A stretch of 64,000 bases of DNA from Nitrososphaera sp. (GTDB taxonomy: Archaea; Thermoproteota; Nitrososphaeria; Nitrososphaerales; Nitrososphaeraceae). Positions 1 to 64,000 of this stretch are shown here, piece by piece. Where the stretch lies: assembly GCA_029263715.1 (NCBI GenBank), contig JAJUFP010000005.1, positions 142,494 through 206,493 on the forward strand. Reading direction: 5' to 3'. The position numbers and the translations under genes are program-made. Each line of letters opens with the position of its first letter. Position 1 is the stretch's first letter. The notes beneath the pieces were generated by a model. It was not told the origin of the DNA. It saw only the letters and a program-made list of their open reading frames with translations, and made no database searches.

Positions 1-1
1 G

Positions 2-2524
2 ATATGTGAAAAGTTCTATGAGGCAGGAAGGCGCCTTCCGGACGGCCTGATGGACGAAGTCCGCAAGTCCATCAAGCGGCTTGAAAGCCTGACGGGAAAA
101 AAGTTTGGCGATGCCTCAAACCCGCTGCTGGTCTCGGTTCGTTCCGGCGCACCGGTGTCCATGCCCGGCATGCTTGACACCATCCTGAACCTTGGCTTAA
201 ACGACCAGACGGTGGAAGGTCTTGCATCAAAGACCGGCGATCCGCGGTTTGCCTGGGATGCTTATCGCCGCTTCATCCAGATGTTTGGCAAGGTAGTTCT
301 AGGAATTGATGACAGGCAGTTTGAAAAGATCACGGCAGGCAAGGATCTTTCAGACGAAAAGGTTCTTCGAAGGGTTGCTGAATCCTTCAAGTCTGTCTGT
401 GAGAGTACTGGTAAGAAATTCCCATCGGACCCGTTCAAGCAATTGGAGATGGCCATCGACGCGGTCTTTAGATCCTGGATGGGCAAGCGCGCCGTGGAAT
501 ACCGGCGCCAGCATGGCATCACGCCAGAAATAGCTAACGGGACTGGCGTGTCGGTGGTTGCCATGGTGTTTGGAAACATGGGCCAAGATAGCGCCACCGG
601 CGTGGTGTTCACACGCGACCCGGAGACCGGCGAAAAAAGACTTTACGGTGATTATCTGGTCAACGCGCAGGGAGAAGATGTCGTATCCGGCAAGGCGACT
701 CCCAACCACATCGACGCGATGGCCACCCAGATGCCGGAGGTGTACACGCAGCTGGATCAGATGTGCAAGAAGCTGGAGAACCATTTCAAGGAATGCCAAG
801 ACGTCGAGTTTACCGTTGAGAAGGGCAAGACCTACCTTCTGCAGACTCGGACGGCCAAGATGAGCGCCGTTGCCAGCGTCAAGACTTCAGTCGACATGCA
901 CCACGAGGGCCTGATAAGCAAGACCGAGGCTCTGGAAAGAATAGACCCCGAAGTTCTGGAACAGATACTTTATCCCAGAATAGACAGCAGCGTCAAGCAA
1001 AAGCCGATAGCAACAGGAGTAGCTGCTTCTCCTGGGGCTGCCAGCGGCATCGCAGTCTTTGATGTCGCCAAGGCCGAGTCCCTTGGTAGGAGAGGAGAGA
1101 AGGTTATTCTGGTCAGGGAAGATACAAAGCCTGATGACGTACCGGCCTTCCTGCAGTCTGCTGGAATACTCACAAGCAGGGGCGGCAGGACGTCTCATGC
1201 GGCAGTCGTGGCCAGGGGCATGGGCAGGCCCTGCATCGTGGGATGCTCGCAGATAGAGATAGATTCGGATGGCAAAAGTTTCAGTGCGGCTGGCAAGACG
1301 CAGGTTACTGAAGGCCAAAAGATAACGATAGACGGCTCGACGGGCAGGGTGTACCTAGGCGAGATTCTGACAGTTGAACCGGAGATCACATCTGAATTCA
1401 AGGAGATGCTGGAATGGGCCGCAGGCATGAAGTCCATTGGGATCCGGGCCAACGCCAACACGCCGGAAAACGCCGCGCTGGCAAGGAAATACGGAGCAGA
1501 GGGCATCGGCCTGTGCCGGACCGAGAGGATGTTCAACCAACACGACAGGATAAAGCTGTTCGTCAGGATGATAATGGCCGAAGACGTACAAGAGCGCCGC
1601 AAGATTCTGGCGGACTTGGAGCTGCTGCAGAGATCCGACTTTAAGGCCATCCTGAAGGAAATGCAGGGCCTTCCAGTCACCATAAGGCTGCTGGACCCGC
1701 CACTTCATGAATTCCTGCCCAATGAAGAGGAGCTGATGATGGAGATCTTTGAGCTCAAATCATCTGGCAACCCCAGGGCGGAAGCAGAGATACTGGAGCG
1801 GGAAAAGATGCTCAAAAGGGTGCATGAGCTGTCCGAAATAAACCCGATGCTTGGTCACAGGGGCGTCAGGGTGGGCATTTCATTTCCAGAGATCTATGAA
1901 ACCCAGATACGCGCCATCTGCGAGGCTGCTGCCGAGCTCATCAAAGACGGCGTGAAGGTCGAGCCCCAGATAATGGTGCCGCAGGCTGGAATAGCAAACG
2001 AGGTCATACATGTCAGGAATATCTTTGAATCCATTAAACGCGAAGTTGAGCACAAACACAAGGTAAAGCTCAAGATATTGTTCGGCAGCATGGTGGAAGT
2101 CGTCCGCGCCTGTCTTGTGGCCGACGAGATAGCCCATGTTGCAGATTTCCTGAGCTTTGGCACCAACGACCTGACGCAGGCAACCTTCAGCTTCAGCAGG
2201 GAAGACGCGGAGGGCAAGTTCCTCCCCTTCTACCTGGAGAAGAACATCGTTCCGATAAATCCGTTCCAGACGATAGACCAGAAGGGCGTCGGCCGGCTCA
2301 TGAAGATGACCATTGACCTGGCAAGGAAGGTCAAAAAAGACATAGAGATAGGCATCTGCGGCGAGCATGGAGGGGATCCACGCTCTATACAGTTTTGCAA
2401 CGACATAGGCTTGGACTATGTCAGCGTGTCGTCGCAGAGAATACCCATTGCAATTCTGGCCGCGGCCCAGTCTTCCGTCAAGAGCAGAAAGGAGAAGCGC
2501 CTTTCCCGGTTCCTGACGGATTAA
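2..2524 (+). CDS. ppdK: Pyruvate, phosphate dikinase, C-terminal part (5' end lies outside window)
   Basis: Frame is open from base 2. Motifs include GNMGQDSATGVVFTRDPETGEK, LTSRGGRTSHAAVVARGMGRPCIVGC (phospho-His domain), GLCRTERMF and FGTNDLTQ. Confidence 0.95.
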   Translation: MCEKFYEAGRRLPDGLMDEVRKSIKRLESLTGKKFGDASNPLLVSVRSGAPVSMPGMLDTILNLGLNDQTVEGLASKTGDPRFAWDAYRRFIQMFGKVVLGIDDRQFEKITAGKDLSDEKVLRRVAESFKSVCESTGKKFPSDPFKQLEMAIDAVFRSWMGKRAVEYRRQHGITPEIANGTGVSVVAMVFGNMGQDSATGVVFTRDPETGEKRLYGDYLVNAQGEDVVSGKATPNHIDAMATQMPEVYTQLDQMCKKLENHFKECQDVEFTVEKGKTYLLQTRTAKMSAVASVKTSVDMHHEGLISKTEALERIDPEVLEQILYPRIDSSVKQKPIATGVAASPGAASGIAVFDVAKAESLGRRGEKVILVREDTKPDDVPAFLQSAGILTSRGGRTSHAAVVARGMGRPCIVGCSQIEIDSDGKSFSAAGKTQVTEGQKITIDGSTGRVYLGEILTVEPEITSEFKEMLEWAAGMKSIGIRANANTPENAALARKYGAEGIGLCRTERMFNQHDRIKLFVRMIMAEDVQERRKILADLELLQRSDFKAILKEMQGLPVTIRLLDPPLHEFLPNEEELMMEIFELKSSGNPRAEAEILEREKMLKRVHELSEINPMLGHRGVRVGISFPEIYETQIRAICEAAAELIKDGVKVEPQIMVPQAGIANEVIHVRNIFESIKREVEHKHKVKLKILFGSMVEVVRACLVADEIAHVADFLSFGTNDLTQATFSFSREDAEGKFLPFYLEKNIVPINPFQTIDQKGVGRLMKMTIDLARKVKKDIEIGICGEHGGDPRSIQFCNDIGLDYVSVSSQRIPIAILAAAQSSVKSRKEKRLSRFLTD

Positions 2525-2558
2525 AGCTTAAAATTGGGGTTTGGAAACGTAAGCTAGG

Positions 2559-2732
2559 ATGGAATCTTCTGAAAGTTCGTCTGGGGTAAACGTTGTTTAC
2601 GAATGCATGCGGTGTGGAACCCCGGTGACGGTGGAGGAATTGTCCAGGCTCCCCGAGATAAAATGCATCTGCGGCTTTAGGGTCTTCCGCAAGGCCAGAC
2701 CACCCATAGTCAAGCAGCTAAAGGCTATCTAG
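2559..2732 (+). CDS. rpoP: DNA-directed RNA polymerase subunit P (Rpo12/RPB12-like), 57 aa
   Basis: Translated by hand: MESSESSSGVNVVYECMRCGTPVTVEELSRLPEIKCICGFRVFRKARPPIVKQLKAI. The YECxxCG...IKCxCGxRVxxKxR pattern is typical of archaeal RpoP. Too short for the ORF track. Confidence 0.85.
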   Translation: MESSESSSGVNVVYECMRCGTPVTVEELSRLPEIKCICGFRVFRKARPPIVKQLKAI

Positions 2733-2953
2733 TCCTCTTCCTTCTTCCTGTCCTCGACTATCTTGTTGTATGAATGGAATTTCTTTGCGTGGTCGCGCAT
2801 CTGCTCCATTCCTGTAAAGCCCACGCCACAGTCCTTGCATTCGTACAGCAGGTCCTTGCCGTGAACCACCTGCTGGTGCTGCATCAGCTCCTCAACCTTG
2901 CGGAACTTCCTGTTGCATTTGTCGCACTTGTGACTCTTGAACAGGCCGGTCAT
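2729..2953 (-). CDS. C2H2 zinc-finger protein
   Basis: HKCDKCNRKFRKVEELMQHQQVVHG and YECKDCGVGFTGMEQMRDHAKKFH. Start set at the internal ATG (MTGLFKSHKC), which overlaps the upstream stop as ATGA. Confidence 0.75.
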   Translation of the reverse strand: MTGLFKSHKCDKCNRKFRKVEELMQHQQVVHGKDLLYECKDCGVGFTGMEQMRDHAKKFHSYNKIVEDRKKEED

Positions 2954-3366
2954 TTCACAGCATTCCTCTGATCCCAGCAGCTGCGGCAAAGCTGGCCGTT
3001 TATCTTCCATGCAGGTTTCGGGTTGTAGCGTATAAAGCCCATCTTTTTGTTGCAGACGGCGCAGAATTCAAGTTTTTTGTTAAAATCGGCATCCTTGTTG
3101 TTAAAGCACGACTGGCAGAGAAGTGTGCCCGGTTCCATGTTCCATTGCCATCGGGGCTTGACAGCCACATCCCCCAGATCTGACTTGCAGATGGCACAGA
3201 CGTCTGGCTCCTTTTCCTTAAGCGCAAACTCTCTGGTCTTTTCTATGTGGCAATCGCTGCACAGATAGCCATCCATCTTCCACTCCTCCCGGGGCTTGTA
3301 CTTGTGCTTCAGTTCCCTTTTGCAAACCACACAGTACACGGGCTGCTTTTTGCCAAGAAGCCTCAA
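2950..3366 (-). CDS. Multi-CxxC zinc-ribbon protein
   Basis: Repeated CVVC...CSDC, CAIC...CQSC and CAVC...CRSC modules across 138 aa. Confidence 0.7.
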   Translation of the reverse strand: MRLLGKKQPVYCVVCKRELKHKYKPREEWKMDGYLCSDCHIEKTREFALKEKEPDVCAICKSDLGDVAVKPRWQWNMEPGTLLCQSCFNNKDADFNKKLEFCAVCNKKMGFIRYNPKPAWKINGQLCRSCWDQRNAVK

Positions 3367-3517
3367 TTACAGCACTATTAGATAGTCAGGGTTACAAAAA
3401 GTATGCGTGATGGTTGCTTGGAGATTTTAAAAGATTCTGTTATTATCTGCAACTTCTAACAAAGTCTACAAAATACTTTAATAAAAGCAACTCCTACGCC
3501 AAACCAGTATCGGAATT

Positions 3518-3862
3518 ATGAAGAAAATTGAAGCGATTGTACCCCACGCACGACTTGAAAGGGCGTTTGCCTCGTTAAAAGAGCTGAACCTTGGCGGCAT
3601 CACTTACTACGAGTCCAGAGGCAGGGGCGAGATACCCCGCCCAAAGGTGCATTCAGGCAGGGGCACTGGCATGTACACGCCGGAATTCAACGTGAACTCG
3701 ACCATAATGATCATTGTTAATGACAACATGGTGGACAAGGTGGTTGAGAAGATCCTTGAGGGCACCAGCTCCGGTCTTAAGGGAGAGGGCAAGATCTTTG
3801 TCTCGGATATCGATGACGTGGTAGATATCGGTTCAAAGAAACGCGGAGAATCGGCGTTATAA
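3518..3862 (+). CDS. P-II family nitrogen regulatory protein
   Basis: MKKIEAIVPHARLERAFASLKELNLGGITYYESRGRG...GEGKIFVSDIDDVVDIGSKKRGESAL is a P-II fold signature (GxGKIFV, IxTGxxG-like end). Confidence 0.92.
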   Translation: MKKIEAIVPHARLERAFASLKELNLGGITYYESRGRGEIPRPKVHSGRGTGMYTPEFNVNSTIMIIVNDNMVDKVVEKILEGTSSGLKGEGKIFVSDIDDVVDIGSKKRGESAL

Positions 3863-3876
3863 AAAAGGAAAAAAAT

Positions 3877-4023
3877 TTAGTTATTTGCTAGCTCTTCGAT
3901 GGCCTGGCTGGCGCTAAGCATGCCCTTTCTTTTGGCGTACTCCTCAACTACCTTCAGCTGTTCTGGAGTAAAGCACACAGGCATGGTTCTCTTGCCATTC
4001 TCTTCTATGTGGTTCATGCACAT
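3877..4023 (-). CDS. Small hypothetical protein (48 aa) between two P-II genes
   Basis: Translated by hand: MCMNHIEENGKRTMPVCFTPEQLKVVEEYAKRKGMLSASQAIEELANN. Protein-like helical composition. Absent from the ORF track because of length. Confidence 0.6.
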   Translation of the reverse strand: MCMNHIEENGKRTMPVCFTPEQLKVVEEYAKRKGMLSASQAIEELANN

Positions 4024-4052
4024 CCCTACCTGACGCAAGATTATAACTCTTT

Positions 4053-4397
4053 CTAGACGGCAGCGTCGCCCTTTTCCTTGGTGCCGATATCATACGTTTC
4101 TACAACATCGTAGACAAAGATCTTGCCGTCGGATGCAGAGCCTGTGCTTATCGTCTTCAGTATGTCATCGACTATTGCCTTTACCTTGGAGTCTGGTACC
4201 AGAACCTCTATCTTGGTGCGAAATCCGAATTCCGGAACGTACCTCATGACACCCCTCCCTACGGCCACGGGCTCGCGTTTTGCCTTTCCTCTGCCCTTGA
4301 TGTCATAAAAAGACATTCCGCCAACACTGTGTGTGTGGAGTATTTCATTGACTTCCCCGAGACGTTCGTGTGGTATTATTAGGTCTATCCTTTTCAT
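4053..4397 (-). CDS. P-II family nitrogen regulatory protein (second copy)
   Basis: MKRIDLIIPHERLGEVNEILHTHSVGGMSFYDIKGRG...DGKIFVYDVVETYDIGTKEKGDAAV. Start placed at the internal Met of the 122-aa ORF. Confidence 0.92.
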   Translation of the reverse strand: MKRIDLIIPHERLGEVNEILHTHSVGGMSFYDIKGRGKAKREPVAVGRGVMRYVPEFGFRTKIEVLVPDSKVKAIVDDILKTISTGSASDGKIFVYDVVETYDIGTKEKGDAAV

Positions 4398-4454
4398 GGT
4401 ACATCGACTTGCAGAGATCACCGGGCTACATATTATTTTGTCTAACGGGTGGCC

Positions 4455-5222
4455 TCACTGTTTTGCCGAGACGCCGCCGTCGACCATCATCACGGTGCCA
4501 GTAACCCAGCTTGCATCGCCGGAGCACAGGTATGATACTGCGCTGGCAATGTCCTCCGGCTCGCCTATCCGGCGCAGCGGGAATGTCGATTCAAGCACTT
4601 TGCGTGCATTTTCATCCTGCAGATATGGCTCGATCAGGGAGCTTCGGATGGTTGATGGGCATACGCAGTTGCAGCGTATTCCATACTGACCGTATTCCAC
4701 GGCTATGCTCTTTGTAAACGTGATGAGCGCAGCTTTTGTGGCGCCGTAAACAGACAGCGGCACCCTGGGTATGGCTCGTATCCCAAGTACCGATGAGATG
4801 TTGACAATGTTGCCGCCTTCCTTGTTGTTCATCATGATTGGCACCACGGCCTTGGTCATCCGGAAAGTCCCTATGATGTTGGTGCTGATAAGATCGTTCC
4901 ACTGATCATCGTTCATCTCGTGAAACGGCATAGGGTCGTTGATGGTTCCGGCATTGTTCACAAGGATGTCTATTTTGTCAAAAGAGGAGATCGTCTGCTC
5001 CACGGCGCTAAGCACCTCTGCCTCTTTTGTGATATCTGCCGAAACTGTAAGAAGGTTTTTCTTGCCGCCCATCTCCGAGGCCGCCTTGGCAAGCCGGTCC
5101 ATGCTCCTTCCAAGCAAAACCACCTTGCAGCCGTCTGCGACCAGCCTCTTTGCTATGGCCTTCCCCACGCCGCCTCCGGCACCTGTAACAATTGCTACTT
5201 TGTCTTTCATCCCGCTTACCAT
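4455..5222 (-). CDS. SDR-family oxidoreductase (3-oxoacyl-ACP reductase-like)
   Basis: VAIVTGAGGGVGKAIA, NNAG, and SVYGATKAAL (YxxxK). Confidence 0.92.
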   Translation of the reverse strand: MVSGMKDKVAIVTGAGGGVGKAIAKRLVADGCKVVLLGRSMDRLAKAASEMGGKKNLLTVSADITKEAEVLSAVEQTISSFDKIDILVNNAGTINDPMPFHEMNDDQWNDLISTNIIGTFRMTKAVVPIMMNNKEGGNIVNISSVLGIRAIPRVPLSVYGATKAALITFTKSIAVEYGQYGIRCNCVCPSTIRSSLIEPYLQDENARKVLESTFPLRRIGEPEDIASAVSYLCSGDASWVTGTVMMVDGGVSAKQ

Positions 5223-5276
5223 ACCGATAATTAATCGACGACTGTGTTTTAAAGTATTTCACCGCCGTCCGAGGCT

Positions 5277-6245
5277 TTAAGGCTGTTTGGAGATCTGGAC
5301 GTTTATGGCCTTGGCCACGGCCGACTCCAGCTCGGCTATGACCGACTGGACATCGGCAGGATCGCTTTGAAACACTGCTCCGGCAGCATAGTCATGGCCG
5401 CCTCCCTCATGCAGGTTTAGGGCCACCTGCCGGCATGAGATCCTGCCGCTGCTGCGTCTGATGCTTACCCGGCCCTTGCTGCTGTAAAACATGACCAGGT
5501 CGGAGCCGGTGGCTGCAAAAACATCTTCAGCAAACAGGCTGCTCTGCAGGTACGGCGAGGACTGGACGAAGGCCACCTTGATGTCGCCTACCGTGCGTAT
5601 CTGGATGGTTGACAGCGCCTGGACCTTGGCGTCGTCCCGGAGCTTTGCATACTTTGCATAATCATCGTGCATCTCGACATCCCAGAGGATCCCCTTTGCA
5701 GATTTCCTTGCCAGTATGGAGAGCCGCTCGTAATAGTCAGGCAAGGTCTGGTAGTACTTGATAAGCTCGGTTATGGGTGTCAGGTACTGGTCCTTGGTAA
5801 AGAAATCCATTGTGTGAGCCATGCCTGCCAGTTTGGAAGCAAGGCTGTTTTCAGGCAGCAGCTTTTCGTACATCAGATCGGCAGCGCACTTGGTTCCCGA
5901 CGAATCAAGAACGAGTTCTGCAAACTGCCTCACAGAGTCCATGGCTGCCTGCGACCAGGGATGATGATCAACCCACAGGATCTTCCAGCCGTTTCTCTGG
6001 GTATCGGAGAATACCTGCCTGCATGTTTCTATAAGGTCGTCGTTGAGCCCCAGATCGGCTATGATGACAAGCCCGCGTTCTTTGGAAAAGTGCGTCGCAG
6101 AATAGATAAAGTTGGCCATCTTTTGAAAGCTCTCCTGCCCGTAGCCAAGAAAGACGGTTGCAGCCTGAGGATATCTTATCAGGCCGATGGCTGCCGAGTA
6201 CAGGCCGTCAAGGTCGGATTCATGCGAGAAAATCATCACTTTCAT
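5277..6245 (-). CDS. DHH-family phosphoesterase
   Basis: SHESDLDGL, VIIADLG, WVDHHPWS and a C-terminal GGGHDYAAGA (DHHA1-like). Confidence 0.85.
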   Translation of the reverse strand: MKVMIFSHESDLDGLYSAAIGLIRYPQAATVFLGYGQESFQKMANFIYSATHFSKERGLVIIADLGLNDDLIETCRQVFSDTQRNGWKILWVDHHPWSQAAMDSVRQFAELVLDSSGTKCAADLMYEKLLPENSLASKLAGMAHTMDFFTKDQYLTPITELIKYYQTLPDYYERLSILARKSAKGILWDVEMHDDYAKYAKLRDDAKVQALSTIQIRTVGDIKVAFVQSSPYLQSSLFAEDVFAATGSDLVMFYSSKGRVSIRRSSGRISCRQVALNLHEGGGHDYAAGAVFQSDPADVQSVIAELESAVAKAINVQISKQP

Positions 6246-6895
6246 TTAAGAAATTCCTCCAGCATGCCCTTTAATGAAGCTGTTTTTTCTGCTATCCTGC
6301 CGGCTGGTATGACGCCGGCAAAGTCAGACCTTGTCAGCGGCGAGTTGTTCAGGGCCACAAAGCAGGATATTTTCGCGTTGTTTGCCGCGGTGACTCCAAG
6401 CGGCGCATTTTCCACCACCACTGCATTCTGCGGTTTGAGCCCCATCCTTTGAAGGGCGGCTATAAACGCCGTCGGATCGGGTTTGCCTCTTTGGACATCG
6501 TCTGCGGTGACTATGGCCGAAAAGTTATCCAAGCCAAAGGCAGCGTCAAGTATGGTTTCAACGTCGCGTCTGCCAGATCCGCTGACCACGGCCTTGGCGC
6601 AGGGCAGATTCTGGACCATCTCCTTTACGCCTTCAAACGGCTCAACCCTTCGAACCTGCTTGAAGAGCCGGTCCTTCTCGTCGCTTACCTTCTTTGCAAG
6701 CTCTTGATTGGTGAAACTCTTTTGCTCAAATATCTTTAGGATTAGCTCGATGCCGCGCATTCCTTCAAGCAGGTAAAGGTCACGCTCAGTTATCCTGATG
6801 CCTGCGATATTCTCAAATGCTGTCTTCCAGCACAGGAAATGCGTTGGCATCGAGTCGACCAAGACTCCGTCTAGGTCGAAGATGACCCCTTTCAT
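6242..6895 (-). CDS. HAD-superfamily hydrolase (beta-phosphoglucomutase-like)
   Basis: GVIFDLDGVLVDSMPTH, VVSGSGRRDV and GKPDPTAF. The stop overlaps the next start as ATGA. Confidence 0.9.
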   Translation of the reverse strand: MKGVIFDLDGVLVDSMPTHFLCWKTAFENIAGIRITERDLYLLEGMRGIELILKIFEQKSFTNQELAKKVSDEKDRLFKQVRRVEPFEGVKEMVQNLPCAKAVVSGSGRRDVETILDAAFGLDNFSAIVTADDVQRGKPDPTAFIAALQRMGLKPQNAVVVENAPLGVTAANNAKISCFVALNNSPLTRSDFAGVIPAGRIAEKTASLKGMLEEFLK

Positions 6896-7371
6896 AAGAG
6901 CATGATTTCCGAATGGCTATAAATTCCGTGTTATAAGCATAAAAGTATCTATAAACGAACAACCTCCAACCTAGAAAGTATAGACAAACGTGGAATTACA
7001 AATACAAATTCAAAATAGATTCGTTTACTTAAGAAATAGAATATTTCGGAGACGAGACCTTTTACTTATCAATTGACTGACATATGTTCATATTTTCTTC
7101 CATCACGACATGTCCAAGGGCGTAGTTGAGATGGAGTTGTAGTCCACAAGAAAATTACTAAAATTTAGGATCTGTAACATTATTTTAGTTTCCATAGTGT
7201 ATTATGATGCTCTTGTGCACATATACTAGATTCCAGATAGATAAGCGTGTCTATTACGAATCATCTCATTTCAGTCACAACAAGAGACATTATAGGTCGA
7301 TGTTTATCTCTAAGATTGGTCGGTCTGAATCGGTTTTATCTAGCAAATTTCTTAGTAAGAAATGCCTCACA

Positions 7372-7974
7372 TTAAGTTGCGACAATCTTGAACAATGCTT
7401 TTCCAAACTCATCTATGAAATTAACAGCCTCGTCTACCATCTTTTCATCAATAGGCCACCTCTTATTTTGATAAGTAGGATTAGAATCTGCCTCGTGGGT
7501 TATTCTATTACGGCGTTCAACTATCAGTTCCAGTTGCCGCTTTATGTCTTCAGAAGGACGCTCCAGAATAGTGGACATTTCGGTCCATAAATTTTTATTC
7601 GAAATCAATTTAATTGCTTCAGAGATTTTGTCCGGTTTCTGATAGCTTTTGTAACCATTCCGTTTTCTTATTTCATTTCTTAGCCATTCGTTGTTAGAAG
7701 AAATGGCGATTGATTTCACCAAAGAAATGGAAATATCATATTTTAAAAAATGGTTTGTGGGCGGACGGTTTCCAACATAAGCTTCCACCATTCCTTCTTC
7801 CACCAGCTCATGGATGAAATTATCAAGGACACTTACAGACATTACTAGCTCGGATCGAAGTATATCTGTTAGATCTAATGCAGGTGTAGTCATTTTCCGG
7901 AGAGCAGAATATAATGCTCCAAGACTACGAACGTAATTAATATTTTCTTCGAATCTGTTAAGAGCTTTGTGCAT
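7372..7974 (-). CDS. HEPN-like domain protein (candidate RNase/toxin)
   Basis: 200 aa; RRNRITHEAD gives an RNxxxH motif in a predicted all-helical protein. Its start overlaps the end of the ParA gene. Confidence 0.6.
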   Translation of the reverse strand: MHKALNRFEENINYVRSLGALYSALRKMTTPALDLTDILRSELVMSVSVLDNFIHELVEEGMVEAYVGNRPPTNHFLKYDISISLVKSIAISSNNEWLRNEIRKRNGYKSYQKPDKISEAIKLISNKNLWTEMSTILERPSEDIKRQLELIVERRNRITHEADSNPTYQNKRWPIDEKMVDEAVNFIDEFGKALFKIVAT

Positions 7975-9004
7975 GTGTTGTCAGATTGATAATCTTGTCA
8001 GCAAATTCACTAAATATTCTGTCGAATTCCTTTTGAGATTCTAGTGTTTGCTTATAGACAACGCCTTGTTGATTCAATTGTTCTTTAGTTAGTGCATATA
8101 TTGGAGTTTGATTATCTTGAGATATAGCTATTAGACTGTTAAAATCAGGAATGGTGGCTAAGGTAAAATCTTTATCCAATCCAGCGCTCCTATAAGCCGA
8201 ATCCGGAAGTAGCATTTTCTTTTCAGAAAGAGCGGGAATGAGTTTTGTTGTTATTCCATCCTGAATATCTTTTATCCATTTCTGGAAAGCCTGTGCGGGA
8301 TCTTTTCCCCTTGGCCTAAATTTTTGGATAACTGTACCCAGGAATTTTGGGATCCCCTGTGGATATGGATAAGATGCATCCTTCAAGATTGGTAATTGTT
8401 GCGCTTTCACGGACCATTCGCACCAGTCAGGCAAAACACGAGCCAAAGAGTCGATGGCCATCACTGAAAAATAATCAGGATTGGTGGGTACTATGAAATA
8501 ATCACTAGTCATCAAAAGATTTCTGTTGGTTGAGCTTAAACTAGGATTCAAATCTGTTATTATGTAATCTGCCCTGTAGGTTTCAGCGGTCTTGTTCAGT
8601 AAATACGAAAAGGATCCTGGTAGATTTCTTAATGCAACTAGAGAGCTTGATAATTCGTGTGCTATGCCTAATGTCACATCATATTCAGATAACCTAATGT
8701 GACCTGGCAAAAGAAAGAGATTTTCTCTTACAGGTAAACACTCTACAGACTTCATAGGTTCAGGACGAGATTCAAACGCAGGCGCTAGTCCTGATGCGAT
8801 ATCGCGTTGACTAGATTTGTAGAGGTTCTGGAATTCATCATATCCCTTAAAGCCTAACACCATGCCTGTTAGATTGCATTGGGGGTCTGCATCAAGAAGA
8901 ATAACCCTTATTCCCTTTTCAGCAAGCTTCCAACCTACATTGAATGCAGTGGTTGTTTTACTCACACCGCCTTTGTGATTAAAAAGAGCTATTTTCTTTA
9001 CCAA
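7958..9004 (-). CDS. ParA/MinD-like P-loop ATPase
   Basis: KKIALFNHKGGVSKTTTAFNVGWKLAEKGIRVILLDADPQCNLTG (deviant Walker A KGGVSKTT); YIITDLNPS. Confidence 0.92.
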   Translation of the reverse strand: MVKKIALFNHKGGVSKTTTAFNVGWKLAEKGIRVILLDADPQCNLTGMVLGFKGYDEFQNLYKSSQRDIASGLAPAFESRPEPMKSVECLPVRENLFLLPGHIRLSEYDVTLGIAHELSSSLVALRNLPGSFSYLLNKTAETYRADYIITDLNPSLSSTNRNLLMTSDYFIVPTNPDYFSVMAIDSLARVLPDWCEWSVKAQQLPILKDASYPYPQGIPKFLGTVIQKFRPRGKDPAQAFQKWIKDIQDGITTKLIPALSEKKMLLPDSAYRSAGLDKDFTLATIPDFNSLIAISQDNQTPIYALTKEQLNQQGVVYKQTLESQKEFDRIFSEFADKIINLTTHAQSS

Positions 9005-9024
9005 TTTTCACACATACATGAACT

Positions 9025-9040
9025 GGGTTATTCTTAACCC
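9025..9040. promoter_or_regulatory. Inverted repeat upstream of the ParA-HEPN cassette (possible operator)
   Basis: GGGTTA-TTCT-TAACCC, 20 bp upstream of the ParA start; a TATA-like ctatttata lies further upstream near 9069-9077. Confidence 0.4.
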
Positions 9041-9304
9041 TTATTCCGTTATTTTACCGAAAATTATTCTATTTATACCCTTACCAGCCAATTTCTTAGT
9101 GTATTGGTTTCTTTGTATGACAGCGATTATTGATTATTCCAATTTTTTCTCAGATAGAGATGTCGAAAAGTGCCTTATCCTTTAATTCATCATTTCTGCG
9201 AATCAGAATTATACGAGCGGTGATGCGTATTTTTTCAAATTAGCCAAATGTTGAATTGCACTAAATAATATTTCAGATTGCATTTTACATAAATGAATTC
9301 CGTA

Positions 9305-9721
9305 TCAGCGCATCTTTTCCATCCAATCGTCGTCCCGGTAGTTCTCAGGGTTCAGCCTAAAGCCGGATGTCTGCTCTCGCGGAACATCACTTAGCTTCAA
9401 AAAGTATTCCAGCTTTAGTTTTTTCAGCTTTTTGTTGAGCCAGAGCACGAACCGGTCTTCAAGCGTGTTGCCTTCCTGCTTGTTGATATCGGGGTGAATA
9501 TCCAAAAGCTTTTCCACAAAGTCAGGGTTGAAATATAGCCGGAAGAAATCCCAGCCAAGGGACTTACCCATCGACGAGCACTCTACATTGCCTTCGGTAT
9601 GGGCCCCCCATTCCAGAGTGCCGATGAATTCCATTATCTTTGGCCGTTCTTTTTCAAAATCGATACAGGAGCCGGAAACCACTATCATTGGAGCTCTTTC
9701 GGCAAATCTACGGTGCACCAA
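9305..9721 (-). CDS. Hypothetical protein; distant paralog of the 39223-39564 product
   Basis: GWDFFRLYFNPDFVEKLL...GNTLEDRFVLWLNKKLK aligns with GWSFAKLFLSGQFVEKLY...GKKFEDKFIGWLGQQLK. Confidence 0.6.
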   Translation of the reverse strand: MVHRRFAERAPMIVVSGSCIDFEKERPKIMEFIGTLEWGAHTEGNVECSSMGKSLGWDFFRLYFNPDFVEKLLDIHPDINKQEGNTLEDRFVLWLNKKLKKLKLEYFLKLSDVPREQTSGFRLNPENYRDDDWMEKMR

Positions 9722-9764
9722 GTCTAATTATAAGACAAATTATGGATATTTAAGTAAATTGCCA

Positions 9765-11387
9765 CTACAGGTAGCGTCTCAACGTTTCTGTCACACGCTG
9801 AACCCCCAGATCCAGGAAATAGTTTCCGATCCTGGGTCCCCTGTCGGAATTTAGGAACATCCTGTACAGCAGGGTGAACAGCTCCTTTGGATCCATCCCA
9901 TTGTTTCTGGCGGTATCAAACACCTTGGATTGCAGGTTCTTTGCATTTTCCGGGTTTTCAGGTATGTTTTCAAACGCTTTCAGAACCTCGATTAGATCCA
10001 ACACTGCTTTTTTCTGGTTCTCTGAAAGCTGGACCTCGAACCTTTCCTCGGTGGTGGTAAAGTCGTCGGCCCAGTTGGCGGCCAGCCTTATCTTTTGCAT
10101 GATGCTGTCAGTCTTGTCCTTGACCATGCCGTATTTGACGAGACGTGCAAAGACCTTTTCGTATTTGTCCTGACTGTCAGGGTATATGGAGGCCTGCTGC
10201 GCCAGGAACCGGTACAGCGCGTGGGGGCTTGGCTGCTTTGGCGGCTGCAGCTTGTTGATGTATTCGTAAATGCCCTTGATCTTGGTCAGCTTGGCCTGAT
10301 TATCCTCCTTTATCTTGCCAAAGTACAGGTCTTCATAATAGTCGTATTCGTCCATCAGTGCCGGCACGTCGTCTATGCCGACATGTCTGGTGCCGGTGAT
10401 ACGCTTGAAAAGCAAGAGGAGTATCGATTCTGGAGTCCCGTACTTTAGCCACATCTGCGGCGTCAGCACGTTTCCAGCCGACTTGCTGATCTTTTTGCCG
10501 GATTTGTCAAGAAACATCTCGTACTTGACATGCAGCGGATGCGGATGCCCGAGGATCTCGTCGCAGACCCAGTCGTTGACACGGACGGAATCCATGATAT
10601 CCTTGCCGTAGGCCTCAAAGCGGATGTCAAAGGCCTGCCAGCGGGCGGCAAACTCAACCTTCCAGGCAAGCTTGCCATCTCCTTTTGTGATGTCAGCCTC
10701 GCCTTTATGGCCGCAGCCCTGGACCTCGGATTTGCCGATGCGGCTGCCTTTGCAGCTGTAGAGGACTTTCTTTTCTTCCGGCAGGTATTTTTCGGCTACA
10801 GCCACGTACAGCCTGCCGCAGCTGGCGCAGACCGGAAAGTACGGCAGGACGCTGATGTATTTGTCCTGCCCCACAAATTCGGCTATCTTCTTGCCCAGCT
10901 TTTCGCTGTTTTGCAGTATGGTGTCTATTTGCTTGACCAGCTTGCCGGTCTTGTAGGCCTCCCTGCCGCTCTGGAACCGGTATTTTATGCCGGCCCGGTC
11001 AAGGCCGTCTAAAAGAAGGCTGCTCATGTGCGCGCCGTACGACGGCTGCGTTCCAAACGGATCTGGTATCTCTGAGACCGGCCGCGCGATATGACCCTTT
11101 AGCCAGTCTGGAAGGCCGGCGGGAATCTTGCGCAAGCCGTCCATGTCATCGGAATAAGCGACAAGCTCGGATTTGTAACCCATGTTCTGCAGTGCAAGGG
11201 CGATGCCATAAGCCCTGACGGCGTCTCCCATGCTGCCGATGTGGGGTATCCCGGAGGCGCCAAGGCCGCTTTCAACTCGGATGAGGTTCAGACTTCTACC
11301 CAGCCTCTTTTCGCGCCTTATCATGGCGTCGGCAACCTTGTCCAGCCAGGTACCCTTGCCTACAACTATCTGCTCAGATTCTTCCAT
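9765..11387 (-). CDS. lysS: Lysyl-tRNA synthetase, class I
   Basis: LIRVESGLGASGIPHIGSMGD (HIGH-like), KISKSAGNVLTP (KMSKS-like) and GRLYVAVAEKYLPEEKKVLYSC. Confidence 0.93.
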   Translation of the reverse strand: MEESEQIVVGKGTWLDKVADAMIRREKRLGRSLNLIRVESGLGASGIPHIGSMGDAVRAYGIALALQNMGYKSELVAYSDDMDGLRKIPAGLPDWLKGHIARPVSEIPDPFGTQPSYGAHMSSLLLDGLDRAGIKYRFQSGREAYKTGKLVKQIDTILQNSEKLGKKIAEFVGQDKYISVLPYFPVCASCGRLYVAVAEKYLPEEKKVLYSCKGSRIGKSEVQGCGHKGEADITKGDGKLAWKVEFAARWQAFDIRFEAYGKDIMDSVRVNDWVCDEILGHPHPLHVKYEMFLDKSGKKISKSAGNVLTPQMWLKYGTPESILLLLFKRITGTRHVGIDDVPALMDEYDYYEDLYFGKIKEDNQAKLTKIKGIYEYINKLQPPKQPSPHALYRFLAQQASIYPDSQDKYEKVFARLVKYGMVKDKTDSIMQKIRLAANWADDFTTTEERFEVQLSENQKKAVLDLIEVLKAFENIPENPENAKNLQSKVFDTARNNGMDPKELFTLLYRMFLNSDRGPRIGNYFLDLGVQRVTETLRRYL

Positions 11388-11389
11388 TG

Positions 11390-12976
11390 CTATATCTCCT
11401 TTGAAACGTAGGGACCGTCTTGATGGTATCCCAGTTGTTTTTTATAGTATTGCCTTGTGCCGACCGCGCTGATGACTGCGATCTTGTCCACACCAAACTC
11501 TTCCTTGGCTATCCTTTCTGCTTCCTGCATAAGTTTCATTCCATACCCCCTGTGCTGGTACGATGACGCATCGACGTCATGTCCGACGTTGAGTGCCTGC
11601 CCGTAGACATGAAGCTCGCGGACCACGGCCGAGTATTCAAGCTCCGGCCTGTGGGTGGACTGGATCTTCCTTAAGCGCAGAAAGCCAAGGATGGTCTGGC
11701 CGTCAAGGCTTTCAAAAGACAGGAAAGCTTCCCGGCTTGCAGAGGCAGAATAGTCTATCCTTTTGAAGACCACCTCATCTGCTTTTGGGTATTTCTTCTG
11801 CAGGCCGGCTTCGCGGCATCTTATGCAGTTGCACCTGTAGCCCTGCTCCTGCAGTCTCTGAAGCACTATCTGCCTCAAGTTGCCGCTTTTAGGTCCGGCG
11901 ATGATGTCGGCTGACTCGATCTCCCGCTGAACGCGCATTATCCTGATCCAGGGCGGCACCATCTTTTTCATCTCCACTATCACGTTTACAAGATCGTCAT
12001 CGGAATATGCCTGGTACTTGCCGGTCCTGTACAGCTTGTACAGGCCGGTGTGCTCTAAAACAAGGGTTGGATAAACCTTGAGCATGTCTGGCCTGAAGGA
12101 CTCGTCTTCAAAAAGCCGCCGGAAATCCTCGATGTCTTTTTCCGGAGAGGACCCTGGAAGGCCGGGCATCATGTGTGCAACTACCTTGTAGCCAGAATTT
12201 CGGGCAACCCTAAAAGCATCGACGACATCCTGCAGCGTATGTCCCCGGTTTACCAGTCTGTAGACTCGGTCATCCAGAGACTGGACACCTATCTCAAGTC
12301 TTGTAACCCCAAGATCCAGCAGCAGATCGATGTGCTGCTCCTTGCAGTAATCCGGCTTGGTCTCCACCGTAAAGCCAACGCACCGGTTATCAGCAACCTC
12401 GTTTGCCAAGATGGATTGCTGAAGATCTCCTGATGGAAAGCCGTTTAACGCGTCGTAGCAGGATTTTGCAAAACCCCGCTGGTAGTCTGCTGGCATGAAG
12501 GTAAATGTGCCGCCAACAATCACGATCTCGGACTTGCCGGTATCATGGCCGCGCCTTTGCAGCTGGTCGACTTTGGACCGGACCTGCATGTACGGGTCAA
12601 AGTCAAAGCTCTGTGCGGCCCTGGCTGCCGGCTCCTTGCCGGTGTAGCTTAGAGGAGTGTTGAATTCTATGCCTCCGGGGCAGTATATGCATCTTCCATG
12701 TGGGCATTCGTAGGGTTTTGGCATGACTGCAATTACTGCCACACCCGACGCGGTCTTGGCCGGTTTGACCATCAGCAGCTTGCGGTACCTGCTTGTCTGG
12801 GGAAGGTATCCGATGATGTGCTCGTTTTTTGGCATCGTGGCCAGACGGTACTGTGAGGAAACTTGCCGGATGATCTTGGAGACCTGCCTAGCAGACGGGC
12901 TGTGCTGATTTATCTGCAGGGCGATGTCCTTGCAGGCCTGCTGGTAGACACTGTCCGGATCGGAAGCGGCAAGCAA
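11390..12976 (-). CDS. elp3: Elp3-family tRNA U34 carboxymethyltransferase (radical SAM + GNAT)
   Basis: MPKPYECPHGRCIYCPGG radical-SAM cluster, GVTRLEIGVQSLDD, HMMPGLPGS, C-terminal acetyltransferase HRGYGMKLMQEAERIAKEE. Confidence 0.94.
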   Translation of the reverse strand: MLAASDPDSVYQQACKDIALQINQHSPSARQVSKIIRQVSSQYRLATMPKNEHIIGYLPQTSRYRKLLMVKPAKTASGVAVIAVMPKPYECPHGRCIYCPGGIEFNTPLSYTGKEPAARAAQSFDFDPYMQVRSKVDQLQRRGHDTGKSEIVIVGGTFTFMPADYQRGFAKSCYDALNGFPSGDLQQSILANEVADNRCVGFTVETKPDYCKEQHIDLLLDLGVTRLEIGVQSLDDRVYRLVNRGHTLQDVVDAFRVARNSGYKVVAHMMPGLPGSSPEKDIEDFRRLFEDESFRPDMLKVYPTLVLEHTGLYKLYRTGKYQAYSDDDLVNVIVEMKKMVPPWIRIMRVQREIESADIIAGPKSGNLRQIVLQRLQEQGYRCNCIRCREAGLQKKYPKADEVVFKRIDYSASASREAFLSFESLDGQTILGFLRLRKIQSTHRPELEYSAVVRELHVYGQALNVGHDVDASSYQHRGYGMKLMQEAERIAKEEFGVDKIAVISAVGTRQYYKKQLGYHQDGPYVSKEI

Positions 12977-13019
12977 TATCCCTCAAAACGCGCCTTGTTC
13001 GCATATTAATTTTTGGAGC

Positions 13020-14063
13020 TTAGAGGCTTTCCTTCTTTCCATCCAGTTTTGCAACGACGCCGGCACCCTTCTCTATGCTACCGATTTGCCAGCAGTGCAT
13101 CCGGTGCTTCTTGAATGTGCGCATGATCTTTTCAGCGCTTGATTTTGGAGCGATAACGCAAAAGCCAACACCCATGTTAAAGGTCCTGTACATCTCCTTG
13201 ATGTCTATGTTCCCGTCCTGCTGAATCTGCCGAAATATGCCGGTTGGGGTTGGAAGGTTGTCCAGAACATACTGAACCTTGTCGTTTAGACGCGGCAGTT
13301 TTGTAAAAGAGCCTCCAGTGATGTGGGCAAGTCCGTGCACCGGGACTTTGCCAAGCAATTCCATGACTGGCCTGACGTATATCCGGGTGGGGATCAGAAG
13401 CTCTTCTCCCACCGTCTGGACCAGGTGTTCGGCATTGTCATCCACAGAATATCTTGATAGCAGGACCTTGCGCGCCAGCGTGTATCCGTTGGAATGGATG
13501 CCGCTGCTTTCAACACCAATTATCAGGTCGCCGGGCTTGATGGCGCTTCCAAGGACAGGCCGGCCTTTTACCGTGCCAAGGACCATGCCCGCAAGATCAA
13601 AGGCATTCTCTTCTCCAGAGATGATCTCCGGTACGATGGCCGTCTCGCCTCCGACTATGGCCATCTGCGATTGCCTTGCACCATCCACAAGCCCGCTGGC
13701 TATTTCTTCTAGGAGTGCCTCGTTTGGTTGCCGCATAGCGATGTAGTCTATGAAGGCAACAGGCCGGGCGCCCACGCATATGACATCGTTGACGTTCATG
13801 GCAACGCAGTCCACGCCCACCGTGTCATAGCGGTTCATCATCTGCGCCACAAGGACTTTGGTTCCGACGCCGTCAGAATGCACCGCCAGGGTTTCTTGTC
13901 CAATCTTTACAAGCCCGGCGTAATGCCCAAAGCCTGAAAGAACCCTGCCGGCGATCGGCAGCTTGTGCGTCGCCTTGATGATATCGCCGATGCTCTTTTG
14001 CGCCGCGCGTACCTTCTTTACATCAACGCCGGCGTCCCTGTACGTCATGCGCTTTGCAGTCAA
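13020..14063 (-). CDS. purM: Phosphoribosylformylglycinamidine cyclo-ligase (AIR synthetase)
   Basis: MTYRDAGVD, VAMNVNDVICVGARPVAFIDYIA, SSGIHSNGYTLARKV and HITGGSF. Confidence 0.93.
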   Translation of the reverse strand: MTAKRMTYRDAGVDVKKVRAAQKSIGDIIKATHKLPIAGRVLSGFGHYAGLVKIGQETLAVHSDGVGTKVLVAQMMNRYDTVGVDCVAMNVNDVICVGARPVAFIDYIAMRQPNEALLEEIASGLVDGARQSQMAIVGGETAIVPEIISGEENAFDLAGMVLGTVKGRPVLGSAIKPGDLIIGVESSGIHSNGYTLARKVLLSRYSVDDNAEHLVQTVGEELLIPTRIYVRPVMELLGKVPVHGLAHITGGSFTKLPRLNDKVQYVLDNLPTPTGIFRQIQQDGNIDIKEMYRTFNMGVGFCVIAPKSSAEKIMRTFKKHRMHCWQIGSIEKGAGVVAKLDGKKESL

Positions 14064-14199
14064 ACAAATCGGGTAATCCAGCAGGCATTATAATTATTGC
14101 TGGCAAAGGATACTGTTCGATTAAGGGACACGGCTTCTCGCTTTCATACGTTGCTTCGTCTGGACAAATCAATATATCTGCCTGCCCTCATCATGAATC

Positions 14200-14925
14200 G
14201 TGGCTGGCGGGAGCTCTTCAATTCTCGTCTTTGTCTTAGTCATTGCAGCGCTGTTTGCCTTGTTATACATCTCTGAATCTACGCAATCGATCTCACCCAA
14301 TAAACCCAGAATAGTTCATGTTGTAAATTCAAATCTCAGCTCATCCTGTCTTAGCGTTGAGCACTATGAATCATTATTTAGCACCAAGGGCCCTATATTT
14401 GGACTCCCTTCATACGTTCCACAAGGATATGCTTTGCAGTGCATAAACGTAAGCGGCCCCAATCCTTCTGATGAGGATGCAGTTTCGCTTTACTACTTTA
14501 AGGATGACAAGGAGTTTCAATCGAGATTCCTTCCGAAAATTGAAAAAGAAACCAATGGTCGCGCAATATATGCAAAATGGATATCGGAATTTTATGATGC
14601 CGGCGGGATATTAGTTTATAGAGGCATAGAGTATTTTGGCCAAGACGACCCGAGATATAACGACAAGCTGAAGCATGCAGAATACGAGAGGACGATGAAT
14701 TTTGATGGTGGGTCAGAACACCCTCTTATGAAATTTGCCGATGGAAATCCTGTATTGATCTCTGAGTTTGGACAGGACCAAAGCGGCAAAGATGTCAACT
14801 GGCTATTCCTATACATGGACAACAACTGGTTTATAAGAATCATTGGAACTTCAGATTCTGACGAGCTATTCAAGATGGCAGAAACAATTCATGAAACAAG
14901 CAAGACAGAAACGCATGTAAATTGA
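14200..14925 (+). CDS. Hypothetical membrane-anchored/secreted protein
   Basis: GTG-start ORF, N-terminal hydrophobic segment (ILVFVLVIAALFALLYI), soluble C-terminal part. Confidence 0.6.
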   Translation: MAGGSSSILVFVLVIAALFALLYISESTQSISPNKPRIVHVVNSNLSSSCLSVEHYESLFSTKGPIFGLPSYVPQGYALQCINVSGPNPSDEDAVSLYYFKDDKEFQSRFLPKIEKETNGRAIYAKWISEFYDAGGILVYRGIEYFGQDDPRYNDKLKHAEYERTMNFDGGSEHPLMKFADGNPVLISEFGQDQSGKDVNWLFLYMDNNWFIRIIGTSDSDELFKMAETIHETSKTETHVN

Positions 14926-15018
14926 CGACTTTGTTGGGTTATCCATGTCCCTTGATCGAACAGTATTCTAGCAGAGCAGCATATTTAATATAGAAACTTT
15001 GGAGAAGAGCCTCCGTAG

Positions 15019-16200
15019 ATGGATGCAAGAAATATCGGTTTGAGGAACATCGAGGTAGCCGATACAAAGATTTGTTCCATTGATGGCGAGAATGGAAAAC
15101 TGATCTATCGTGGATTTGATATTCTGGATTTGGTTAACCATTCCACTTTTGAGGAGACTTCATACCTGCTTCTTTTTGGCGAGCTACCAAAATCCGACCA
15201 GCTGGCGGATTTTGGTAGGAGAATAAGGGAGGCCCGCTACCTTCCAGAGCCGCTCATAAAGAACCTAAAGAGCAGGCCCAAGCGCGCCCAGCCCATGGAC
15301 GTGCTTCAGTCCTGTGTATCAGAGCTTGCAGACTATGACCTGAACATAGAGGATGCTTCAAAAGAGGCGCATGTCCGGCGCGCCATTACCCTCATAGCCA
15401 AGATCCCCGCCATAGTTGCGGCCTGGAACAGGATCCGGGCAGGCCAGCACATTGTTGATCCCCTAGAAGAGGGCTCGCATGCAGCAAACTTCCTGTACAT
15501 GCTGCGTGGCGTCGAGCCGTCGGCAGAGGAAGCCAAGATAATGGACATCTGCCTCATACTTCATGCAGAGCACAGTTTCAATGCATCAACCTTTGCAGCA
15601 AGGGAGATCGCCTCGACTAGGGCCCACATGTATGCTGCAGTCAGCGGTGCCATCGGCGCGCTATCCGGCGAGCTTCACGGCGGCGCCAACGTGCAGGTGA
15701 TGAAGATGCTGCTTGAAATAGGCGATGCGGCCAACGTGGAAAAGTGGGTGGCAAACCGGCTCCAGTCAGGAGGCAGGGTTATGGGTATGGGCCACGCCGT
15801 TTACCGCACCACCGATCCCCGTGCAGACATACTTTCCAGGCTTTCAAAGGCCATCTCCAAGGAGAAGGGCAACAAATGGTACGAAATGACAGAACGTGCC
15901 GAGAAGGCCACCAAGAAGTGGATGCTTGAAAACAAAAAGCAGGCCATCTACCCCAACGTTGACCTGTACAGCGCTTCGATATACTACAGCATGGGCATCC
16001 CGATGGATCTCAATACGCCGATATTTGCTGTCTCAAGAATATCGGGCTGGTCGGCTCACATCATAGAGGAAAAGTTTGCCGAGGCAGCCCCAAAGCCAGC
16101 TTTGTACAGGCCCAAGGCAGTGTACATAGGCAGGTACTGCGGTCCGATGGGCTGCGAGTACGTGCCATTGCTAGAGCGGGACGGGCAGCAGATCGGCTAG
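15019..16200 (+). CDS. gltA: Citrate synthase
   Basis: LIYRGFDILDL, LHAEHSFNASTFAAREIAST, GELHGGANVQVM, GMGHAVYRTTDPRA. Confidence 0.95.
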   Translation: MDARNIGLRNIEVADTKICSIDGENGKLIYRGFDILDLVNHSTFEETSYLLLFGELPKSDQLADFGRRIREARYLPEPLIKNLKSRPKRAQPMDVLQSCVSELADYDLNIEDASKEAHVRRAITLIAKIPAIVAAWNRIRAGQHIVDPLEEGSHAANFLYMLRGVEPSAEEAKIMDICLILHAEHSFNASTFAAREIASTRAHMYAAVSGAIGALSGELHGGANVQVMKMLLEIGDAANVEKWVANRLQSGGRVMGMGHAVYRTTDPRADILSRLSKAISKEKGNKWYEMTERAEKATKKWMLENKKQAIYPNVDLYSASIYYSMGIPMDLNTPIFAVSRISGWSAHIIEEKFAEAAPKPALYRPKAVYIGRYCGPMGCEYVPLLERDGQQIG

Positions 16201-16229
16201 AAATGTTGATAGGTTGATGAAAAGGCAGT

Positions 16230-17462
16230 TTGGACAAGCCAGAAGAAAAGCTGTTGCATAAAACCGAGGACCACGCCAAGCAGGAGCAGCTGACAGAAAA
16301 GCGCATCGATTATCTGGGACATGAAGCCGTGCGCCTTCACAAAAAATACCGCGGCAAGATAGAGATAAGAAGCAAGTTTCCCATACGCTCAAGCCGGGAT
16401 ATCAGCCTTGCATACACCCCGGGAGTGGCCGAGGTCTGCAGGGCTATCGCCTCCGATAAAGGCAAAGCATACGAATACACTTCCAAGTGGAACAACGTTG
16501 CCATAGTAACCGACGGAACCAGGACGCTTGGCTTGGGCAGCATAGGCGCCGAAGCGGCGCTCCCAGTCATGGAAGGAAAGGCGCTGCTCTACAAACAGTT
16601 TGGCAATGTTGATGCTTTTCCCATCTGCCTGAGGACAACTGATTTTGAGGAGATAATAAGCACGGTCAAGAACATCTCTCCAGTATTTGGTGGAATAAAC
16701 ATCGAAGACATCGAGACGCCAAAAGCTCTAGAGATTGTGAAGAGACTTTCAGATGAGCTGGACGTCCCGGTTTTCCACGACGACCAGCACGGAACCGCGG
16801 TAGTCACGCTGGCTGCCCTCATCAACGCGCTGCGGCTGACCAACAGGAAATTAGGCCAGACGAGCGTATTGGTGGCCGGAGCAGGCTCCGCCGGCTACGG
16901 GATAGTCAAGATACTCAAGTTCATCGGCGTGCACGATATCACGGTGACCGACTCTCACGGCGTCATAACTAAAGACAGGGACCCGGCCACCATGAACAAG
17001 TACAAGTTCGAGCTTGCTGACATCACAAATCACAGTAATGCAACCACGCTTGCAGAAGCCATCAGGGGCAAGGACGTCTTTATCGGCGTCTCCGGTGTCA
17101 AAGACCTGCTCACGTCGGAAATGGTAAGAACCATGAACAAGAACTGCATAATATTCCCACTTACAAACCCGGACCCGGAGATACATCCGCGTCTTGCCGC
17201 CAAGGCCGGCGCCAAAGTAATAGCCACCGGCAGCTACAAGTTCGAGAACCGCGCGAACAACGCGCTGGTCTTCCCCTTCACCATGCGGGCCATACTTGAC
17301 AACAGGATACACAGGATAGACCAGCCCCTGCTTGTGGCAGTTGCCAACGCGCTTGCTGACCTGATACCAAGGGAAAAGCTCACACCATTTAACATACTTC
17401 CGGATGTCACTGACAGAAGGATTCAAGCCGCCGTCAACAGGGCAGTCCAGTCAGCCAGATGA
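16230..17462 (+). CDS. NAD(P)-dependent malic enzyme
   Basis: SLAYTPGVAEVCRAI, VTDGTRTLGLGSIGAEAALPVMEGK, HDDQHGTAVV, GAGSAGYGI. TTG start. Confidence 0.93.
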   Translation: MDKPEEKLLHKTEDHAKQEQLTEKRIDYLGHEAVRLHKKYRGKIEIRSKFPIRSSRDISLAYTPGVAEVCRAIASDKGKAYEYTSKWNNVAIVTDGTRTLGLGSIGAEAALPVMEGKALLYKQFGNVDAFPICLRTTDFEEIISTVKNISPVFGGINIEDIETPKALEIVKRLSDELDVPVFHDDQHGTAVVTLAALINALRLTNRKLGQTSVLVAGAGSAGYGIVKILKFIGVHDITVTDSHGVITKDRDPATMNKYKFELADITNHSNATTLAEAIRGKDVFIGVSGVKDLLTSEMVRTMNKNCIIFPLTNPDPEIHPRLAAKAGAKVIATGSYKFENRANNALVFPFTMRAILDNRIHRIDQPLLVAVANALADLIPREKLTPFNILPDVTDRRIQAAVNRAVQSAR

Positions 17463-17684
17463 TCGTTCAGACTGGGTTTTGTTTTTGTACCACATCTTTG
17501 CCCGAAGCTCAGCCTGATGTTTTCTGAGTATCATGAAGGTCATCTCGTAAAAGCTGATTCCTTTTTTTCTGGACTGCAGGTCTATCCATTTCAGGCCATC
17601 GACCAGCTCCGGATCCTTTCCCGCGTTTACCACGAGATCATCTACCATCTTCATAAATTGATCATCCACATGGTCCCATGGCAT
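17451..17684 (-). CDS. Hypothetical protein (78 aa)
   Basis: Likely starts at the internal Met of the track ORF (MPWDHVDDQFMKMVDDLVVNAGK...). Convergent 12-bp overlap with the malic enzyme gene. Confidence 0.5.
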   Translation of the reverse strand: MPWDHVDDQFMKMVDDLVVNAGKDPELVDGLKWIDLQSRKKGISFYEMTFMILRKHQAELRAKMWYKNKTQSERSSG

Positions 17685-17908
17685 GCGCTCAGCTAGCAAA
17701 AAAGCATTTTTAGGCCGCAATTCAAATCCTGTTGACCGGTTGTGTGCATTATTTTGACAAAACCAGATTATTGGAACATTTCTGAAAAGCATCAAAAACC
17801 TGTAGCAACCTGAACCGTTCTCTGTTTTCAAATACTTAAATATATCTTCACTTTGACCTTATTGACAAATGAATCAATCTGTTGTAAACGACTTGGAGGT
17901 TTTCTAGA

Positions 17909-18991
17909 TTGAGAACAAAGTTCGGATTTACACAAGGCCTCAACGTAGCTAGGCTTGGTCTTGACGAGACGCAGATCATTACTGCTTCTCAGATGGCAGA
18001 CAGACTTGACTACGACTCGGTCTGGGCCATGGACCATTCAAACGTTCCACAATGGAAGAACGCGGTGGTCAACGATGCATGGCTGCTTCTTGCGGCTATC
18101 GGCGCCGTCACCAAGAACGTGGAGCTTGGCACCTGCGTTACCGACGCGATAAGAAGACACCCATCGGCCATCGCACTTTCAACCATTACACTGGACAGGA
18201 TCACCAACGGTCGCGGCGTGTTGGGCATCGGGGCCGGCGAGGCTCAGAACGTTGTCGACTTTGGCATCGAGTTCAGCAAGCCCGTTACCAAGTTCAAGGA
18301 GCAGCTTGAAGTAATTGAAAAGCTGTTTGAATCCAGTCCTGACAATCGCGTGGACTATAACGGCGAGTACTACAAGCTTATCAATGCCTGCCTGCAGGCA
18401 AAGAGCATCAGAAAACCAAGGCCGCCGGTCTACATCGCGGCCGGTGCTCCAAAGACGCTGGAGCTGTGCGCAACCTACGGCGACGGCTGGATCCCGATTG
18501 GATACACGCCGGAGCTGTTCAAGCACCATGCCAACATAATAAGGGATCATGCCAAGAGATTGGGCAGGGACCTGACGGACTTTCAGTTTGCCAACGACGT
18601 TGATGTGTACTTCTCCGATGACGGCGAGGAAGCCTGGCAGAAGATGAAAAACGCAGTCAAGGTAAGCCTCTACAAGCCGGAGCTTCTCAAGGTACACAAC
18701 ATACAGCAGGACTCGGAGTTTGACTTCCGCAGATACTTTACAGAGTACGCCATGAACAAGCCGGAGCTGATGGAGCAGATGAAAAAGGCTGCACTCCAGA
18801 TACCTGACAGCGTTGCCAGAACAGCCATCGGTGTTGGAAGCCCTGATGACGTGATTGAAATGCTTGAGCGCTTCACCAAGGCAGGCACGAACCACTTCAT
18901 CATCCGGTTCTGGGGAGAGGGCTACTTCAAGAACATCGAGATGTTTGGAAAGAAGGTCATCCCCTACTTTAGGGATCAGGAAAGAAAGTAG
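17909..18991 (+). CDS. LLM-class flavin/F420-dependent oxidoreductase (methylene-H4MPT reductase-like)
   Basis: FGFTQGLNVARLGLDETQIITASQMADRLDYDSVWAMDH, RGVLGIGAGEAQNV, PPVYIAAGAPKTLEL. TTG start. Confidence 0.85.
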   Translation: MRTKFGFTQGLNVARLGLDETQIITASQMADRLDYDSVWAMDHSNVPQWKNAVVNDAWLLLAAIGAVTKNVELGTCVTDAIRRHPSAIALSTITLDRITNGRGVLGIGAGEAQNVVDFGIEFSKPVTKFKEQLEVIEKLFESSPDNRVDYNGEYYKLINACLQAKSIRKPRPPVYIAAGAPKTLELCATYGDGWIPIGYTPELFKHHANIIRDHAKRLGRDLTDFQFANDVDVYFSDDGEEAWQKMKNAVKVSLYKPELLKVHNIQQDSEFDFRRYFTEYAMNKPELMEQMKKAALQIPDSVARTAIGVGSPDDVIEMLERFTKAGTNHFIIRFWGEGYFKNIEMFGKKVIPYFRDQERK

Positions 18992-20020
18992 CTACTGAAA
19001 GGAATCAAGGGACGGCACCCTTTCTTTACCTTTTTCACCGATGGGCTGCGCATCAAAGCCCATCTTTCTCAGCGACTGGGCAAATTCTGCTGCAAATCCG
19101 TGGAAGGTATAGACTTGATCAGGGTTACACTGCCTGACGGCCTGCACAAGCTCGTTGTAGTCGCAGTGGTCGCTCAGCGGCATGACGTAGTCAAGCCCCA
19201 TCATGAACCGGTATCCGCTGCCGGCGGCCCATCCAGAGAAGCCGATGGTGATAGCACCGTACTTTTCTTTCATCTTCTTTACAAAGGCGTTTCTGCCGTG
19301 CATCAGCGGGGCAACCATCACCCACGGCCTGTGTTTTGACAGCAGGCCGTCATTTTCTACCTGCGAGCATGATACAGAGTTTTTCAGGTCGATTCCCAAC
19401 TCTGAATGCAGCGTGTTCATGGCAGCCACCGAATCATGAACGTAAACAGGATCCCAGTGGCCAAAGAATTTGGTCAAAAGCTGGGCCTTTCCAAGGGCGT
19501 ATCCCATGAGAATGACTGGAACGCCCATGTTGTACATTTCGGAGATTATCTTGTTGGTCCTGTGCACCACGTCGTCAAGGGCCGGAAAGACGTATTCTGG
19601 TCTGCCAAAGGTGGACTCGATTATCAGGATAGACGCATGGGGTATCTTGGCAGGCCGCAAAAATGCACGCTGCCGCGTCGACAGGTCGCCGGTGTAATAG
19701 ACTTCATCGCCTATCAAAAGCCCGCGTGAGCCCAGAATATGGCCGGTGTCGACCAGTTCAAATCCATCCAAACGATCTGCTGCACCGGCAATTTCGTAAC
19801 CCCGCGCGCCGGCCAGAAGCGAGGTCTCTTTGGATGCAATGAGCCTTGATTTCGAATCCTTTCTGCTTTTGTGAAGGTGATCGACGTGGGCATGGGAGAT
19901 GAACGTGAAATCGGAATCAGAAGAACGTGACGGATCGAGTGCAATGACGCTCCCGTTCTTCTGGCGGACATTGATTCCCGATGGGCCCCGGTAGACGCTT
20001 GTTGGCACTTTAGCTGTCAA
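18992..20020 (-). CDS. Metallo-beta-lactamase-fold exonuclease / mRNA 3'-end processing factor-like
   Basis: FISHAHVDHLHKS, GHILGSRGLLI, VYYTGDLSTRQRAFL, PLSDHCDYNELVQ. Confidence 0.87.
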   Translation of the reverse strand: MTAKVPTSVYRGPSGINVRQKNGSVIALDPSRSSDSDFTFISHAHVDHLHKSRKDSKSRLIASKETSLLAGARGYEIAGAADRLDGFELVDTGHILGSRGLLIGDEVYYTGDLSTRQRAFLRPAKIPHASILIIESTFGRPEYVFPALDDVVHRTNKIISEMYNMGVPVILMGYALGKAQLLTKFFGHWDPVYVHDSVAAMNTLHSELGIDLKNSVSCSQVENDGLLSKHRPWVMVAPLMHGRNAFVKKMKEKYGAITIGFSGWAAGSGYRFMMGLDYVMPLSDHCDYNELVQAVRQCNPDQVYTFHGFAAEFAQSLRKMGFDAQPIGEKGKERVPSLDSFQ

Positions 20021-20075
20021 GCAGAGAGGACAGTTAGTATTTTAACATTTAGCTAGAGATGTTTAAGAATGGGTT

Positions 20076-20711
20076 TTGTTTTCAGATAACACGCTTTTGA
20101 TCAACCTAGCCATTCTTATCTCCGGACGTGGAAGCAACATGGACGCCATTCTTGCTGCGATCAGGTCTGGCACCACTAAAAATGTCAGGCCCTGTGTGGT
20201 GATCTCAAACAACCCGGAAGCGGCGGGCTTGAAGACTGCTGCCAATTACGGCGTCGCCACAAGGGTTGTGCCGCCAAACGGCCTGAAGGGCTGGGATTAC
20301 GACAAAAAGATCGTCGCCGTGCTGCAGGAGTTTGATGTGACCCCGCAAAACGGCCTTGTGTGTCTTGCAGGCTTTATGCGGATAATAAGCACGGAATTTG
20401 TCAGGCAGTACCGGGGCAGGATCCTAAACATCCACCCTGCGCTGCTTCCGTCTTTTCCGGGACTTCATGCCCAGCGCCAGGCCGTGCAGTACGGCGTCAA
20501 GGTCTCTGGCTGCACAGTCCACTTTGTCGATGAGGGGGTGGACTCTGGCCCCATAATACTGCAAAAGACGGTTCCGGTTCTAGACAACGATACAGAAGAG
20601 AGCCTGTCGGCAAGGATTCTAGAGCAGGAGCATCTTGCCTATCCGGAGGCAGTAAGACTCTTTTCTGAAGGCCGCCTGCAGATTGAAGGAAGAAAGATCA
20701 TAGTCAGATGA
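20076..20711 (+). CDS. purN: Phosphoribosylglycinamide formyltransferase
   Basis: LAILISGRGSNMDAIL, LAGFMRIIS, ILNIHPALLPSFPGLHAQRQAV, GCTVHFVDEGVDSGPII. Confidence 0.94.
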   Translation: MFSDNTLLINLAILISGRGSNMDAILAAIRSGTTKNVRPCVVISNNPEAAGLKTAANYGVATRVVPPNGLKGWDYDKKIVAVLQEFDVTPQNGLVCLAGFMRIISTEFVRQYRGRILNIHPALLPSFPGLHAQRQAVQYGVKVSGCTVHFVDEGVDSGPIILQKTVPVLDNDTEESLSARILEQEHLAYPEAVRLFSEGRLQIEGRKIIVR

Positions 20712-21854
20712 TCACTTTTTGTTTCGGACCAGTATCGCGCCGGCAAGACCGGCACCTATAATAGAGAACGCCAGGTACGGGCTTGCAGGGCCAAACGCGT
20801 CTGAAGACAGCCCCACGGCAATGGGCCCGGCAGTCCAGCCGGCTCCAAACAGGGTTTCATAGATGCCTAACCTAGAGCCCATCCTTTCTGGAAGAACATT
20901 CCTTGTCACTAGACCAAACGTGACTGGGTAAAATATGCTGGTGCCAATCCCGATCAAGATGAGGGCTGCTGCAAACGACAGTATCGTGGCAGAGGCATAG
21001 GACAGAAACATGCCGGCAGCAGTTATTATGACTGCTGCCGCGAGTGCAGCGCTGCTGAATTTTGCTATCTTTTGTACGAAAAACAGTGTGCTAAAACGGG
21101 CAAGCCCGAACACAAAGAAGAGGATCTCGATGTTCTGGTCTGTTATCGACGCCGTCTTCATGTAAGCAGGGAATATGGCCAGCGTTACTCCAAACGTTAC
21201 GGCATAGTAGATTATTACCGCGCTGACTGTAGGCACGGCCGTGATCTCTTTTCTAACGTCCTGCAGCGTCAGCATGCGATGACGATGCTCCGTGACGGAG
21301 GGTTTGCCTGATTTCACCAGCAGGGCTGTGGGCACAAGCGCGGCGGCTATTGTTACTGAGGAAATCTGGAAAAGCGTGCGGTAGTCAAAGCTGTCCAGAA
21401 CCAGCTTTCCTATCAGCGGCCCGGTCATAAAGCCACCAACCCAGGCGGCGGTAAAGATGGCGATCCACTTGACCCGCTTTTCCGGCGACGAGTTGGTTGA
21501 CAGGATAACTTCTGAGGACGGCCAGTAAAGGGCATGGGCAACTCCTGCCAGCCCCCTAAACAGCATGGTTTGCGGGACAGAATCAACCATGGACAGCAGG
21601 AATATCGACAGGACGTTTAGCGATACCCCCGATGCCAGCAGGTATGCCTTGTTGATCCTGTCCAGCATCATGCCAACAAAGAACGGTGCAAACATGTACG
21701 GCAGGTAATTGACCATACCTATCAGGCCCACCTGGGAAAAGTCGGCGTCAAGATCTTCCTTGGCAAAAACCGGCACGATGGGCGAGTGCATTCCGTAGGT
21801 GATGCCGACTATAGCGGCACATACTGCCACCAGCGGAACTACACGGTTTTTCAT
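20712..21854 (-). CDS. MFS transporter
   Basis: About 12 hydrophobic segments; typical MFS loops (FVGMMLDRINKAYLL; GSRLGIYETLFGAGWTAGP). Confidence 0.87.
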   Translation of the reverse strand: MKNRVVPLVAVCAAIVGITYGMHSPIVPVFAKEDLDADFSQVGLIGMVNYLPYMFAPFFVGMMLDRINKAYLLASGVSLNVLSIFLLSMVDSVPQTMLFRGLAGVAHALYWPSSEVILSTNSSPEKRVKWIAIFTAAWVGGFMTGPLIGKLVLDSFDYRTLFQISSVTIAAALVPTALLVKSGKPSVTEHRHRMLTLQDVRKEITAVPTVSAVIIYYAVTFGVTLAIFPAYMKTASITDQNIEILFFVFGLARFSTLFFVQKIAKFSSAALAAAVIITAAGMFLSYASATILSFAAALILIGIGTSIFYPVTFGLVTRNVLPERMGSRLGIYETLFGAGWTAGPIAVGLSSDAFGPASPYLAFSIIGAGLAGAILVRNKK

Positions 21855-21861
21855 ATCACCA

Positions 21862-22563
21862 TCATTTGTAGGCGGCGATCATCACTGCGCCACCCAGCAT
21901 CCCCTTGTCCATTTGCACGGTTGAGAACTTGGTCTTTAGCATGGATTCCAGCTGGGAGTTCTGCGGCCAGCGCAAAAATGTCCCGTAAAGCGTTCTGAAC
22001 TTGAGGCCGGCCTTTCCTGCAGCCAGGTAGGCAGAGATGCCAAGAAAATACTTTAGGTATGCGGCGACCATGGACCGTATGACAGGATTGTCCGGCTTTC
22101 CCAAGTCCACTATTATCAACCTGCCCCCGGTTTTGAGGACCCGGTGCATCTCTGATATTGCCTGCGGCAGGTCGATGGCATCTCTGAGGGAGTAGCCGCA
22201 CATGACTGCATCAAAGGTATTATCCTGGAAGGGCATGTATTCAAAAACTCCTGAAGAAAGCGACCGGTTGACCTCTGGCCCAAAAAAATTTCTGACGTTG
22301 GCAAGCATCTCCGGGATCGGGTCGTACATCACCACCCGTGCGTCGCCGCCTGCCTCGGCCAGAGCGACTCGAGACATGTTCCCAAAACCGGAACCTGCAT
22401 CCAGCACAAGGTTTCCGGGTTTTACCCTGCCCCGGATGGCCCGTTGTCGGTACTCCTCGTCCTTGCCAAGGGAGATGACCCGGTTGACCCTGTCATATAC
22501 GGGGACTATGGTCCGCAGTACATCTATTACTTCGCCCCAGTAGCGCCGGCCAAGGCCAGACAA
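21862..22563 (-). CDS. Class I SAM-dependent methyltransferase (UbiE/MenG-like)
   Basis: VYDRVNRVISLGKDEEYRQRAI, LVLDAGSGFGNMSRVAL, FDAVMCGYSLRDAIDLPQAISEMHRVLKTGGRLIIVD. Confidence 0.88.
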   Translation of the reverse strand: MSGLGRRYWGEVIDVLRTIVPVYDRVNRVISLGKDEEYRQRAIRGRVKPGNLVLDAGSGFGNMSRVALAEAGGDARVVMYDPIPEMLANVRNFFGPEVNRSLSSGVFEYMPFQDNTFDAVMCGYSLRDAIDLPQAISEMHRVLKTGGRLIIVDLGKPDNPVIRSMVAAYLKYFLGISAYLAAGKAGLKFRTLYGTFLRWPQNSQLESMLKTKFSTVQMDKGMLGGAVMIAAYK

Positions 22564-22637
22564 ATCGAAACAGACAGGGGCATGGCCATTATTGTATATA
22601 GCGGAAAAAATTTATCCAGCAAGGACGCGTCGGCGTT

Positions 22638-25181
22638 GTGGGAAACAATTTCCGCTGTCCGGTCTGCGCTGCGCCCCATTCTGTAACGGCAGACAGGATA
22701 TTTGACGGCCGGCTGAAATTCCAGTGTTCAAAGTGCGACATATGCACGATAACCCCGCCGGCGGGCAGCCTTGACGAGGCATATCTTGATTTTCTGGACC
22801 GCTGCGAGTCCGGCACGGCGGCCAAGGCCGGCGATCTGCGATGGCTCATGGAGCAGGAAAAGATAGTCAGGCCCAGGCACGAGATTGATGCCCTCATTTC
22901 TGCCAACAAAGTCTCCGATCCGCTTATCGAAGAGGTGTTGCACTCTGACCAGGATTACATTGTGGATTTCCGCATGCTGGAAGAGCCGCCACCTGAATAC
23001 GGTGATGCGGCTGACAAGCTCCCGGTCGACGAATCGGTAATACGCGTTATTGCAGAGAAGGGGATTGGACGGCTTTACAAGTTTCAGGAGCAGGCCGTCA
23101 AGAAGATACTGAACGGTGCAGATGTAGTTATAACCGCGCCCACCGCGTCAGGCAAGACCGAGGCCTTTTGCATCCCGATTGCACAAAAGATTGCAGAAGA
23201 GTCCCTGCACCATGCCGGGATCAGGGCCATCTTTGTATATCCGACCAAGTCCCTGGCCAAGGATCAGCTGCCAAAGATAATTGAACTGGCCAGCCCCCTT
23301 GGAGTCAGAGTCGCTGTCTTGGACGGCGACACGAAAGACAAAGACAGAAAGGCCATTCTGGAATCCCCGCCGGAAATAATCGTCACCAATTTCGATGTGC
23401 TGCACTACCACATGATGCACAGGACCAGCTTTTCACGCCTGCTCAGGTCAGCAAAATTCCTGGTGGTAGACGAAGCGCATGTGTATACGGGCGTATTTGG
23501 GGCAAACGTTTTTCACATAATTACAAGGCTTGAGCGGCTTGCCGGCAAAAGACTTCAGATCGTGGCAGCCTCAGCCACGCTTCCAAACGCCGGCGAGTTT
23601 TGCGAGACTCTTTTTGGCAGAAAGATGGATCTTGTCAGCGGCCGGGGAAGGAGAAGCAAGCTGGCCCTGTCCATCATCTTTCCATCGCTACGAGCGTCCA
23701 GATCCCTAGCCATCGATCTTGTCAAAAAATCCACAAAGAGGCAGCATAGAACTCTGGCGTTTAGCAGCTCGCACATCAGCTCCGAGCTTTTGGCCTTCTA
23801 CGCCGCAAGGCAGGGAGTCGGCATCCGGGTTCACAGGGCCGGCCTGACGGCGGCAGCAAGAAATGAAGTCGAGCAGATGTTCAAGACCGGCAGGCTTGCC
23901 GCCATCTCCTCAACGCCCACCCTCGAGCTTGGGGTAGACATAGGCGATGTTGATACGGTCGTGTCCGACACGGTGCCTGTAAACCGCCTTGTGCAGCGGA
24001 TAGGCCGTGCAGCTAGACGCGGCCAGCAAGGTTATGCCTTTTTGGTTCTTGGAAACGATCCCATAAGCCAATACTACAAGTCGCATCCAGAGGACTACCT
24101 TGCAGACCACGAATTTGCATATACGGACCCCACAAACCCAATAGTAAGGGAATACCAGGTTCTTGCCATGGCCTGCGACAGGCCCATTGCGATGGCAGAA
24201 TCCAAAGCCGTCTGGCCCACGCTGCAGGGGCTTGTTTTCAAAGGCCTGCTGACAGCTGTAGGCGGCAGGTTTGTCCCGGACTTTAAAAAGGCGGCGCAGA
24301 TCCTCGGCAGCTACAGCATCAGGGGGATCGGCCAGAGTGTTGACATCAAGCTGAATAACAGGATTGTCGGTGACAGGGCTCTGCCGCAAGCCCTTGAGGA
24401 GCTGCACAAAGACGCCGTCTACTTTCTTTCCGGCCGGCGTTACCGCGTAAAGGAGCTGTTCTTTGACCAAAAGTCTGGACGGCAGGCCTATGCAGAACTG
24501 GAGCAGATCCCCTCTGACTACCCGTACTACACAAAGGCTCTGACCGATGAATGGCCATCCGTGATCGAGACCCATGAGCGGAAGCGCGTCTTTGGCATCG
24601 AGGTTGCGTACTGCTTGCTAAAGATCCAGAAAAGGGTGCTTGGGTACGCCAACAGAGAGATAGGCCATGACGTGGCGCAGGGAAGAAAAGTCATGTTCGA
24701 AGTCCCACTTGAGTACGAGTTTACCACCAAGGGGTTTGTCTTCCGCGCGCCGCATCCGCAGGAAGCTGTTGCAGCAGCCGAGGACGGCGATTACGTGGCC
24801 ACAAGCGGATTTCATGCATCAGAACACGTCATAATAGAGGGCAGCGCCATGATAACCGGTGGTGCATCCCAGGATGTGGGCGGGATATCCCTTGGCTCTT
24901 CTGGCCTGATATTTGTCTATGACGGTAGCGCCGGCGGAAACGGTGCCAGCAGGATACTTTACGACCGGCTGGAGAAGGTGTTTGGCCGGTCGCTTAGAAT
25001 TCTGTCAGAATGTCCCTGCACAAGTGAGAGCGGCTGCCCCCGCTGCACGTACTCGTACAGGTGCGGCAACAACAACGAGTACCTGCACAAGGCTTCAGCC
25101 ATTGAGGTCATCAGAAGGATAATCGACGGCGAGCAAACGGCCGTAGGTGAGGACCTGCACGGCGATCGTGCCATCGTGTAG
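22638..25181 (+). CDS. DEAD/DEAH-box helicase with DUF1998-type zinc-binding C-terminus
   Basis: Walker A TAPTASGKTEAF, VVDEAH, SASATL, RIGRAARRGQQG; C-terminal CPCTSESGCPRCTYSYRC; N-terminal CPVC..CSKC. GTG start. Confidence 0.9.
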   Translation: MGNNFRCPVCAAPHSVTADRIFDGRLKFQCSKCDICTITPPAGSLDEAYLDFLDRCESGTAAKAGDLRWLMEQEKIVRPRHEIDALISANKVSDPLIEEVLHSDQDYIVDFRMLEEPPPEYGDAADKLPVDESVIRVIAEKGIGRLYKFQEQAVKKILNGADVVITAPTASGKTEAFCIPIAQKIAEESLHHAGIRAIFVYPTKSLAKDQLPKIIELASPLGVRVAVLDGDTKDKDRKAILESPPEIIVTNFDVLHYHMMHRTSFSRLLRSAKFLVVDEAHVYTGVFGANVFHIITRLERLAGKRLQIVAASATLPNAGEFCETLFGRKMDLVSGRGRRSKLALSIIFPSLRASRSLAIDLVKKSTKRQHRTLAFSSSHISSELLAFYAARQGVGIRVHRAGLTAAARNEVEQMFKTGRLAAISSTPTLELGVDIGDVDTVVSDTVPVNRLVQRIGRAARRGQQGYAFLVLGNDPISQYYKSHPEDYLADHEFAYTDPTNPIVREYQVLAMACDRPIAMAESKAVWPTLQGLVFKGLLTAVGGRFVPDFKKAAQILGSYSIRGIGQSVDIKLNNRIVGDRALPQALEELHKDAVYFLSGRRYRVKELFFDQKSGRQAYAELEQIPSDYPYYTKALTDEWPSVIETHERKRVFGIEVAYCLLKIQKRVLGYANREIGHDVAQGRKVMFEVPLEYEFTTKGFVFRAPHPQEAVAAAEDGDYVATSGFHASEHVIIEGSAMITGGASQDVGGISLGSSGLIFVYDGSAGGNGASRILYDRLEKVFGRSLRILSECPCTSESGCPRCTYSYRCGNNNEYLHKASAIEVIRRIIDGEQTAVGEDLHGDRAIV

Positions 25182-25201
25182 GCCCCGGGTAAGGTTTAAG
25201 A

Positions 25202-26911
25202 GTGATGGCCGACGGTCTTGTCTTCAAATACATGAAGGAAGTCCAGACCGCGGCGCCCTCGCAGCAGGCACGCGCAAGATGGCAGACACTTGAGCACAGA
25301 GGTGTTGCATTCCCGCCGGAGTACCAGCCAAGGGGAATCACGGTCACCATCAGAGGCGAAAGGGTGGCCCTAAACCGTGACCAAGAGGAGTTGGTGTACG
25401 CCTGGGCAAAGAAGAAGGACACCCACTATGTTCAGGATCCTGTTTTCCAGCAGAACTTTATGATGGACCTAAAAAAACTGCTGCCACAAAAATACAATGA
25501 CATCACGATAAACGACATTGATTTTTCTGAAGCGTACCGTCTGGCCGACGAAGAAAAGGTGATGAAAGAGCGTGAGAAGGAAAGGATCAAGAACCTTCCA
25601 AGGGAGGAAAAAAAGAAGATGTCTTTGGCCAAGAAGGCAGAGCGAGAAAGGCTCAAGGCCATGTACGGCAAGGCAGTAGTCGATGGTAAAGAAGTTGAGA
25701 TAGCCAACTGGCTGGTCGAGCCGCCGGGCCTTTTCATGGGCCGCGGCCAGCATCCCTTGCGCGGAAGATGGAAGCCGCGTGTGAGGCCGCAGGATGTAAC
25801 CCTGAACCTCGGAAAAGAAGCACCGGTCCCCGAAGGTGAGTGGAAGGAGATCGTTCATGACCAGACATCCACATGGCTTGCCACATGGATGGAGAATTTG
25901 ACTGAGAAAAGAAAGTATGTTTGGCTTCACGACTCATCGGAGCTTAGGCAGAGCAGCGACAAGGCCAAGTACGATAAGGCAAAGAAGCTGGCCGAGCACC
26001 TGGACCGCGTCGAAAGAGAGATCATCAGAAAGATGAAGGGCTCCAATGACAAGGCTGCCACCGTTGCCTATCTTATCTTCAAGCTGGCTATGAGGGTCGG
26101 CGACGAGAAAGACCCTGAAGAGGCCGATACCGTGGGTGCAAGCACTCTTCGAGTTGAGCACATCAGGTTCCCAGAGACAGACAGCAAGCAGATGGTCGAA
26201 TTCAACTTCCTTGGCAAGGACAGCGTGCCATGGCAGAAAACGCTGGAAGTTAACTCTGATGATACAAGGGCGCTTTACGATAATCTGAAGAACTTTATGA
26301 AGGACAAAAAGCCCGACGAGCAGATCTTTGACAGCATTGATTCACGCAAAGTCAATGCCTTTCTGCAAAAGATAGTGCCGGGCCTTACGGCCAAGGTCTT
26401 TAGGACCTGCATCGCAACCAAGGTTGTGCAAGAATCCCTTTCCAATCCACCGGTCAAGGTTGACAAGGACTCTTCTGAGGCGCAAAAGATCTACGTCGCC
26501 AAGATGGCCAACCTGAAGGCTGCCATCACGTGCAACCACAAAAAGGGAGTTGATCCAAAAAATCCGGCTGCCAAAAAGGCGCTGGAAAAGTTTGAAGAAT
26601 CAATCGCCAAGAAGAAGGAAGCTATAGCAAGACTTGAGGCCGACATAGCAGCCAGAAAGTGGAAGACAGACCTTCAGGAAAAACGACTGCGGGAAAGGCT
26701 TGAAAAGTTGCAGGTGCAGCTAAAGCTGCAGCTTGAAACCCGGGACTACAACCTTGGGACGTCGCTACGAAACTACATAGACCCTCGCGTTGTCAAGGCG
26801 TGGCTCAATTACGTGGACCTGGACTGGACGAAGGTCTACACGACAACGCTCCAGCGCAAATTCAAGTGGGTCGAGGCCTACAAGGACAAGAACTTTAGGC
26901 TTTACCCCTAG
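25202..26911 (+). CDS. DNA topoisomerase IB (eukaryote-like)
   Basis: WRTLEHRG-like N-terminus, KRKYVWLHDSSELRQSSDKAKYDKAKKLAEHLD, AYLIFKLAMRVGDEKD, catalytic region LGTSLRNYIDPRVVKAW. Confidence 0.95.
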   Translation: MMADGLVFKYMKEVQTAAPSQQARARWQTLEHRGVAFPPEYQPRGITVTIRGERVALNRDQEELVYAWAKKKDTHYVQDPVFQQNFMMDLKKLLPQKYNDITINDIDFSEAYRLADEEKVMKEREKERIKNLPREEKKKMSLAKKAERERLKAMYGKAVVDGKEVEIANWLVEPPGLFMGRGQHPLRGRWKPRVRPQDVTLNLGKEAPVPEGEWKEIVHDQTSTWLATWMENLTEKRKYVWLHDSSELRQSSDKAKYDKAKKLAEHLDRVEREIIRKMKGSNDKAATVAYLIFKLAMRVGDEKDPEEADTVGASTLRVEHIRFPETDSKQMVEFNFLGKDSVPWQKTLEVNSDDTRALYDNLKNFMKDKKPDEQIFDSIDSRKVNAFLQKIVPGLTAKVFRTCIATKVVQESLSNPPVKVDKDSSEAQKIYVAKMANLKAAITCNHKKGVDPKNPAAKKALEKFEESIAKKKEAIARLEADIAARKWKTDLQEKRLRERLEKLQVQLKLQLETRDYNLGTSLRNYIDPRVVKAWLNYVDLDWTKVYTTTLQRKFKWVEAYKDKNFRLYP

Positions 26912-26966
26912 CTGTCAGAAGAATTATAAGTTTACTTGACAATTTACCGTTTAGACTATCACCATA

Positions 26967-28385
26967 ATGTCGTTCTCGTATCCTTGGAGGGCGTATCGCC
27001 TTCAGTATCTTGTAGGGGTACTGGTCATGGCCACCATCGTCCTGTCGGGAGCCAGCGAGAGTCGGGCTCAATCACAGGATCATCTTCCAGAATCGCTATT
27101 CATCACGTTGGATTCCTACGGCGAGGCATTTGTGCAGTACGATGTCAGGGTCACCGGCCAGGATGCGACCATTCCGCTGTTTGGGAGCACCATCAACGGG
27201 CTCACCGTCACCGACCCTCAGGGCAACAACGTGGATTTTGAAGCCGGAACCGGCGAGATAACCATCAGTCAAACCGGTGTTTCAAAGATAAGGTATTCTA
27301 CTCCAGACCTTGTAGTCAGGGAGAACATGATTTTGATCCTCTCGGTCAATTCGCCGACAGAATTGTCTGTACAGCTGCCAAAGGGTAGCTCTGTCATAGG
27401 CTGGGGGCAGGTCCTTCCATCATCTGTAAACAGCGAAGATGGTCTGCTAGTATTTCCTTCAGGAGATGTTCGCATGAAATACGTTCTTGGCCTTCTTGGC
27501 ACAGAGGAACGCGCTAATGCCATGATTGGCCTTGCCCAGCAGGCAATGAATTCGGCTGCAGACAGGTATCCGGATATCATGTTATCAGGCCCAACGGCTA
27601 TGCTGCAGCAGGCAATGGCTGCAGAAAATGTAAGAGATTACTTGGCGGCAGAAAGCCTGTCTGTTCAGACCGTTAATCAGGTAGATGTCATCTTCAAAGA
27701 CTATGAAGCCGCCAAAGAGTCCATAATGCAGGCTGACTCCATCATCAATAATGCTACAAGCAGGGGCCTGGACACATCAGCCGCAGCCTCGCTGTTAAGG
27801 CAGGCAGAAGACGAGTTCCAAGCAGGAAACTACCTAAAAGCAAAGGAATCTGCCATCAAGGCAGCCTCAACTATAGGAAATGTCCAGCAGTCAAACATCC
27901 TGATATTTGCAGTTGTTGCCTCCGTAGCGGCTGTAGTTGCAGCGTTTTTTGTCTTGAAAAGATCCCAAAAACCGGCACAGGTGCCAAGTAGGCCGGTAAA
28001 GGAAGCTGCATCAAGGCAGCCGGCCGTCTCGGAGATCCAGACGACGGATCAGGATAAAGAGACAGAGATCATACCCATTGAGACAGCCGCACGGCAGACT
28101 GGCCCGATTCCTGATTCGGTTAACGACCAGCAGCACCTTTCCAAGATAGTAACCAAGATTCTTGAAGAAAAGCCGCAGCTTAGGCCAGAAGATCAGGATG
28201 TGCTAAGATTCCTAGTAGACAAGGAAGGCGCCGCATTTGAAAGCGAGATCCGCGGAAGATTCCAGCTTCCAAAAACAACGGTATGGCGGCTCGTAAAAAG
28301 GCTAGAACGCGAGGAGCTGGTCGAGATCAGGAAAGCTGGAGGGCAGAACCTCATAAAATTGCGGTTTGAAGACAGGCAGATTTGA
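26967..28385 (+). CDS. Membrane-anchored protein with C-terminal winged-HTH (putative transmembrane regulator)
   Basis: Signal/TM at N-terminus, extracellular region, TM (ILIFAVVASVAAVVAAFFVL), then DQDVLRFLVDKEGAAFESEIRGRFQLPKTTVWRLVKRLEREELVEIRK. Confidence 0.75.
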   Translation: MSFSYPWRAYRLQYLVGVLVMATIVLSGASESRAQSQDHLPESLFITLDSYGEAFVQYDVRVTGQDATIPLFGSTINGLTVTDPQGNNVDFEAGTGEITISQTGVSKIRYSTPDLVVRENMILILSVNSPTELSVQLPKGSSVIGWGQVLPSSVNSEDGLLVFPSGDVRMKYVLGLLGTEERANAMIGLAQQAMNSAADRYPDIMLSGPTAMLQQAMAAENVRDYLAAESLSVQTVNQVDVIFKDYEAAKESIMQADSIINNATSRGLDTSAAASLLRQAEDEFQAGNYLKAKESAIKAASTIGNVQQSNILIFAVVASVAAVVAAFFVLKRSQKPAQVPSRPVKEAASRQPAVSEIQTTDQDKETEIIPIETAARQTGPIPDSVNDQQHLSKIVTKILEEKPQLRPEDQDVLRFLVDKEGAAFESEIRGRFQLPKTTVWRLVKRLEREELVEIRKAGGQNLIKLRFEDRQI

Positions 28386-28457
28386 GACTGCAGGATTATC
28401 ATATTCTTTGCGCATTTCTTGGATTAGACTTAAATAAAACAAAAGCGGCAATCCTCT

Positions 28458-29084
28458 ATGAGTTATCTTCCTGACAACATTACGGCGTTGCTGGCAACAC
28501 CGATAGAGAGTTTCATCAACATGAATGTAGTGATAATGGAAGGCGACATGTACGCCGACCAGGCCTTAAGCAAGATGAAAGAAAGAGGCGTCAGAAGCGT
28601 CCTTGTTTCCCATAGTGGAGAAGCGATTGGTCTTGTGAGCAAGACCGACATACTCTTCAAGGTAATGTCACAGGGAAGAAACCCCGGCAAGGTGCGGCTT
28701 CGCGAGATCATGACAAGCCCCGTCCTTGCGGTCGGCCCAAAAAGCACCGTGCAGGAGACTCTGGCCATGATGGACAAGCATGTGGTCAGACAGCTCATTG
28801 TAAGCTCCCAGTCTGCAGTGCTCGGGATGATTAGCAGAGACGACATCTTTGACAGGATCCACGCCACCACCCTGTCCACCGCAGAAACCGCCATGAAGGG
28901 AACGCCGGTGTGCATCATCAACCCCAAGGCCATAGCCTACATCAGGGACCTGAGCGCAGCCAAGGTAGTCTGCCCCTACTGCGAGTCACCCTTTGACACA
29001 AAGGAAGCGCTGTCCAGCCACATAGACAGGCTGCACACAGGCATGGGCGTTCTGGAAGGCGATGTCCGGAAGACGTTTGAATAG
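28458..29084 (+). CDS. Tandem CBS-domain protein with C-terminal C2H2-like zinc finger
   Basis: Two CBS repeats (ALSKMKERGVRSVLVSHSGEAIGLVSKTDIL; TLAMMDKHVVRQLIVSSQSAVLGMISRDDIF), then VVCPYCESPFDTKEALSSHIDRLH. Confidence 0.85.
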   Translation: MSYLPDNITALLATPIESFINMNVVIMEGDMYADQALSKMKERGVRSVLVSHSGEAIGLVSKTDILFKVMSQGRNPGKVRLREIMTSPVLAVGPKSTVQETLAMMDKHVVRQLIVSSQSAVLGMISRDDIFDRIHATTLSTAETAMKGTPVCIINPKAIAYIRDLSAAKVVCPYCESPFDTKEALSSHIDRLHTGMGVLEGDVRKTFE

Positions 29085-29134
29085 ATTATATAATGTGCCG
29101 AGAAATTCCAGTTGGCAATACGCTTGCTGAGCTT

Positions 29135-29209
29135 GCCGGGGTAGCTCAGCTTGGTTAGAGCGTACGACTCATAATCGTAAGGTCGCGGGCTCAAATCCCG
29201 CCTCCGGCA
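29135..29209 (+). tRNA. tRNA with CAT anticodon (elongator Met, or Ile2)
   Basis: GCCGGGG/CTCCGGC acceptor, GCTC..GAGC D-arm, TACGA-CTCATAA-TCGTA anticodon arm, GCGGG-CTCAAAT-CCCGC T-arm. 75 nt. Confidence 0.95.
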
Positions 29210-29349
29210 CTTTTTCTTGTCATGCTAACTAACATCAATTCTGAGCACGATTTTCATGTCCGCAGATCCTGAATCCCCAAGTTTACGTTACCTTACGTAG
29301 AAAGGTAGCAGGATAAAAGATAAGAGCAAAATGTACAAGTACCAATATC

Positions 29350-29820
29350 ATGAGCGAGCCACCGTCCGCTACGATAGGAGAGATAATGACTGACCGGCTG
29401 GAGACGATTAAAGTGATAAACACTGCTCAAGAGGCAGCGATAAAAATGAAGGAGAAAAATGTGAGCTCACTTGCGGTGCTTCATGAAGATGGCAGCGCTG
29501 CAGGAATTGTAACTGAGCGAGATTTTGTTAGGCGGCTTTGTACGACCGAAAAGAGCAGCTCGAAAGTGAGGATTCAGGAGATAATATCTTCACCGGTTAA
29601 AACGGTCAGTCCAGATACTTCTATTGGTGAAGCCGCCGATATCATGGTTAGAAACAGAATACGCCACTTGTTAGTGATAGATCAGGAGGACAACAAGCCT
29701 GTTGGAATTGTTAGTGAAACCGATATCGTTTCATATGTTAGGAAGAATAGCGAAATTATGCTACAAGCAGACAGGGAAGTACTGGAAGCACTAGAAAATG
29801 AAGGAAGATTTTATTTTTAG
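29350..29820 (+). CDS. CBS-domain protein
   Basis: IGEIMTDRLETIKVINTAQEAAIKMKEKNVSSLAVLHEDGSAAGIVTERDFVRRL plus a second CBS repeat. Confidence 0.88.
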   Translation: MSEPPSATIGEIMTDRLETIKVINTAQEAAIKMKEKNVSSLAVLHEDGSAAGIVTERDFVRRLCTTEKSSSKVRIQEIISSPVKTVSPDTSIGEAADIMVRNRIRHLLVIDQEDNKPVGIVSETDIVSYVRKNSEIMLQADREVLEALENEGRFYF

Positions 29821-29918
29821 ATTAGCTATCAACAACTTTAGCAGTAGAGGTTCGAGACTGTTACCGATATGATTGCATAAAGCTCAAAAGGATCCAGAAA
29901 GTAATGAATTGTTAACCC

Positions 29919-30734
29919 TTGAAACAGATCAAGCGGGTCAGCCTTACGATCTCTTTGTCAGGCCTCGTGATCTCGGTCCTTATCGCGTCGTTTGTTCTGC
30001 CGGCCCGAGCTTTGGACGAAAGCTCTCCACGAATTCTGGGAGTGTTGGAATTTGAAGACGCACCTACACTTCGATATGTTCACCCTGCCTTCTCAAACTA
30101 CTATCATTTCGGCGATACTGTCAACTTCATTGGCTACATCATGGAAGTAGGCGACTGGTACAAGCCGCTCAATGCTACGGCCAATGTTAGAGTGCAGGGG
30201 CCTGACGGTTCGATAGTCTTTGAGGAAAATAACGTAGCTACCGATGAGAACAACAGCTTTTGGATATCACTGCCCATAACAACCGAATTTAAAGTGGGAA
30301 AATATCTGGCATCGGCAGAACCCGTGAAGCAAGGCTACGAACTGGTTGACAACCAGTACCTGACGCCGTTCTACGTGTTCCAAAATAATATTCACACTGT
30401 AACGATATCTCCTTCAGAGTCGTACTCTGTATTTGTCGGTAGCGTTCAATTCGAATCTTCCAACATGAAATTCGACGCGGCCACGAAAAAGCTCAGCTTC
30501 GACATAAGAAGGTTGGGTGGGAACTTTGCCCCTGATGGCGACCTTGGTTACCCAGGCCACTTTCTCTTTGTAATTATTCAAAAGCCGCTTCTGACAGGAT
30601 CGTTGCAGTACCAGATTGACAACAACGAGCCGTTCTGGCCTTCATGGCAGGAAAACGACCAGTTCTATGTATTGCAGGTGGGGGTAGATGAGATACGTGA
30701 CCGGGCAACAATCACGGTATGGGGAAATCCGTAG
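29919..30734 (+). CDS. Secreted hypothetical protein
   Basis: N-terminal signal-like segment (TISLSGLVISVLIASFVLPARA), beta-rich body; immediately precedes the PEFG-CTERM protein gene. Confidence 0.6.
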   Translation: MKQIKRVSLTISLSGLVISVLIASFVLPARALDESSPRILGVLEFEDAPTLRYVHPAFSNYYHFGDTVNFIGYIMEVGDWYKPLNATANVRVQGPDGSIVFEENNVATDENNSFWISLPITTEFKVGKYLASAEPVKQGYELVDNQYLTPFYVFQNNIHTVTISPSESYSVFVGSVQFESSNMKFDAATKKLSFDIRRLGGNFAPDGDLGYPGHFLFVIIQKPLLTGSLQYQIDNNEPFWPSWQENDQFYVLQVGVDEIRDRATITVWGNP

Positions 30735-32396
30735 ATGATTTGCAGAACTAGTCGGCCACGGCGATTTATCTTATCCTTGATGGCTTGCAGTTTTTTGCTT
30801 GTCACACTTTGGATCTCTGTTTCTTCCGGTAATGCGTATGCATATGGTAAGGGCTGCGGAATATATCTAAAGTTTGACAAATACGTCTTTGTGACTGAAA
30901 AAGTCATTCCAATCGGTGTGGAGGATCTGTGCCAGATTTACACAGGCAAGACCATTGCAGTTACAGTTTCGAGCGCCGACACGGAGATCGACCCGGCTAC
31001 AGGATGGCCCACTGCTACTTCAGAAAATACTTACCTAGACAGAAAGGTCATAGTAAAAGATAGGATCACCCAAGTCGATTTTGAAGTACCTCAATCAACC
31101 CAAGAATACAGGTTCTTGATCACTCTCAGAGATGACAGAAACGAGATCACGGATCAGGCGATTGTATTTACCAAGGATGGCGCAGACGTAATCACCGTTT
31201 CAGACATCACGGTGCCGGCGACGGTAATGGCAGGCTCGGAATTTAAGATAACAGCCAGAATAACCGACGGCCTTGGAAATCCTGTTGCTTCAGTGGTAAG
31301 CGCTACTGCTGCATTACAAAGGCCGGTATGCGATCCCCAGAGCTGGCTTTCAAGCATCGTAGACGTAAATCTGGTCAGAACTGCTGGCAGCGCCGGCGAT
31401 GAAAGCATCATATATCAAGGGCTCGTGGCTTTGTCCCCAGACTTTCCATCCGGGATGTACGATGTTGTGATTACCACACATTCCTCTCCGTACGAAGGCT
31501 ACCGGTATCCAAACCCCATCACATATCAAACACGAGTTGAAAACGGCGGACCGCCCGTAACGACGCTATTTTACAACATAAGAGAACCAAACGGGAGCAT
31601 CTTTTCTAAGGCGAATAACGATGTCCGGTATATTTTGGGCGATGACATAATAGTGGAAGGTCAGGCCCTGACTGACGACTGCTTGCCTCTAGTCGGCGTA
31701 AGAATTGTAGGCGATTTCTATGGCTACCCTACCCCGCTGATACGGTCAAGCGCCATAACAGATGAGCAGGGCAACTTTACGGTGCATTTCCAGACTTACC
31801 CTCTTCTGCAAACAAACACACAGTATTTTATAACTTTGAAAGCAGAGTACTCCAACAACACCTATACTTGGAACGATGACTATGTCTTTCTAGACGACGT
31901 AAAGAAATTTCCTTTTGAAGCAAACGGCATCACATCAAGGGCTGAAGTGATGGCAAACCAGGAGGGCAAGGTAGTTTCCCTGACACTGGACAAGGATTTG
32001 AAGAAGATGACGGTGACCGTTGAGAGTCAGAGAAATGATCAGGCACAGTACAGCATAGCAATCCCATCAGAACTGCTGTCTGGAGACGTAATAATTCAGA
32101 AGGATGGAGGGGAGCCGCTCACTCTGATTGGTAGTCAGTATTTTGCTGACCAGTATGGGCCGGAGATGGATCCTGCAAACGGCGACATCCGTCATTCCTA
32201 TTCTTTGTCTGCTTACAAAGGTGACGGCTTTATGATGGTAGGATACGTGAATCTGGCAGGTGGGCGAACTACCATCGACATAACCGGTACAAGTGTAATC
32301 CCGGAGTTTGGTACAATATCTTTACTTGTGACGGCAGTTGCGATAAGCGCGGCCCTTGCTGCTGCAAAACATTTCGCAAGAACAACGCGGTTGTAA
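30735..32396 (+). CDS. Secreted surface protein with PEFG-CTERM-like C-terminus
   Basis: N-terminal signal; C-terminus SVIPEFGTISLLVTAVAISAALAAAKHFARTTRL (PEFG + TM + basic tail). Confidence 0.75.
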   Translation: MICRTSRPRRFILSLMACSFLLVTLWISVSSGNAYAYGKGCGIYLKFDKYVFVTEKVIPIGVEDLCQIYTGKTIAVTVSSADTEIDPATGWPTATSENTYLDRKVIVKDRITQVDFEVPQSTQEYRFLITLRDDRNEITDQAIVFTKDGADVITVSDITVPATVMAGSEFKITARITDGLGNPVASVVSATAALQRPVCDPQSWLSSIVDVNLVRTAGSAGDESIIYQGLVALSPDFPSGMYDVVITTHSSPYEGYRYPNPITYQTRVENGGPPVTTLFYNIREPNGSIFSKANNDVRYILGDDIIVEGQALTDDCLPLVGVRIVGDFYGYPTPLIRSSAITDEQGNFTVHFQTYPLLQTNTQYFITLKAEYSNNTYTWNDDYVFLDDVKKFPFEANGITSRAEVMANQEGKVVSLTLDKDLKKMTVTVESQRNDQAQYSIAIPSELLSGDVIIQKDGGEPLTLIGSQYFADQYGPEMDPANGDIRHSYSLSAYKGDGFMMVGYVNLAGGRTTIDITGTSVIPEFGTISLLVTAVAISAALAAAKHFARTTRL

Positions 32397-32435
32397 CTAA
32401 AGGCTCAAAAGGATTGCTGACGAACTATTATACGA

Positions 32436-32606
32436 TTGATACCTGACGACAACACCCCTTCTGCCACAACCATAGATGACAAGATTGCTTACCATGAGGA
32501 AATGGAATACATCGCTATCAAGGCAGGAGATTTTACAAAAGCTGAGCATCACAGGAAGATGCAGGAAATTTACAGGGCCATCAAAGAAAGGCTGCAACAG
32601 TCTTGA
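32436..32606 (+). CDS. Small hypothetical protein (56 aa, TTG start)
   Basis: Translated by hand: MIPDDNTPSATTIDDKIAYHEEMEYIAIKAGDFTKAEHHRKMQEIYRAIKERLQQS. Protein-like helical composition; antisense to an implausible track ORF. Confidence 0.45.
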   Translation: MIPDDNTPSATTIDDKIAYHEEMEYIAIKAGDFTKAEHHRKMQEIYRAIKERLQQS

Positions 32607-32861
32607 TTCAGAGGACAACGATAACGCCAAAAAACGGAATATAGACGAAGGACTGTAATTCTTCGTGCGCTGCGAGACAACCTTTGTTATTGCCGCTTTT
32701 CGTAGGTTAGGTGATACAGCGCCGAACAAGATTGTATGGATCCGTAAGCAACTATGTGGTTCAAATCCCGCACTTCTCAAATCGCCAGCGATAGAACCTG
32801 GTAATGCATTGCATTGCAAAGAAATCCGACCGGTTAAGTTCATTGCTAAGCTACAAGAGTC

Positions 32862-33470
32862 ATGGCACCGCATTGTGACACTATGGATGGTCCGGTGGTA
32901 AAAGCAGCCAGGTTAGCGTTAGAAAGAGGTAATGTCAACCTTGTGCTACCATGGGTTCAAAAAGAATCTGAAGATGAGTTAAGAAAAGCCTTCGACAAAG
33001 CACTTGAAGCAAGAAATTTTGGAAATATTCCGGCTGTCACTCAATTAATCGACCTGTGGTTCTATGAAACAGCAGTTCGGCTCCACAGACAAGGCGAAGG
33101 ACAGCCGTATACTGGCCTAAAACCGGCAGGTCTGGATGAAGGGCCCGTTGTCCCGATGGCGGACAGAGCGATTGAAACCGGAGATGCCAAAGAAGCAATA
33201 GGATTTCTGACAAATGCTGTAAATGAAGAACTAACCAAGAGATTTGCAAAAGCAATGTCTAAGAAAGAATACGATGTAAATGATGTAGATGCCGCAAGGC
33301 AATACGTTCAGGCGGTTCTGGGCTTTGTTTTGTATTCGCATCATCTGCATGAATATGTGAAAGGCGACGGAGAGCATGGCCAGAAGGAAGAAAAACACAG
33401 AGCAGAGATCATAAAAAAGGCAGCAATGCTTGGACATTACCACGATGTGGAAAAAGAGATCGAAATGTGA
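32862..33470 (+). CDS. DUF6448-like family protein
   Basis: PHCDTMDGPVVKAARLALERGNVNLVLPWVQKESEDELRKAFDKALEAR; conserved-looking HCDT.DGPVV start. Confidence 0.7.
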   Translation: MAPHCDTMDGPVVKAARLALERGNVNLVLPWVQKESEDELRKAFDKALEARNFGNIPAVTQLIDLWFYETAVRLHRQGEGQPYTGLKPAGLDEGPVVPMADRAIETGDAKEAIGFLTNAVNEELTKRFAKAMSKKEYDVNDVDAARQYVQAVLGFVLYSHHLHEYVKGDGEHGQKEEKHRAEIIKKAAMLGHYHDVEKEIEM

Positions 33471-33566
33471 GTTTCCTGTCGTGCAAAAGAACGATGGAAG
33501 CAGGGAGCTAATCGGACATGCGCGTTGATGACAGCATACTGTTCAATCTTCGTGCAGGATATGACC

Positions 33567-34418
33567 TTACGATGCTTTCACGATAACATAGTCGATTATC
33601 CCTTTTGCGGACGCATCCTTCATCTTTAGCAGGGATTTGTACAGGATGCCCTCGACAAAGGGTGGATACTCTTTCAAGATATTCTGCCTAAGACTTTTCC
33701 TGTTTTCAACATAGTAGTCAGTCAGCGGTTCGTACACATTGTGTCCTATGTGCCGGATGTCTCTAATTTTAAATCCATTATTCTCAATTGCGAACTTGAC
33801 GTGATCCAACCTATAATGTTCTGACGACCAGGTGAAGGAAAGAATTCCGAGCTTCATGGCTATCTTCAGATGCTTGGCATCAAGTTTTACAACAGGCAAA
33901 GCTATTACCAGAAACCCATCTGGTTTCAATACCCTTCTTGACTCTACAATGAATTGATCAAGGGGTTTGAAATGCTGAGCGGATTCCAGGGCAACTATCC
34001 TGTCAGCAGACCGCTCTGAAAAAGGTAATGCGGTGGAAGTTGCATTCACAAAGGAAAGGCCATTGTTTCCACGAACTGATTTTGAGGCAATCAACAGTTG
34101 TTTGTAATTGATGTTTACACAGCAGATATTGACAGAACCATATGTTGATTTCCACTGCAACGCGGGAGCAGAAAGCCCGCTTCCAACGTCTATCAACCTA
34201 TTGGCAGAGCCAAGCTCGGCAATATCACCTACCAGTGCGCAAAGGTTACTCTGAGCTGCGATGGGATTTTCAACACCGTCCCAGCAACCAAAATTAAGCA
34301 TACTGCCACCAGTTGCCAGTTGCATTACCGGTGACAGGGCATTGTACAGGTTAACTACATCCTGTTCACTGCGCCTAAAAGTCCATAAAATAACCTGGAG
34401 CGGGTTTACCAGAATCAA
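33567..34418 (-). CDS. SAM-dependent methyltransferase
   Basis: LIDVGSGLSAPALQWK, ALPFSERSADRIVALESAQHFKPLDQFIVESRRVLKPDGFLVIALP. Confidence 0.85.
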   Translation of the reverse strand: MILVNPLQVILWTFRRSEQDVVNLYNALSPVMQLATGGSMLNFGCWDGVENPIAAQSNLCALVGDIAELGSANRLIDVGSGLSAPALQWKSTYGSVNICCVNINYKQLLIASKSVRGNNGLSFVNATSTALPFSERSADRIVALESAQHFKPLDQFIVESRRVLKPDGFLVIALPVVKLDAKHLKIAMKLGILSFTWSSEHYRLDHVKFAIENNGFKIRDIRHIGHNVYEPLTDYYVENRKSLRQNILKEYPPFVEGILYKSLLKMKDASAKGIIDYVIVKAS

Positions 34419-34485
34419 CGAGTGCAGTTATTAACGAATTGATTAACGATATAAATCAGAGGAAAAACAAAAGCATCGGCACTTG

Positions 34486-35667
34486 TCACGTTGACTGTTT
34501 TTTGCGGTACAGCAGCACATATGCTACAATTGCTGATATTACACCCACTGCAACAACAGAACCGATTATTGGCAGGCCGGTCAGCAGGCCGTCGGAGCCA
34601 ATTGTCTGCTCATCTCCGGCAGTTTCCCCTGAAGGTTCTGCCACCGGTGTTTCAGTCTCGGGTTTTGCAACCGGTGTTCCTTGCGTGTTAGTCAAAATTA
34701 CACCTATCCTGTTGTTATTGTTGTTTGGGAACCAGACGTTTCCCTCATGATCTGCGTAAATGAACCGGATTATTGTTCTTGGAGTAGGGAGATCATATTC
34801 ATGCAGGGTCTGCGTGGTTTGATCGAATTTGCCAACTTTGTACGCGCCGGTCATGCTAAACCATACGTTATCGTAGATGTCGACCCATATTGCATAAGGT
34901 CCGGACGAGACAGAGCTGGTGTCGTATTCTTTCATCTCCTCTGTTTTGGGATCAAAACTTCCTATCTTTCCAGAATTGTATTCCGTGAACCAGAGCTTAC
35001 CGTTGCTGTCTATGGCAATTCTCCTTGTCCCGCTCTCCTTTGTGGGGGCGGGGTATTCTGTAACTTCGCCGGTCTTTGCATCGACCTTGCCTATTTTATG
35101 TCCGGACAGCTCTGCAAACCAGGGGTTCCCATCAACATCAACAATTATGCCGTAGGGAGAAGAGGATGCAGTTGGCGTAGAGAATTCCCTTATGGTGCCA
35201 CTCTTGATGTCAAGCGCACCAATCTTGGAGGCCCTATTTTCTGTGAACCATAGAACATCTTTGCCAAGTATCGGAGTGTGGGGCCCTGAATTGGACGTCG
35301 GAGTTGGGTATTCATCAATGTTCCCTGTCTGAGGATCGAGTTTGCCGATTTTGCTGGCGCCCATTTCTGTAAACCACACATTGCCCTGCTCATCAATGAC
35401 CAGACCGTGCGGATTTGATGATGGCGTGGGTATTGGATACTCCTTGAACTCCTCGGTTTTAGGGTCGAATCTTCCAATCTTGTTGGCGTTGATCTCTGTA
35501 AACCATGCAACCCCGTTCTTATCGACAACTATGTCATGCGGTGCAGAATTCGGTGTTGGAATTACCCATTCTTTAACTGTGATTTCTGCAGCCTGCGCTT
35601 GAGCGAATTGCACTAGCAAAACCAAGGCAGCGGCTGCTAAACCCACTATGAAGCATAATGCATGCAT
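34486..35667 (-). CDS. Virginiamycin B lyase-like beta-propeller protein with signal peptide and C-terminal TM anchor
   Basis: Repeats of GVAWFTEINANKIGRFDPKTEEFKEYPIPTPSSNPHGLVIDEQGNVWFTE; C-terminal hydrophobic VVAVGVISAIVAYVLLY. Start set at MHALCFIVGL and is uncertain. Confidence 0.82.
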   Translation of the reverse strand: MHALCFIVGLAAAALVLLVQFAQAQAAEITVKEWVIPTPNSAPHDIVVDKNGVAWFTEINANKIGRFDPKTEEFKEYPIPTPSSNPHGLVIDEQGNVWFTEMGASKIGKLDPQTGNIDEYPTPTSNSGPHTPILGKDVLWFTENRASKIGALDIKSGTIREFSTPTASSSPYGIIVDVDGNPWFAELSGHKIGKVDAKTGEVTEYPAPTKESGTRRIAIDSNGKLWFTEYNSGKIGSFDPKTEEMKEYDTSSVSSGPYAIWVDIYDNVWFSMTGAYKVGKFDQTTQTLHEYDLPTPRTIIRFIYADHEGNVWFPNNNNNRIGVILTNTQGTPVAKPETETPVAEPSGETAGDEQTIGSDGLLTGLPIIGSVVAVGVISAIVAYVLLYRKKQST

Positions 35668-35836
35668 AAAATATATGCATTGATTTTTGCTGACGCCAGT
35701 CCACCTATGCAAGGTCGGGACAACAGCAATGATTGCTGAAGATGGTTTGCCAGTGGACATAAACCCTGTTTCCGGTGCTTTTCTTGCAGGCCGGCTCGTC
35801 ACGATTATATATGATGCTTCAAGGATTCTTTATCGT

Positions 35837-35931
35837 GCCGTCGTAGCTCAGCCTGGGAGAGCACTCGACCTGAACTTTCAGGGGTGATGCTGAAGACCGA
35901 GCTGTCGTGAGCTCAAATCTCACCGGCGGCA
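35837..35931 (+). tRNA. tRNA-Phe (GAA) with 21-nt non-canonical intron (35868-35888)
   Basis: Removing ACCTGAACTTTCAGGGGTGAT gives a full 74-nt cloverleaf: GCCGTCG/CGGCGGC, GCTC/GAGC, CTCGG-CTGAAGA-CCGAG, GTGAG-CTCAAAT-CTCAC. Confidence 0.9.
35868..35888 (+). other. tRNA intron (position 30/31) with bulge-helix-bulge
   Basis: Central 4-bp helix CACT/GGTG; 3-nt bulges CG|A and AT|G; internal hairpin CCTGA-ACTT-TCAGG. Confidence 0.85.
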
Positions 35932-37343
35932 CTTAACTCCCGTGTTTTGGTGGCCTTTTTCACCATGCTGGCAACGTTGCTGATTATCTTGACCGATGCG
36001 GCCAGGTGGTTCTCCGCCCTGAAAATTGAGGTAATCTCGTTTCTTGACAGGTGCTTTGCTATGCTTTCGTCCTTCAGGACAGCGTCCAGAAAATGCTCGC
36101 CGGTATCAAGGGCTGAAAAGGCGACCCGCTGGATATCACGGTACGCCTCAAACCGGGCTACGCCTTTTTTCACCAGTGCCTCAAGTACAAACTCGGCGTA
36201 GATCTGGCCTCTTGTCATGTCAAGGTTTTGGGTTATCCGCTCCCGGTTCACCTTCAGGTCGGCCACTACCCTGGTCATGGCGTTTAGCATTTCGTCCAGC
36301 AGTATTGCTGCCATAGGAAGGGTAAAGCGCTCGTTTGCAGAGTTTGAAAGGTCGCGCTCATGCCACAGAGGTATGTTGTCCATCGAAACGCTGACAAGCG
36401 ATTTTAGCATCTTTGCCAGAGATGAAACGCGCTCGCTTTTGATGGGGTTGCGCTTGACTGGGACGGCGCTGCTTCCCATTTGGCCCTTTCTGAAGGGCTC
36501 GGCAACCTCGCCTATCTCTGTGCGCTGCAGGTTCCTGATCTCGATGGCCATCTTGTCCAGCGTGGAGCCGATAAGCGCCATCAGAAACTGCATCTCTGCG
36601 TACCTTTCACGGGGCACCACCTGTGTAGCTGCCTCGACAGGGTACAGGCCCAGGTCCGATGCAACCAGCCTTTCAACTTCGAGGGCTTGGTCGCCCATCA
36701 GCGAGCCGGTGCCCACGACTCCCCGCGTTTTGCACAGAAGGAACCGCTTCCTGCCTTCCTCAATACGCTCAAGATGCCGGGCCATCTCGGCGGCCCAGAC
36801 GGCAAATTTCAACCCAAAGGCGATTATGCTGGCATGCTGGCCATGGGTTCTGCCTACCGCAGGCAGGTCCTTGAACTCGACGGCACGTTCTGCCAGCAGG
36901 GATGCAAGCTTGGCTACCTTGGATTCGATTATCGAAAAAGCATCCCGCATCTGCATGCATGTTGACGTGTCCACCACATCGTTGCTGGTAAGCCCGTAGT
37001 GCACCCAGGGCTTTGCTGGCTGTGATACTAGCTCGCTTATTGCCTCGACCATGGCGGCGGTATCATGCTCGCTGACGGCTTCAAGCTCTGATACGCGCTG
37101 GAGAGTAACCCGGCCAGAGCGGGAGCATTTCTCTATCTCTTTGGCCGCCTCTGCCGGTATCATGCCTATACTGGCTTGCACTTTTGCTACTGCAGCCTCA
37201 AAATCCAGCTGGTACTGCAGTCTTTTTTCATCGCTAAAGATATCGCGCATCTCCTTGCTTCCGTAGCGTCCAGAGTCGATGGGTAGTATTGGCACAGCTA
37301 TAGGGCGAGAAATGCTGAAAATAAATCTTGGGTCATCAAGCAA
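35913..37343 (-). CDS. purB: Adenylosuccinate lyase
   Basis: PWVHYGLTSNDVVDTSTC, GRTHGQHASIIAFGLKFAVWAAEM, GSSAVPVKRNPIKSERV. The stop codon lies inside the tRNA-Phe gene on the other strand. Confidence 0.93.
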   Translation of the reverse strand: MLDDPRFIFSISRPIAVPILPIDSGRYGSKEMRDIFSDEKRLQYQLDFEAAVAKVQASIGMIPAEAAKEIEKCSRSGRVTLQRVSELEAVSEHDTAAMVEAISELVSQPAKPWVHYGLTSNDVVDTSTCMQMRDAFSIIESKVAKLASLLAERAVEFKDLPAVGRTHGQHASIIAFGLKFAVWAAEMARHLERIEEGRKRFLLCKTRGVVGTGSLMGDQALEVERLVASDLGLYPVEAATQVVPRERYAEMQFLMALIGSTLDKMAIEIRNLQRTEIGEVAEPFRKGQMGSSAVPVKRNPIKSERVSSLAKMLKSLVSVSMDNIPLWHERDLSNSANERFTLPMAAILLDEMLNAMTRVVADLKVNRERITQNLDMTRGQIYAEFVLEALVKKGVARFEAYRDIQRVAFSALDTGEHFLDAVLKDESIAKHLSRNEITSIFRAENHLAASVKIISNVASMVKKATKTRELSAAGEI

Positions 37344-37368
37344 GGCTTATAATAACTTCCGATAACAT

Positions 37369-38856
37369 TTGAGTGAAGAATTGACAGAATTCGTGACGAG
37401 GGGCGGCAACCTCAAGATCAGGAAGATAAGCGATCTGGAATTCCGGATCGATGCCGATGCAAGCAGAGGGATGAAGGTCCCCGTAACAATTTATGCTAAC
37501 GAGTCTTTGCTCTCCAAGATGGTCACTGACAGGACCATTGACCAGGCGGCAAACGTCGCGACGCTGCCCGGCGTGAAAAAGCACGTCGTTGTACTGCCCG
37601 ACGGCCATGAAGGCTACGGCTTTCCGGTGGGAGGCGTGGCGGCCACCGACGTCGAGGAGGGAGTCATCAGTCCTGGAGGAGTCGGCTACGATATCAACTG
37701 CGGCGTGCGCCTTATCAGGACAAACCTCATGGAATCAGACATCAGGCCCCGCCTGAAGGATCTTGTCAACGAGCTTTTCAGGTCCATACCTTCAGGAGTT
37801 GGAAGCGAGGGCGCGTTCAAGCTTTCCAAGTCAGAACTGGACGAGCTCTTGGTGCAGGGAGTCAGCTGGGCCGTGAACCACGGCTATGGAACAGGCCACG
37901 ATGCAGAGGTGTGCGAGGAGAACGGCACCATGGCCGGCGCCGACCAGGCCAGCGTATCGGAAACCGCAAGAAAGAGGGGCGCGCCGCAGCTTGGAAGCCT
38001 GGGTTCCGGCAACCACTTCCTTGAAGTGCAGAAGGTTGACAAGATCTATGATGAAAAGGCAGCCAGGGCCATGGGCATAGAAAAGGAAGGCCAGGTGACC
38101 GTGCTTGTGCACTGCGGCTCAAGGGGCTTTGGCCACCAGATATGCACGGACTATTTGCGGGTCTCTGAATCGGCGCTACGCAAGTACAACATCACGCTTC
38201 CAGACAGGGAGCTTGCCTGCGTGCCCAACAACTCTAAAGAAGGCGAGAACTACCGCAAGGCCATGTTCTCGGCCCTCAACTTTGCCTGGGCCAACCGGCA
38301 GATGATAACCCACTGGACCAGGAAGACCTTTGAGCGGGTCTTCAAGGCCAGCGAAGGCGATCTGAACATGGAGTTGGTCTACGACGTTGCCCACAACATT
38401 GCAAAGGTAGAGAGGCACAAAGTCGACGGTGAGGGTACGCGTGAAGTCGTGGTCCACAGAAAGGGGGCGACACGGGCCTTTCCTGCCGGCATGGAGCAGG
38501 TTCCAAGAAAATACCGGCAGCTTGGCCAGCCAGTCATCATACCCGGCTCCATGGGCACTGCCAGCTGGATACTGCTTGGCGGCCCCAAATCCCTGGATCT
38601 GAGCTTTGGCTCGACGGCGCATGGTGCCGGCAGGACCATGTCCAGGTCGGCCGCAAAGCGCAGCTACACCGCAGAAGGCGTAAAGGGCAGCCTGGAGTCA
38701 AAGGGTATCTATGTCAAGGCGCTGACCCGCGAGGGTGTGGTCGAAGAAACACCTGAAGCCTACAAGGACGTTGATGCAGTGGCCAACGTTTCTCACTCGG
38801 TGGGCATCGCCACCAAGGTTGTCCGGCTCGTGCCTATAGGGGTGATAAAGGGCTAA
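37369..38856 (+). CDS. rtcB: RNA-splicing ligase RtcB
   Basis: LPDGHEGYGFPVGGVAATDVEEGVISPGGVGYDINCGVRLIRT, GSLGSGNHFLEVQ, VHCGSRGFGHQ, GSMGTASWIL. TTG start. Confidence 0.96.
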   Translation: MSEELTEFVTRGGNLKIRKISDLEFRIDADASRGMKVPVTIYANESLLSKMVTDRTIDQAANVATLPGVKKHVVVLPDGHEGYGFPVGGVAATDVEEGVISPGGVGYDINCGVRLIRTNLMESDIRPRLKDLVNELFRSIPSGVGSEGAFKLSKSELDELLVQGVSWAVNHGYGTGHDAEVCEENGTMAGADQASVSETARKRGAPQLGSLGSGNHFLEVQKVDKIYDEKAARAMGIEKEGQVTVLVHCGSRGFGHQICTDYLRVSESALRKYNITLPDRELACVPNNSKEGENYRKAMFSALNFAWANRQMITHWTRKTFERVFKASEGDLNMELVYDVAHNIAKVERHKVDGEGTREVVVHRKGATRAFPAGMEQVPRKYRQLGQPVIIPGSMGTASWILLGGPKSLDLSFGSTAHGAGRTMSRSAAKRSYTAEGVKGSLESKGIYVKALTREGVVEETPEAYKDVDAVANVSHSVGIATKVVRLVPIGVIKG

Positions 38857-39230
38857 TGTCCGATGATTCTGATATAGAGATAATCAAGGCCCGCAAGATG
38901 ATGGAGATGAGAAAAAAGGCAGCGGAGTTGGAAAAGGCCAAGAGCACCAAGGAAAAGTCTGCCAAGGAGATAGTCCTGTCGTACCTTTACGACCGCGGCG
39001 ATGAAGTTCTGAAGGCAGCCTATACGCAGTTTCCCGTACAGACAGAGGCCATAGTCAACAAGATAGCAGAGCTCATCTCGGCCGGCGAGATCCAGCAAAA
39101 GATCTCTGGCGGCGAGCTTTTGTCCCTTTTCAGGTCTGTGGGCCTTCGGGTCAGGCTGGACACTTCCATCAAGATAGAGGACCACGGCAAGTTCGTCTCG
39201 TTTTCTGACAAGCTGAAGCAAAATGAATGA
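38856..39230 (+). CDS. PDCD5-like DNA-binding protein
   Basis: IEIIKARKMMEMRKKAAELEK...VLSYLYDRGDEVLKAAYTQFPVQTEAIVNKIAELISAGEI resembles the archaeal PDCD5/TFAR19 layout. Confidence 0.65.
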   Translation: MSDDSDIEIIKARKMMEMRKKAAELEKAKSTKEKSAKEIVLSYLYDRGDEVLKAAYTQFPVQTEAIVNKIAELISAGEIQQKISGGELLSLFRSVGLRVRLDTSIKIEDHGKFVSFSDKLKQNE

Positions 39231-39564
39231 CCCCATAGGCACGTTCATACTGGATTTTCAAACCATAGATTTTGGGGTTGATGTGGATATTGCCAAAAAC
39301 ATGCTGTCGGATCTGCAGAGGCGCTGCGAGCTGGAAAACTCGTTTGCCATAGATGATCCACTTGACAGGGCCGGCTGGTCCTTTGCCAAGCTGTTTCTCT
39401 CCGGCCAGTTTGTAGAAAAGCTGTACGCATCTAATCAGTACGAGATCGACAGAGCCAGAGGCAAAAAGTTTGAGGACAAGTTCATCGGCTGGCTTGGCCA
39501 GCAGCTGAAAAACAAGGGATGTGGAGCACAGATAAAGGCAGCTTTGGAGATGAAAGAGCTCTAG
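39223..39564 (+). CDS. Hypothetical protein; distant paralog of the 9305-9721 product
   Basis: GWSFAKLFLSGQFVEKLYASNQYEIDRARGKKFEDKFIGWLGQQLK; overlaps the preceding gene by 8 bp. Confidence 0.65.
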   Translation: MNDPIGTFILDFQTIDFGVDVDIAKNMLSDLQRRCELENSFAIDDPLDRAGWSFAKLFLSGQFVEKLYASNQYEIDRARGKKFEDKFIGWLGQQLKNKGCGAQIKAALEMKEL

Positions 39565-39701
39565 ACTCCAGGTTTAAACAATTTTTCTAAATGTATCTAG
39601 TGATTGGATACATTAACAACTGTCAAGGTTCCAATGGCCGGTATGGCTTTTTCAAACTGCTATAAAAAAGTCCGCCAAAAATATCAAAAATAAAAAAGAG
39701 T

Positions 39702-40106
39702 TTAGACTCTCCTTCCCCTTCTTCCGCCCGGCTTTCGGGTTGTGTCGTGGGGGATCGGCGTGACATCATCGATTCTGCCAATCCTAAAGCCAGCCCTTGC
39801 CAGGGCCCTGATGGCTGCCTGCGCGCCCGGTCCAGGGATTCTGGGGCCGACGCCTCCAACGGCCCTGACACGGATGTGCAGTGCGTTGATACCCTTTGTC
39901 TTGGCCACCTCGGCTGCGGCAACTGCAGACTTCATGGCTGCATAAGGAGATGATTCATACCTGTCAGCAGTAACGTGCCTTCCGCCAGAGCTGAAGGAGA
40001 TGGTCTCGCTTCCGCTCAGGTCAGTGATATGAACAAGAGTGTTATTGTAACTACTAAAGATGTGGGCTACACCCCACCTTGTCTGCGTGACTTCAGATTC
40101 AGACAT
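39702..40106 (-). CDS. rps11: 30S ribosomal protein S11
   Basis: [51 protein letters not shown]...[45 protein letters not shown]. Start moved to the MSESEV Met. Confidence 0.94.
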
Positions 40107-40146
40107 GTGTAGATACTGTCGTCTTTTTAGAGGGTTAAAAACGTTA

Positions 40147-41088
40147 TCAGCCGAAGTGCAGGTATCCCCGGTTTTCAAGCTTTCTGTCTGAAACAAAGAC
40201 ATTGCCGGTGCCTTTTGTAACGCCACCTATTACGTAAAGGTCAAGGCCTGCTTTTTTTGCGGCAAGCTTGGCCCTGGCCAGCTTGGGTTTTGGGATGGTG
40301 CACACAACCTCGTATTCCTCGCCGCCGTAAAAGACCAGATCCTGCGCGCTCAGGTTGTTTTGCCGGGCAAACTCTTCAACCCCTTGCGCCTTGACGGCGT
40401 CATAGTCTATCTGGATGTCAACGCCGCCCTGGCTGGCAAGCTCGTACAGCGATATGGCAAGGCCGTCGCTTGAGTCTATGGATGATGAAAAGTACTTTGC
40501 AAGCGATCCAAACTTTTGCCTGGGTACCGGCTCAATGACTGAGCTGACGGCGCGTTCCTTGAAGGCCGGCTCTGCTTTGGCGTCCTTCATCAGAATGGCA
40601 AGGCCAGATGCGGCAAGTCCGAATTTGCCGGAAACGGCCACCACGTCGCCGGGCCGTGCGCCGGCCCTTGTCGGCATTTTGTCGACGGTTCCTATCATGC
40701 TGCAGTCAATGACAAGATCGGTTGCCTCGTTGGTATCACCGCCCACTATCCTGACCCCGAACTCTTTTGCAGCAACCTTGAAGCCTTTTGCCAGGTCATC
40801 GACGTACTCTTTTGTAACCTGCCGGGGAAGGCCAAGGGAGATCATGCATGCTATTGGTCTGGCGCCTTTTGCCGACAGGTCGCTGACAACGGAAACGATG
40901 CTCTTTCTTGCAGCCTGCCAGGGCCGCATCTGCGGCGGGACATCGGTGAGCCCAACAAGCATGTCGGCCTTGAAGACGAGCTGTTTTTTTCCAAACCTGA
41001 CAGTTGCCACGTCGTCAAGTTCCCTTATCCCAAACGTGGAGGAGAAAATCCTGATTATCTCTCTTTCATCTAGCTTTCTGCTCGTCAT
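40147..41088 (-). CDS. thiL: Thiamine-monophosphate kinase
   Basis: [49 protein letters not shown]. Confidence 0.9.
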
Positions 41089-42409
41089 ATACCTGCCGGA
41101 CCTTGTCTGCCATTCTCTTGTAAAGTGATTCGACCCTGTCGGACCTGGATTCTGCAGAAACGCGGATGGCGTGCTCTGTGTTTGACGGCCGTACCAGCAC
41201 CCAGGAATCCTCGTCTATGACGGCTTTGACGCCATCCTCGGTCAAAAGCTCTGAAGATTCGGCCCGAAATATCTCCGGCAGCCGGGCTATTACGGCCGCA
41301 TGCATAGAAGAGTCCGCCGGTATCTTGGAGCGTATCTGCCTGAACTGCGACGCAAAAGCAAGGCAGTCTGATATCACCTTGCCATCCAGGGTTGCTATGG
41401 TGGCCGCAGCCAAAAGGCCGTCGCGGCACATGTTGAATTTGGGCATGATAAAACCGGCGCTGCTTCCCTCGCCGCCGGCCTCCGCGCCAACCTCAAGCAT
41501 CTTGCTGACGACGTTGGCCTCGCCCACCTTTGAGTGCGAGATCCTGCCGCCGTGCTGTTTTACATACTTGGCTATGGCCACGCTGGAATCGATGCTGGTC
41601 ACAAAGTTTCGGAAACCAAGCTGGACGGCCCTTGCCACGCACAAAAGCAGGGTTGCGTCCGGCTCCAGTTTTTCGCCGTTGCTGTTGACTACTACAAGCC
41701 TGTCGCTGTCCAGGTCCAGGGCAAAGCCAAAGTCCAGCTTGTTTGCAGTGACAAGGGACCGCAGGTCGGCCAGGGGGTCTGCCGTCGGGTCTGGCCCCCT
41801 TGACGATACACCGGCTACTCCGTTGATGCTCTGGAATTTTAGGCCCATCTTCTTGAACATCTGCTCGGCGTAGCCGCATGCGGCACCGCCGCCGGCGTCG
41901 ACTCCCACCGCCGGCGTGGAGCCTTTGCCGGCCAGTTCTACAACCTCATCGATGTAGTTTGATTTTGCCTCGTATTCGCTGCCAAACCTTGAATTGCTTG
42001 GAGATATTCTGGACACCAGCATGCTTTCCAGTTCTTTTTCAAACAAGCCCCTGCCGTCTACGATGAATTTAAGTCCGTTCCATTCAAGGGGGTTGTGAGA
42101 TGCCGTTACGATGATGCCGGCCCCGTACTTTCTTGCCTCACGAAAGGCCATGGGCGTGGGCGCAACGCCAAGGTTGTAGACGTCGACTCCGGCAGACATG
42201 AGGCTTGCCGATACCACCTGCGAGATTATCCTGCCCGATGGGCGCGTGTCTCTTGCTAGGACGCACCGGCCGGACTTGATCACGTTGGCAAACAGGCCGG
42301 AGAACCTTGATACCTCCTGCAGCGTGAGGTTCTGGCCATAAATTCCTCTAACCCCGGATATCGATACTTTCAAATCTGAAACCATGCTGTTTTTATTCTG
42401 AGAGAACAT
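41066..42409 (-). CDS. Phosphoglucosamine/phosphomannomutase
   Basis: GVRGIYGQNLT, VLARDTRPSGRI, GIIVTASHNPLEWNGLKF, ALDLDSDRLVVV, VRPSNTEHAIRVSAESRS. Confidence 0.92.
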   Translation of the reverse strand: MFSQNKNSMVSDLKVSISGVRGIYGQNLTLQEVSRFSGLFANVIKSGRCVLARDTRPSGRIISQVVSASLMSAGVDVYNLGVAPTPMAFREARKYGAGIIVTASHNPLEWNGLKFIVDGRGLFEKELESMLVSRISPSNSRFGSEYEAKSNYIDEVVELAGKGSTPAVGVDAGGGAACGYAEQMFKKMGLKFQSINGVAGVSSRGPDPTADPLADLRSLVTANKLDFGFALDLDSDRLVVVNSNGEKLEPDATLLLCVARAVQLGFRNFVTSIDSSVAIAKYVKQHGGRISHSKVGEANVVSKMLEVGAEAGGEGSSAGFIMPKFNMCRDGLLAAATIATLDGKVISDCLAFASQFRQIRSKIPADSSMHAAVIARLPEIFRAESSELLTEDGVKAVIDEDSWVLVRPSNTEHAIRVSAESRSDRVESLYKRMADKVRQVYDEQKAR

Positions 42410-42477
42410 CCTTTTGCGTATTTTTTAAGTTAGCGCGAAGCATTAAATATCCAACGGCAAACTTGCAGAGTACTTTT

Positions 42478-42551
42478 GCCCTAGTAGCTCAGCCTGGCAG
42501 AGCGAGGGTTTCGTAAACCCTAGGTCGTGGGTCCGAATCCCACCTAGGGCT
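42478..42551 (+). tRNA. tRNA-Thr (CGT)
   Basis: GCCCTAG/CTAGGGC acceptor, GCTC..GAGC, AGGGT-TTCGTAA-ACCCT, GTGGG-TCCGAAT-CCCAC; 74 nt. Confidence 0.95.
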
Positions 42552-42698
42552 TAATTCTCTCATTTTCGAGTTAGCGAGCCGACTTATTTTCCAACCCTAA
42601 CAATTGGCTGTAAGGTCACCACTTTGTTGTATGTATCCTGCTTTTATTAGTAGAGCAGTTCTAATTTTGTAAGTCTTCAATTTACCACTTATTTCACT

Positions 42699-42716
42699 CG
42701 TGAGTCTTTACTCACG
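42699..42716. repeat. Inverted repeat/hairpin between tRNA-Thr and the DUF4209-like gene
   Basis: CGTGAGT-CTTT-ACTCACG perfect 7-bp arms. Confidence 0.6.
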
Positions 42717-42762
42717 TTCCTTTGAAATCTGATTATTTCCTAACAACAATTCCAAGAATATG

Positions 42763-44466
42763 TTATCTTTTTTCAACAGACATTTTTGTTAAAATAATTA
42801 TTACATAGATTATCGAGATCGACGTGACATGGTTAAACTCTTCAAGTGGAAGAAGCCCATGAGCAACTTCATTCCTTAGATTAATACCCTCAACATCTGT
42901 AAATTTTATTTTTAGGTAACTTGTGAAATCGTTTCCAAGTGTTTTTATGACATCGTTGTTGTCAAGAATGCCGCCCATCTGACTATCCATTATTCTCATT
43001 TCTTTTCCCTCCACCTTTATCGTTGAGATACCACGGGAATTTAGAAGCAATCTTAGTGTATTTTCTACCTGTGGGATTAGAATATGAATCGATGCAACAT
43101 AATCTTGATTGAGATGGCGTTTTATTCCAGATCTCAAGAGCTCCAAAGAATCTTTATCGTGCAGTCCAAAGTCCGAGATGAATTTTGTGAAGTGTTCTTC
43201 GGATATTCTTTTTTGCTCTTCCAACTTTTTGACAGCAGTTGCAAACCAGTGTTCTGCAAGCTTAATCTGCTCGAGAGTTTGTCTTTTTATTTCAGAACGC
43301 AGTCTTGATTCATAATCATTGGTATGAGCAATTGGATTCTTTCTGTTATAATGAGTTGTTGGCCAAATATGTGAAATTGGATTATCTGCCATGATGTCTT
43401 TTGCCTCTTGCTCAATACGGGATTGGTTGGGTACCATCTCACATCTCGAGATTGATCGAACTAGCTCTATGCCGTTCTCCCCATCAAATTCTAGGGGAGG
43501 AAGCTTGATTGTTGTAGATACTGTCTCCCATTGTATTATCTTGGCAGATTCTCTTATTTTCTCTCCAAGTTCCTTGACTTTCTCCGACATCCCAAGTTTC
43601 TGGTAAACTTGTTGGGCTTCTTCATACCATTTGGTTGCGGCCAAGCCGTTATTCTCCTTAAATGCAGTGTTACCATCGGCTTCGTGTGATTCTGCAATCA
43701 CAAGTTGTATCTGTTTTCGCAGTTTCTGTTTTTCATCTGGTAAGAGGTCTGTGAGATTACATAGACCCAAAGACGCCTTTAACAGAGATCGCTGAAGATG
43801 ACTATTTTTATTATCAGAGAATCTTTTGGCTGCCCGATGGACTATGGTAAATAGCCTAGCAATAGTCTCTTTTTCAGATTTATTATTGAGAAGACAAAAC
43901 ACTTCAGTTGGTTCTATCAGCCATCTTTCATATTCAGTGTTTTCCAGATCAAAACATATGTGTAAAGCCGCCTTGCTTATGTCATCGTCATATTTCAAAT
44001 TATAGAGTTTGTTTATGTTAAAAGCGACAACTAAGAGATAAACACAACTCTGTATCTCCTTCTGTTTGAGATGTATATTTGAACACTCAAGAAGATTATT
44101 AATTGCATCAGGGAAATACTGTGGTTTTCTCGTTAAAAGAAAACAGATTAATGCATAACGCCATCTATTTTGATGACTTTTCGTTTCTTGAAGCCTTGAT
44201 GTAAAATAAGCTATTTCTTTATCATTTCGTGTTGGAAAATATTGTTGAACACATCTGTTGATTTCCTCTATTTTGACGCCCTCCGTACGCGGTAGTACCC
44301 AACGCAGAGCAAATACTAGATTGACTACTTTCAACTCCAATTCAATTTTTTCTTTCTTTTCTCCTGCTAACGGCAATAGCTTATTCAAAAGAGTCATCTT
44401 GGAAAAGTTGGGTTCGTCTATTTCGTTCTCATCAAACTCTTTCCAGAGCTTATCAAATTCCTCCAA
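42763..44466 (-). CDS. DUF4209-like protein with HEPN-type RNxxxHG motif
   Basis: 567 aa. C-terminal HLNQDYVASIHILIPQVENTLRLLL...NLRNEVAHGLLPLEEF contains RNEVAHG. Noticeably AT-rich relative to neighbours. Confidence 0.7.
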   Translation of the reverse strand: MEEFDKLWKEFDENEIDEPNFSKMTLLNKLLPLAGEKKEKIELELKVVNLVFALRWVLPRTEGVKIEEINRCVQQYFPTRNDKEIAYFTSRLQETKSHQNRWRYALICFLLTRKPQYFPDAINNLLECSNIHLKQKEIQSCVYLLVVAFNINKLYNLKYDDDISKAALHICFDLENTEYERWLIEPTEVFCLLNNKSEKETIARLFTIVHRAAKRFSDNKNSHLQRSLLKASLGLCNLTDLLPDEKQKLRKQIQLVIAESHEADGNTAFKENNGLAATKWYEEAQQVYQKLGMSEKVKELGEKIRESAKIIQWETVSTTIKLPPLEFDGENGIELVRSISRCEMVPNQSRIEQEAKDIMADNPISHIWPTTHYNRKNPIAHTNDYESRLRSEIKRQTLEQIKLAEHWFATAVKKLEEQKRISEEHFTKFISDFGLHDKDSLELLRSGIKRHLNQDYVASIHILIPQVENTLRLLLNSRGISTIKVEGKEMRIMDSQMGGILDNNDVIKTLGNDFTSYLKIKFTDVEGINLRNEVAHGLLPLEEFNHVTSISIIYVIIILTKMSVEKR

Positions 44467-44591
44467 GCTTGCATGGTATAGCTAATTACACAAGAATTTA
44501 AATTCAGATCTTCGCTTAAAGTGTTCTACTATTTTCCTTCGTATTTACAATGTCTTGTTTATGCTTAAGATGAAAAGGACTGGAGTTAGAG

Positions 44592-44606
44592 TCGTGAGTC
44601 TCACGA
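44592..44606. repeat. Inverted repeat upstream of the DUF4209-like gene
   Basis: TCGTGAG-T-CTCACGA; shares TCGTGAGTCT with the repeat at 42698-42707. Confidence 0.6.
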
Positions 44607-44614
44607 GTTTGAGA

Positions 44615-44992
44615 TTAGCTCAACAGGCCGCTTTTTTTCAGCAACGGGATGATCTTTTGAAGTATGATGGGTTCATGCTCTGATTCAACATCAAAAGACA
44701 CCATGAAAATGAAATTACCGTTTAGCGGGATGACTGCCCTTCTTATTTTTTCGTACAATGCAAAAGCGTAGATGGTTTTTCCCAGGTAGACTTCGAGGGT
44801 TCTTCTTGAGCCCATCCTGAGTATCGATTGCGCTGCAGACAGTTCCGACATTTCCTTCGTCAACAACGGGATCTGGCCTTTTCGGTATTCGCTTGCGACG
44901 ATGCTTCCCAGGTCGTTGACTAGTGCTGCAAACCTGATCGATCCGTCAAGTTCCAGGACTTCTTGGCAGAGTTGCTGGTCTATATCAGACAT
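44615..44992 (-). CDS. Hypothetical protein, possibly roadblock/LC7-like fold
   Basis: LDGSIRFAALVNDLGSIVASEYRKG...FIFMVSFDVESEHEPIILQKIIPLLKK. Confidence 0.55.
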   Translation of the reverse strand: MSDIDQQLCQEVLELDGSIRFAALVNDLGSIVASEYRKGQIPLLTKEMSELSAAQSILRMGSRRTLEVYLGKTIYAFALYEKIRRAVIPLNGNFIFMVSFDVESEHEPIILQKIIPLLKKSGLLS

Positions 44993-45191
44993 TCAGGGCA
45001 TTTGAGAACACACATAATAATATACATTCCAGACGGACAAGAGCCCCCGCCGATTTAGGGTCTCAGAGCAACCGTGTCTTTAGGGTGATTTGCAAGATTT
45101 CGTCGTGGTTCATCTGTAGCTTTGCCTTGCTGGCTTTCATGGCTACCGGCAAGAATTGAAGGGCTTATCTGTCAATTTTTGTGCAGTTGTG

Positions 45192-45440
45192 CTACTTTTT
45201 CTTTCCAAAATTGAAATAGCAAGAGTAGCAGTAATCCTTGCCGTATATCACGCCGGTGTTACCGCAACTTACGCAGTGCTTTTCATGTTCTACCGTTGAA
45301 TCAAGGGACTTGGCCTTTTGCAGGCACCGGCCGCAAATGGGCGCCTCAAGATTGTAGCTTGATAAAAAGCCCTCCCCGCACTGATTGCACCTTAAACTGT
45401 ACATCTTTCCCCTTGGTTTCCAACGTCTAAACATGCTCAT
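45192..45440 (-). CDS. Zinc-ribbon protein
   Basis: CNQCGEGF, CGRC, CVSCGNTGVIYGKDYCYSC motifs in 82 aa. Confidence 0.65.
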   Translation of the reverse strand: MSMFRRWKPRGKMYSLRCNQCGEGFLSSYNLEAPICGRCLQKAKSLDSTVEHEKHCVSCGNTGVIYGKDYCYSCYFNFGKKK

Positions 45441-45593
45441 ATGCTATGTAGATTCCGGCCCTTGCTTCGCAAAACCCGCTTAAAAATGAAATGTAACAAT
45501 GTTCCGTAGTAATCAACTCTAAATTTTTTACTGCAAAGCAGGCAAACTTGCCTTTAGATACAGGATATCCAAGGCCGGGCTTCAAGTATATTT

Positions 45594-46460
45594 TTAGCTG
45601 CAGTAAAGCCGGATCTTTATGCCGTCGTTGTCGTAAAAGAAGGCCGACCTTGCTTCTTGCTCATATGGTTGCTTGATGTTGTTCTGCAAGAGGTGTTCTA
45701 CCGTCCTGTCAAGCTCTTCTCTATCGGGTAGTTCTATGCCAAAATGGTTCAATCCTGCTTGATTGGGCGAAGCTGGAGGTATGTTTATTCCAAGCCATGT
45801 ATTGGTTGCAATGTGGTGATGATACCTGCCAGCGGCAAAGAAATACGCCCCCGGATACGTGGCCGTGTGGTTCAGCCCCAGAGTCTCGGAGTAAAACTTG
45901 CTTGCTTTTTCGATGTTGCTAACATGGAGGTGAACATGGCCTATAACCGTCTTGGCAGGCATTTCTTTCCAACCGGAAGCCCCCTTGAGCAAGTCTTCTG
46001 TGTTTAGCCTTTCTGTTGCCATTCTGACATGGTTGCCGTCCCAGTGCCATTCCGAGCTTGGCCTGTCCCGATAGATCTCGATGCCATTAAAGTCCGGATC
46101 CCGTATGTAGATGGACTCTGACACAAGATGGTCGGCCAGACCATCAAGGTATACCCGGTCACGGTTTTCCCTTAAATGCAAAAGCATGTCTGCCAGAAAC
46201 CTTCTTTCCGGAAGCAGAATTGCAAAGTGGTACAGCCCTGCTCTTTTTTGGAAACCCGGTTCGCTGGACTTTACCTGCAGCAATTCTAAAAGGCCGGAAG
46301 ATCCGTCTGCTGAAAGAAGCGCCTTCTCGCTAGACGGCCTGCCAATTATCCGAAACCCCAGAACAGTCTGGTAAAATTCCAAGGACCGCGAAATATCAGG
46401 TACATTTAGGCTGACGTACCCTATCTTGGTCGATGGATGGATCTTGAACTGCGTTTTCAC
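45594..46460 (-). CDS. VOC-family protein (glyoxalase / catechol 2,3-dioxygenase-like)
   Basis: IGYVSLNVPDISRSLEFYQTVLGF and IGHVHLHVSNIEKASKFYSETLGLNHT (two VOC modules). Confidence 0.9.
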   Translation of the reverse strand: MKTQFKIHPSTKIGYVSLNVPDISRSLEFYQTVLGFRIIGRPSSEKALLSADGSSGLLELLQVKSSEPGFQKRAGLYHFAILLPERRFLADMLLHLRENRDRVYLDGLADHLVSESIYIRDPDFNGIEIYRDRPSSEWHWDGNHVRMATERLNTEDLLKGASGWKEMPAKTVIGHVHLHVSNIEKASKFYSETLGLNHTATYPGAYFFAAGRYHHHIATNTWLGINIPPASPNQAGLNHFGIELPDREELDRTVEHLLQNNIKQPYEQEARSAFFYDNDGIKIRLYCS

Positions 46461-47032
46461 TTTCTGAACCTGCCTTCCATTACAATTTCGTGTAGCGGCT
46501 TTCTGTTGCTTGGGAATTCCCTTTCCTGAAGCTGTGCAGGAAGCTTTTCCTTTGGCGCTCTTTTGCCAATGGCTATCATTGCCATGACATTGTAGGTGTC
46601 CGGCACGTCCAGTTCTTTTCTTGCCTTCTCGTAATCAAATCCTTGCATTGCGTGGGCGACCAGCCCCCTTGAAGTGGCTTCTAAAGCAAGATTTTCCCAT
46701 GCTGCCCCGGCATCGAATTGATGAGTTATAGAAGGCTTGTTGTTGTACTCAAAATTCTTGTGCGAGACTACAACCACCAGTGCAGCGGCGTCTTTGGTCC
46801 AGCTCTTGTTAAAGTCAGTCATCAGGTTGAAAAGCCTGTCCCAGTGCTCTGTACCTCTTGTTGCGTAAATGAACCGCCAAGGTTGGTTGTTAAAGGAAGA
46901 TGGGGCCCACCTTGCAGCCTCAAAGAGGCTCATCAATTCATCGTTGGTTAGTTCCTCCCCGGTCATGGCCCTTGGAGACCACCTATTCAAAATGATACTG
47001 TTTATTTCAAATGCAGGTGTTCTTCCTGTCAT
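46457..47032 (-). CDS. Nitroreductase-family protein
   Basis: RWSPRAMTGEELTNDELMSLFEAARWAPSSFNNQPWRFIYATR; GLVAHAMQGFDYEKARKEL. Confidence 0.9.
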   Translation of the reverse strand: MTGRTPAFEINSIILNRWSPRAMTGEELTNDELMSLFEAARWAPSSFNNQPWRFIYATRGTEHWDRLFNLMTDFNKSWTKDAAALVVVVSHKNFEYNNKPSITHQFDAGAAWENLALEATSRGLVAHAMQGFDYEKARKELDVPDTYNVMAMIAIGKRAPKEKLPAQLQEREFPSNRKPLHEIVMEGRFRK

Positions 47033-47304
47033 TTTGACACCCGTTGCTCATTGTCCTTCATATGCAATACTATTCTTGTTAAGGTTAATAAAGATGGTAG
47101 TAATTTCTGACTATGTCAGTAAAGAGTACCTTGCCAAGTAAGTCATGCCTTACTGTAGACGGCAAGGTCTGGCCAAACAACATGCACCAAATGTATTCAA
47201 AGTTAGGGAAAACACCTTTTGATTTTTTGCTGCAACAAGATTGCAATACAAGACAGTGTATTCCTCCAAACTAAATACGAAAAACGAGTAAAGCACTCAA
47301 GGGA

Positions 47305-47694
47305 ATGTCCAAAGCGATTTACTACGCAGCAGCTGGGACGGGCGGATTGGCTGGTATACTGCACCTTTTGATCGCACCCAACGTGATAGGCTTTAACCTA
47401 AATGCAGCAATTTTCTTCATCGTGGCTGGAATTGCTCAGTTGTTCTGGGTCATCCCGATGATCCGGCGCTGGGGAAAACCATGGTACTACGCCGGGATAG
47501 CAGGAACGGTCGTGCTCATCGCCCTTTGGGCGGCAACTAGGATGCCCAACCCAATTACAGAAAGGGCCCTGCCCATTGATGCCATGGGAATATCTGTAGA
47601 GCTGTTACAGGCGGCGTTCATCGGGCTAACTGGCGTGATACTTGCCGAAAGAAGGCCAAAAACTGACAGGATAAAGACAGCCGGTCTTGCCTAA
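47305..47694 (+). CDS. Hypothetical integral membrane protein
   Basis: About four hydrophobic segments in 129 aa. Confidence 0.6.
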   Translation: MSKAIYYAAAGTGGLAGILHLLIAPNVIGFNLNAAIFFIVAGIAQLFWVIPMIRRWGKPWYYAGIAGTVVLIALWAATRMPNPITERALPIDAMGISVELLQAAFIGLTGVILAERRPKTDRIKTAGLA

Positions 47695-48035
47695 CCTACT
47701 TTTTTGTCGATGTATTCTTTTAGAGCTACGGCATTGTTGAACCTTTCATCCTTTGCACCGTAAAGCAGGTACACAGTTTCAGCGCGTTCTTTTTGGAGGA
47801 TCCTGTCTACCAGTTCATGCTTTTTGTCCAGTTCTTCCCAGTACCGCAGTTTGAATTCATCCCATTTTTCTGCTTCGTGTTTAAACCAGTTCCGCAGTTC
47901 GGCACTTGGAGCTATATCCTTTAACCACAGGTCCACCTTGTCTTTGCCTATTCCCCGCGGCCAAAGCCTGTCAACCAATACCTTGAAGCCGCTGTCATTG
48001 GCTTGCAGATTGTATATCCTCTTGACAACAATCAT
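47691..48035 (-). CDS. DUF488-family protein
   Basis: VDRLWPRGIGKDKVDLWLKDIAPSAELRNWF...VYLLYGAKDERFNNAVALKEYI. Confidence 0.88.
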   Translation of the reverse strand: MIVVKRIYNLQANDSGFKVLVDRLWPRGIGKDKVDLWLKDIAPSAELRNWFKHEAEKWDEFKLRYWEELDKKHELVDRILQKERAETVYLLYGAKDERFNNAVALKEYIDKKVG

Positions 48036-48265
48036 GACTCCACATTTTCAATTTGCAACTGCTGGCTATTTAGAACCACTGATGCTACTTATGGCCATGA
48101 AATCGATGGTTCAAGAGATACTTTCTAATCTGCTAATAATGCAGGATCACTTCTGCAATTACTACTATCAATATGCAAAGGACATGAAAGCTGTCTGAAA
48201 ATAAAAAAAGTGGGGTGGTATATCCCCCGATCGCCAAGCCTTCCTCTTTCGGACCGATGTAATTG

Positions 48266-48541
48266 TCACTCTTGTAATCCGTTTGAGTTCTTTCTTTGGT
48301 TCAGAGCCATTTTTTCACCAATTTTGTTCAGCAGAACTATGGCAATTCCAGCCAGCAGATGGGCTACAAAAGCGCTAACCATGGCGTTGTCAAGATACAT
48401 GCCTACTACGATTCCTATTCCTATGGTCGATAGAACAGCAGCGAAGTAAATGAAACCAAAACCGCCGTTTGTTGCAGAAGGCTTTTGTGTTGATGGAGGT
48501 ATGTCCTGCCCCTTGGGCATCGCAGGGTGATCCTCTATCAC
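48266..48541 (-). CDS. Hypothetical small membrane protein
   Basis: Two predicted TM segments (FIYFAAVLSTIGIGIVVGMYL; AFVAHLLAGIAIVLLNKIG). Confidence 0.5.
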   Translation of the reverse strand: MIEDHPAMPKGQDIPPSTQKPSATNGGFGFIYFAAVLSTIGIGIVVGMYLDNAMVSAFVAHLLAGIAIVLLNKIGEKMALNQRKNSNGLQE

Positions 48542-48745
48542 ATATATAATATGGGGAAGTTTTATTTAAGCAATCTTGTCCGTCGTTTTTCGTTCTATAT
48601 CTTGCCGATTTCCTAGTTAATAGCAGTCTTCATGCTTGGGATGCGGCCGAAAGCTAGACGGAATAATGTATGGCGAAGCTGTTTTGCATTCTGTTAATCA
48701 AATTCCCCGGCAAAAGATAAAGCCCCATTAGGTATTGACCATGCC

Positions 48746-50023
48746 GTGCAGGAGTACATTGCCCTGGCCGTATTTGCGCTAGTGTACATCCTGATCATAG
48801 GCAGGCGGCGCTTCAATGTTCCTATCTGGGCGGCCATGCTGATAGGCGCCGCGCTGATGGTGGGCCTGCAGGTAACCAGCATCGACGCGGCTTTTCAGTC
48901 TGTAAACCTGGATGTCATTGCGTTTCTGTTTGGCATGTTTAGCATCGTCTCATCCCTGGAAAGGGCCGGCGTGCTTCGGCGCGTTGCCGTCAGGATGCTG
49001 GGCTTTGCCAAGACACCAGCCCGGCTTCTCATGGTCTTTGTAGTGGGGATGGGCATCCTGGCAGCCTTTCTGGTCAACGATACCATAGCGCTGCTTGGAA
49101 TACCGCTTGTCATCTATGTGGCCAAGCGATCAGGGATGAGCCCAAACGTGCTTCTGATCGCCCTTGCGTTTGGCATCACGGTGGGGTCGGTCATGACGCC
49201 GATTGGAAACCCACAAAACCTGCTCATAGCCATCCAGAGCGGCATCCCGCTTCCGTTTACCACGTTTCTGCTGTACCTGACGGCGCCCACCATAGCCAAC
49301 CTGTTTTTGACCTACTTTATCCTCAAACGGTACTTTAGAAAAGAGATGGCAGTTGTTTACCCGGAGCAGCAGGTGCTGCTGGAGGAGGCCGATGGTGTAT
49401 CGGATCCAAGGCTGGCCAGGCTGTCGGTGGTAGTGCTGCTTGCAACAATAGCAGGATTCATCATCTCTGAAGTCCTGCACTTTTTGCACGTGCTGGACTT
49501 GAGCCTCAGTGTCGTGGCCATGCTTGGCGCCACTGCAATTTACGCAGCAAGCAGAGACCGCGTGCAGATAATGAGGAGTGTCGATTATTCCGTTCTGATA
49601 TTTTTTGGCGCGATGTTTATCGTGACCTCTTCGATGTGGTCGTCTGGCGCCATTTCCATAATAACCGGCTGGCTTCCAAGCCCCGACCCTGGCGACAGGA
49701 CGCAGAGCCTTGGAGTGATAGGCGCTGCAAGCCTCTCCTTAAGCCAGATACTGAGCAACGTTCCCTTCGTGGCGCTGTACAATTTCGTGATGGCCGACAG
49801 CGGCTTTACTGGCCAGCATGTAAGCCAGTGGATGATGCTTGCAGCTGCCAGCACCATAGCCGGCAACCTGACGGTGCTTGGGGCCGCAAGCAATGTGATA
49901 ATAATCGAGGCAGCCGAGGCCCGCGGCGTCAGGGCGTTTACGTTTGTTGAATTCTTCAAGGTAGGAAGTATTGTGACGGCTGCCAACATGGCAGTCTATT
50001 TCGCGTTCTTTCTTCTTATCTAG
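48746..50023 (+). CDS. SLC13/ArsB-type anion transporter
   Basis: Multiple TMs; AAFLVNDTIALLGIPLVIYV, GSVMTPIGNPQNLLIA, SQILSNVPFVALY. Confidence 0.87.
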   Translation: MQEYIALAVFALVYILIIGRRRFNVPIWAAMLIGAALMVGLQVTSIDAAFQSVNLDVIAFLFGMFSIVSSLERAGVLRRVAVRMLGFAKTPARLLMVFVVGMGILAAFLVNDTIALLGIPLVIYVAKRSGMSPNVLLIALAFGITVGSVMTPIGNPQNLLIAIQSGIPLPFTTFLLYLTAPTIANLFLTYFILKRYFRKEMAVVYPEQQVLLEEADGVSDPRLARLSVVVLLATIAGFIISEVLHFLHVLDLSLSVVAMLGATAIYAASRDRVQIMRSVDYSVLIFFGAMFIVTSSMWSSGAISIITGWLPSPDPGDRTQSLGVIGAASLSLSQILSNVPFVALYNFVMADSGFTGQHVSQWMMLAAASTIAGNLTVLGAASNVIIIEAAEARGVRAFTFVEFFKVGSIVTAANMAVYFAFFLLI

Positions 50024-51054
50024 GGCACCAGCACCGCGCGGGCTTCAACTTCAGACTTTTTCAGTCTTGCCAGCACTTCATTGGCCTCGGCAAGCTTGTG
50101 GGTTTCAACCACCACCTTAAGCGAGGATTCAGAAGCCAGCCGGACAAGGTCGGCCATGTCCTTTCTTGAGCCTATCACGCTTCCGCGGATGGTCTTTTCC
50201 TCGTAGAACAGGAACTCTGGCACGTTGCCAAAAACGCCGACTACTACCGTGCCGCCCTTTTTGACGGACTTGACCGCGGTATCGATGGCCTGCTCTGAGG
50301 GGGCAAAAACGATGGCGCTGTCCAGCAGCCCCTCCTCTTTTTTCAGGTTCTTTAGGAACTGGCCCTGCGATTCCTGGTACATGACGACATTGTCGGCCCC
50401 CATCTTTTTTGCCAGATCCAGATGGTTTTTGCTGCGCGACGTCGCAACAACTCTGGATCCGTATAGCTTGGCTATCTGGATGGCCAGGTGGCCGACGCCG
50501 CCTATCCCAAAGATGCCGACAGACCTGCCGGCGGCCGGCTCGCTTGCCTTGACTGCCTTGTACGCAGTTATGCCGGGGCAGAACAGGGGCGCGGCATGCT
50601 CAGAATCGATACTGTCGGGGACCGGCGTGACAAAATCCTCGCTGGCCAGTATGTATTCTGCGTAGCCGCCCTGTGCTGTCTCGCCGGTTATCTCCGCATG
50701 GTCGCATAGGTTTTCATGACCTTCATGGCAGTAATCGCACTTCATGCAAGAGCTGAAAAGCGGCTGGATGCCGACCCGGTCGCCTATCTTGACGTTTTTG
50801 ACCCGCTCGCCGGTCTTTTTTACCACGCCGACGATTTCATGCCCCGGTATTACAGGCAGCCGGGGCGGGATGCCATACTTTTTCCAGTCGCCTTCTATCA
50901 GGTGCAGGTTTGACCGGCAGACGCCGCAGGCCTCTATCTCCAGAAAAACGTCGTTTCCCTTCTTTACCTGCGGCATTGGAATCTGCTTTAGTTTGAGTGG
51001 CCTTGTTTCGATGGCAGCCAGCCGGTTTAGCACCATGGCATTCATATACGCCAT
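50020..51054 (-). CDS. Zinc-dependent alcohol dehydrogenase
   Basis: ACGVCRSNLHLIEGDW, PVIPGHEIVGVV, CMKCDYCHEGHENLCDHAE, GIGGVGHLAIQIAK. Confidence 0.92.
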   Translation of the reverse strand: MAYMNAMVLNRLAAIETRPLKLKQIPMPQVKKGNDVFLEIEACGVCRSNLHLIEGDWKKYGIPPRLPVIPGHEIVGVVKKTGERVKNVKIGDRVGIQPLFSSCMKCDYCHEGHENLCDHAEITGETAQGGYAEYILASEDFVTPVPDSIDSEHAAPLFCPGITAYKAVKASEPAAGRSVGIFGIGGVGHLAIQIAKLYGSRVVATSRSKNHLDLAKKMGADNVVMYQESQGQFLKNLKKEEGLLDSAIVFAPSEQAIDTAVKSVKKGGTVVVGVFGNVPEFLFYEEKTIRGSVIGSRKDMADLVRLASESSLKVVVETHKLAEANEVLARLKKSEVEARAVLVP

Positions 51055-51058
51055 CTTT

Positions 51059-51709
51059 TCAAACCCCCGCCTTTATCTTCATGCCAGTGCAGCACAGCAG
51101 GTAGGATATCAGCGTGCCGGCGTTCTCCACCTTGCCGTCCATTATCAGCTGCTGCAGCCTGTCGATGCTTACAATCTCTGTGTCCATCATCTCGGTCCCC
51201 TCGCGGTTGATCTTGCCTTCCACAAGGTCGTCGGCCCTAAAGACATGCACTATCTGCCGCGACTTGCTGACTGACGGGTGGTACTGGTAGACCTGCTGCA
51301 TTTTTTTGGCTCGATATCCGGTCTCCTCTTCCAGCTCACGGTATGCGGTGGTTGTCGGATCCTCTCCATTTTCCACGTGGCCGGCTGGAAACTCGAGCAT
51401 CATCTTGTTTAGCGGATAGCGGTACTGCCGTATCATGACCATCCTCTCTTTGTCAAGGAAGGGCACCACTATGACTACGTCTGATGAAATGTATCGCGTA
51501 TAATTGAAAATGTTGCCAGAAGGCGTCCTGACCCTGTCCTGGTAAAGCTCCATGAAGGTGGTCCTTTCATCCTTTGCCTCGAATATCTTGCGACTCTCAA
51601 GGCACTCCCAGACACGGGATTCCATGTCTTGGTATCGGCCAACGGCCATTATAACCGTGTCCATTGCCAGCTTTGCAACAATGCCTGTTGAAATGTGAAA
51701 GATTTTCAA
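51059..51709 (-). CDS. NUDIX hydrolase (ADP-ribose pyrophosphatase-like)
   Basis: EFPAGHVENGEDPTTTAYRELEEETGYRA Nudix box. True start probably internal. Confidence 0.87.
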   Translation of the reverse strand: MKIFHISTGIVAKLAMDTVIMAVGRYQDMESRVWECLESRKIFEAKDERTTFMELYQDRVRTPSGNIFNYTRYISSDVVIVVPFLDKERMVMIRQYRYPLNKMMLEFPAGHVENGEDPTTTAYRELEEETGYRAKKMQQVYQYHPSVSKSRQIVHVFRADDLVEGKINREGTEMMDTEIVSIDRLQQLIMDGKVENAGTLISYLLCCTGMKIKAGV

Positions 51710-51747
51710 TGTTCTAGCTGCAGAACAGGTCCTGCCAGGCCGGATCG

Positions 51748-52566
51748 TTGGTTCTCCTTAAATGCGCCTTGTGTGTACAACGCCCGATGGACGAGAGAGA
51801 CCTAGAGCGAAGGCTGCAGGGCAGGACGCTGCAGGTGTACCTGTACCTTCAGAGGAAAAGAGAGCCTAGCGGCATCAGGGAAATACAGCGGGATCTGGGG
51901 TTGTCAAGCCCCAGCGTGGCTGAATACCAGATAGAGAAGCTGATGGGCATGGGCATTGTGTCGCGTGACAACTACGGCAGGGTATTTGTAACAAGAAAGG
52001 TCAAAGTCAAGGCTTTGGAGCAGTACGTCGACTTTGGCCGGTTCACGGTTCCAAGGCTGGCGTTTTATGCCACGGTCTTTTCGGCCATCCCCGTTTTGCT
52101 TTTCTTGATGAATGCCTGGAATGTCTATGCAACGGCCGTCTCGGCAGCTGCGGCCGCCATCTTTTGGATAGAGGCATGGAAGATGTGGCGGTTCAGCCTG
52201 TATGAAAGGGCCGTCAGGAAGGAAGAAAGCGAAGAGCAACACCATCCTTGGGCCCTCGTTGTTCCTGGCGCTGCTGCACTGGCAGTTGCCCTGGCTGTGG
52301 CCGTCTTTCTGTCCCAGTACGTCCAGACCCAGCCGGTGCTTGCTGTGTACCCTGCTGAATCCATCCCAAGCCAGAAAGGAAGCCAGCCCGCTATAGAAGA
52401 GGTAGTCGAGATGTCAAAGCAGAGGGTGGTGCTTGCAGAAAGCAGTATGACTGGACCTGTCACCGCAGCCATGCTGTTTGCCGGGGCCGCCGTTATCGGG
52501 TTTGTTGCATACCTTCTGGTCAGGTACCGGTGTGAAAGACCTGTTCTGATGGCAGAACAGAGATGA
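51748..52566 (+). CDS. N-terminal winged-HTH protein with C-terminal TM segments
   Basis: QVYLYLQRKREPSGIREIQRDLGLSSPSVAEYQIEKLMGMGIVSRDNYGRVFVT, followed by several TM helices. Confidence 0.7.
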   Translation: MVLLKCALCVQRPMDERDLERRLQGRTLQVYLYLQRKREPSGIREIQRDLGLSSPSVAEYQIEKLMGMGIVSRDNYGRVFVTRKVKVKALEQYVDFGRFTVPRLAFYATVFSAIPVLLFLMNAWNVYATAVSAAAAAIFWIEAWKMWRFSLYERAVRKEESEEQHHPWALVVPGAAALAVALAVAVFLSQYVQTQPVLAVYPAESIPSQKGSQPAIEEVVEMSKQRVVLAESSMTGPVTAAMLFAGAAVIGFVAYLLVRYRCERPVLMAEQR

Positions 52567-52617
52567 ACCGGCCTGTGCGGAACGCAGGATTATCACGGCT
52601 GCCTCCATAGTTTGTGC

Positions 52618-52968
52618 ATGGAAAACAAACTGGTAACAGCCATCTTGGCTGCGACGATAGCGCTGGCCGCAGCTGGTCTGCAAAGCTCCTATGCGCAGTA
52701 TGGGACTGAAAATCCAACAGGCTCCGTAACTCAGGAGCAGCTTGAGGAATGTGAAAAGTACGGCATCGACAAGACTGAATGCAACGAGCACACCATTCTA
52801 GCAAAGAGGAAGGTCATAGAAGCATTGAACAACCCCAAGAGCGGCTCGGGAACCGCGCTCCTGTCCATATCAGGAGAGCAGACGTGGGTCTTCGTTGGAA
52901 TCCTTGGAGCTGTTTTTGGCGGCGTTGCTGCAGCATTTTTTGTGAGAGGAAGAAAGGCAGCAGTCTAA
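52618..52968 (+). CDS. Secreted, membrane-anchored small hypothetical protein
   Basis: N-terminal signal (VTAILAATIALAAAGLQSSYAQ), C-terminal TM and basic tail. Confidence 0.55.
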   Translation: MENKLVTAILAATIALAAAGLQSSYAQYGTENPTGSVTQEQLEECEKYGIDKTECNEHTILAKRKVIEALNNPKSGSGTALLSISGEQTWVFVGILGAVFGGVAAAFFVRGRKAAV

Positions 52969-53379
52969 GGCAAGCGTGAATCGTAACATTGCGCACCCAC
53001 CTTTTTTTCACATGTTATGAGATGTGGTTTAATCAGGACCGGACTTTTTCATGCAAAAATCAACCTGCAAGAATTTCAGAGTTGAAAAGTACTTGAAATT
53101 GTCAAAACTCCTTACTGCGAAAAAGTATGCGGGGATCTAAGACAGCAATCAGTGTTACAAAGTTTCAGGTTGTTTGCCGCAAGTTGAATGCTCTTTGTGT
53201 TAGCGCGCAGCACAATTCTCGCTGGCAGGCTCCCTCATGCACACGGTTGAATCTCCGTGCGACTATCGTGGGTGAATGTGTAGAATACAAGGCATTGGCC
53301 GGCAGACTGTTTCTAAAAGTTAGACATTGAAGTTAATTTGTTAAGTGTTAAAATACGTACTTTTTTATAATAAGGACAA

Positions 53380-54444
53380 GTGGAGCAAATAGAAATTACG
53401 CTCTATCCCAACCAAGCAGAGGAGATAGAAAAGATACTTGAAGAGTTCCAGGTACCCTACGTCAAGACTGCAGCCGAGTCGTACAAGGTCGCTTGCTTTC
53501 ACTACATAATCACATGTCCCGGAGAAATAGCAGGCACGTTGGTAGACATGATTGCCAAGAAATTCGACACCAGCCAACGCGTCAATGTAATAACACACCA
53601 CAAAACTGAATCGACTATTTCAGATTATCTGCACAAGTTTGAGGCATTCCTGAAAGAAGAGCGAGAGCCCCACGGAGACCCTGATATAAGCACCATATCC
53701 GCGTTCCAATCAATCAAGGACAAGATCAAGATAAAAAAGACAGGTCCGATAGAGGGCCTGGTCGCCAAGACCGACGCTTTTCTTTCAAGGAAAAAAGACA
53801 TCTATGTTATGATACTGGTGGCAACTGTGGTCGCACTCGTCGGGCTTGTGTCAAACAACGTCGCTGTGATTATAGGCGCTATGCTCATCTCGCCTTTACT
53901 AGGGCCAATATCGTCTTTTGCGCTCAACTCCGTCCTTGGCAGGCAAAAGCGCATCGAAGAATCCTTAATGTTTGGAAGCGCCATGATAGGCTCATCGATA
54001 GTCCTTGCTGCTGTCCTGACGCTAGCACTTTCGGCGTTTTACCCTATCGAGATTACACCAGAGATCCAGTCTAGGACAGAGGTGAGTCCCATACTCATCG
54101 TGGTCGCAGTCATGCTGGGCATCGCAGGTGGCCTCGCGCTTTTGACGGCCATTCCGGAAATAATTGTGGGTGTCGCTATAGCAGTCGCCCTTGTTCCACC
54201 TGCCACGACTATTGGCATTGGACTTGGCTTGGGTTCGTCTGAAATAGCCATCGGCTCGTCGCTTGTGCTCCTTTCCAACATAATCGGCATGGTCATTGGC
54301 TTCATGGTGATATTTCTTGCAAAGGGTATATCGCCGCGTAAATACTATGAAAAGCAAAAGGCAAAGAGAGTACTTACGGTAAACATCATCGTATTGGTGC
54401 TCCTCGCTGTAGCGCTGGGTGTAATCGAAGTGCTTTTCGGCTGA
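53380..54444 (+). CDS. DUF389/TIGR00341-like membrane protein
   Basis: Soluble N-terminal domain, then VGLVSNNVAVIIGAMLISPLLGPISSFALNSVLGR and further TM helices. Confidence 0.85.
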   Translation: MEQIEITLYPNQAEEIEKILEEFQVPYVKTAAESYKVACFHYIITCPGEIAGTLVDMIAKKFDTSQRVNVITHHKTESTISDYLHKFEAFLKEEREPHGDPDISTISAFQSIKDKIKIKKTGPIEGLVAKTDAFLSRKKDIYVMILVATVVALVGLVSNNVAVIIGAMLISPLLGPISSFALNSVLGRQKRIEESLMFGSAMIGSSIVLAAVLTLALSAFYPIEITPEIQSRTEVSPILIVVAVMLGIAGGLALLTAIPEIIVGVAIAVALVPPATTIGIGLGLGSSEIAIGSSLVLLSNIIGMVIGFMVIFLAKGISPRKYYEKQKAKRVLTVNIIVLVLLAVALGVIEVLFG

Positions 54445-54628
54445 TGGTACAAGGACGCATCAAAGTCACCGACAGGCCGTGCAACCAACGAGTGTAAAAG
54501 TGACAGGATGTTCGTGATGCTATAGCAATTTAATGCAGCATATTCGAATTTTTGTACCGCCAGCACCCGATTCCACTTCCATTTTTGCAAGAACACTTAT
54601 CAACTAGGAAAATTCGAAATCATTGTAA

Positions 54629-55936
54629 ATGTACCTCCGGACAAAGGATGTCAAGTCTCAGGATTTTGTTGGCAAGGAAGTCACGATCCGCGGGTGGGTG
54701 CACAGGCTGCGCAAGCAAAAGGAGAACGCGTTTGTCCTTGTTCGCGACGACAGGGGCGGTGTCATCCAGTGCGTGTTTCCAGCCGAAAAGGCTGCTGGAC
54801 TGACCATCGAATCATCTTTGGAAGTCGCGGGAACAGTAAGCCAGGATTCAAGGGCACCAGAGGGAGGATTTGAGATAAAGGGCAAGACCCTGAAAACGTT
54901 CAACATCGCCCCGCCGGATTACCCGATAGGCGAGTATCAGAGCGACGAGTTGCTGCTGGACAAGCGGCATTTAACGCTGCGGACGCGCAAGATGATCGCC
55001 ATAGCCAAGATCCGATCTTCGGTGCTTCATTACGGCAGAAGGTGGTTTGTGGAAAACGGCTGGATGGAGGTAACGGCGCCCACCATAGTTAAAGGGGCGG
55101 TGGAAGGCGGCTCGACGCTGTTCAAGCTAAAGTACTTTGATGAAGAAGCCTACCTTTCGCAGAGCGCGCAGCTGTACCTTGAAGCCATGATATTCTCTTT
55201 AGGACCGGTCTGGAGCCTTACCCCGTCGTTTCGGGCCGAAAGGTCAAGGACGGTGCGGCATCTGGCAGAATTTTCCCACCTTGAGGCCGAGGCCCCATGG
55301 GTCACGCTTGAGGACATACTGAGCACCGAGGAGCAACTGGTCTCGTACATTATCCAGAACACCATAACGGAGAGAGCTGAGGAATTGGAATTCCTGAAAA
55401 GAGATGTCAGCGATCTCAAGAAGGTTCAGCCTCCCTTTGAGAGGATGCCCTATGACAAAGCCATAGACACGCTCCGGTCTAGGGGCTTTCAGGTAGTGCA
55501 GGAGGATGGAAGCAGGCGCGATATCCAGTTTGGCGATGACTTGAGCATTGATTCAGAAAGGGAGCTGACCAAGGATGCTGACAAGCCGATATTTGTGGTA
55601 GGCTATCCCATAGCAGTCAAACCGTTCTACGTAAAGGAAGACCCCGAAAGGCAGGGCGTTGGATTGACTGCAGACATGTTGGCTCCCCGCGGCTTTGGCG
55701 AGATAACCAGCGGAGGTCTGAGGGAAGATGACATGGCATCCATAGTAAACAGGATCAAAAAAGAGGGCTTGAATCCCGATGCTTATGACTGGTACCTGGA
55801 TCTGCGCAAGTACGGTTCGGTACCGCATGGCGGCTTTGGCCTTGGCATTGAAAGGCTCATTCGGTGGATAACCAACGTCGAGGACATCAAAGACACGGTG
55901 CTGTTCCCCCGCACCATGTCGCGCGTCACGCCATGA
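54629..55936 (+). CDS. aspS: Aspartyl-tRNA synthetase (archaeal type)
   Basis: GKEVTIRGWVHRLRKQKENAFVLVRDDRG, TVRHLAEFSHLEAEAPW, GGLREDD, GGFGLGIERLIRWI. Confidence 0.94.
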   Translation: MYLRTKDVKSQDFVGKEVTIRGWVHRLRKQKENAFVLVRDDRGGVIQCVFPAEKAAGLTIESSLEVAGTVSQDSRAPEGGFEIKGKTLKTFNIAPPDYPIGEYQSDELLLDKRHLTLRTRKMIAIAKIRSSVLHYGRRWFVENGWMEVTAPTIVKGAVEGGSTLFKLKYFDEEAYLSQSAQLYLEAMIFSLGPVWSLTPSFRAERSRTVRHLAEFSHLEAEAPWVTLEDILSTEEQLVSYIIQNTITERAEELEFLKRDVSDLKKVQPPFERMPYDKAIDTLRSRGFQVVQEDGSRRDIQFGDDLSIDSERELTKDADKPIFVVGYPIAVKPFYVKEDPERQGVGLTADMLAPRGFGEITSGGLREDDMASIVNRIKKEGLNPDAYDWYLDLRKYGSVPHGGFGLGIERLIRWITNVEDIKDTVLFPRTMSRVTP

Positions 55937-56000
55937 CGCCAATCCTTAAGTATCTTGATGTTACACACTGTACATAGCGGATGCTAAGGGAAGTAAGCCA

Positions 56001-56561
56001 TTGAAAAGTCGTCAAGCTATCGAAACTCGACACAAAGCTCTGCTCTTCACTGCCAGCGTGATTGTAAAGACTTTCCTGATGGTTATGGTTGCAACCCAGG
56101 TCTTTTGCGGAAGCGTCGATCCCAGAGTTTTGTTCCTGCAATGCTTTGACAACGTTCCCTATGTTGCGGCAAGTGCGGCAGCCGTGGCTCTGATGGGCGC
56201 TGTTTTCGGTCATTATATAGTGCGGATGAAGACATTCAACAAAATATTTGCAAACATGATGAAGGTCGACTTTCTCGTGACTGCCATGTACTTTGGTGTG
56301 GCATTTACTGTTCCGTCACTTGTTGCATCCAAGGTAATGATCTGGCTGTTTGGCACATGGGTTCTCGGGATGCTTCTTGCACCCTTCAACAGTGATAGGA
56401 CCGTGTTGAAAAAGATCACGGAATACGGTTCTCTGGTGGCGCTGGGCGCGCTGTTTTCAGTGCACTTTATACCCCAGTTTCAGGAGTTTGGATCGGCGTC
56501 TACAATAGGAATGATCATAAGTAGCATCATGAGCATGTTTGGAGCCGGCAGACAAAAATAG
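56001..56561 (+). CDS. Hypothetical integral membrane protein
   Basis: Several TM segments; no family recognised. Confidence 0.6.
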   Translation: MKSRQAIETRHKALLFTASVIVKTFLMVMVATQVFCGSVDPRVLFLQCFDNVPYVAASAAAVALMGAVFGHYIVRMKTFNKIFANMMKVDFLVTAMYFGVAFTVPSLVASKVMIWLFGTWVLGMLLAPFNSDRTVLKKITEYGSLVALGALFSVHFIPQFQEFGSASTIGMIISSIMSMFGAGRQK

Positions 56562-56563
56562 AG

Positions 56564-56971
56564 TTATTCAGCGGTCTTTTTGCTAGCCCGCTTTCTTGCG
56601 GCAGTTGACTTTCTTCTTGTCTTTGGTTTGGCTACTTCAGTAACCTGTTGTTTCTTGGCAAGATGGATCTCTATGTAAGACGCCCGTCTGCTCGAACCTT
56701 CGACTACCATTTCTTCGGTTCCTATCGAGATAGACCTTGTTGCAATGTCTGCCACGTCGCGCTTGACTAGCTCGGCAACATTGACTGCCGTCACGATGCT
56801 GAGGCTGCCCTTTGCCCTGATCAAAAGCTCGCCGGTAGACGCCAGTCTGAACAGCGCCGGTGCAAGGTAGTCTGTTGCATACTTTTTGCCTACAATGAGA
56901 ACGTGTGGCGGTACGACGATTTCTGGCTGGTTTATTGTTTGAGGTACTTCTTGGACTATTGCGGTCATCAT
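56564..56971 (-). CDS. Alba-like nucleic-acid-binding protein with basic C-terminal tail
   Basis: VLIVGKKYATDYLAPALFRLAS...ELLIRAKGSLSIVTAVNVAELVKR...ISIGTEE..., tail KPKTRRKSTAARKRASKK. Confidence 0.75.
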   Translation of the reverse strand: MMTAIVQEVPQTINQPEIVVPPHVLIVGKKYATDYLAPALFRLASTGELLIRAKGSLSIVTAVNVAELVKRDVADIATRSISIGTEEMVVEGSSRRASYIEIHLAKKQQVTEVAKPKTRRKSTAARKRASKKTAE

Positions 56972-57065
56972 ATCTGCGAGATGTTGAAAAATGCAGTTTA
57001 GAGGCCAAGTGTCAACAGATCTTGCCCATTAAGTCCAAAGGTATTAAACTGCAAAATACGTCTGT

Positions 57066-58010
57066 GTGTTCGTGCCAGAATCCTTCCTTGAGGCTGTAAA
57101 GAAGAGGATCCTCCTTTTTGATGGGGCCATGGGAACCGAGATACAGAAGCTGAACCCCAAGCCGGAGGATTTCCCGGATGGAAAGGACGGCTTTAACGAT
57201 GGCCTCATCCTGTCAAGGCCAGAGTGGATCAAACAAATACACAGAAGCTACCTGCAGGCTGGCGCAGACTGCATCGAGACCAACACCTTTGGCTCAAACA
57301 AGTTCAAGCTTGAAGAATACGGCTATGGCGACAAGACCGTCGAAATGAACAGAAAGGCTGCAGAGCTGGCCCGTGAGGTGGCCAGTGAATTCACCGACAA
57401 GCCGCGGTATGTAATAGGCTCCATGGGCCCGACTGGGTATCTACCAAGCTCAAACGACCCAGACCTTGGGCAGAAACCACTGGACGAGATCCAAGAAGCA
57501 TTCATGCTTCAGGCCGAGGGCTTGATTCTTGGAGGGGTGGATGCCCTGCTCATCGAGACCAGCCAGGACATACTTGAGGTCAAGATAGCCATAGAGGCCT
57601 GCCACATGGCCATGGAAAAGGCTGGCAGAAAGGTCCCGATAATAGCCAATGTGACACTGGACCAGTACGGCAAGATGCTGCTTGGAACCAACGTGCAGGC
57701 AGCCTACACCACCGTAAGCGACATGGGCATCGACGTTTTTGGCCTGAACTGCTCTACAGGCCCGGTAGAGATGACGCCAAGCGTCAGGTGGCTGTCAGAG
57801 CAGGACCTCCCCATACTGGTAATGCCCAACGCCGGCATGCCACACAACGAGGGCGGCAGGGCCGTCTACAAGATGGCTCCGGCTGAGATAGCAGACTCGA
57901 TGGCCGAATTCGTCGCCAGGTACAGAAATGTGCGCCTGATCGGCGGCTGCTGCGGCACAAACCCCCAGCACATTGCAGAGCTGAGAAGGGTGCTTGACAG
58001 AGCCAGCTGA
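57066..58010 (+). CDS. Homocysteine S-methyltransferase module (MetH N-terminal domain as separate protein)
   Basis: LLFDGAMGTEIQ, GADCIETNTFGSN, Zn ligands GLNCSTGP and LIGGCCGTNPQHI. Confidence 0.92.
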   Translation: MFVPESFLEAVKKRILLFDGAMGTEIQKLNPKPEDFPDGKDGFNDGLILSRPEWIKQIHRSYLQAGADCIETNTFGSNKFKLEEYGYGDKTVEMNRKAAELAREVASEFTDKPRYVIGSMGPTGYLPSSNDPDLGQKPLDEIQEAFMLQAEGLILGGVDALLIETSQDILEVKIAIEACHMAMEKAGRKVPIIANVTLDQYGKMLLGTNVQAAYTTVSDMGIDVFGLNCSTGPVEMTPSVRWLSEQDLPILVMPNAGMPHNEGGRAVYKMAPAEIADSMAEFVARYRNVRLIGGCCGTNPQHIAELRRVLDRAS

Positions 58011-58047
58011 ATAGCAAATATAGGCGTGCCGGTTACTTTTTTGAGGC

Positions 58048-60558
58048 TTGAAGATTCCCCGGACCAGCTCGGCCCTCAAGGCAGTGGACCTGAGGCAGGA
58101 GCCGCCGCCCCTGATAATAGGAGAACGCCTGAACACTCAGGGTTCCAGAAAGGCCAAGGAGCTGGTGCTGAACAACGACCTAGACGGTCTGATAGACCTG
58201 GCAAGGATGCAGGTTGAAGACGGCGCGCACTGCCTGGACGTTTGTGTTGCCACCACCGAGCGCTCAGACGAGCTTGAGTTCATGAAAAAGCTGGTCAAGC
58301 GGTTGAGCCTTGAGATAGATGCGCCGCTGGTCATTGACTCAACCGACCCCAAGGTCATCGAAGCTGCAGTCCAGCAGATACCGGGCAGACCCATAATCAA
58401 TTCCATAAACCTTGAAGGCGACGGTAGCCGCTTTCATGCGCTGGCGCCGCTGATGGCCAAGTACGGCCTGCCGGCCATCGCCATGTGCATCGGCCCAAGG
58501 GGGATGGCCAAGACCGCCCAAGAAAAGCTCGAAGTGGCAGAGCTGCTTTACGAGACCGGCAAAAAGTACGGCCTGCAACCCTGGCAGTTCATGTTTGACG
58601 TGCTCACCTTCACACTGGCTACCGGCGAGGCTGAATTTGCAGATTCGGCGAAAAACACGCTTGAAGGTATACGCCTTGTCAAGGAGAGGTTTCCCGATTC
58701 TTTTACCGTGCTTGGCCTAAGCAATGTCAGCTTTGGCCTTCCGTCAAATGCAAGAAAGATAGTAAACTCGGTCTTCCTGCACCACGCTCTAAAAGTAGGT
58801 CTTGATGCAGTCATCATCAATGCCAAAGACATCATCCCGTACCCGGAGATAAGCGATGAGCAGAAAAAACTGGCAGAGGACCTGATACTCAACAAGCACC
58901 AAAACGCGCTGGCAGAGCTGATAGCCTATTTTCAGGCAGACAAGGCAGCTACCATATCGGCGACCGGCAAACGAGTAGAGGTCGACTCAAGCTGGCCAGC
59001 AGGCCGGCGCTGCCACTTTAGAATAATCAACAGGCTCAAAGACGGCATCGAAGACGATGTCGTGCAGGCCATAGCCGACAGGATAGCAGGTGCCAGACTA
59101 GTCCGCATAAACGGCAGGCTTGTCATTGAAGCGCCCAGAGAGGCAGCCCATGAAGCTGCTGTAAGTACTCTTAACGAGGTGCTGCTTCCAGCCATGAAGG
59201 AAGTGGGCGACAAGTTTGGCGCCGGCGAACTGATACTGCCGTTTGTCCTCAAATCGGCAGAGTGCATGAAGGCTGCCGTAGCAGAGCTGGAAAAATACCT
59301 GATCAAGCAGGAGGGCGTGAGCAAGGGCAAGCTCGTGCTGTGCACCGTTTACGGCGATGTCCATGACATTGGCAAGAACCTGGTAAAGACGATCTTTGTC
59401 AACAACGGCTACACGGTGTACGACCTCGGAAAGCAGGTGCCGCTGCAAAAGATCCTAGAAAAGATAGACGAGGTCAAGCCAGACGCCGTGGGCCTTTCAG
59501 CCCTGCTGGTCTCAACATCCAAGCAGATGCAGTACTTTGTCGAGCATGCAAGGCAGAACAAGATGGAGATCCCGGTCCTCTGTGGAGGCGCTGCCATCAA
59601 CAGCAGCTACATCAACAGGATAGCAAAGGACGGTGGTATATACGACTCTGGTGTGTTTTACTGCAAGACAGCCTTTGACGGCCTGAAGGTGATGAACACG
59701 CTTGTCTCAAAGGACAGGAAGCATTTCGTTCAGGAATGGCGGCAAAAACTGGAGAGATGGGATGACAGAAAGCAGGCTGTTGCAGACATCGAACTGCCGC
59801 CCAGCGGCATCCGGCCGGTCCAGCCACCATGTCCGCCGTCCATGAATGCAAGGATCAGGCTTGGACCCTCTCAGATCGACCTTGCCCAGGTGTGGAAGCA
59901 TATCAACAAAAAGTCGCTGTTTGTGCTGCAGTGGGGCATCAGGGGCAGGGGCGCTACCGAAAGCGACCCAGACAAGCTATTTGCAGAGTGGACCCGGCGC
60001 GTCATAGATGAGGGATTGTTTGCCCCCCAGGCGGTTTACGGCTATTTCAGCTGCCACAACCAGACCCTAGGCAAGGGGGGCAGCGGCAGACTGGCCGTTG
60101 ACCTGGATGACGGAAGGCAGGTAGTCTTTGAATTTCCGCGATCATCAAAGGAAAAACACCTCTGCCTTGCAGACTATTTCGGGGAAAACGACATAGTAGC
60201 TTTCCAGGCCGTCACCGTCGGCTCAAAGGTGACAGAAACCATCGATAGATGGAACAAAGAGGACAGGTACACAGACGCGTACTACCTGCACGGTCTGGCG
60301 GTGGAAACCGCGGAGGCCATGGCAGAATGGGTCAATGCGCGTATTCGAACCGAGCTTGGCATAGGCGAAAAGAGGGGTCTGCGCTACAGCTGGGGCTACC
60401 CAAGCTGCCCGGATATCATGCAGCACCACATCGTGTGGCAGATTCTTGACCCATCAAAATCGGGGATGACCCTTACCGAGTCAGGCCAGATAGTGCCCGA
60501 CCAGTCGACTGCAGCCATTGTCGTGCACCACCCAGAAGCAGAATATTTCGTGCTTTAG
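58048..60558 (+). CDS. metH: Cobalamin-dependent methionine synthase (pterin-binding, B12-binding and activation domains)
   Basis: LIIGERLNTQGSRKAKEL, LVIDSTDPKVIEAA, GDVHDIGKNLV (B12 DxHxxG), C-terminal GLRYSWGYPSCPD. TTG start. Confidence 0.93.
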   Translation: MKIPRTSSALKAVDLRQEPPPLIIGERLNTQGSRKAKELVLNNDLDGLIDLARMQVEDGAHCLDVCVATTERSDELEFMKKLVKRLSLEIDAPLVIDSTDPKVIEAAVQQIPGRPIINSINLEGDGSRFHALAPLMAKYGLPAIAMCIGPRGMAKTAQEKLEVAELLYETGKKYGLQPWQFMFDVLTFTLATGEAEFADSAKNTLEGIRLVKERFPDSFTVLGLSNVSFGLPSNARKIVNSVFLHHALKVGLDAVIINAKDIIPYPEISDEQKKLAEDLILNKHQNALAELIAYFQADKAATISATGKRVEVDSSWPAGRRCHFRIINRLKDGIEDDVVQAIADRIAGARLVRINGRLVIEAPREAAHEAAVSTLNEVLLPAMKEVGDKFGAGELILPFVLKSAECMKAAVAELEKYLIKQEGVSKGKLVLCTVYGDVHDIGKNLVKTIFVNNGYTVYDLGKQVPLQKILEKIDEVKPDAVGLSALLVSTSKQMQYFVEHARQNKMEIPVLCGGAAINSSYINRIAKDGGIYDSGVFYCKTAFDGLKVMNTLVSKDRKHFVQEWRQKLERWDDRKQAVADIELPPSGIRPVQPPCPPSMNARIRLGPSQIDLAQVWKHINKKSLFVLQWGIRGRGATESDPDKLFAEWTRRVIDEGLFAPQAVYGYFSCHNQTLGKGGSGRLAVDLDDGRQVVFEFPRSSKEKHLCLADYFGENDIVAFQAVTVGSKVTETIDRWNKEDRYTDAYYLHGLAVETAEAMAEWVNARIRTELGIGEKRGLRYSWGYPSCPDIMQHHIVWQILDPSKSGMTLTESGQIVPDQSTAAIVVHHPEAEYFVL

Positions 60559-60583
60559 AACGTAATTCTATCTCACGCGGCCC

Positions 60584-61183
60584 TTGATAGGATTATATAA
60601 TATGCTTGAAAAGGTTATTCAATTAAAATTGCGCTTAAGACGGGGCCATATCTTGTTGATTGCGGGAGGCGCCATTTCTGCAATCAGTTTTGCAATACTG
60701 GGCTACTATGGTACACAGTTTGTTAATCTGCAGGATGTCTCCAAGTACGCTATAGGCCCAAACGGCACCCAAGAGATCAGACAGTACACTGATGTTGGTC
60801 AGGGGGCGTATTTTGTCGCACTCCCCGAATCCGCAGGCCAGACGCCGGTCAAGGTTACAGGTCCGGCTGGCGACACCATCCTTGATAAAAGAATCGAGCC
60901 GCCCTTTCAGTTTGAAGTTTTTCCAGCTGCTACTGCAGGTAACTATACTCTTCTGGTTACCAATCCATCCAGCAGTGATCTGGAGATCGTGGCGTTTGTT
61001 GGAGACCAGCAGACGGTGGCCAGCAAGAGCCTGAGCCTGTCATCGGCCACGACGATATTTGCGTTCAGCTTTCTGCTCATCGCCGGCATAGTCATCCTGG
61101 CCGCCGGAGTCATCATAACAATTTTAGACATGCGCCGCATACAAAAGATGAAGCAATTTGGCGATACCAGCGATCTGGTCTAG
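60584..61183 (+). CDS. Hypothetical membrane protein with extracellular domain
   Basis: Two TM segments flanking a beta-rich region. Confidence 0.55.
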   Translation: MIGLYNMLEKVIQLKLRLRRGHILLIAGGAISAISFAILGYYGTQFVNLQDVSKYAIGPNGTQEIRQYTDVGQGAYFVALPESAGQTPVKVTGPAGDTILDKRIEPPFQFEVFPAATAGNYTLLVTNPSSSDLEIVAFVGDQQTVASKSLSLSSATTIFAFSFLLIAGIVILAAGVIITILDMRRIQKMKQFGDTSDLV

Positions 61184-61200
61184 GTTGCAGTGACAAGCCC

Positions 61201-61977
61201 TTGGCAAAGCTTGAGGCAAGAAACATCAGCAAGTATTTCACGGCCGTTCAGGACGGCCAGGCCATTCAGATGTCTGCAATCAAGGACATCAGCCTGTCTA
61301 TCGACGACGGCCAGTTCGTATGCTTTGTGGGACCTTCTGGCTGCGGCAAGACCACATTCTTGAACATTCTTGCAGGCCTTGATAAGCCCTCCGAGGGCGA
61401 GATAATACTCGATGGACGGCAGGTGAGTGAAACGGGCCCCGACAGGATAATGGTTTTTCAGGAAAACGCGCTGTTCCCCTGGCTCAAGGTAATAGACAAC
61501 GTGGAGTTTGGCCTTATGATCAAGGGCATCGAGAAGAGTAAGAGAAATGAAATTGCCATGCAGTACCTTGACATGATGCAGCTGACCAAGTTTGCTGATG
61601 CGTACACCTACCAACTTTCCGGCGGCATGAAGCAGCGTGTTGCTATAGCCAGGGCGCTGGCCATCGACCCGGAGGTCCTTTTGATGGACGAGCCTTTTGC
61701 TGCTCTGGACAGCCAGACAAGGGATCTCTTGCTAGTAGAGCTGCAGCTGATCTGGGCGCGCACAAAAAAGACCATAGTCTTCATCACCCACAACGTCACG
61801 GAATCCGTCTGCCTTGGCGACAAGGTCGTGGTCTTTACCAGAAGGCCGGGCACCATAAAAAAAGAGATCTCCATTGACCACAGGAGGCCGCGGCTGCCAG
61901 AAGACGAGGAGCTGCGTGTGTACCACAGGCAGGTACTTGAAGAGCTGAAAGGCGAGGTAGTGGAAAGGAAAAAGTAA
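61201..61977 (+). CDS. ABC transporter ATPase (nitrate/sulfonate/taurine type)
   Basis: FVGPSGCGKTTFLNILAGLDKPSEGEI, YQLSGGMKQRVAIARALAIDPEVLLMDEPFAALDSQTRD, VFITHNVTESVCLGDKV. Confidence 0.93.
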   Translation: MAKLEARNISKYFTAVQDGQAIQMSAIKDISLSIDDGQFVCFVGPSGCGKTTFLNILAGLDKPSEGEIILDGRQVSETGPDRIMVFQENALFPWLKVIDNVEFGLMIKGIEKSKRNEIAMQYLDMMQLTKFADAYTYQLSGGMKQRVAIARALAIDPEVLLMDEPFAALDSQTRDLLLVELQLIWARTKKTIVFITHNVTESVCLGDKVVVFTRRPGTIKKEISIDHRRPRLPEDEELRVYHRQVLEELKGEVVERKK

Positions 61978-61980
61978 ACG

Positions 61981-62739
61981 TCAGAGCTGGCCCAAAAGAT
62001 CCAGGCCGGACTTGAAGCTGTTAGGCGAGGTTAGAAGGACTGCGTCGGCCATGCCGGCTGCACTTTTTACAAAATCAACCGGGTTTCTTTCGTACTGGCG
62101 CCAGTCAAGTCCAATCATTTCTGCCGATTGCTTGTTTTTGTCTGCAGGCACCATGATGCAGGCGACAACCTTGATACCGTTTGGCTTGGCCAGGTCAACG
62201 ATCTCGCCGAGGTCTGAAAGCGAGGAGATGGACTGCGTCACAAACGCATGGGGCCGGGCATCCAGCTTGTTCTGTATGGCCGGCGACGATCTGTCCTTTA
62301 TCCTGGCAGGGAAGGACAGGTTGAGCTTTATCCGGCCGTCGTAGCCTTCATCCTTGAGCATCCTGATGGCAACGCTTGGCTTTAACCCTGAATCACGGCC
62401 GTCGGCCGGCGTGTCCCCCATCAGGATGAGGAGGCTGTCAACATCCAGCATGATGGCATCAATCGCCGCCTGGCATAGCGAGGTGTAGTTTCTGTCGGCC
62501 GTCCGCAGGCTGCAGCTGAACTTGATGTCGTTGCTGAACTTCTTTAGAAACCCTGCCATGGTTATGCTTGAGACCCTTGGAATTCCAAGCACAGAGTCTG
62601 TCAGATGTATGCCGGCTACAAGACCTTTGAGCCGGGATGCCCGCTGCGCGACAGACTGCATGTCTGCATCAAGCCGGGCCCTGTCAAATGTGCCCTGCCC
62701 GGTTATCTTTGGCGGGTTCAGCTCGTAGGTTATCTTCAT
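61981..62739 (-). CDS. Methylenetetrahydrofolate reductase-like protein
   Basis: MKITYELNPPKITGQGTFD..., LLILMGDTPADG, FVTQSISSLSDLGEIVDLAKPNGIKVVACIMVPADK. Start set at MKITYEL. Confidence 0.75.
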   Translation of the reverse strand: MKITYELNPPKITGQGTFDRARLDADMQSVAQRASRLKGLVAGIHLTDSVLGIPRVSSITMAGFLKKFSNDIKFSCSLRTADRNYTSLCQAAIDAIMLDVDSLLILMGDTPADGRDSGLKPSVAIRMLKDEGYDGRIKLNLSFPARIKDRSSPAIQNKLDARPHAFVTQSISSLSDLGEIVDLAKPNGIKVVACIMVPADKNKQSAEMIGLDWRQYERNPVDFVKSAAGMADAVLLTSPNSFKSGLDLLGQL

Positions 62740-62776
62740 CGTTTGCCAGCATTTGGGCATGATCCGGCCTTATTAA

Positions 62777-63394
62777 ATGCAATCCAGCAAAACAGAATTA
62801 AGTCGATATGCCACCGGTATTGCTGTGCGCAAGGACGAGCTGATAAATTCCCTTGGACAGGCGCTGGTAAGAAAACCCTATGCTGTAGATGATGCGGCAA
62901 AAGCCGTCCCCGCCGCGGTGCTCCTGATAATCCACTACCATCAGGACAAGCCCCACGTATTTCTGACAAAGAGAAGCTCAAACGTCAAGCTGCACAAGGG
63001 TGAGATCTCTTTTCCTGGCGGCCGATACGCCAAAAACGATGGGTCGTTGCTCCACACGGCCTTGCGCGAAACCAAAGAAGAGATAGGCATCGCCTTCAAG
63101 CCGTCGGACGTGATGGGAAGTCTGCAGGCGGTCAGGACCATGACATCGAATCACTTTATCGTGCCGTTTGTCACGGTTCAGGACAGCCTGCCAGAGTGCA
63201 GCATATCCGCAGACGAGGTTGAGGAGGTAATAGACGTCCCTCTTATCGAGACGCTTTTGAGTATGGAGGAAGATAAAGAGCACTACCATCTTGCTAGGAA
63301 CGTGTACAAATTCTCCTATAACGGGTATGTGATATGGGGTGCAACATCCAGGATCCTAAAGCAGTTACATGAATTACTCATCAGACCGTCGTGA
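62777..63394 (+). CDS. NUDIX hydrolase (CoA pyrophosphatase-like)
   Basis: GEISFPGGRYAKNDGSLLHTALRETKEEIGI Nudix box. Confidence 0.9.
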   Translation: MQSSKTELSRYATGIAVRKDELINSLGQALVRKPYAVDDAAKAVPAAVLLIIHYHQDKPHVFLTKRSSNVKLHKGEISFPGGRYAKNDGSLLHTALRETKEEIGIAFKPSDVMGSLQAVRTMTSNHFIVPFVTVQDSLPECSISADEVEEVIDVPLIETLLSMEEDKEHYHLARNVYKFSYNGYVIWGATSRILKQLHELLIRPS

Positions 63395-63768
63395 TCATTT
63401 CATTGCTTGCCGCTCACATGGATAACAGGTCATCATCTGAGCGTTTATTATAAGTCGCAGCAGGTTATACATTCTTACCGGATTCGCAGAAACTCTGGGC
63501 TCGAATTGCTGTCGGCAGATTCCTTTGTAACAAACAGATTCTTTTGACCTTGTACAGGTAACTTTGCACATCATCGAGGTCAATAGTTCTGCGGATCTTT
63601 GTTTCAAAAATGCAACGGCCATTAGGTTCCGCTGTAAACAAAAAACTCGTCTGTAAACAGCAATAGAGCTATCCAAAAACCGATTAGTACGATAGCGGGC
63701 CCGGTGGTTTTCGACACCAAATAGTCCTGGGCCCACCCGCCTTAAAAGTCAAAAAGGCGGCATATTGT

Positions 63769-64000
63769 GTGGGTCAGGCAGGGAACGGCGGCGCGGACAG
63801 CAAGGCAGGTAGGAAAAGGAAGTCAAGGGGCAAGTACAGGAAGCTCCTCCATCATGAGGACGTGAAGAGATGGTACGACAACCTGTGCAGGGGCTCAAAG
63901 GTGACTGCAGACGTGTACCTGCGCCGGCTCGGCCTCATAAGCGAGACCACTGGCACAACGCTGCAGCAGATTGTGAAAAGGGCGGCGGAAGACGAGAGAT
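63769..64000 (+). CDS. Integrase/site-specific recombinase-like protein, N-terminal fragment (runs off window)
   Basis: GTG-start open frame: MGQAGNGGADSKAGRKRKSRGKYRKLLHHEDVKRWYDNLCRGSKVTADVYLRRLGLISETTGTTLQQIVKRAAEDER resembles a SAM-like core-binding domain. Confidence 0.6.
   Translation, partial: MGQAGNGGADSKAGRKRKSRGKYRKLLHHEDVKRWYDNLCRGSKVTADVYLRRLGLISETTGTTLQQIVKRAAEDER

Follow-up and report, generated by a model that had tools for sequence, protein, structure and literature searches.

A DUF4209/PDC-S39 gene beside tRNA-Thr in Nitrososphaera: a candidate stand-alone HEPN ribonuclease from a family associated with tRNA 3' ends

The 64,000-nucleotide stretch of DNA analysed here (the window), from the soil ammonia-oxidising archaeon Nitrososphaera sp., carries on its minus strand a gene for a 567-amino acid DUF4209/PDC-S39 family protein (42763-44466), located next to a tRNA-Thr gene. 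The reading that we favour, with a probability of about 0.6, is that this gene encodes a horizontally acquired, stand-alone HEPN ribonuclease that would be triggered by infection and that integrated at the tRNA-Thr.

Results

A distant DUF4209/PDC-S39 protein with an intact HEPN motif

The open reading frame starts with a TTG codon (44466-44464), and its limits had been given exactly, without a strand, in the initial annotation of the window; it lies on the minus strand, the plus-strand reading of 42763-44466 containing 27 stops. The protein matches one Pfam family, PF13910 (E=2.6e-12, residues 467-557), over positions 1-87 of the 89 of the profile, with a score of 47.1 bits for a curated cut-off of 22.3. 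The DUF4209 membership initially proposed from an RNxxxHG motif, which was to be given up if a PF13910 search returned no DUF4209 or HEPN match, is borne out by this result, and the motif, present as RNEVAHG, stands above chance as judged by the same score. An identity as an ElaD/SseL deubiquitinase was rejected (15.4 bits for a cut-off of 250). The protein also matches the PADLOC profile PDC-S39 (E=1.5e-34, residues 77-550, profile positions 83-568 of 595). It has the length class and the domain layout in common with this candidate system (PDLC05011/PDLC05012), which PADLOC reported in P. aeruginosa PAO1 (PMC11878078); however, it is a distant member: in the aligned columns, none of the full-length relatives used in the trees is more than 23% identical to it. 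Its first 76 residues are not matched by the profile, and its host is a Nitrososphaera-type archaeon.

We aligned the window protein with 81 relatives of 540 to 720 amino acids (82 rows). Its C-terminal part reads ...NLRNEVAHGLLPLEEF... and includes the predicted RNase catalytic motif RNEVAHG (42856-42876, minus strand), that is R531-x4-H536, in which R531 and G537 are conserved in 100% of the rows, H536 in 99%, and N532 in 96%. A second HEPN signature, E468-x3-R472 (ENTLR; 43051-43065, minus strand), is conserved in 100% of the rows for the glutamate and 96% for the arginine, and the neighbouring columns P465 (98%), Q466 (96%), and G527 and N529 (99% each) are similarly constrained. The HEPN RNase signature suspected at annotation is thus represented by Rx4H and Ex3R motifs that are near-invariant across the alignment. 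The protein has an Rx4-6H motif with a polar residue after the arginine, together with Ex3[KR], which are the sequence features of the HEPN superfamily; a survey of this superfamily lists Rx4-6H and Ex3[KR] as signatures and places DUF4209 (C6orf70 family) among the predicted catalytic HEPN families (PMC3710099). The RNxxxHG motif and the HEPN-type domain are common to the window protein and to the DUF4209 (PF13910)/C6orf70 family, but its N-terminus is prokaryotic, soluble, and TPR-like, whereas the eukaryotic C6orf70 branch has a transmembrane segment (PMC3710099). No transmembrane segment was seen in the window protein when its sequence was judged by eye, and neither the transmembrane ER localization nor the vertical conservation of C6orf70/ERMARD-type proteins was found, its presence being sporadic.

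A predicted helical solenoid followed by a probable HEPN-type domain

An AlphaFold2 run that combined the window protein and 57 of its relatives produced a whole-chain model with a mean pLDDT of 89.3 (64-78 around residues 131-200) and a pTM of 0.81. The model consists of an all-helical, TPR-like alpha-solenoid (residues about 2-308; 43543-44463, minus strand), which is the putative sensor or regulatory part, a linker that includes a small beta element, and a C-terminal domain. Searches of the PDB for solved structures and folds with the whole chain returned TPR and helical-repeat proteins, and since Foldseek gave only helical-repeat proteins at this step, the C-terminal domain (residues 384-567; 42763-43317, minus strand) was folded separately, with a pLDDT of 94.6 and a pTM of 0.89. 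Its Foldseek matches in the PDB include RnlA, AF0298, SSO P95883, TT1696, Csm6, and AbiV and are almost all HEPN proteins. The structure prediction advised in the initial annotation therefore gave a two-sided answer: HEPN structures dominate the C-terminal matches, occupying most of the top 13 ranks with TM-scores up to 0.66 by target, but the E-values are weak, the best being 0.47, so that the fold assignment leans on the consistency of the matches and on the motif.

The window protein may be likened to RnlA/LsoA, AbiV, ApeA, and Csm6, which are single-protein or partnered defence HEPN RNases with an Rx4-6H motif, and RnlA, AbiV, and Csm6 are among the structural matches of the C-terminal domain. 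RnlA works with an antitoxin, RnlB, and Csm6 is a sensor of cyclic oligoadenylate, whereas the window protein has no visible partner or signal domain.

An AT-rich gene in a variable interval downstream of tRNA-Thr

The AT-richness remarked on at annotation is clear from the composition of the gene (GC 0.371 and GC3 0.340, versus medians of 0.532 and 0.634 for the window ORFs). Among the 49 window ORFs of at least 150 amino acids, the three lowest GC3 values are those of the DUF4209 gene and of a ParA/HEPN gene pair (7372-9004, minus strand). This pair is the other AT-rich unit of the window (GC 0.37-0.39) and is made of a RiboL-PSP-type HEPN gene (7372-7974, E=1.7e-12), the second HEPN-type protein that the annotation had placed in a separate AT-rich patch, and of a ParA/CbiA-type ATPase gene with which it overlaps by 17 bp; its HEPN part gave no PADLOC match.

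The adjoining tRNA was confirmed as tRNA-Thr(CGT) (42478-42551, plus strand; ARAGORN; Rfam tRNA, 64.5 bits), and it points with its 3' end towards the end of the DUF4209 gene, 211 bp away. The tRNA-Thr and a phosphomutase (PGM/PMM) gene are kept side by side across the genus, and tblastn synteny defined a lineage-specific interval between the tRNA-Thr and a conserved CitMHS-type transporter gene (42552-48745). This interval measures 6.2 kb in the window versus about 3.4, 9.8, 11, 1.9, and 1.9 kb in the five relatives for which both flanks are visible, and none of its genes was found by tblastn at the tRNA-Thr site of seven relatives. ORFs of 545-551 amino acids beside the tRNA-Thr of two relatives, close in length to the window protein, were considered as orthologues and rejected, as they are thermosome subunits. 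The occupancy of the site therefore differs among relatives in both content and length, and the gene is absent in 68 of the 69 other genomes of the taxonomic family, which speaks against vertical conservation at this locus. These data, together with the low GC3 and with a presence in 2 of 398 genomes of the phylum, support a recent acquisition by the window lineage, in agreement with the horizontal acquisition first suggested.

The immediate neighbours of the DUF4209 gene encode a small protein that has numerous paralogues, a zinc-ribbon-like protein, a glyoxalase, and a nitroreductase, and no defence gene was found among them. The small protein (125 amino acids, 44615-44992) has no Pfam match and is roadblock-like by eye; its own genome has 14 copies and other genomes as many as 23, with a 90% identical copy in an unrelated setting in another genome (G029). 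It was rejected as an antitoxin in view of these 14 copies and of its paralogues throughout the genus.

Integrated elements of thaumarchaea often use tRNA genes (39 of the 68 mapped), nearly all at the 3' end (PMC6563490). The geometry is the same in the window, but neither an integrase nor a tRNA-Thr 3'-end repeat of at least 10 bp was found in the interval 42552-48745, so that the two features of a tRNA-integrated element, integrase and direct 3'-end repeat, are lacking in the window copy. In another member of the genus (L050), positions 11308-11401, 7.3 kb downstream of the tRNA, hold two degenerate copies of the tRNA-Thr(CGT) 3' end, one of 38 bp (92%) and the other inverted. The tRNA-Thr has thus probably been used for integration elsewhere in the genus.

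A sporadic family found in both domains

DUF4209 is present in 2 of the 70 genomes of the window's own taxonomic family, the other copy, in G062 (L054, 380-1347), being decayed: it is fragmented and contains stops and a frameshift. PDC-S39 matches were found in 2 of 398 genomes of the phylum. PF13910 exceeds its cut-off in 10 of 394 genomes of the phylum of Methanoculleus and in 6 of 399 and 5 of 395 genomes of two further phyla, a share of about 1-3%, each count taking in the centre genome. The relatives, 80 of them retained from 239 candidates, come from many bacterial phyla and were found via an alignment of plasmid homologues; a scan of the genome contigs with the single protein gave none. 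Homologues occur on plasmids, including the haloarchaeal pJ7-1, on predicted viral contigs, and in PHROG families. The initial annotation took the family, as originally described, to lack archaeal members, and this is contradicted by the haloarchaeal plasmid, by two Methanoculleus genomes, and by the 10 positive genomes of that phylum: archaeal members exist, sporadically.

In the trees, the window protein sits on a long, poorly resolved branch. Parsimony requires a minimum of four changes of label for the archaeal sequences, several of them inside bacterial groups. These long-branched trees do not show the donor domain or the direction of transfer. Three Enterococcus species (L076, L077, and L078) have identical or almost identical DUF4209 proteins, which suggests recent transfer.

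DUF4209 genes are associated with tRNA 3' ends and integrases

To measure the association with tRNA genes, we compared the flanks of DUF4209 genes at 97 non-duplicate loci, the window being left out, with those of control ORFs from the same loci lying more than 2.5 kb from the DUF4209 gene; duplicates were collapsed (L197 and L096 are the same site, L190 and L191 are twins). A tRNA 3' end facing the gene within 500 bp was found at 9 of 97 loci (L083, L104, L107, L123, L140, L149, L188, L190, and L198) versus 6 of 312 control ORFs (odds ratio 5.2, Fisher p=0.002), and a tRNA in either orientation at 9 of 97 versus 10 of 312 (p=0.018). When the distance was extended to 800 bp, where L169 also counts with its tRNA at 710 bp, the facing configuration was observed at 10 of 97 loci versus 6 of 278 control ORFs (p=0.002). 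A raw per-base enrichment (p=1e-4) was set aside because it takes no account of the intergenic location of tRNAs; the comparison of gene flanks is fairer for this reason, and the effect is smaller. Among the 149 immediate neighbour ORFs of the relatives, 10 belong to the phage-integrase family, 3 are type I R-M specificity subunits, 2 TIR, and 1 caspase (raw counts, with no genome-wide baseline), and DNA methylase and type II restriction genes are present singly or in few copies. On one plasmid (L055, 2439-7537), the DUF4209 gene stands between a preceding gene, HNH-like by eye, and a caspase-like/PDC-S65 gene that comes immediately after it.

Of all the full-length relatives found, the closest (28% over 401 amino acids, E=2e-38) is encoded by L169 of G598, an archaeon of the phylum of Methanoculleus. 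It belongs to a 3.5-kb element (7725-11221) made of a tRNA-Val, a 110-amino acid ORF, the DUF4209 gene (GC 0.30), an archaeal phage integrase gene (PF16795, E=1.8e-39), and a copy of the tRNA-Val 3' end (11173-11221; 49 columns, 98% identical) lying inside the integrase ORF. This locus therefore has both the integrase and the direct 3'-end repeat of a tRNA-integrated element. In Bradyrhizobium sp. cir1 (L107, 6531-8995), the DUF4209 gene stands alone between a tRNA-Leu and two successive copies of its 3' end (83% and 96%), and no integrase was seen between them. The tRNA-linked integration context put forward at annotation is consistent with the 97-locus test and with these two relatives bracketed by tRNA-end repeats.

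Discussion

In the mechanism that we propose, the C-terminal HEPN domain would act as a metal-independent RNase through the R531/H536 pair, presumably as a dimer, and the N-terminal TPR-like solenoid would keep it inactive and sense infection or an invading element. Once activated, the enzyme would cut RNA and stop the cell or the invader, with dormancy or death as the outcome, as in abortive infection, and a separate antitoxin would not be needed. The gene may have arrived on a small element integrating at the tRNA-Thr 3' end, the integrase and the att repeat of the window copy having been later lost or never kept; we infer this entry route from the elements of the relatives. The solitary, single-gene defence candidate envisaged in the initial annotation agrees with the PDC-S39 match and with the mobile and defence neighbours of the relatives, its antiviral activity being a prediction. 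PADLOC's PDCs are described as mostly unvalidated (PMC12988326), and no published test of PDC-S39 anti-phage activity was found in the literature searched.

Other functions can be considered for such a protein. The HEPN RNase could be a toxin-like addiction or superinfection-exclusion factor that maintains its own mobile element or protects it against rivals. Such a role would fit the small tRNA-bound elements of L169 and L107, which carry the gene alone or almost alone, and the homologues on plasmids, on predicted viral contigs, and in PHROG families, but no conserved antitoxin partner was found beside DUF4209 genes and the window gene persists without the rest of any element, which makes this role unlikely. 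Lower still is the probability of a housekeeping RNase for RNA processing or stress, comparable to the C6orf70/ERMARD branch of the family in eukaryotes. C6orf70 belongs to the same family and was predicted to act in RNA degradation at the ER membrane (PMC3710099); against this stand the patchy distribution of the gene, in the phylum of the window as in the three other phyla, the mobile and defence neighbours of its relatives, and the lack of a transmembrane segment visible by eye.

It is also improbable that the window gene is a non-functional remnant, either catalytically dead and limited to RNA binding or unexpressed. Although the long branch of the protein and the decay of the related G062 copy could point in this direction, the frame runs over 567 codons without stops, all the near-invariant catalytic columns are intact, and the fold model is confident. 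The infection-triggered, acquired HEPN RNase remains our preferred interpretation.

The DUF4209/PDC-S39 family is already a known kind of candidate, of which the window copy is a further member; what is added here is the family-wide association with tRNA ends and the compact element around the closest relative. The prevalence of defence systems is generally lower in Thermoproteota (PMC12988326) and the defence of ammonia-oxidising archaea is poorly described, and the gene offers a single-gene candidate with defined catalytic residues. We tentatively raise the possibility, itself rather doubtful, that very small elements integrating at tRNA 3' ends regularly carry a DUF4209/PDC-S39 gene as their only cargo in both domains, and that the Nitrososphaera copy was left stranded from an element of this type; if true, the family would be a mobile immunity unit of one or two genes. 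The results also suggest a simple genomic rule, in which the gene is faced by the 3' end of a tRNA and in some cases accompanied by an att repeat, and which may explain the spread of this candidate family across domains.
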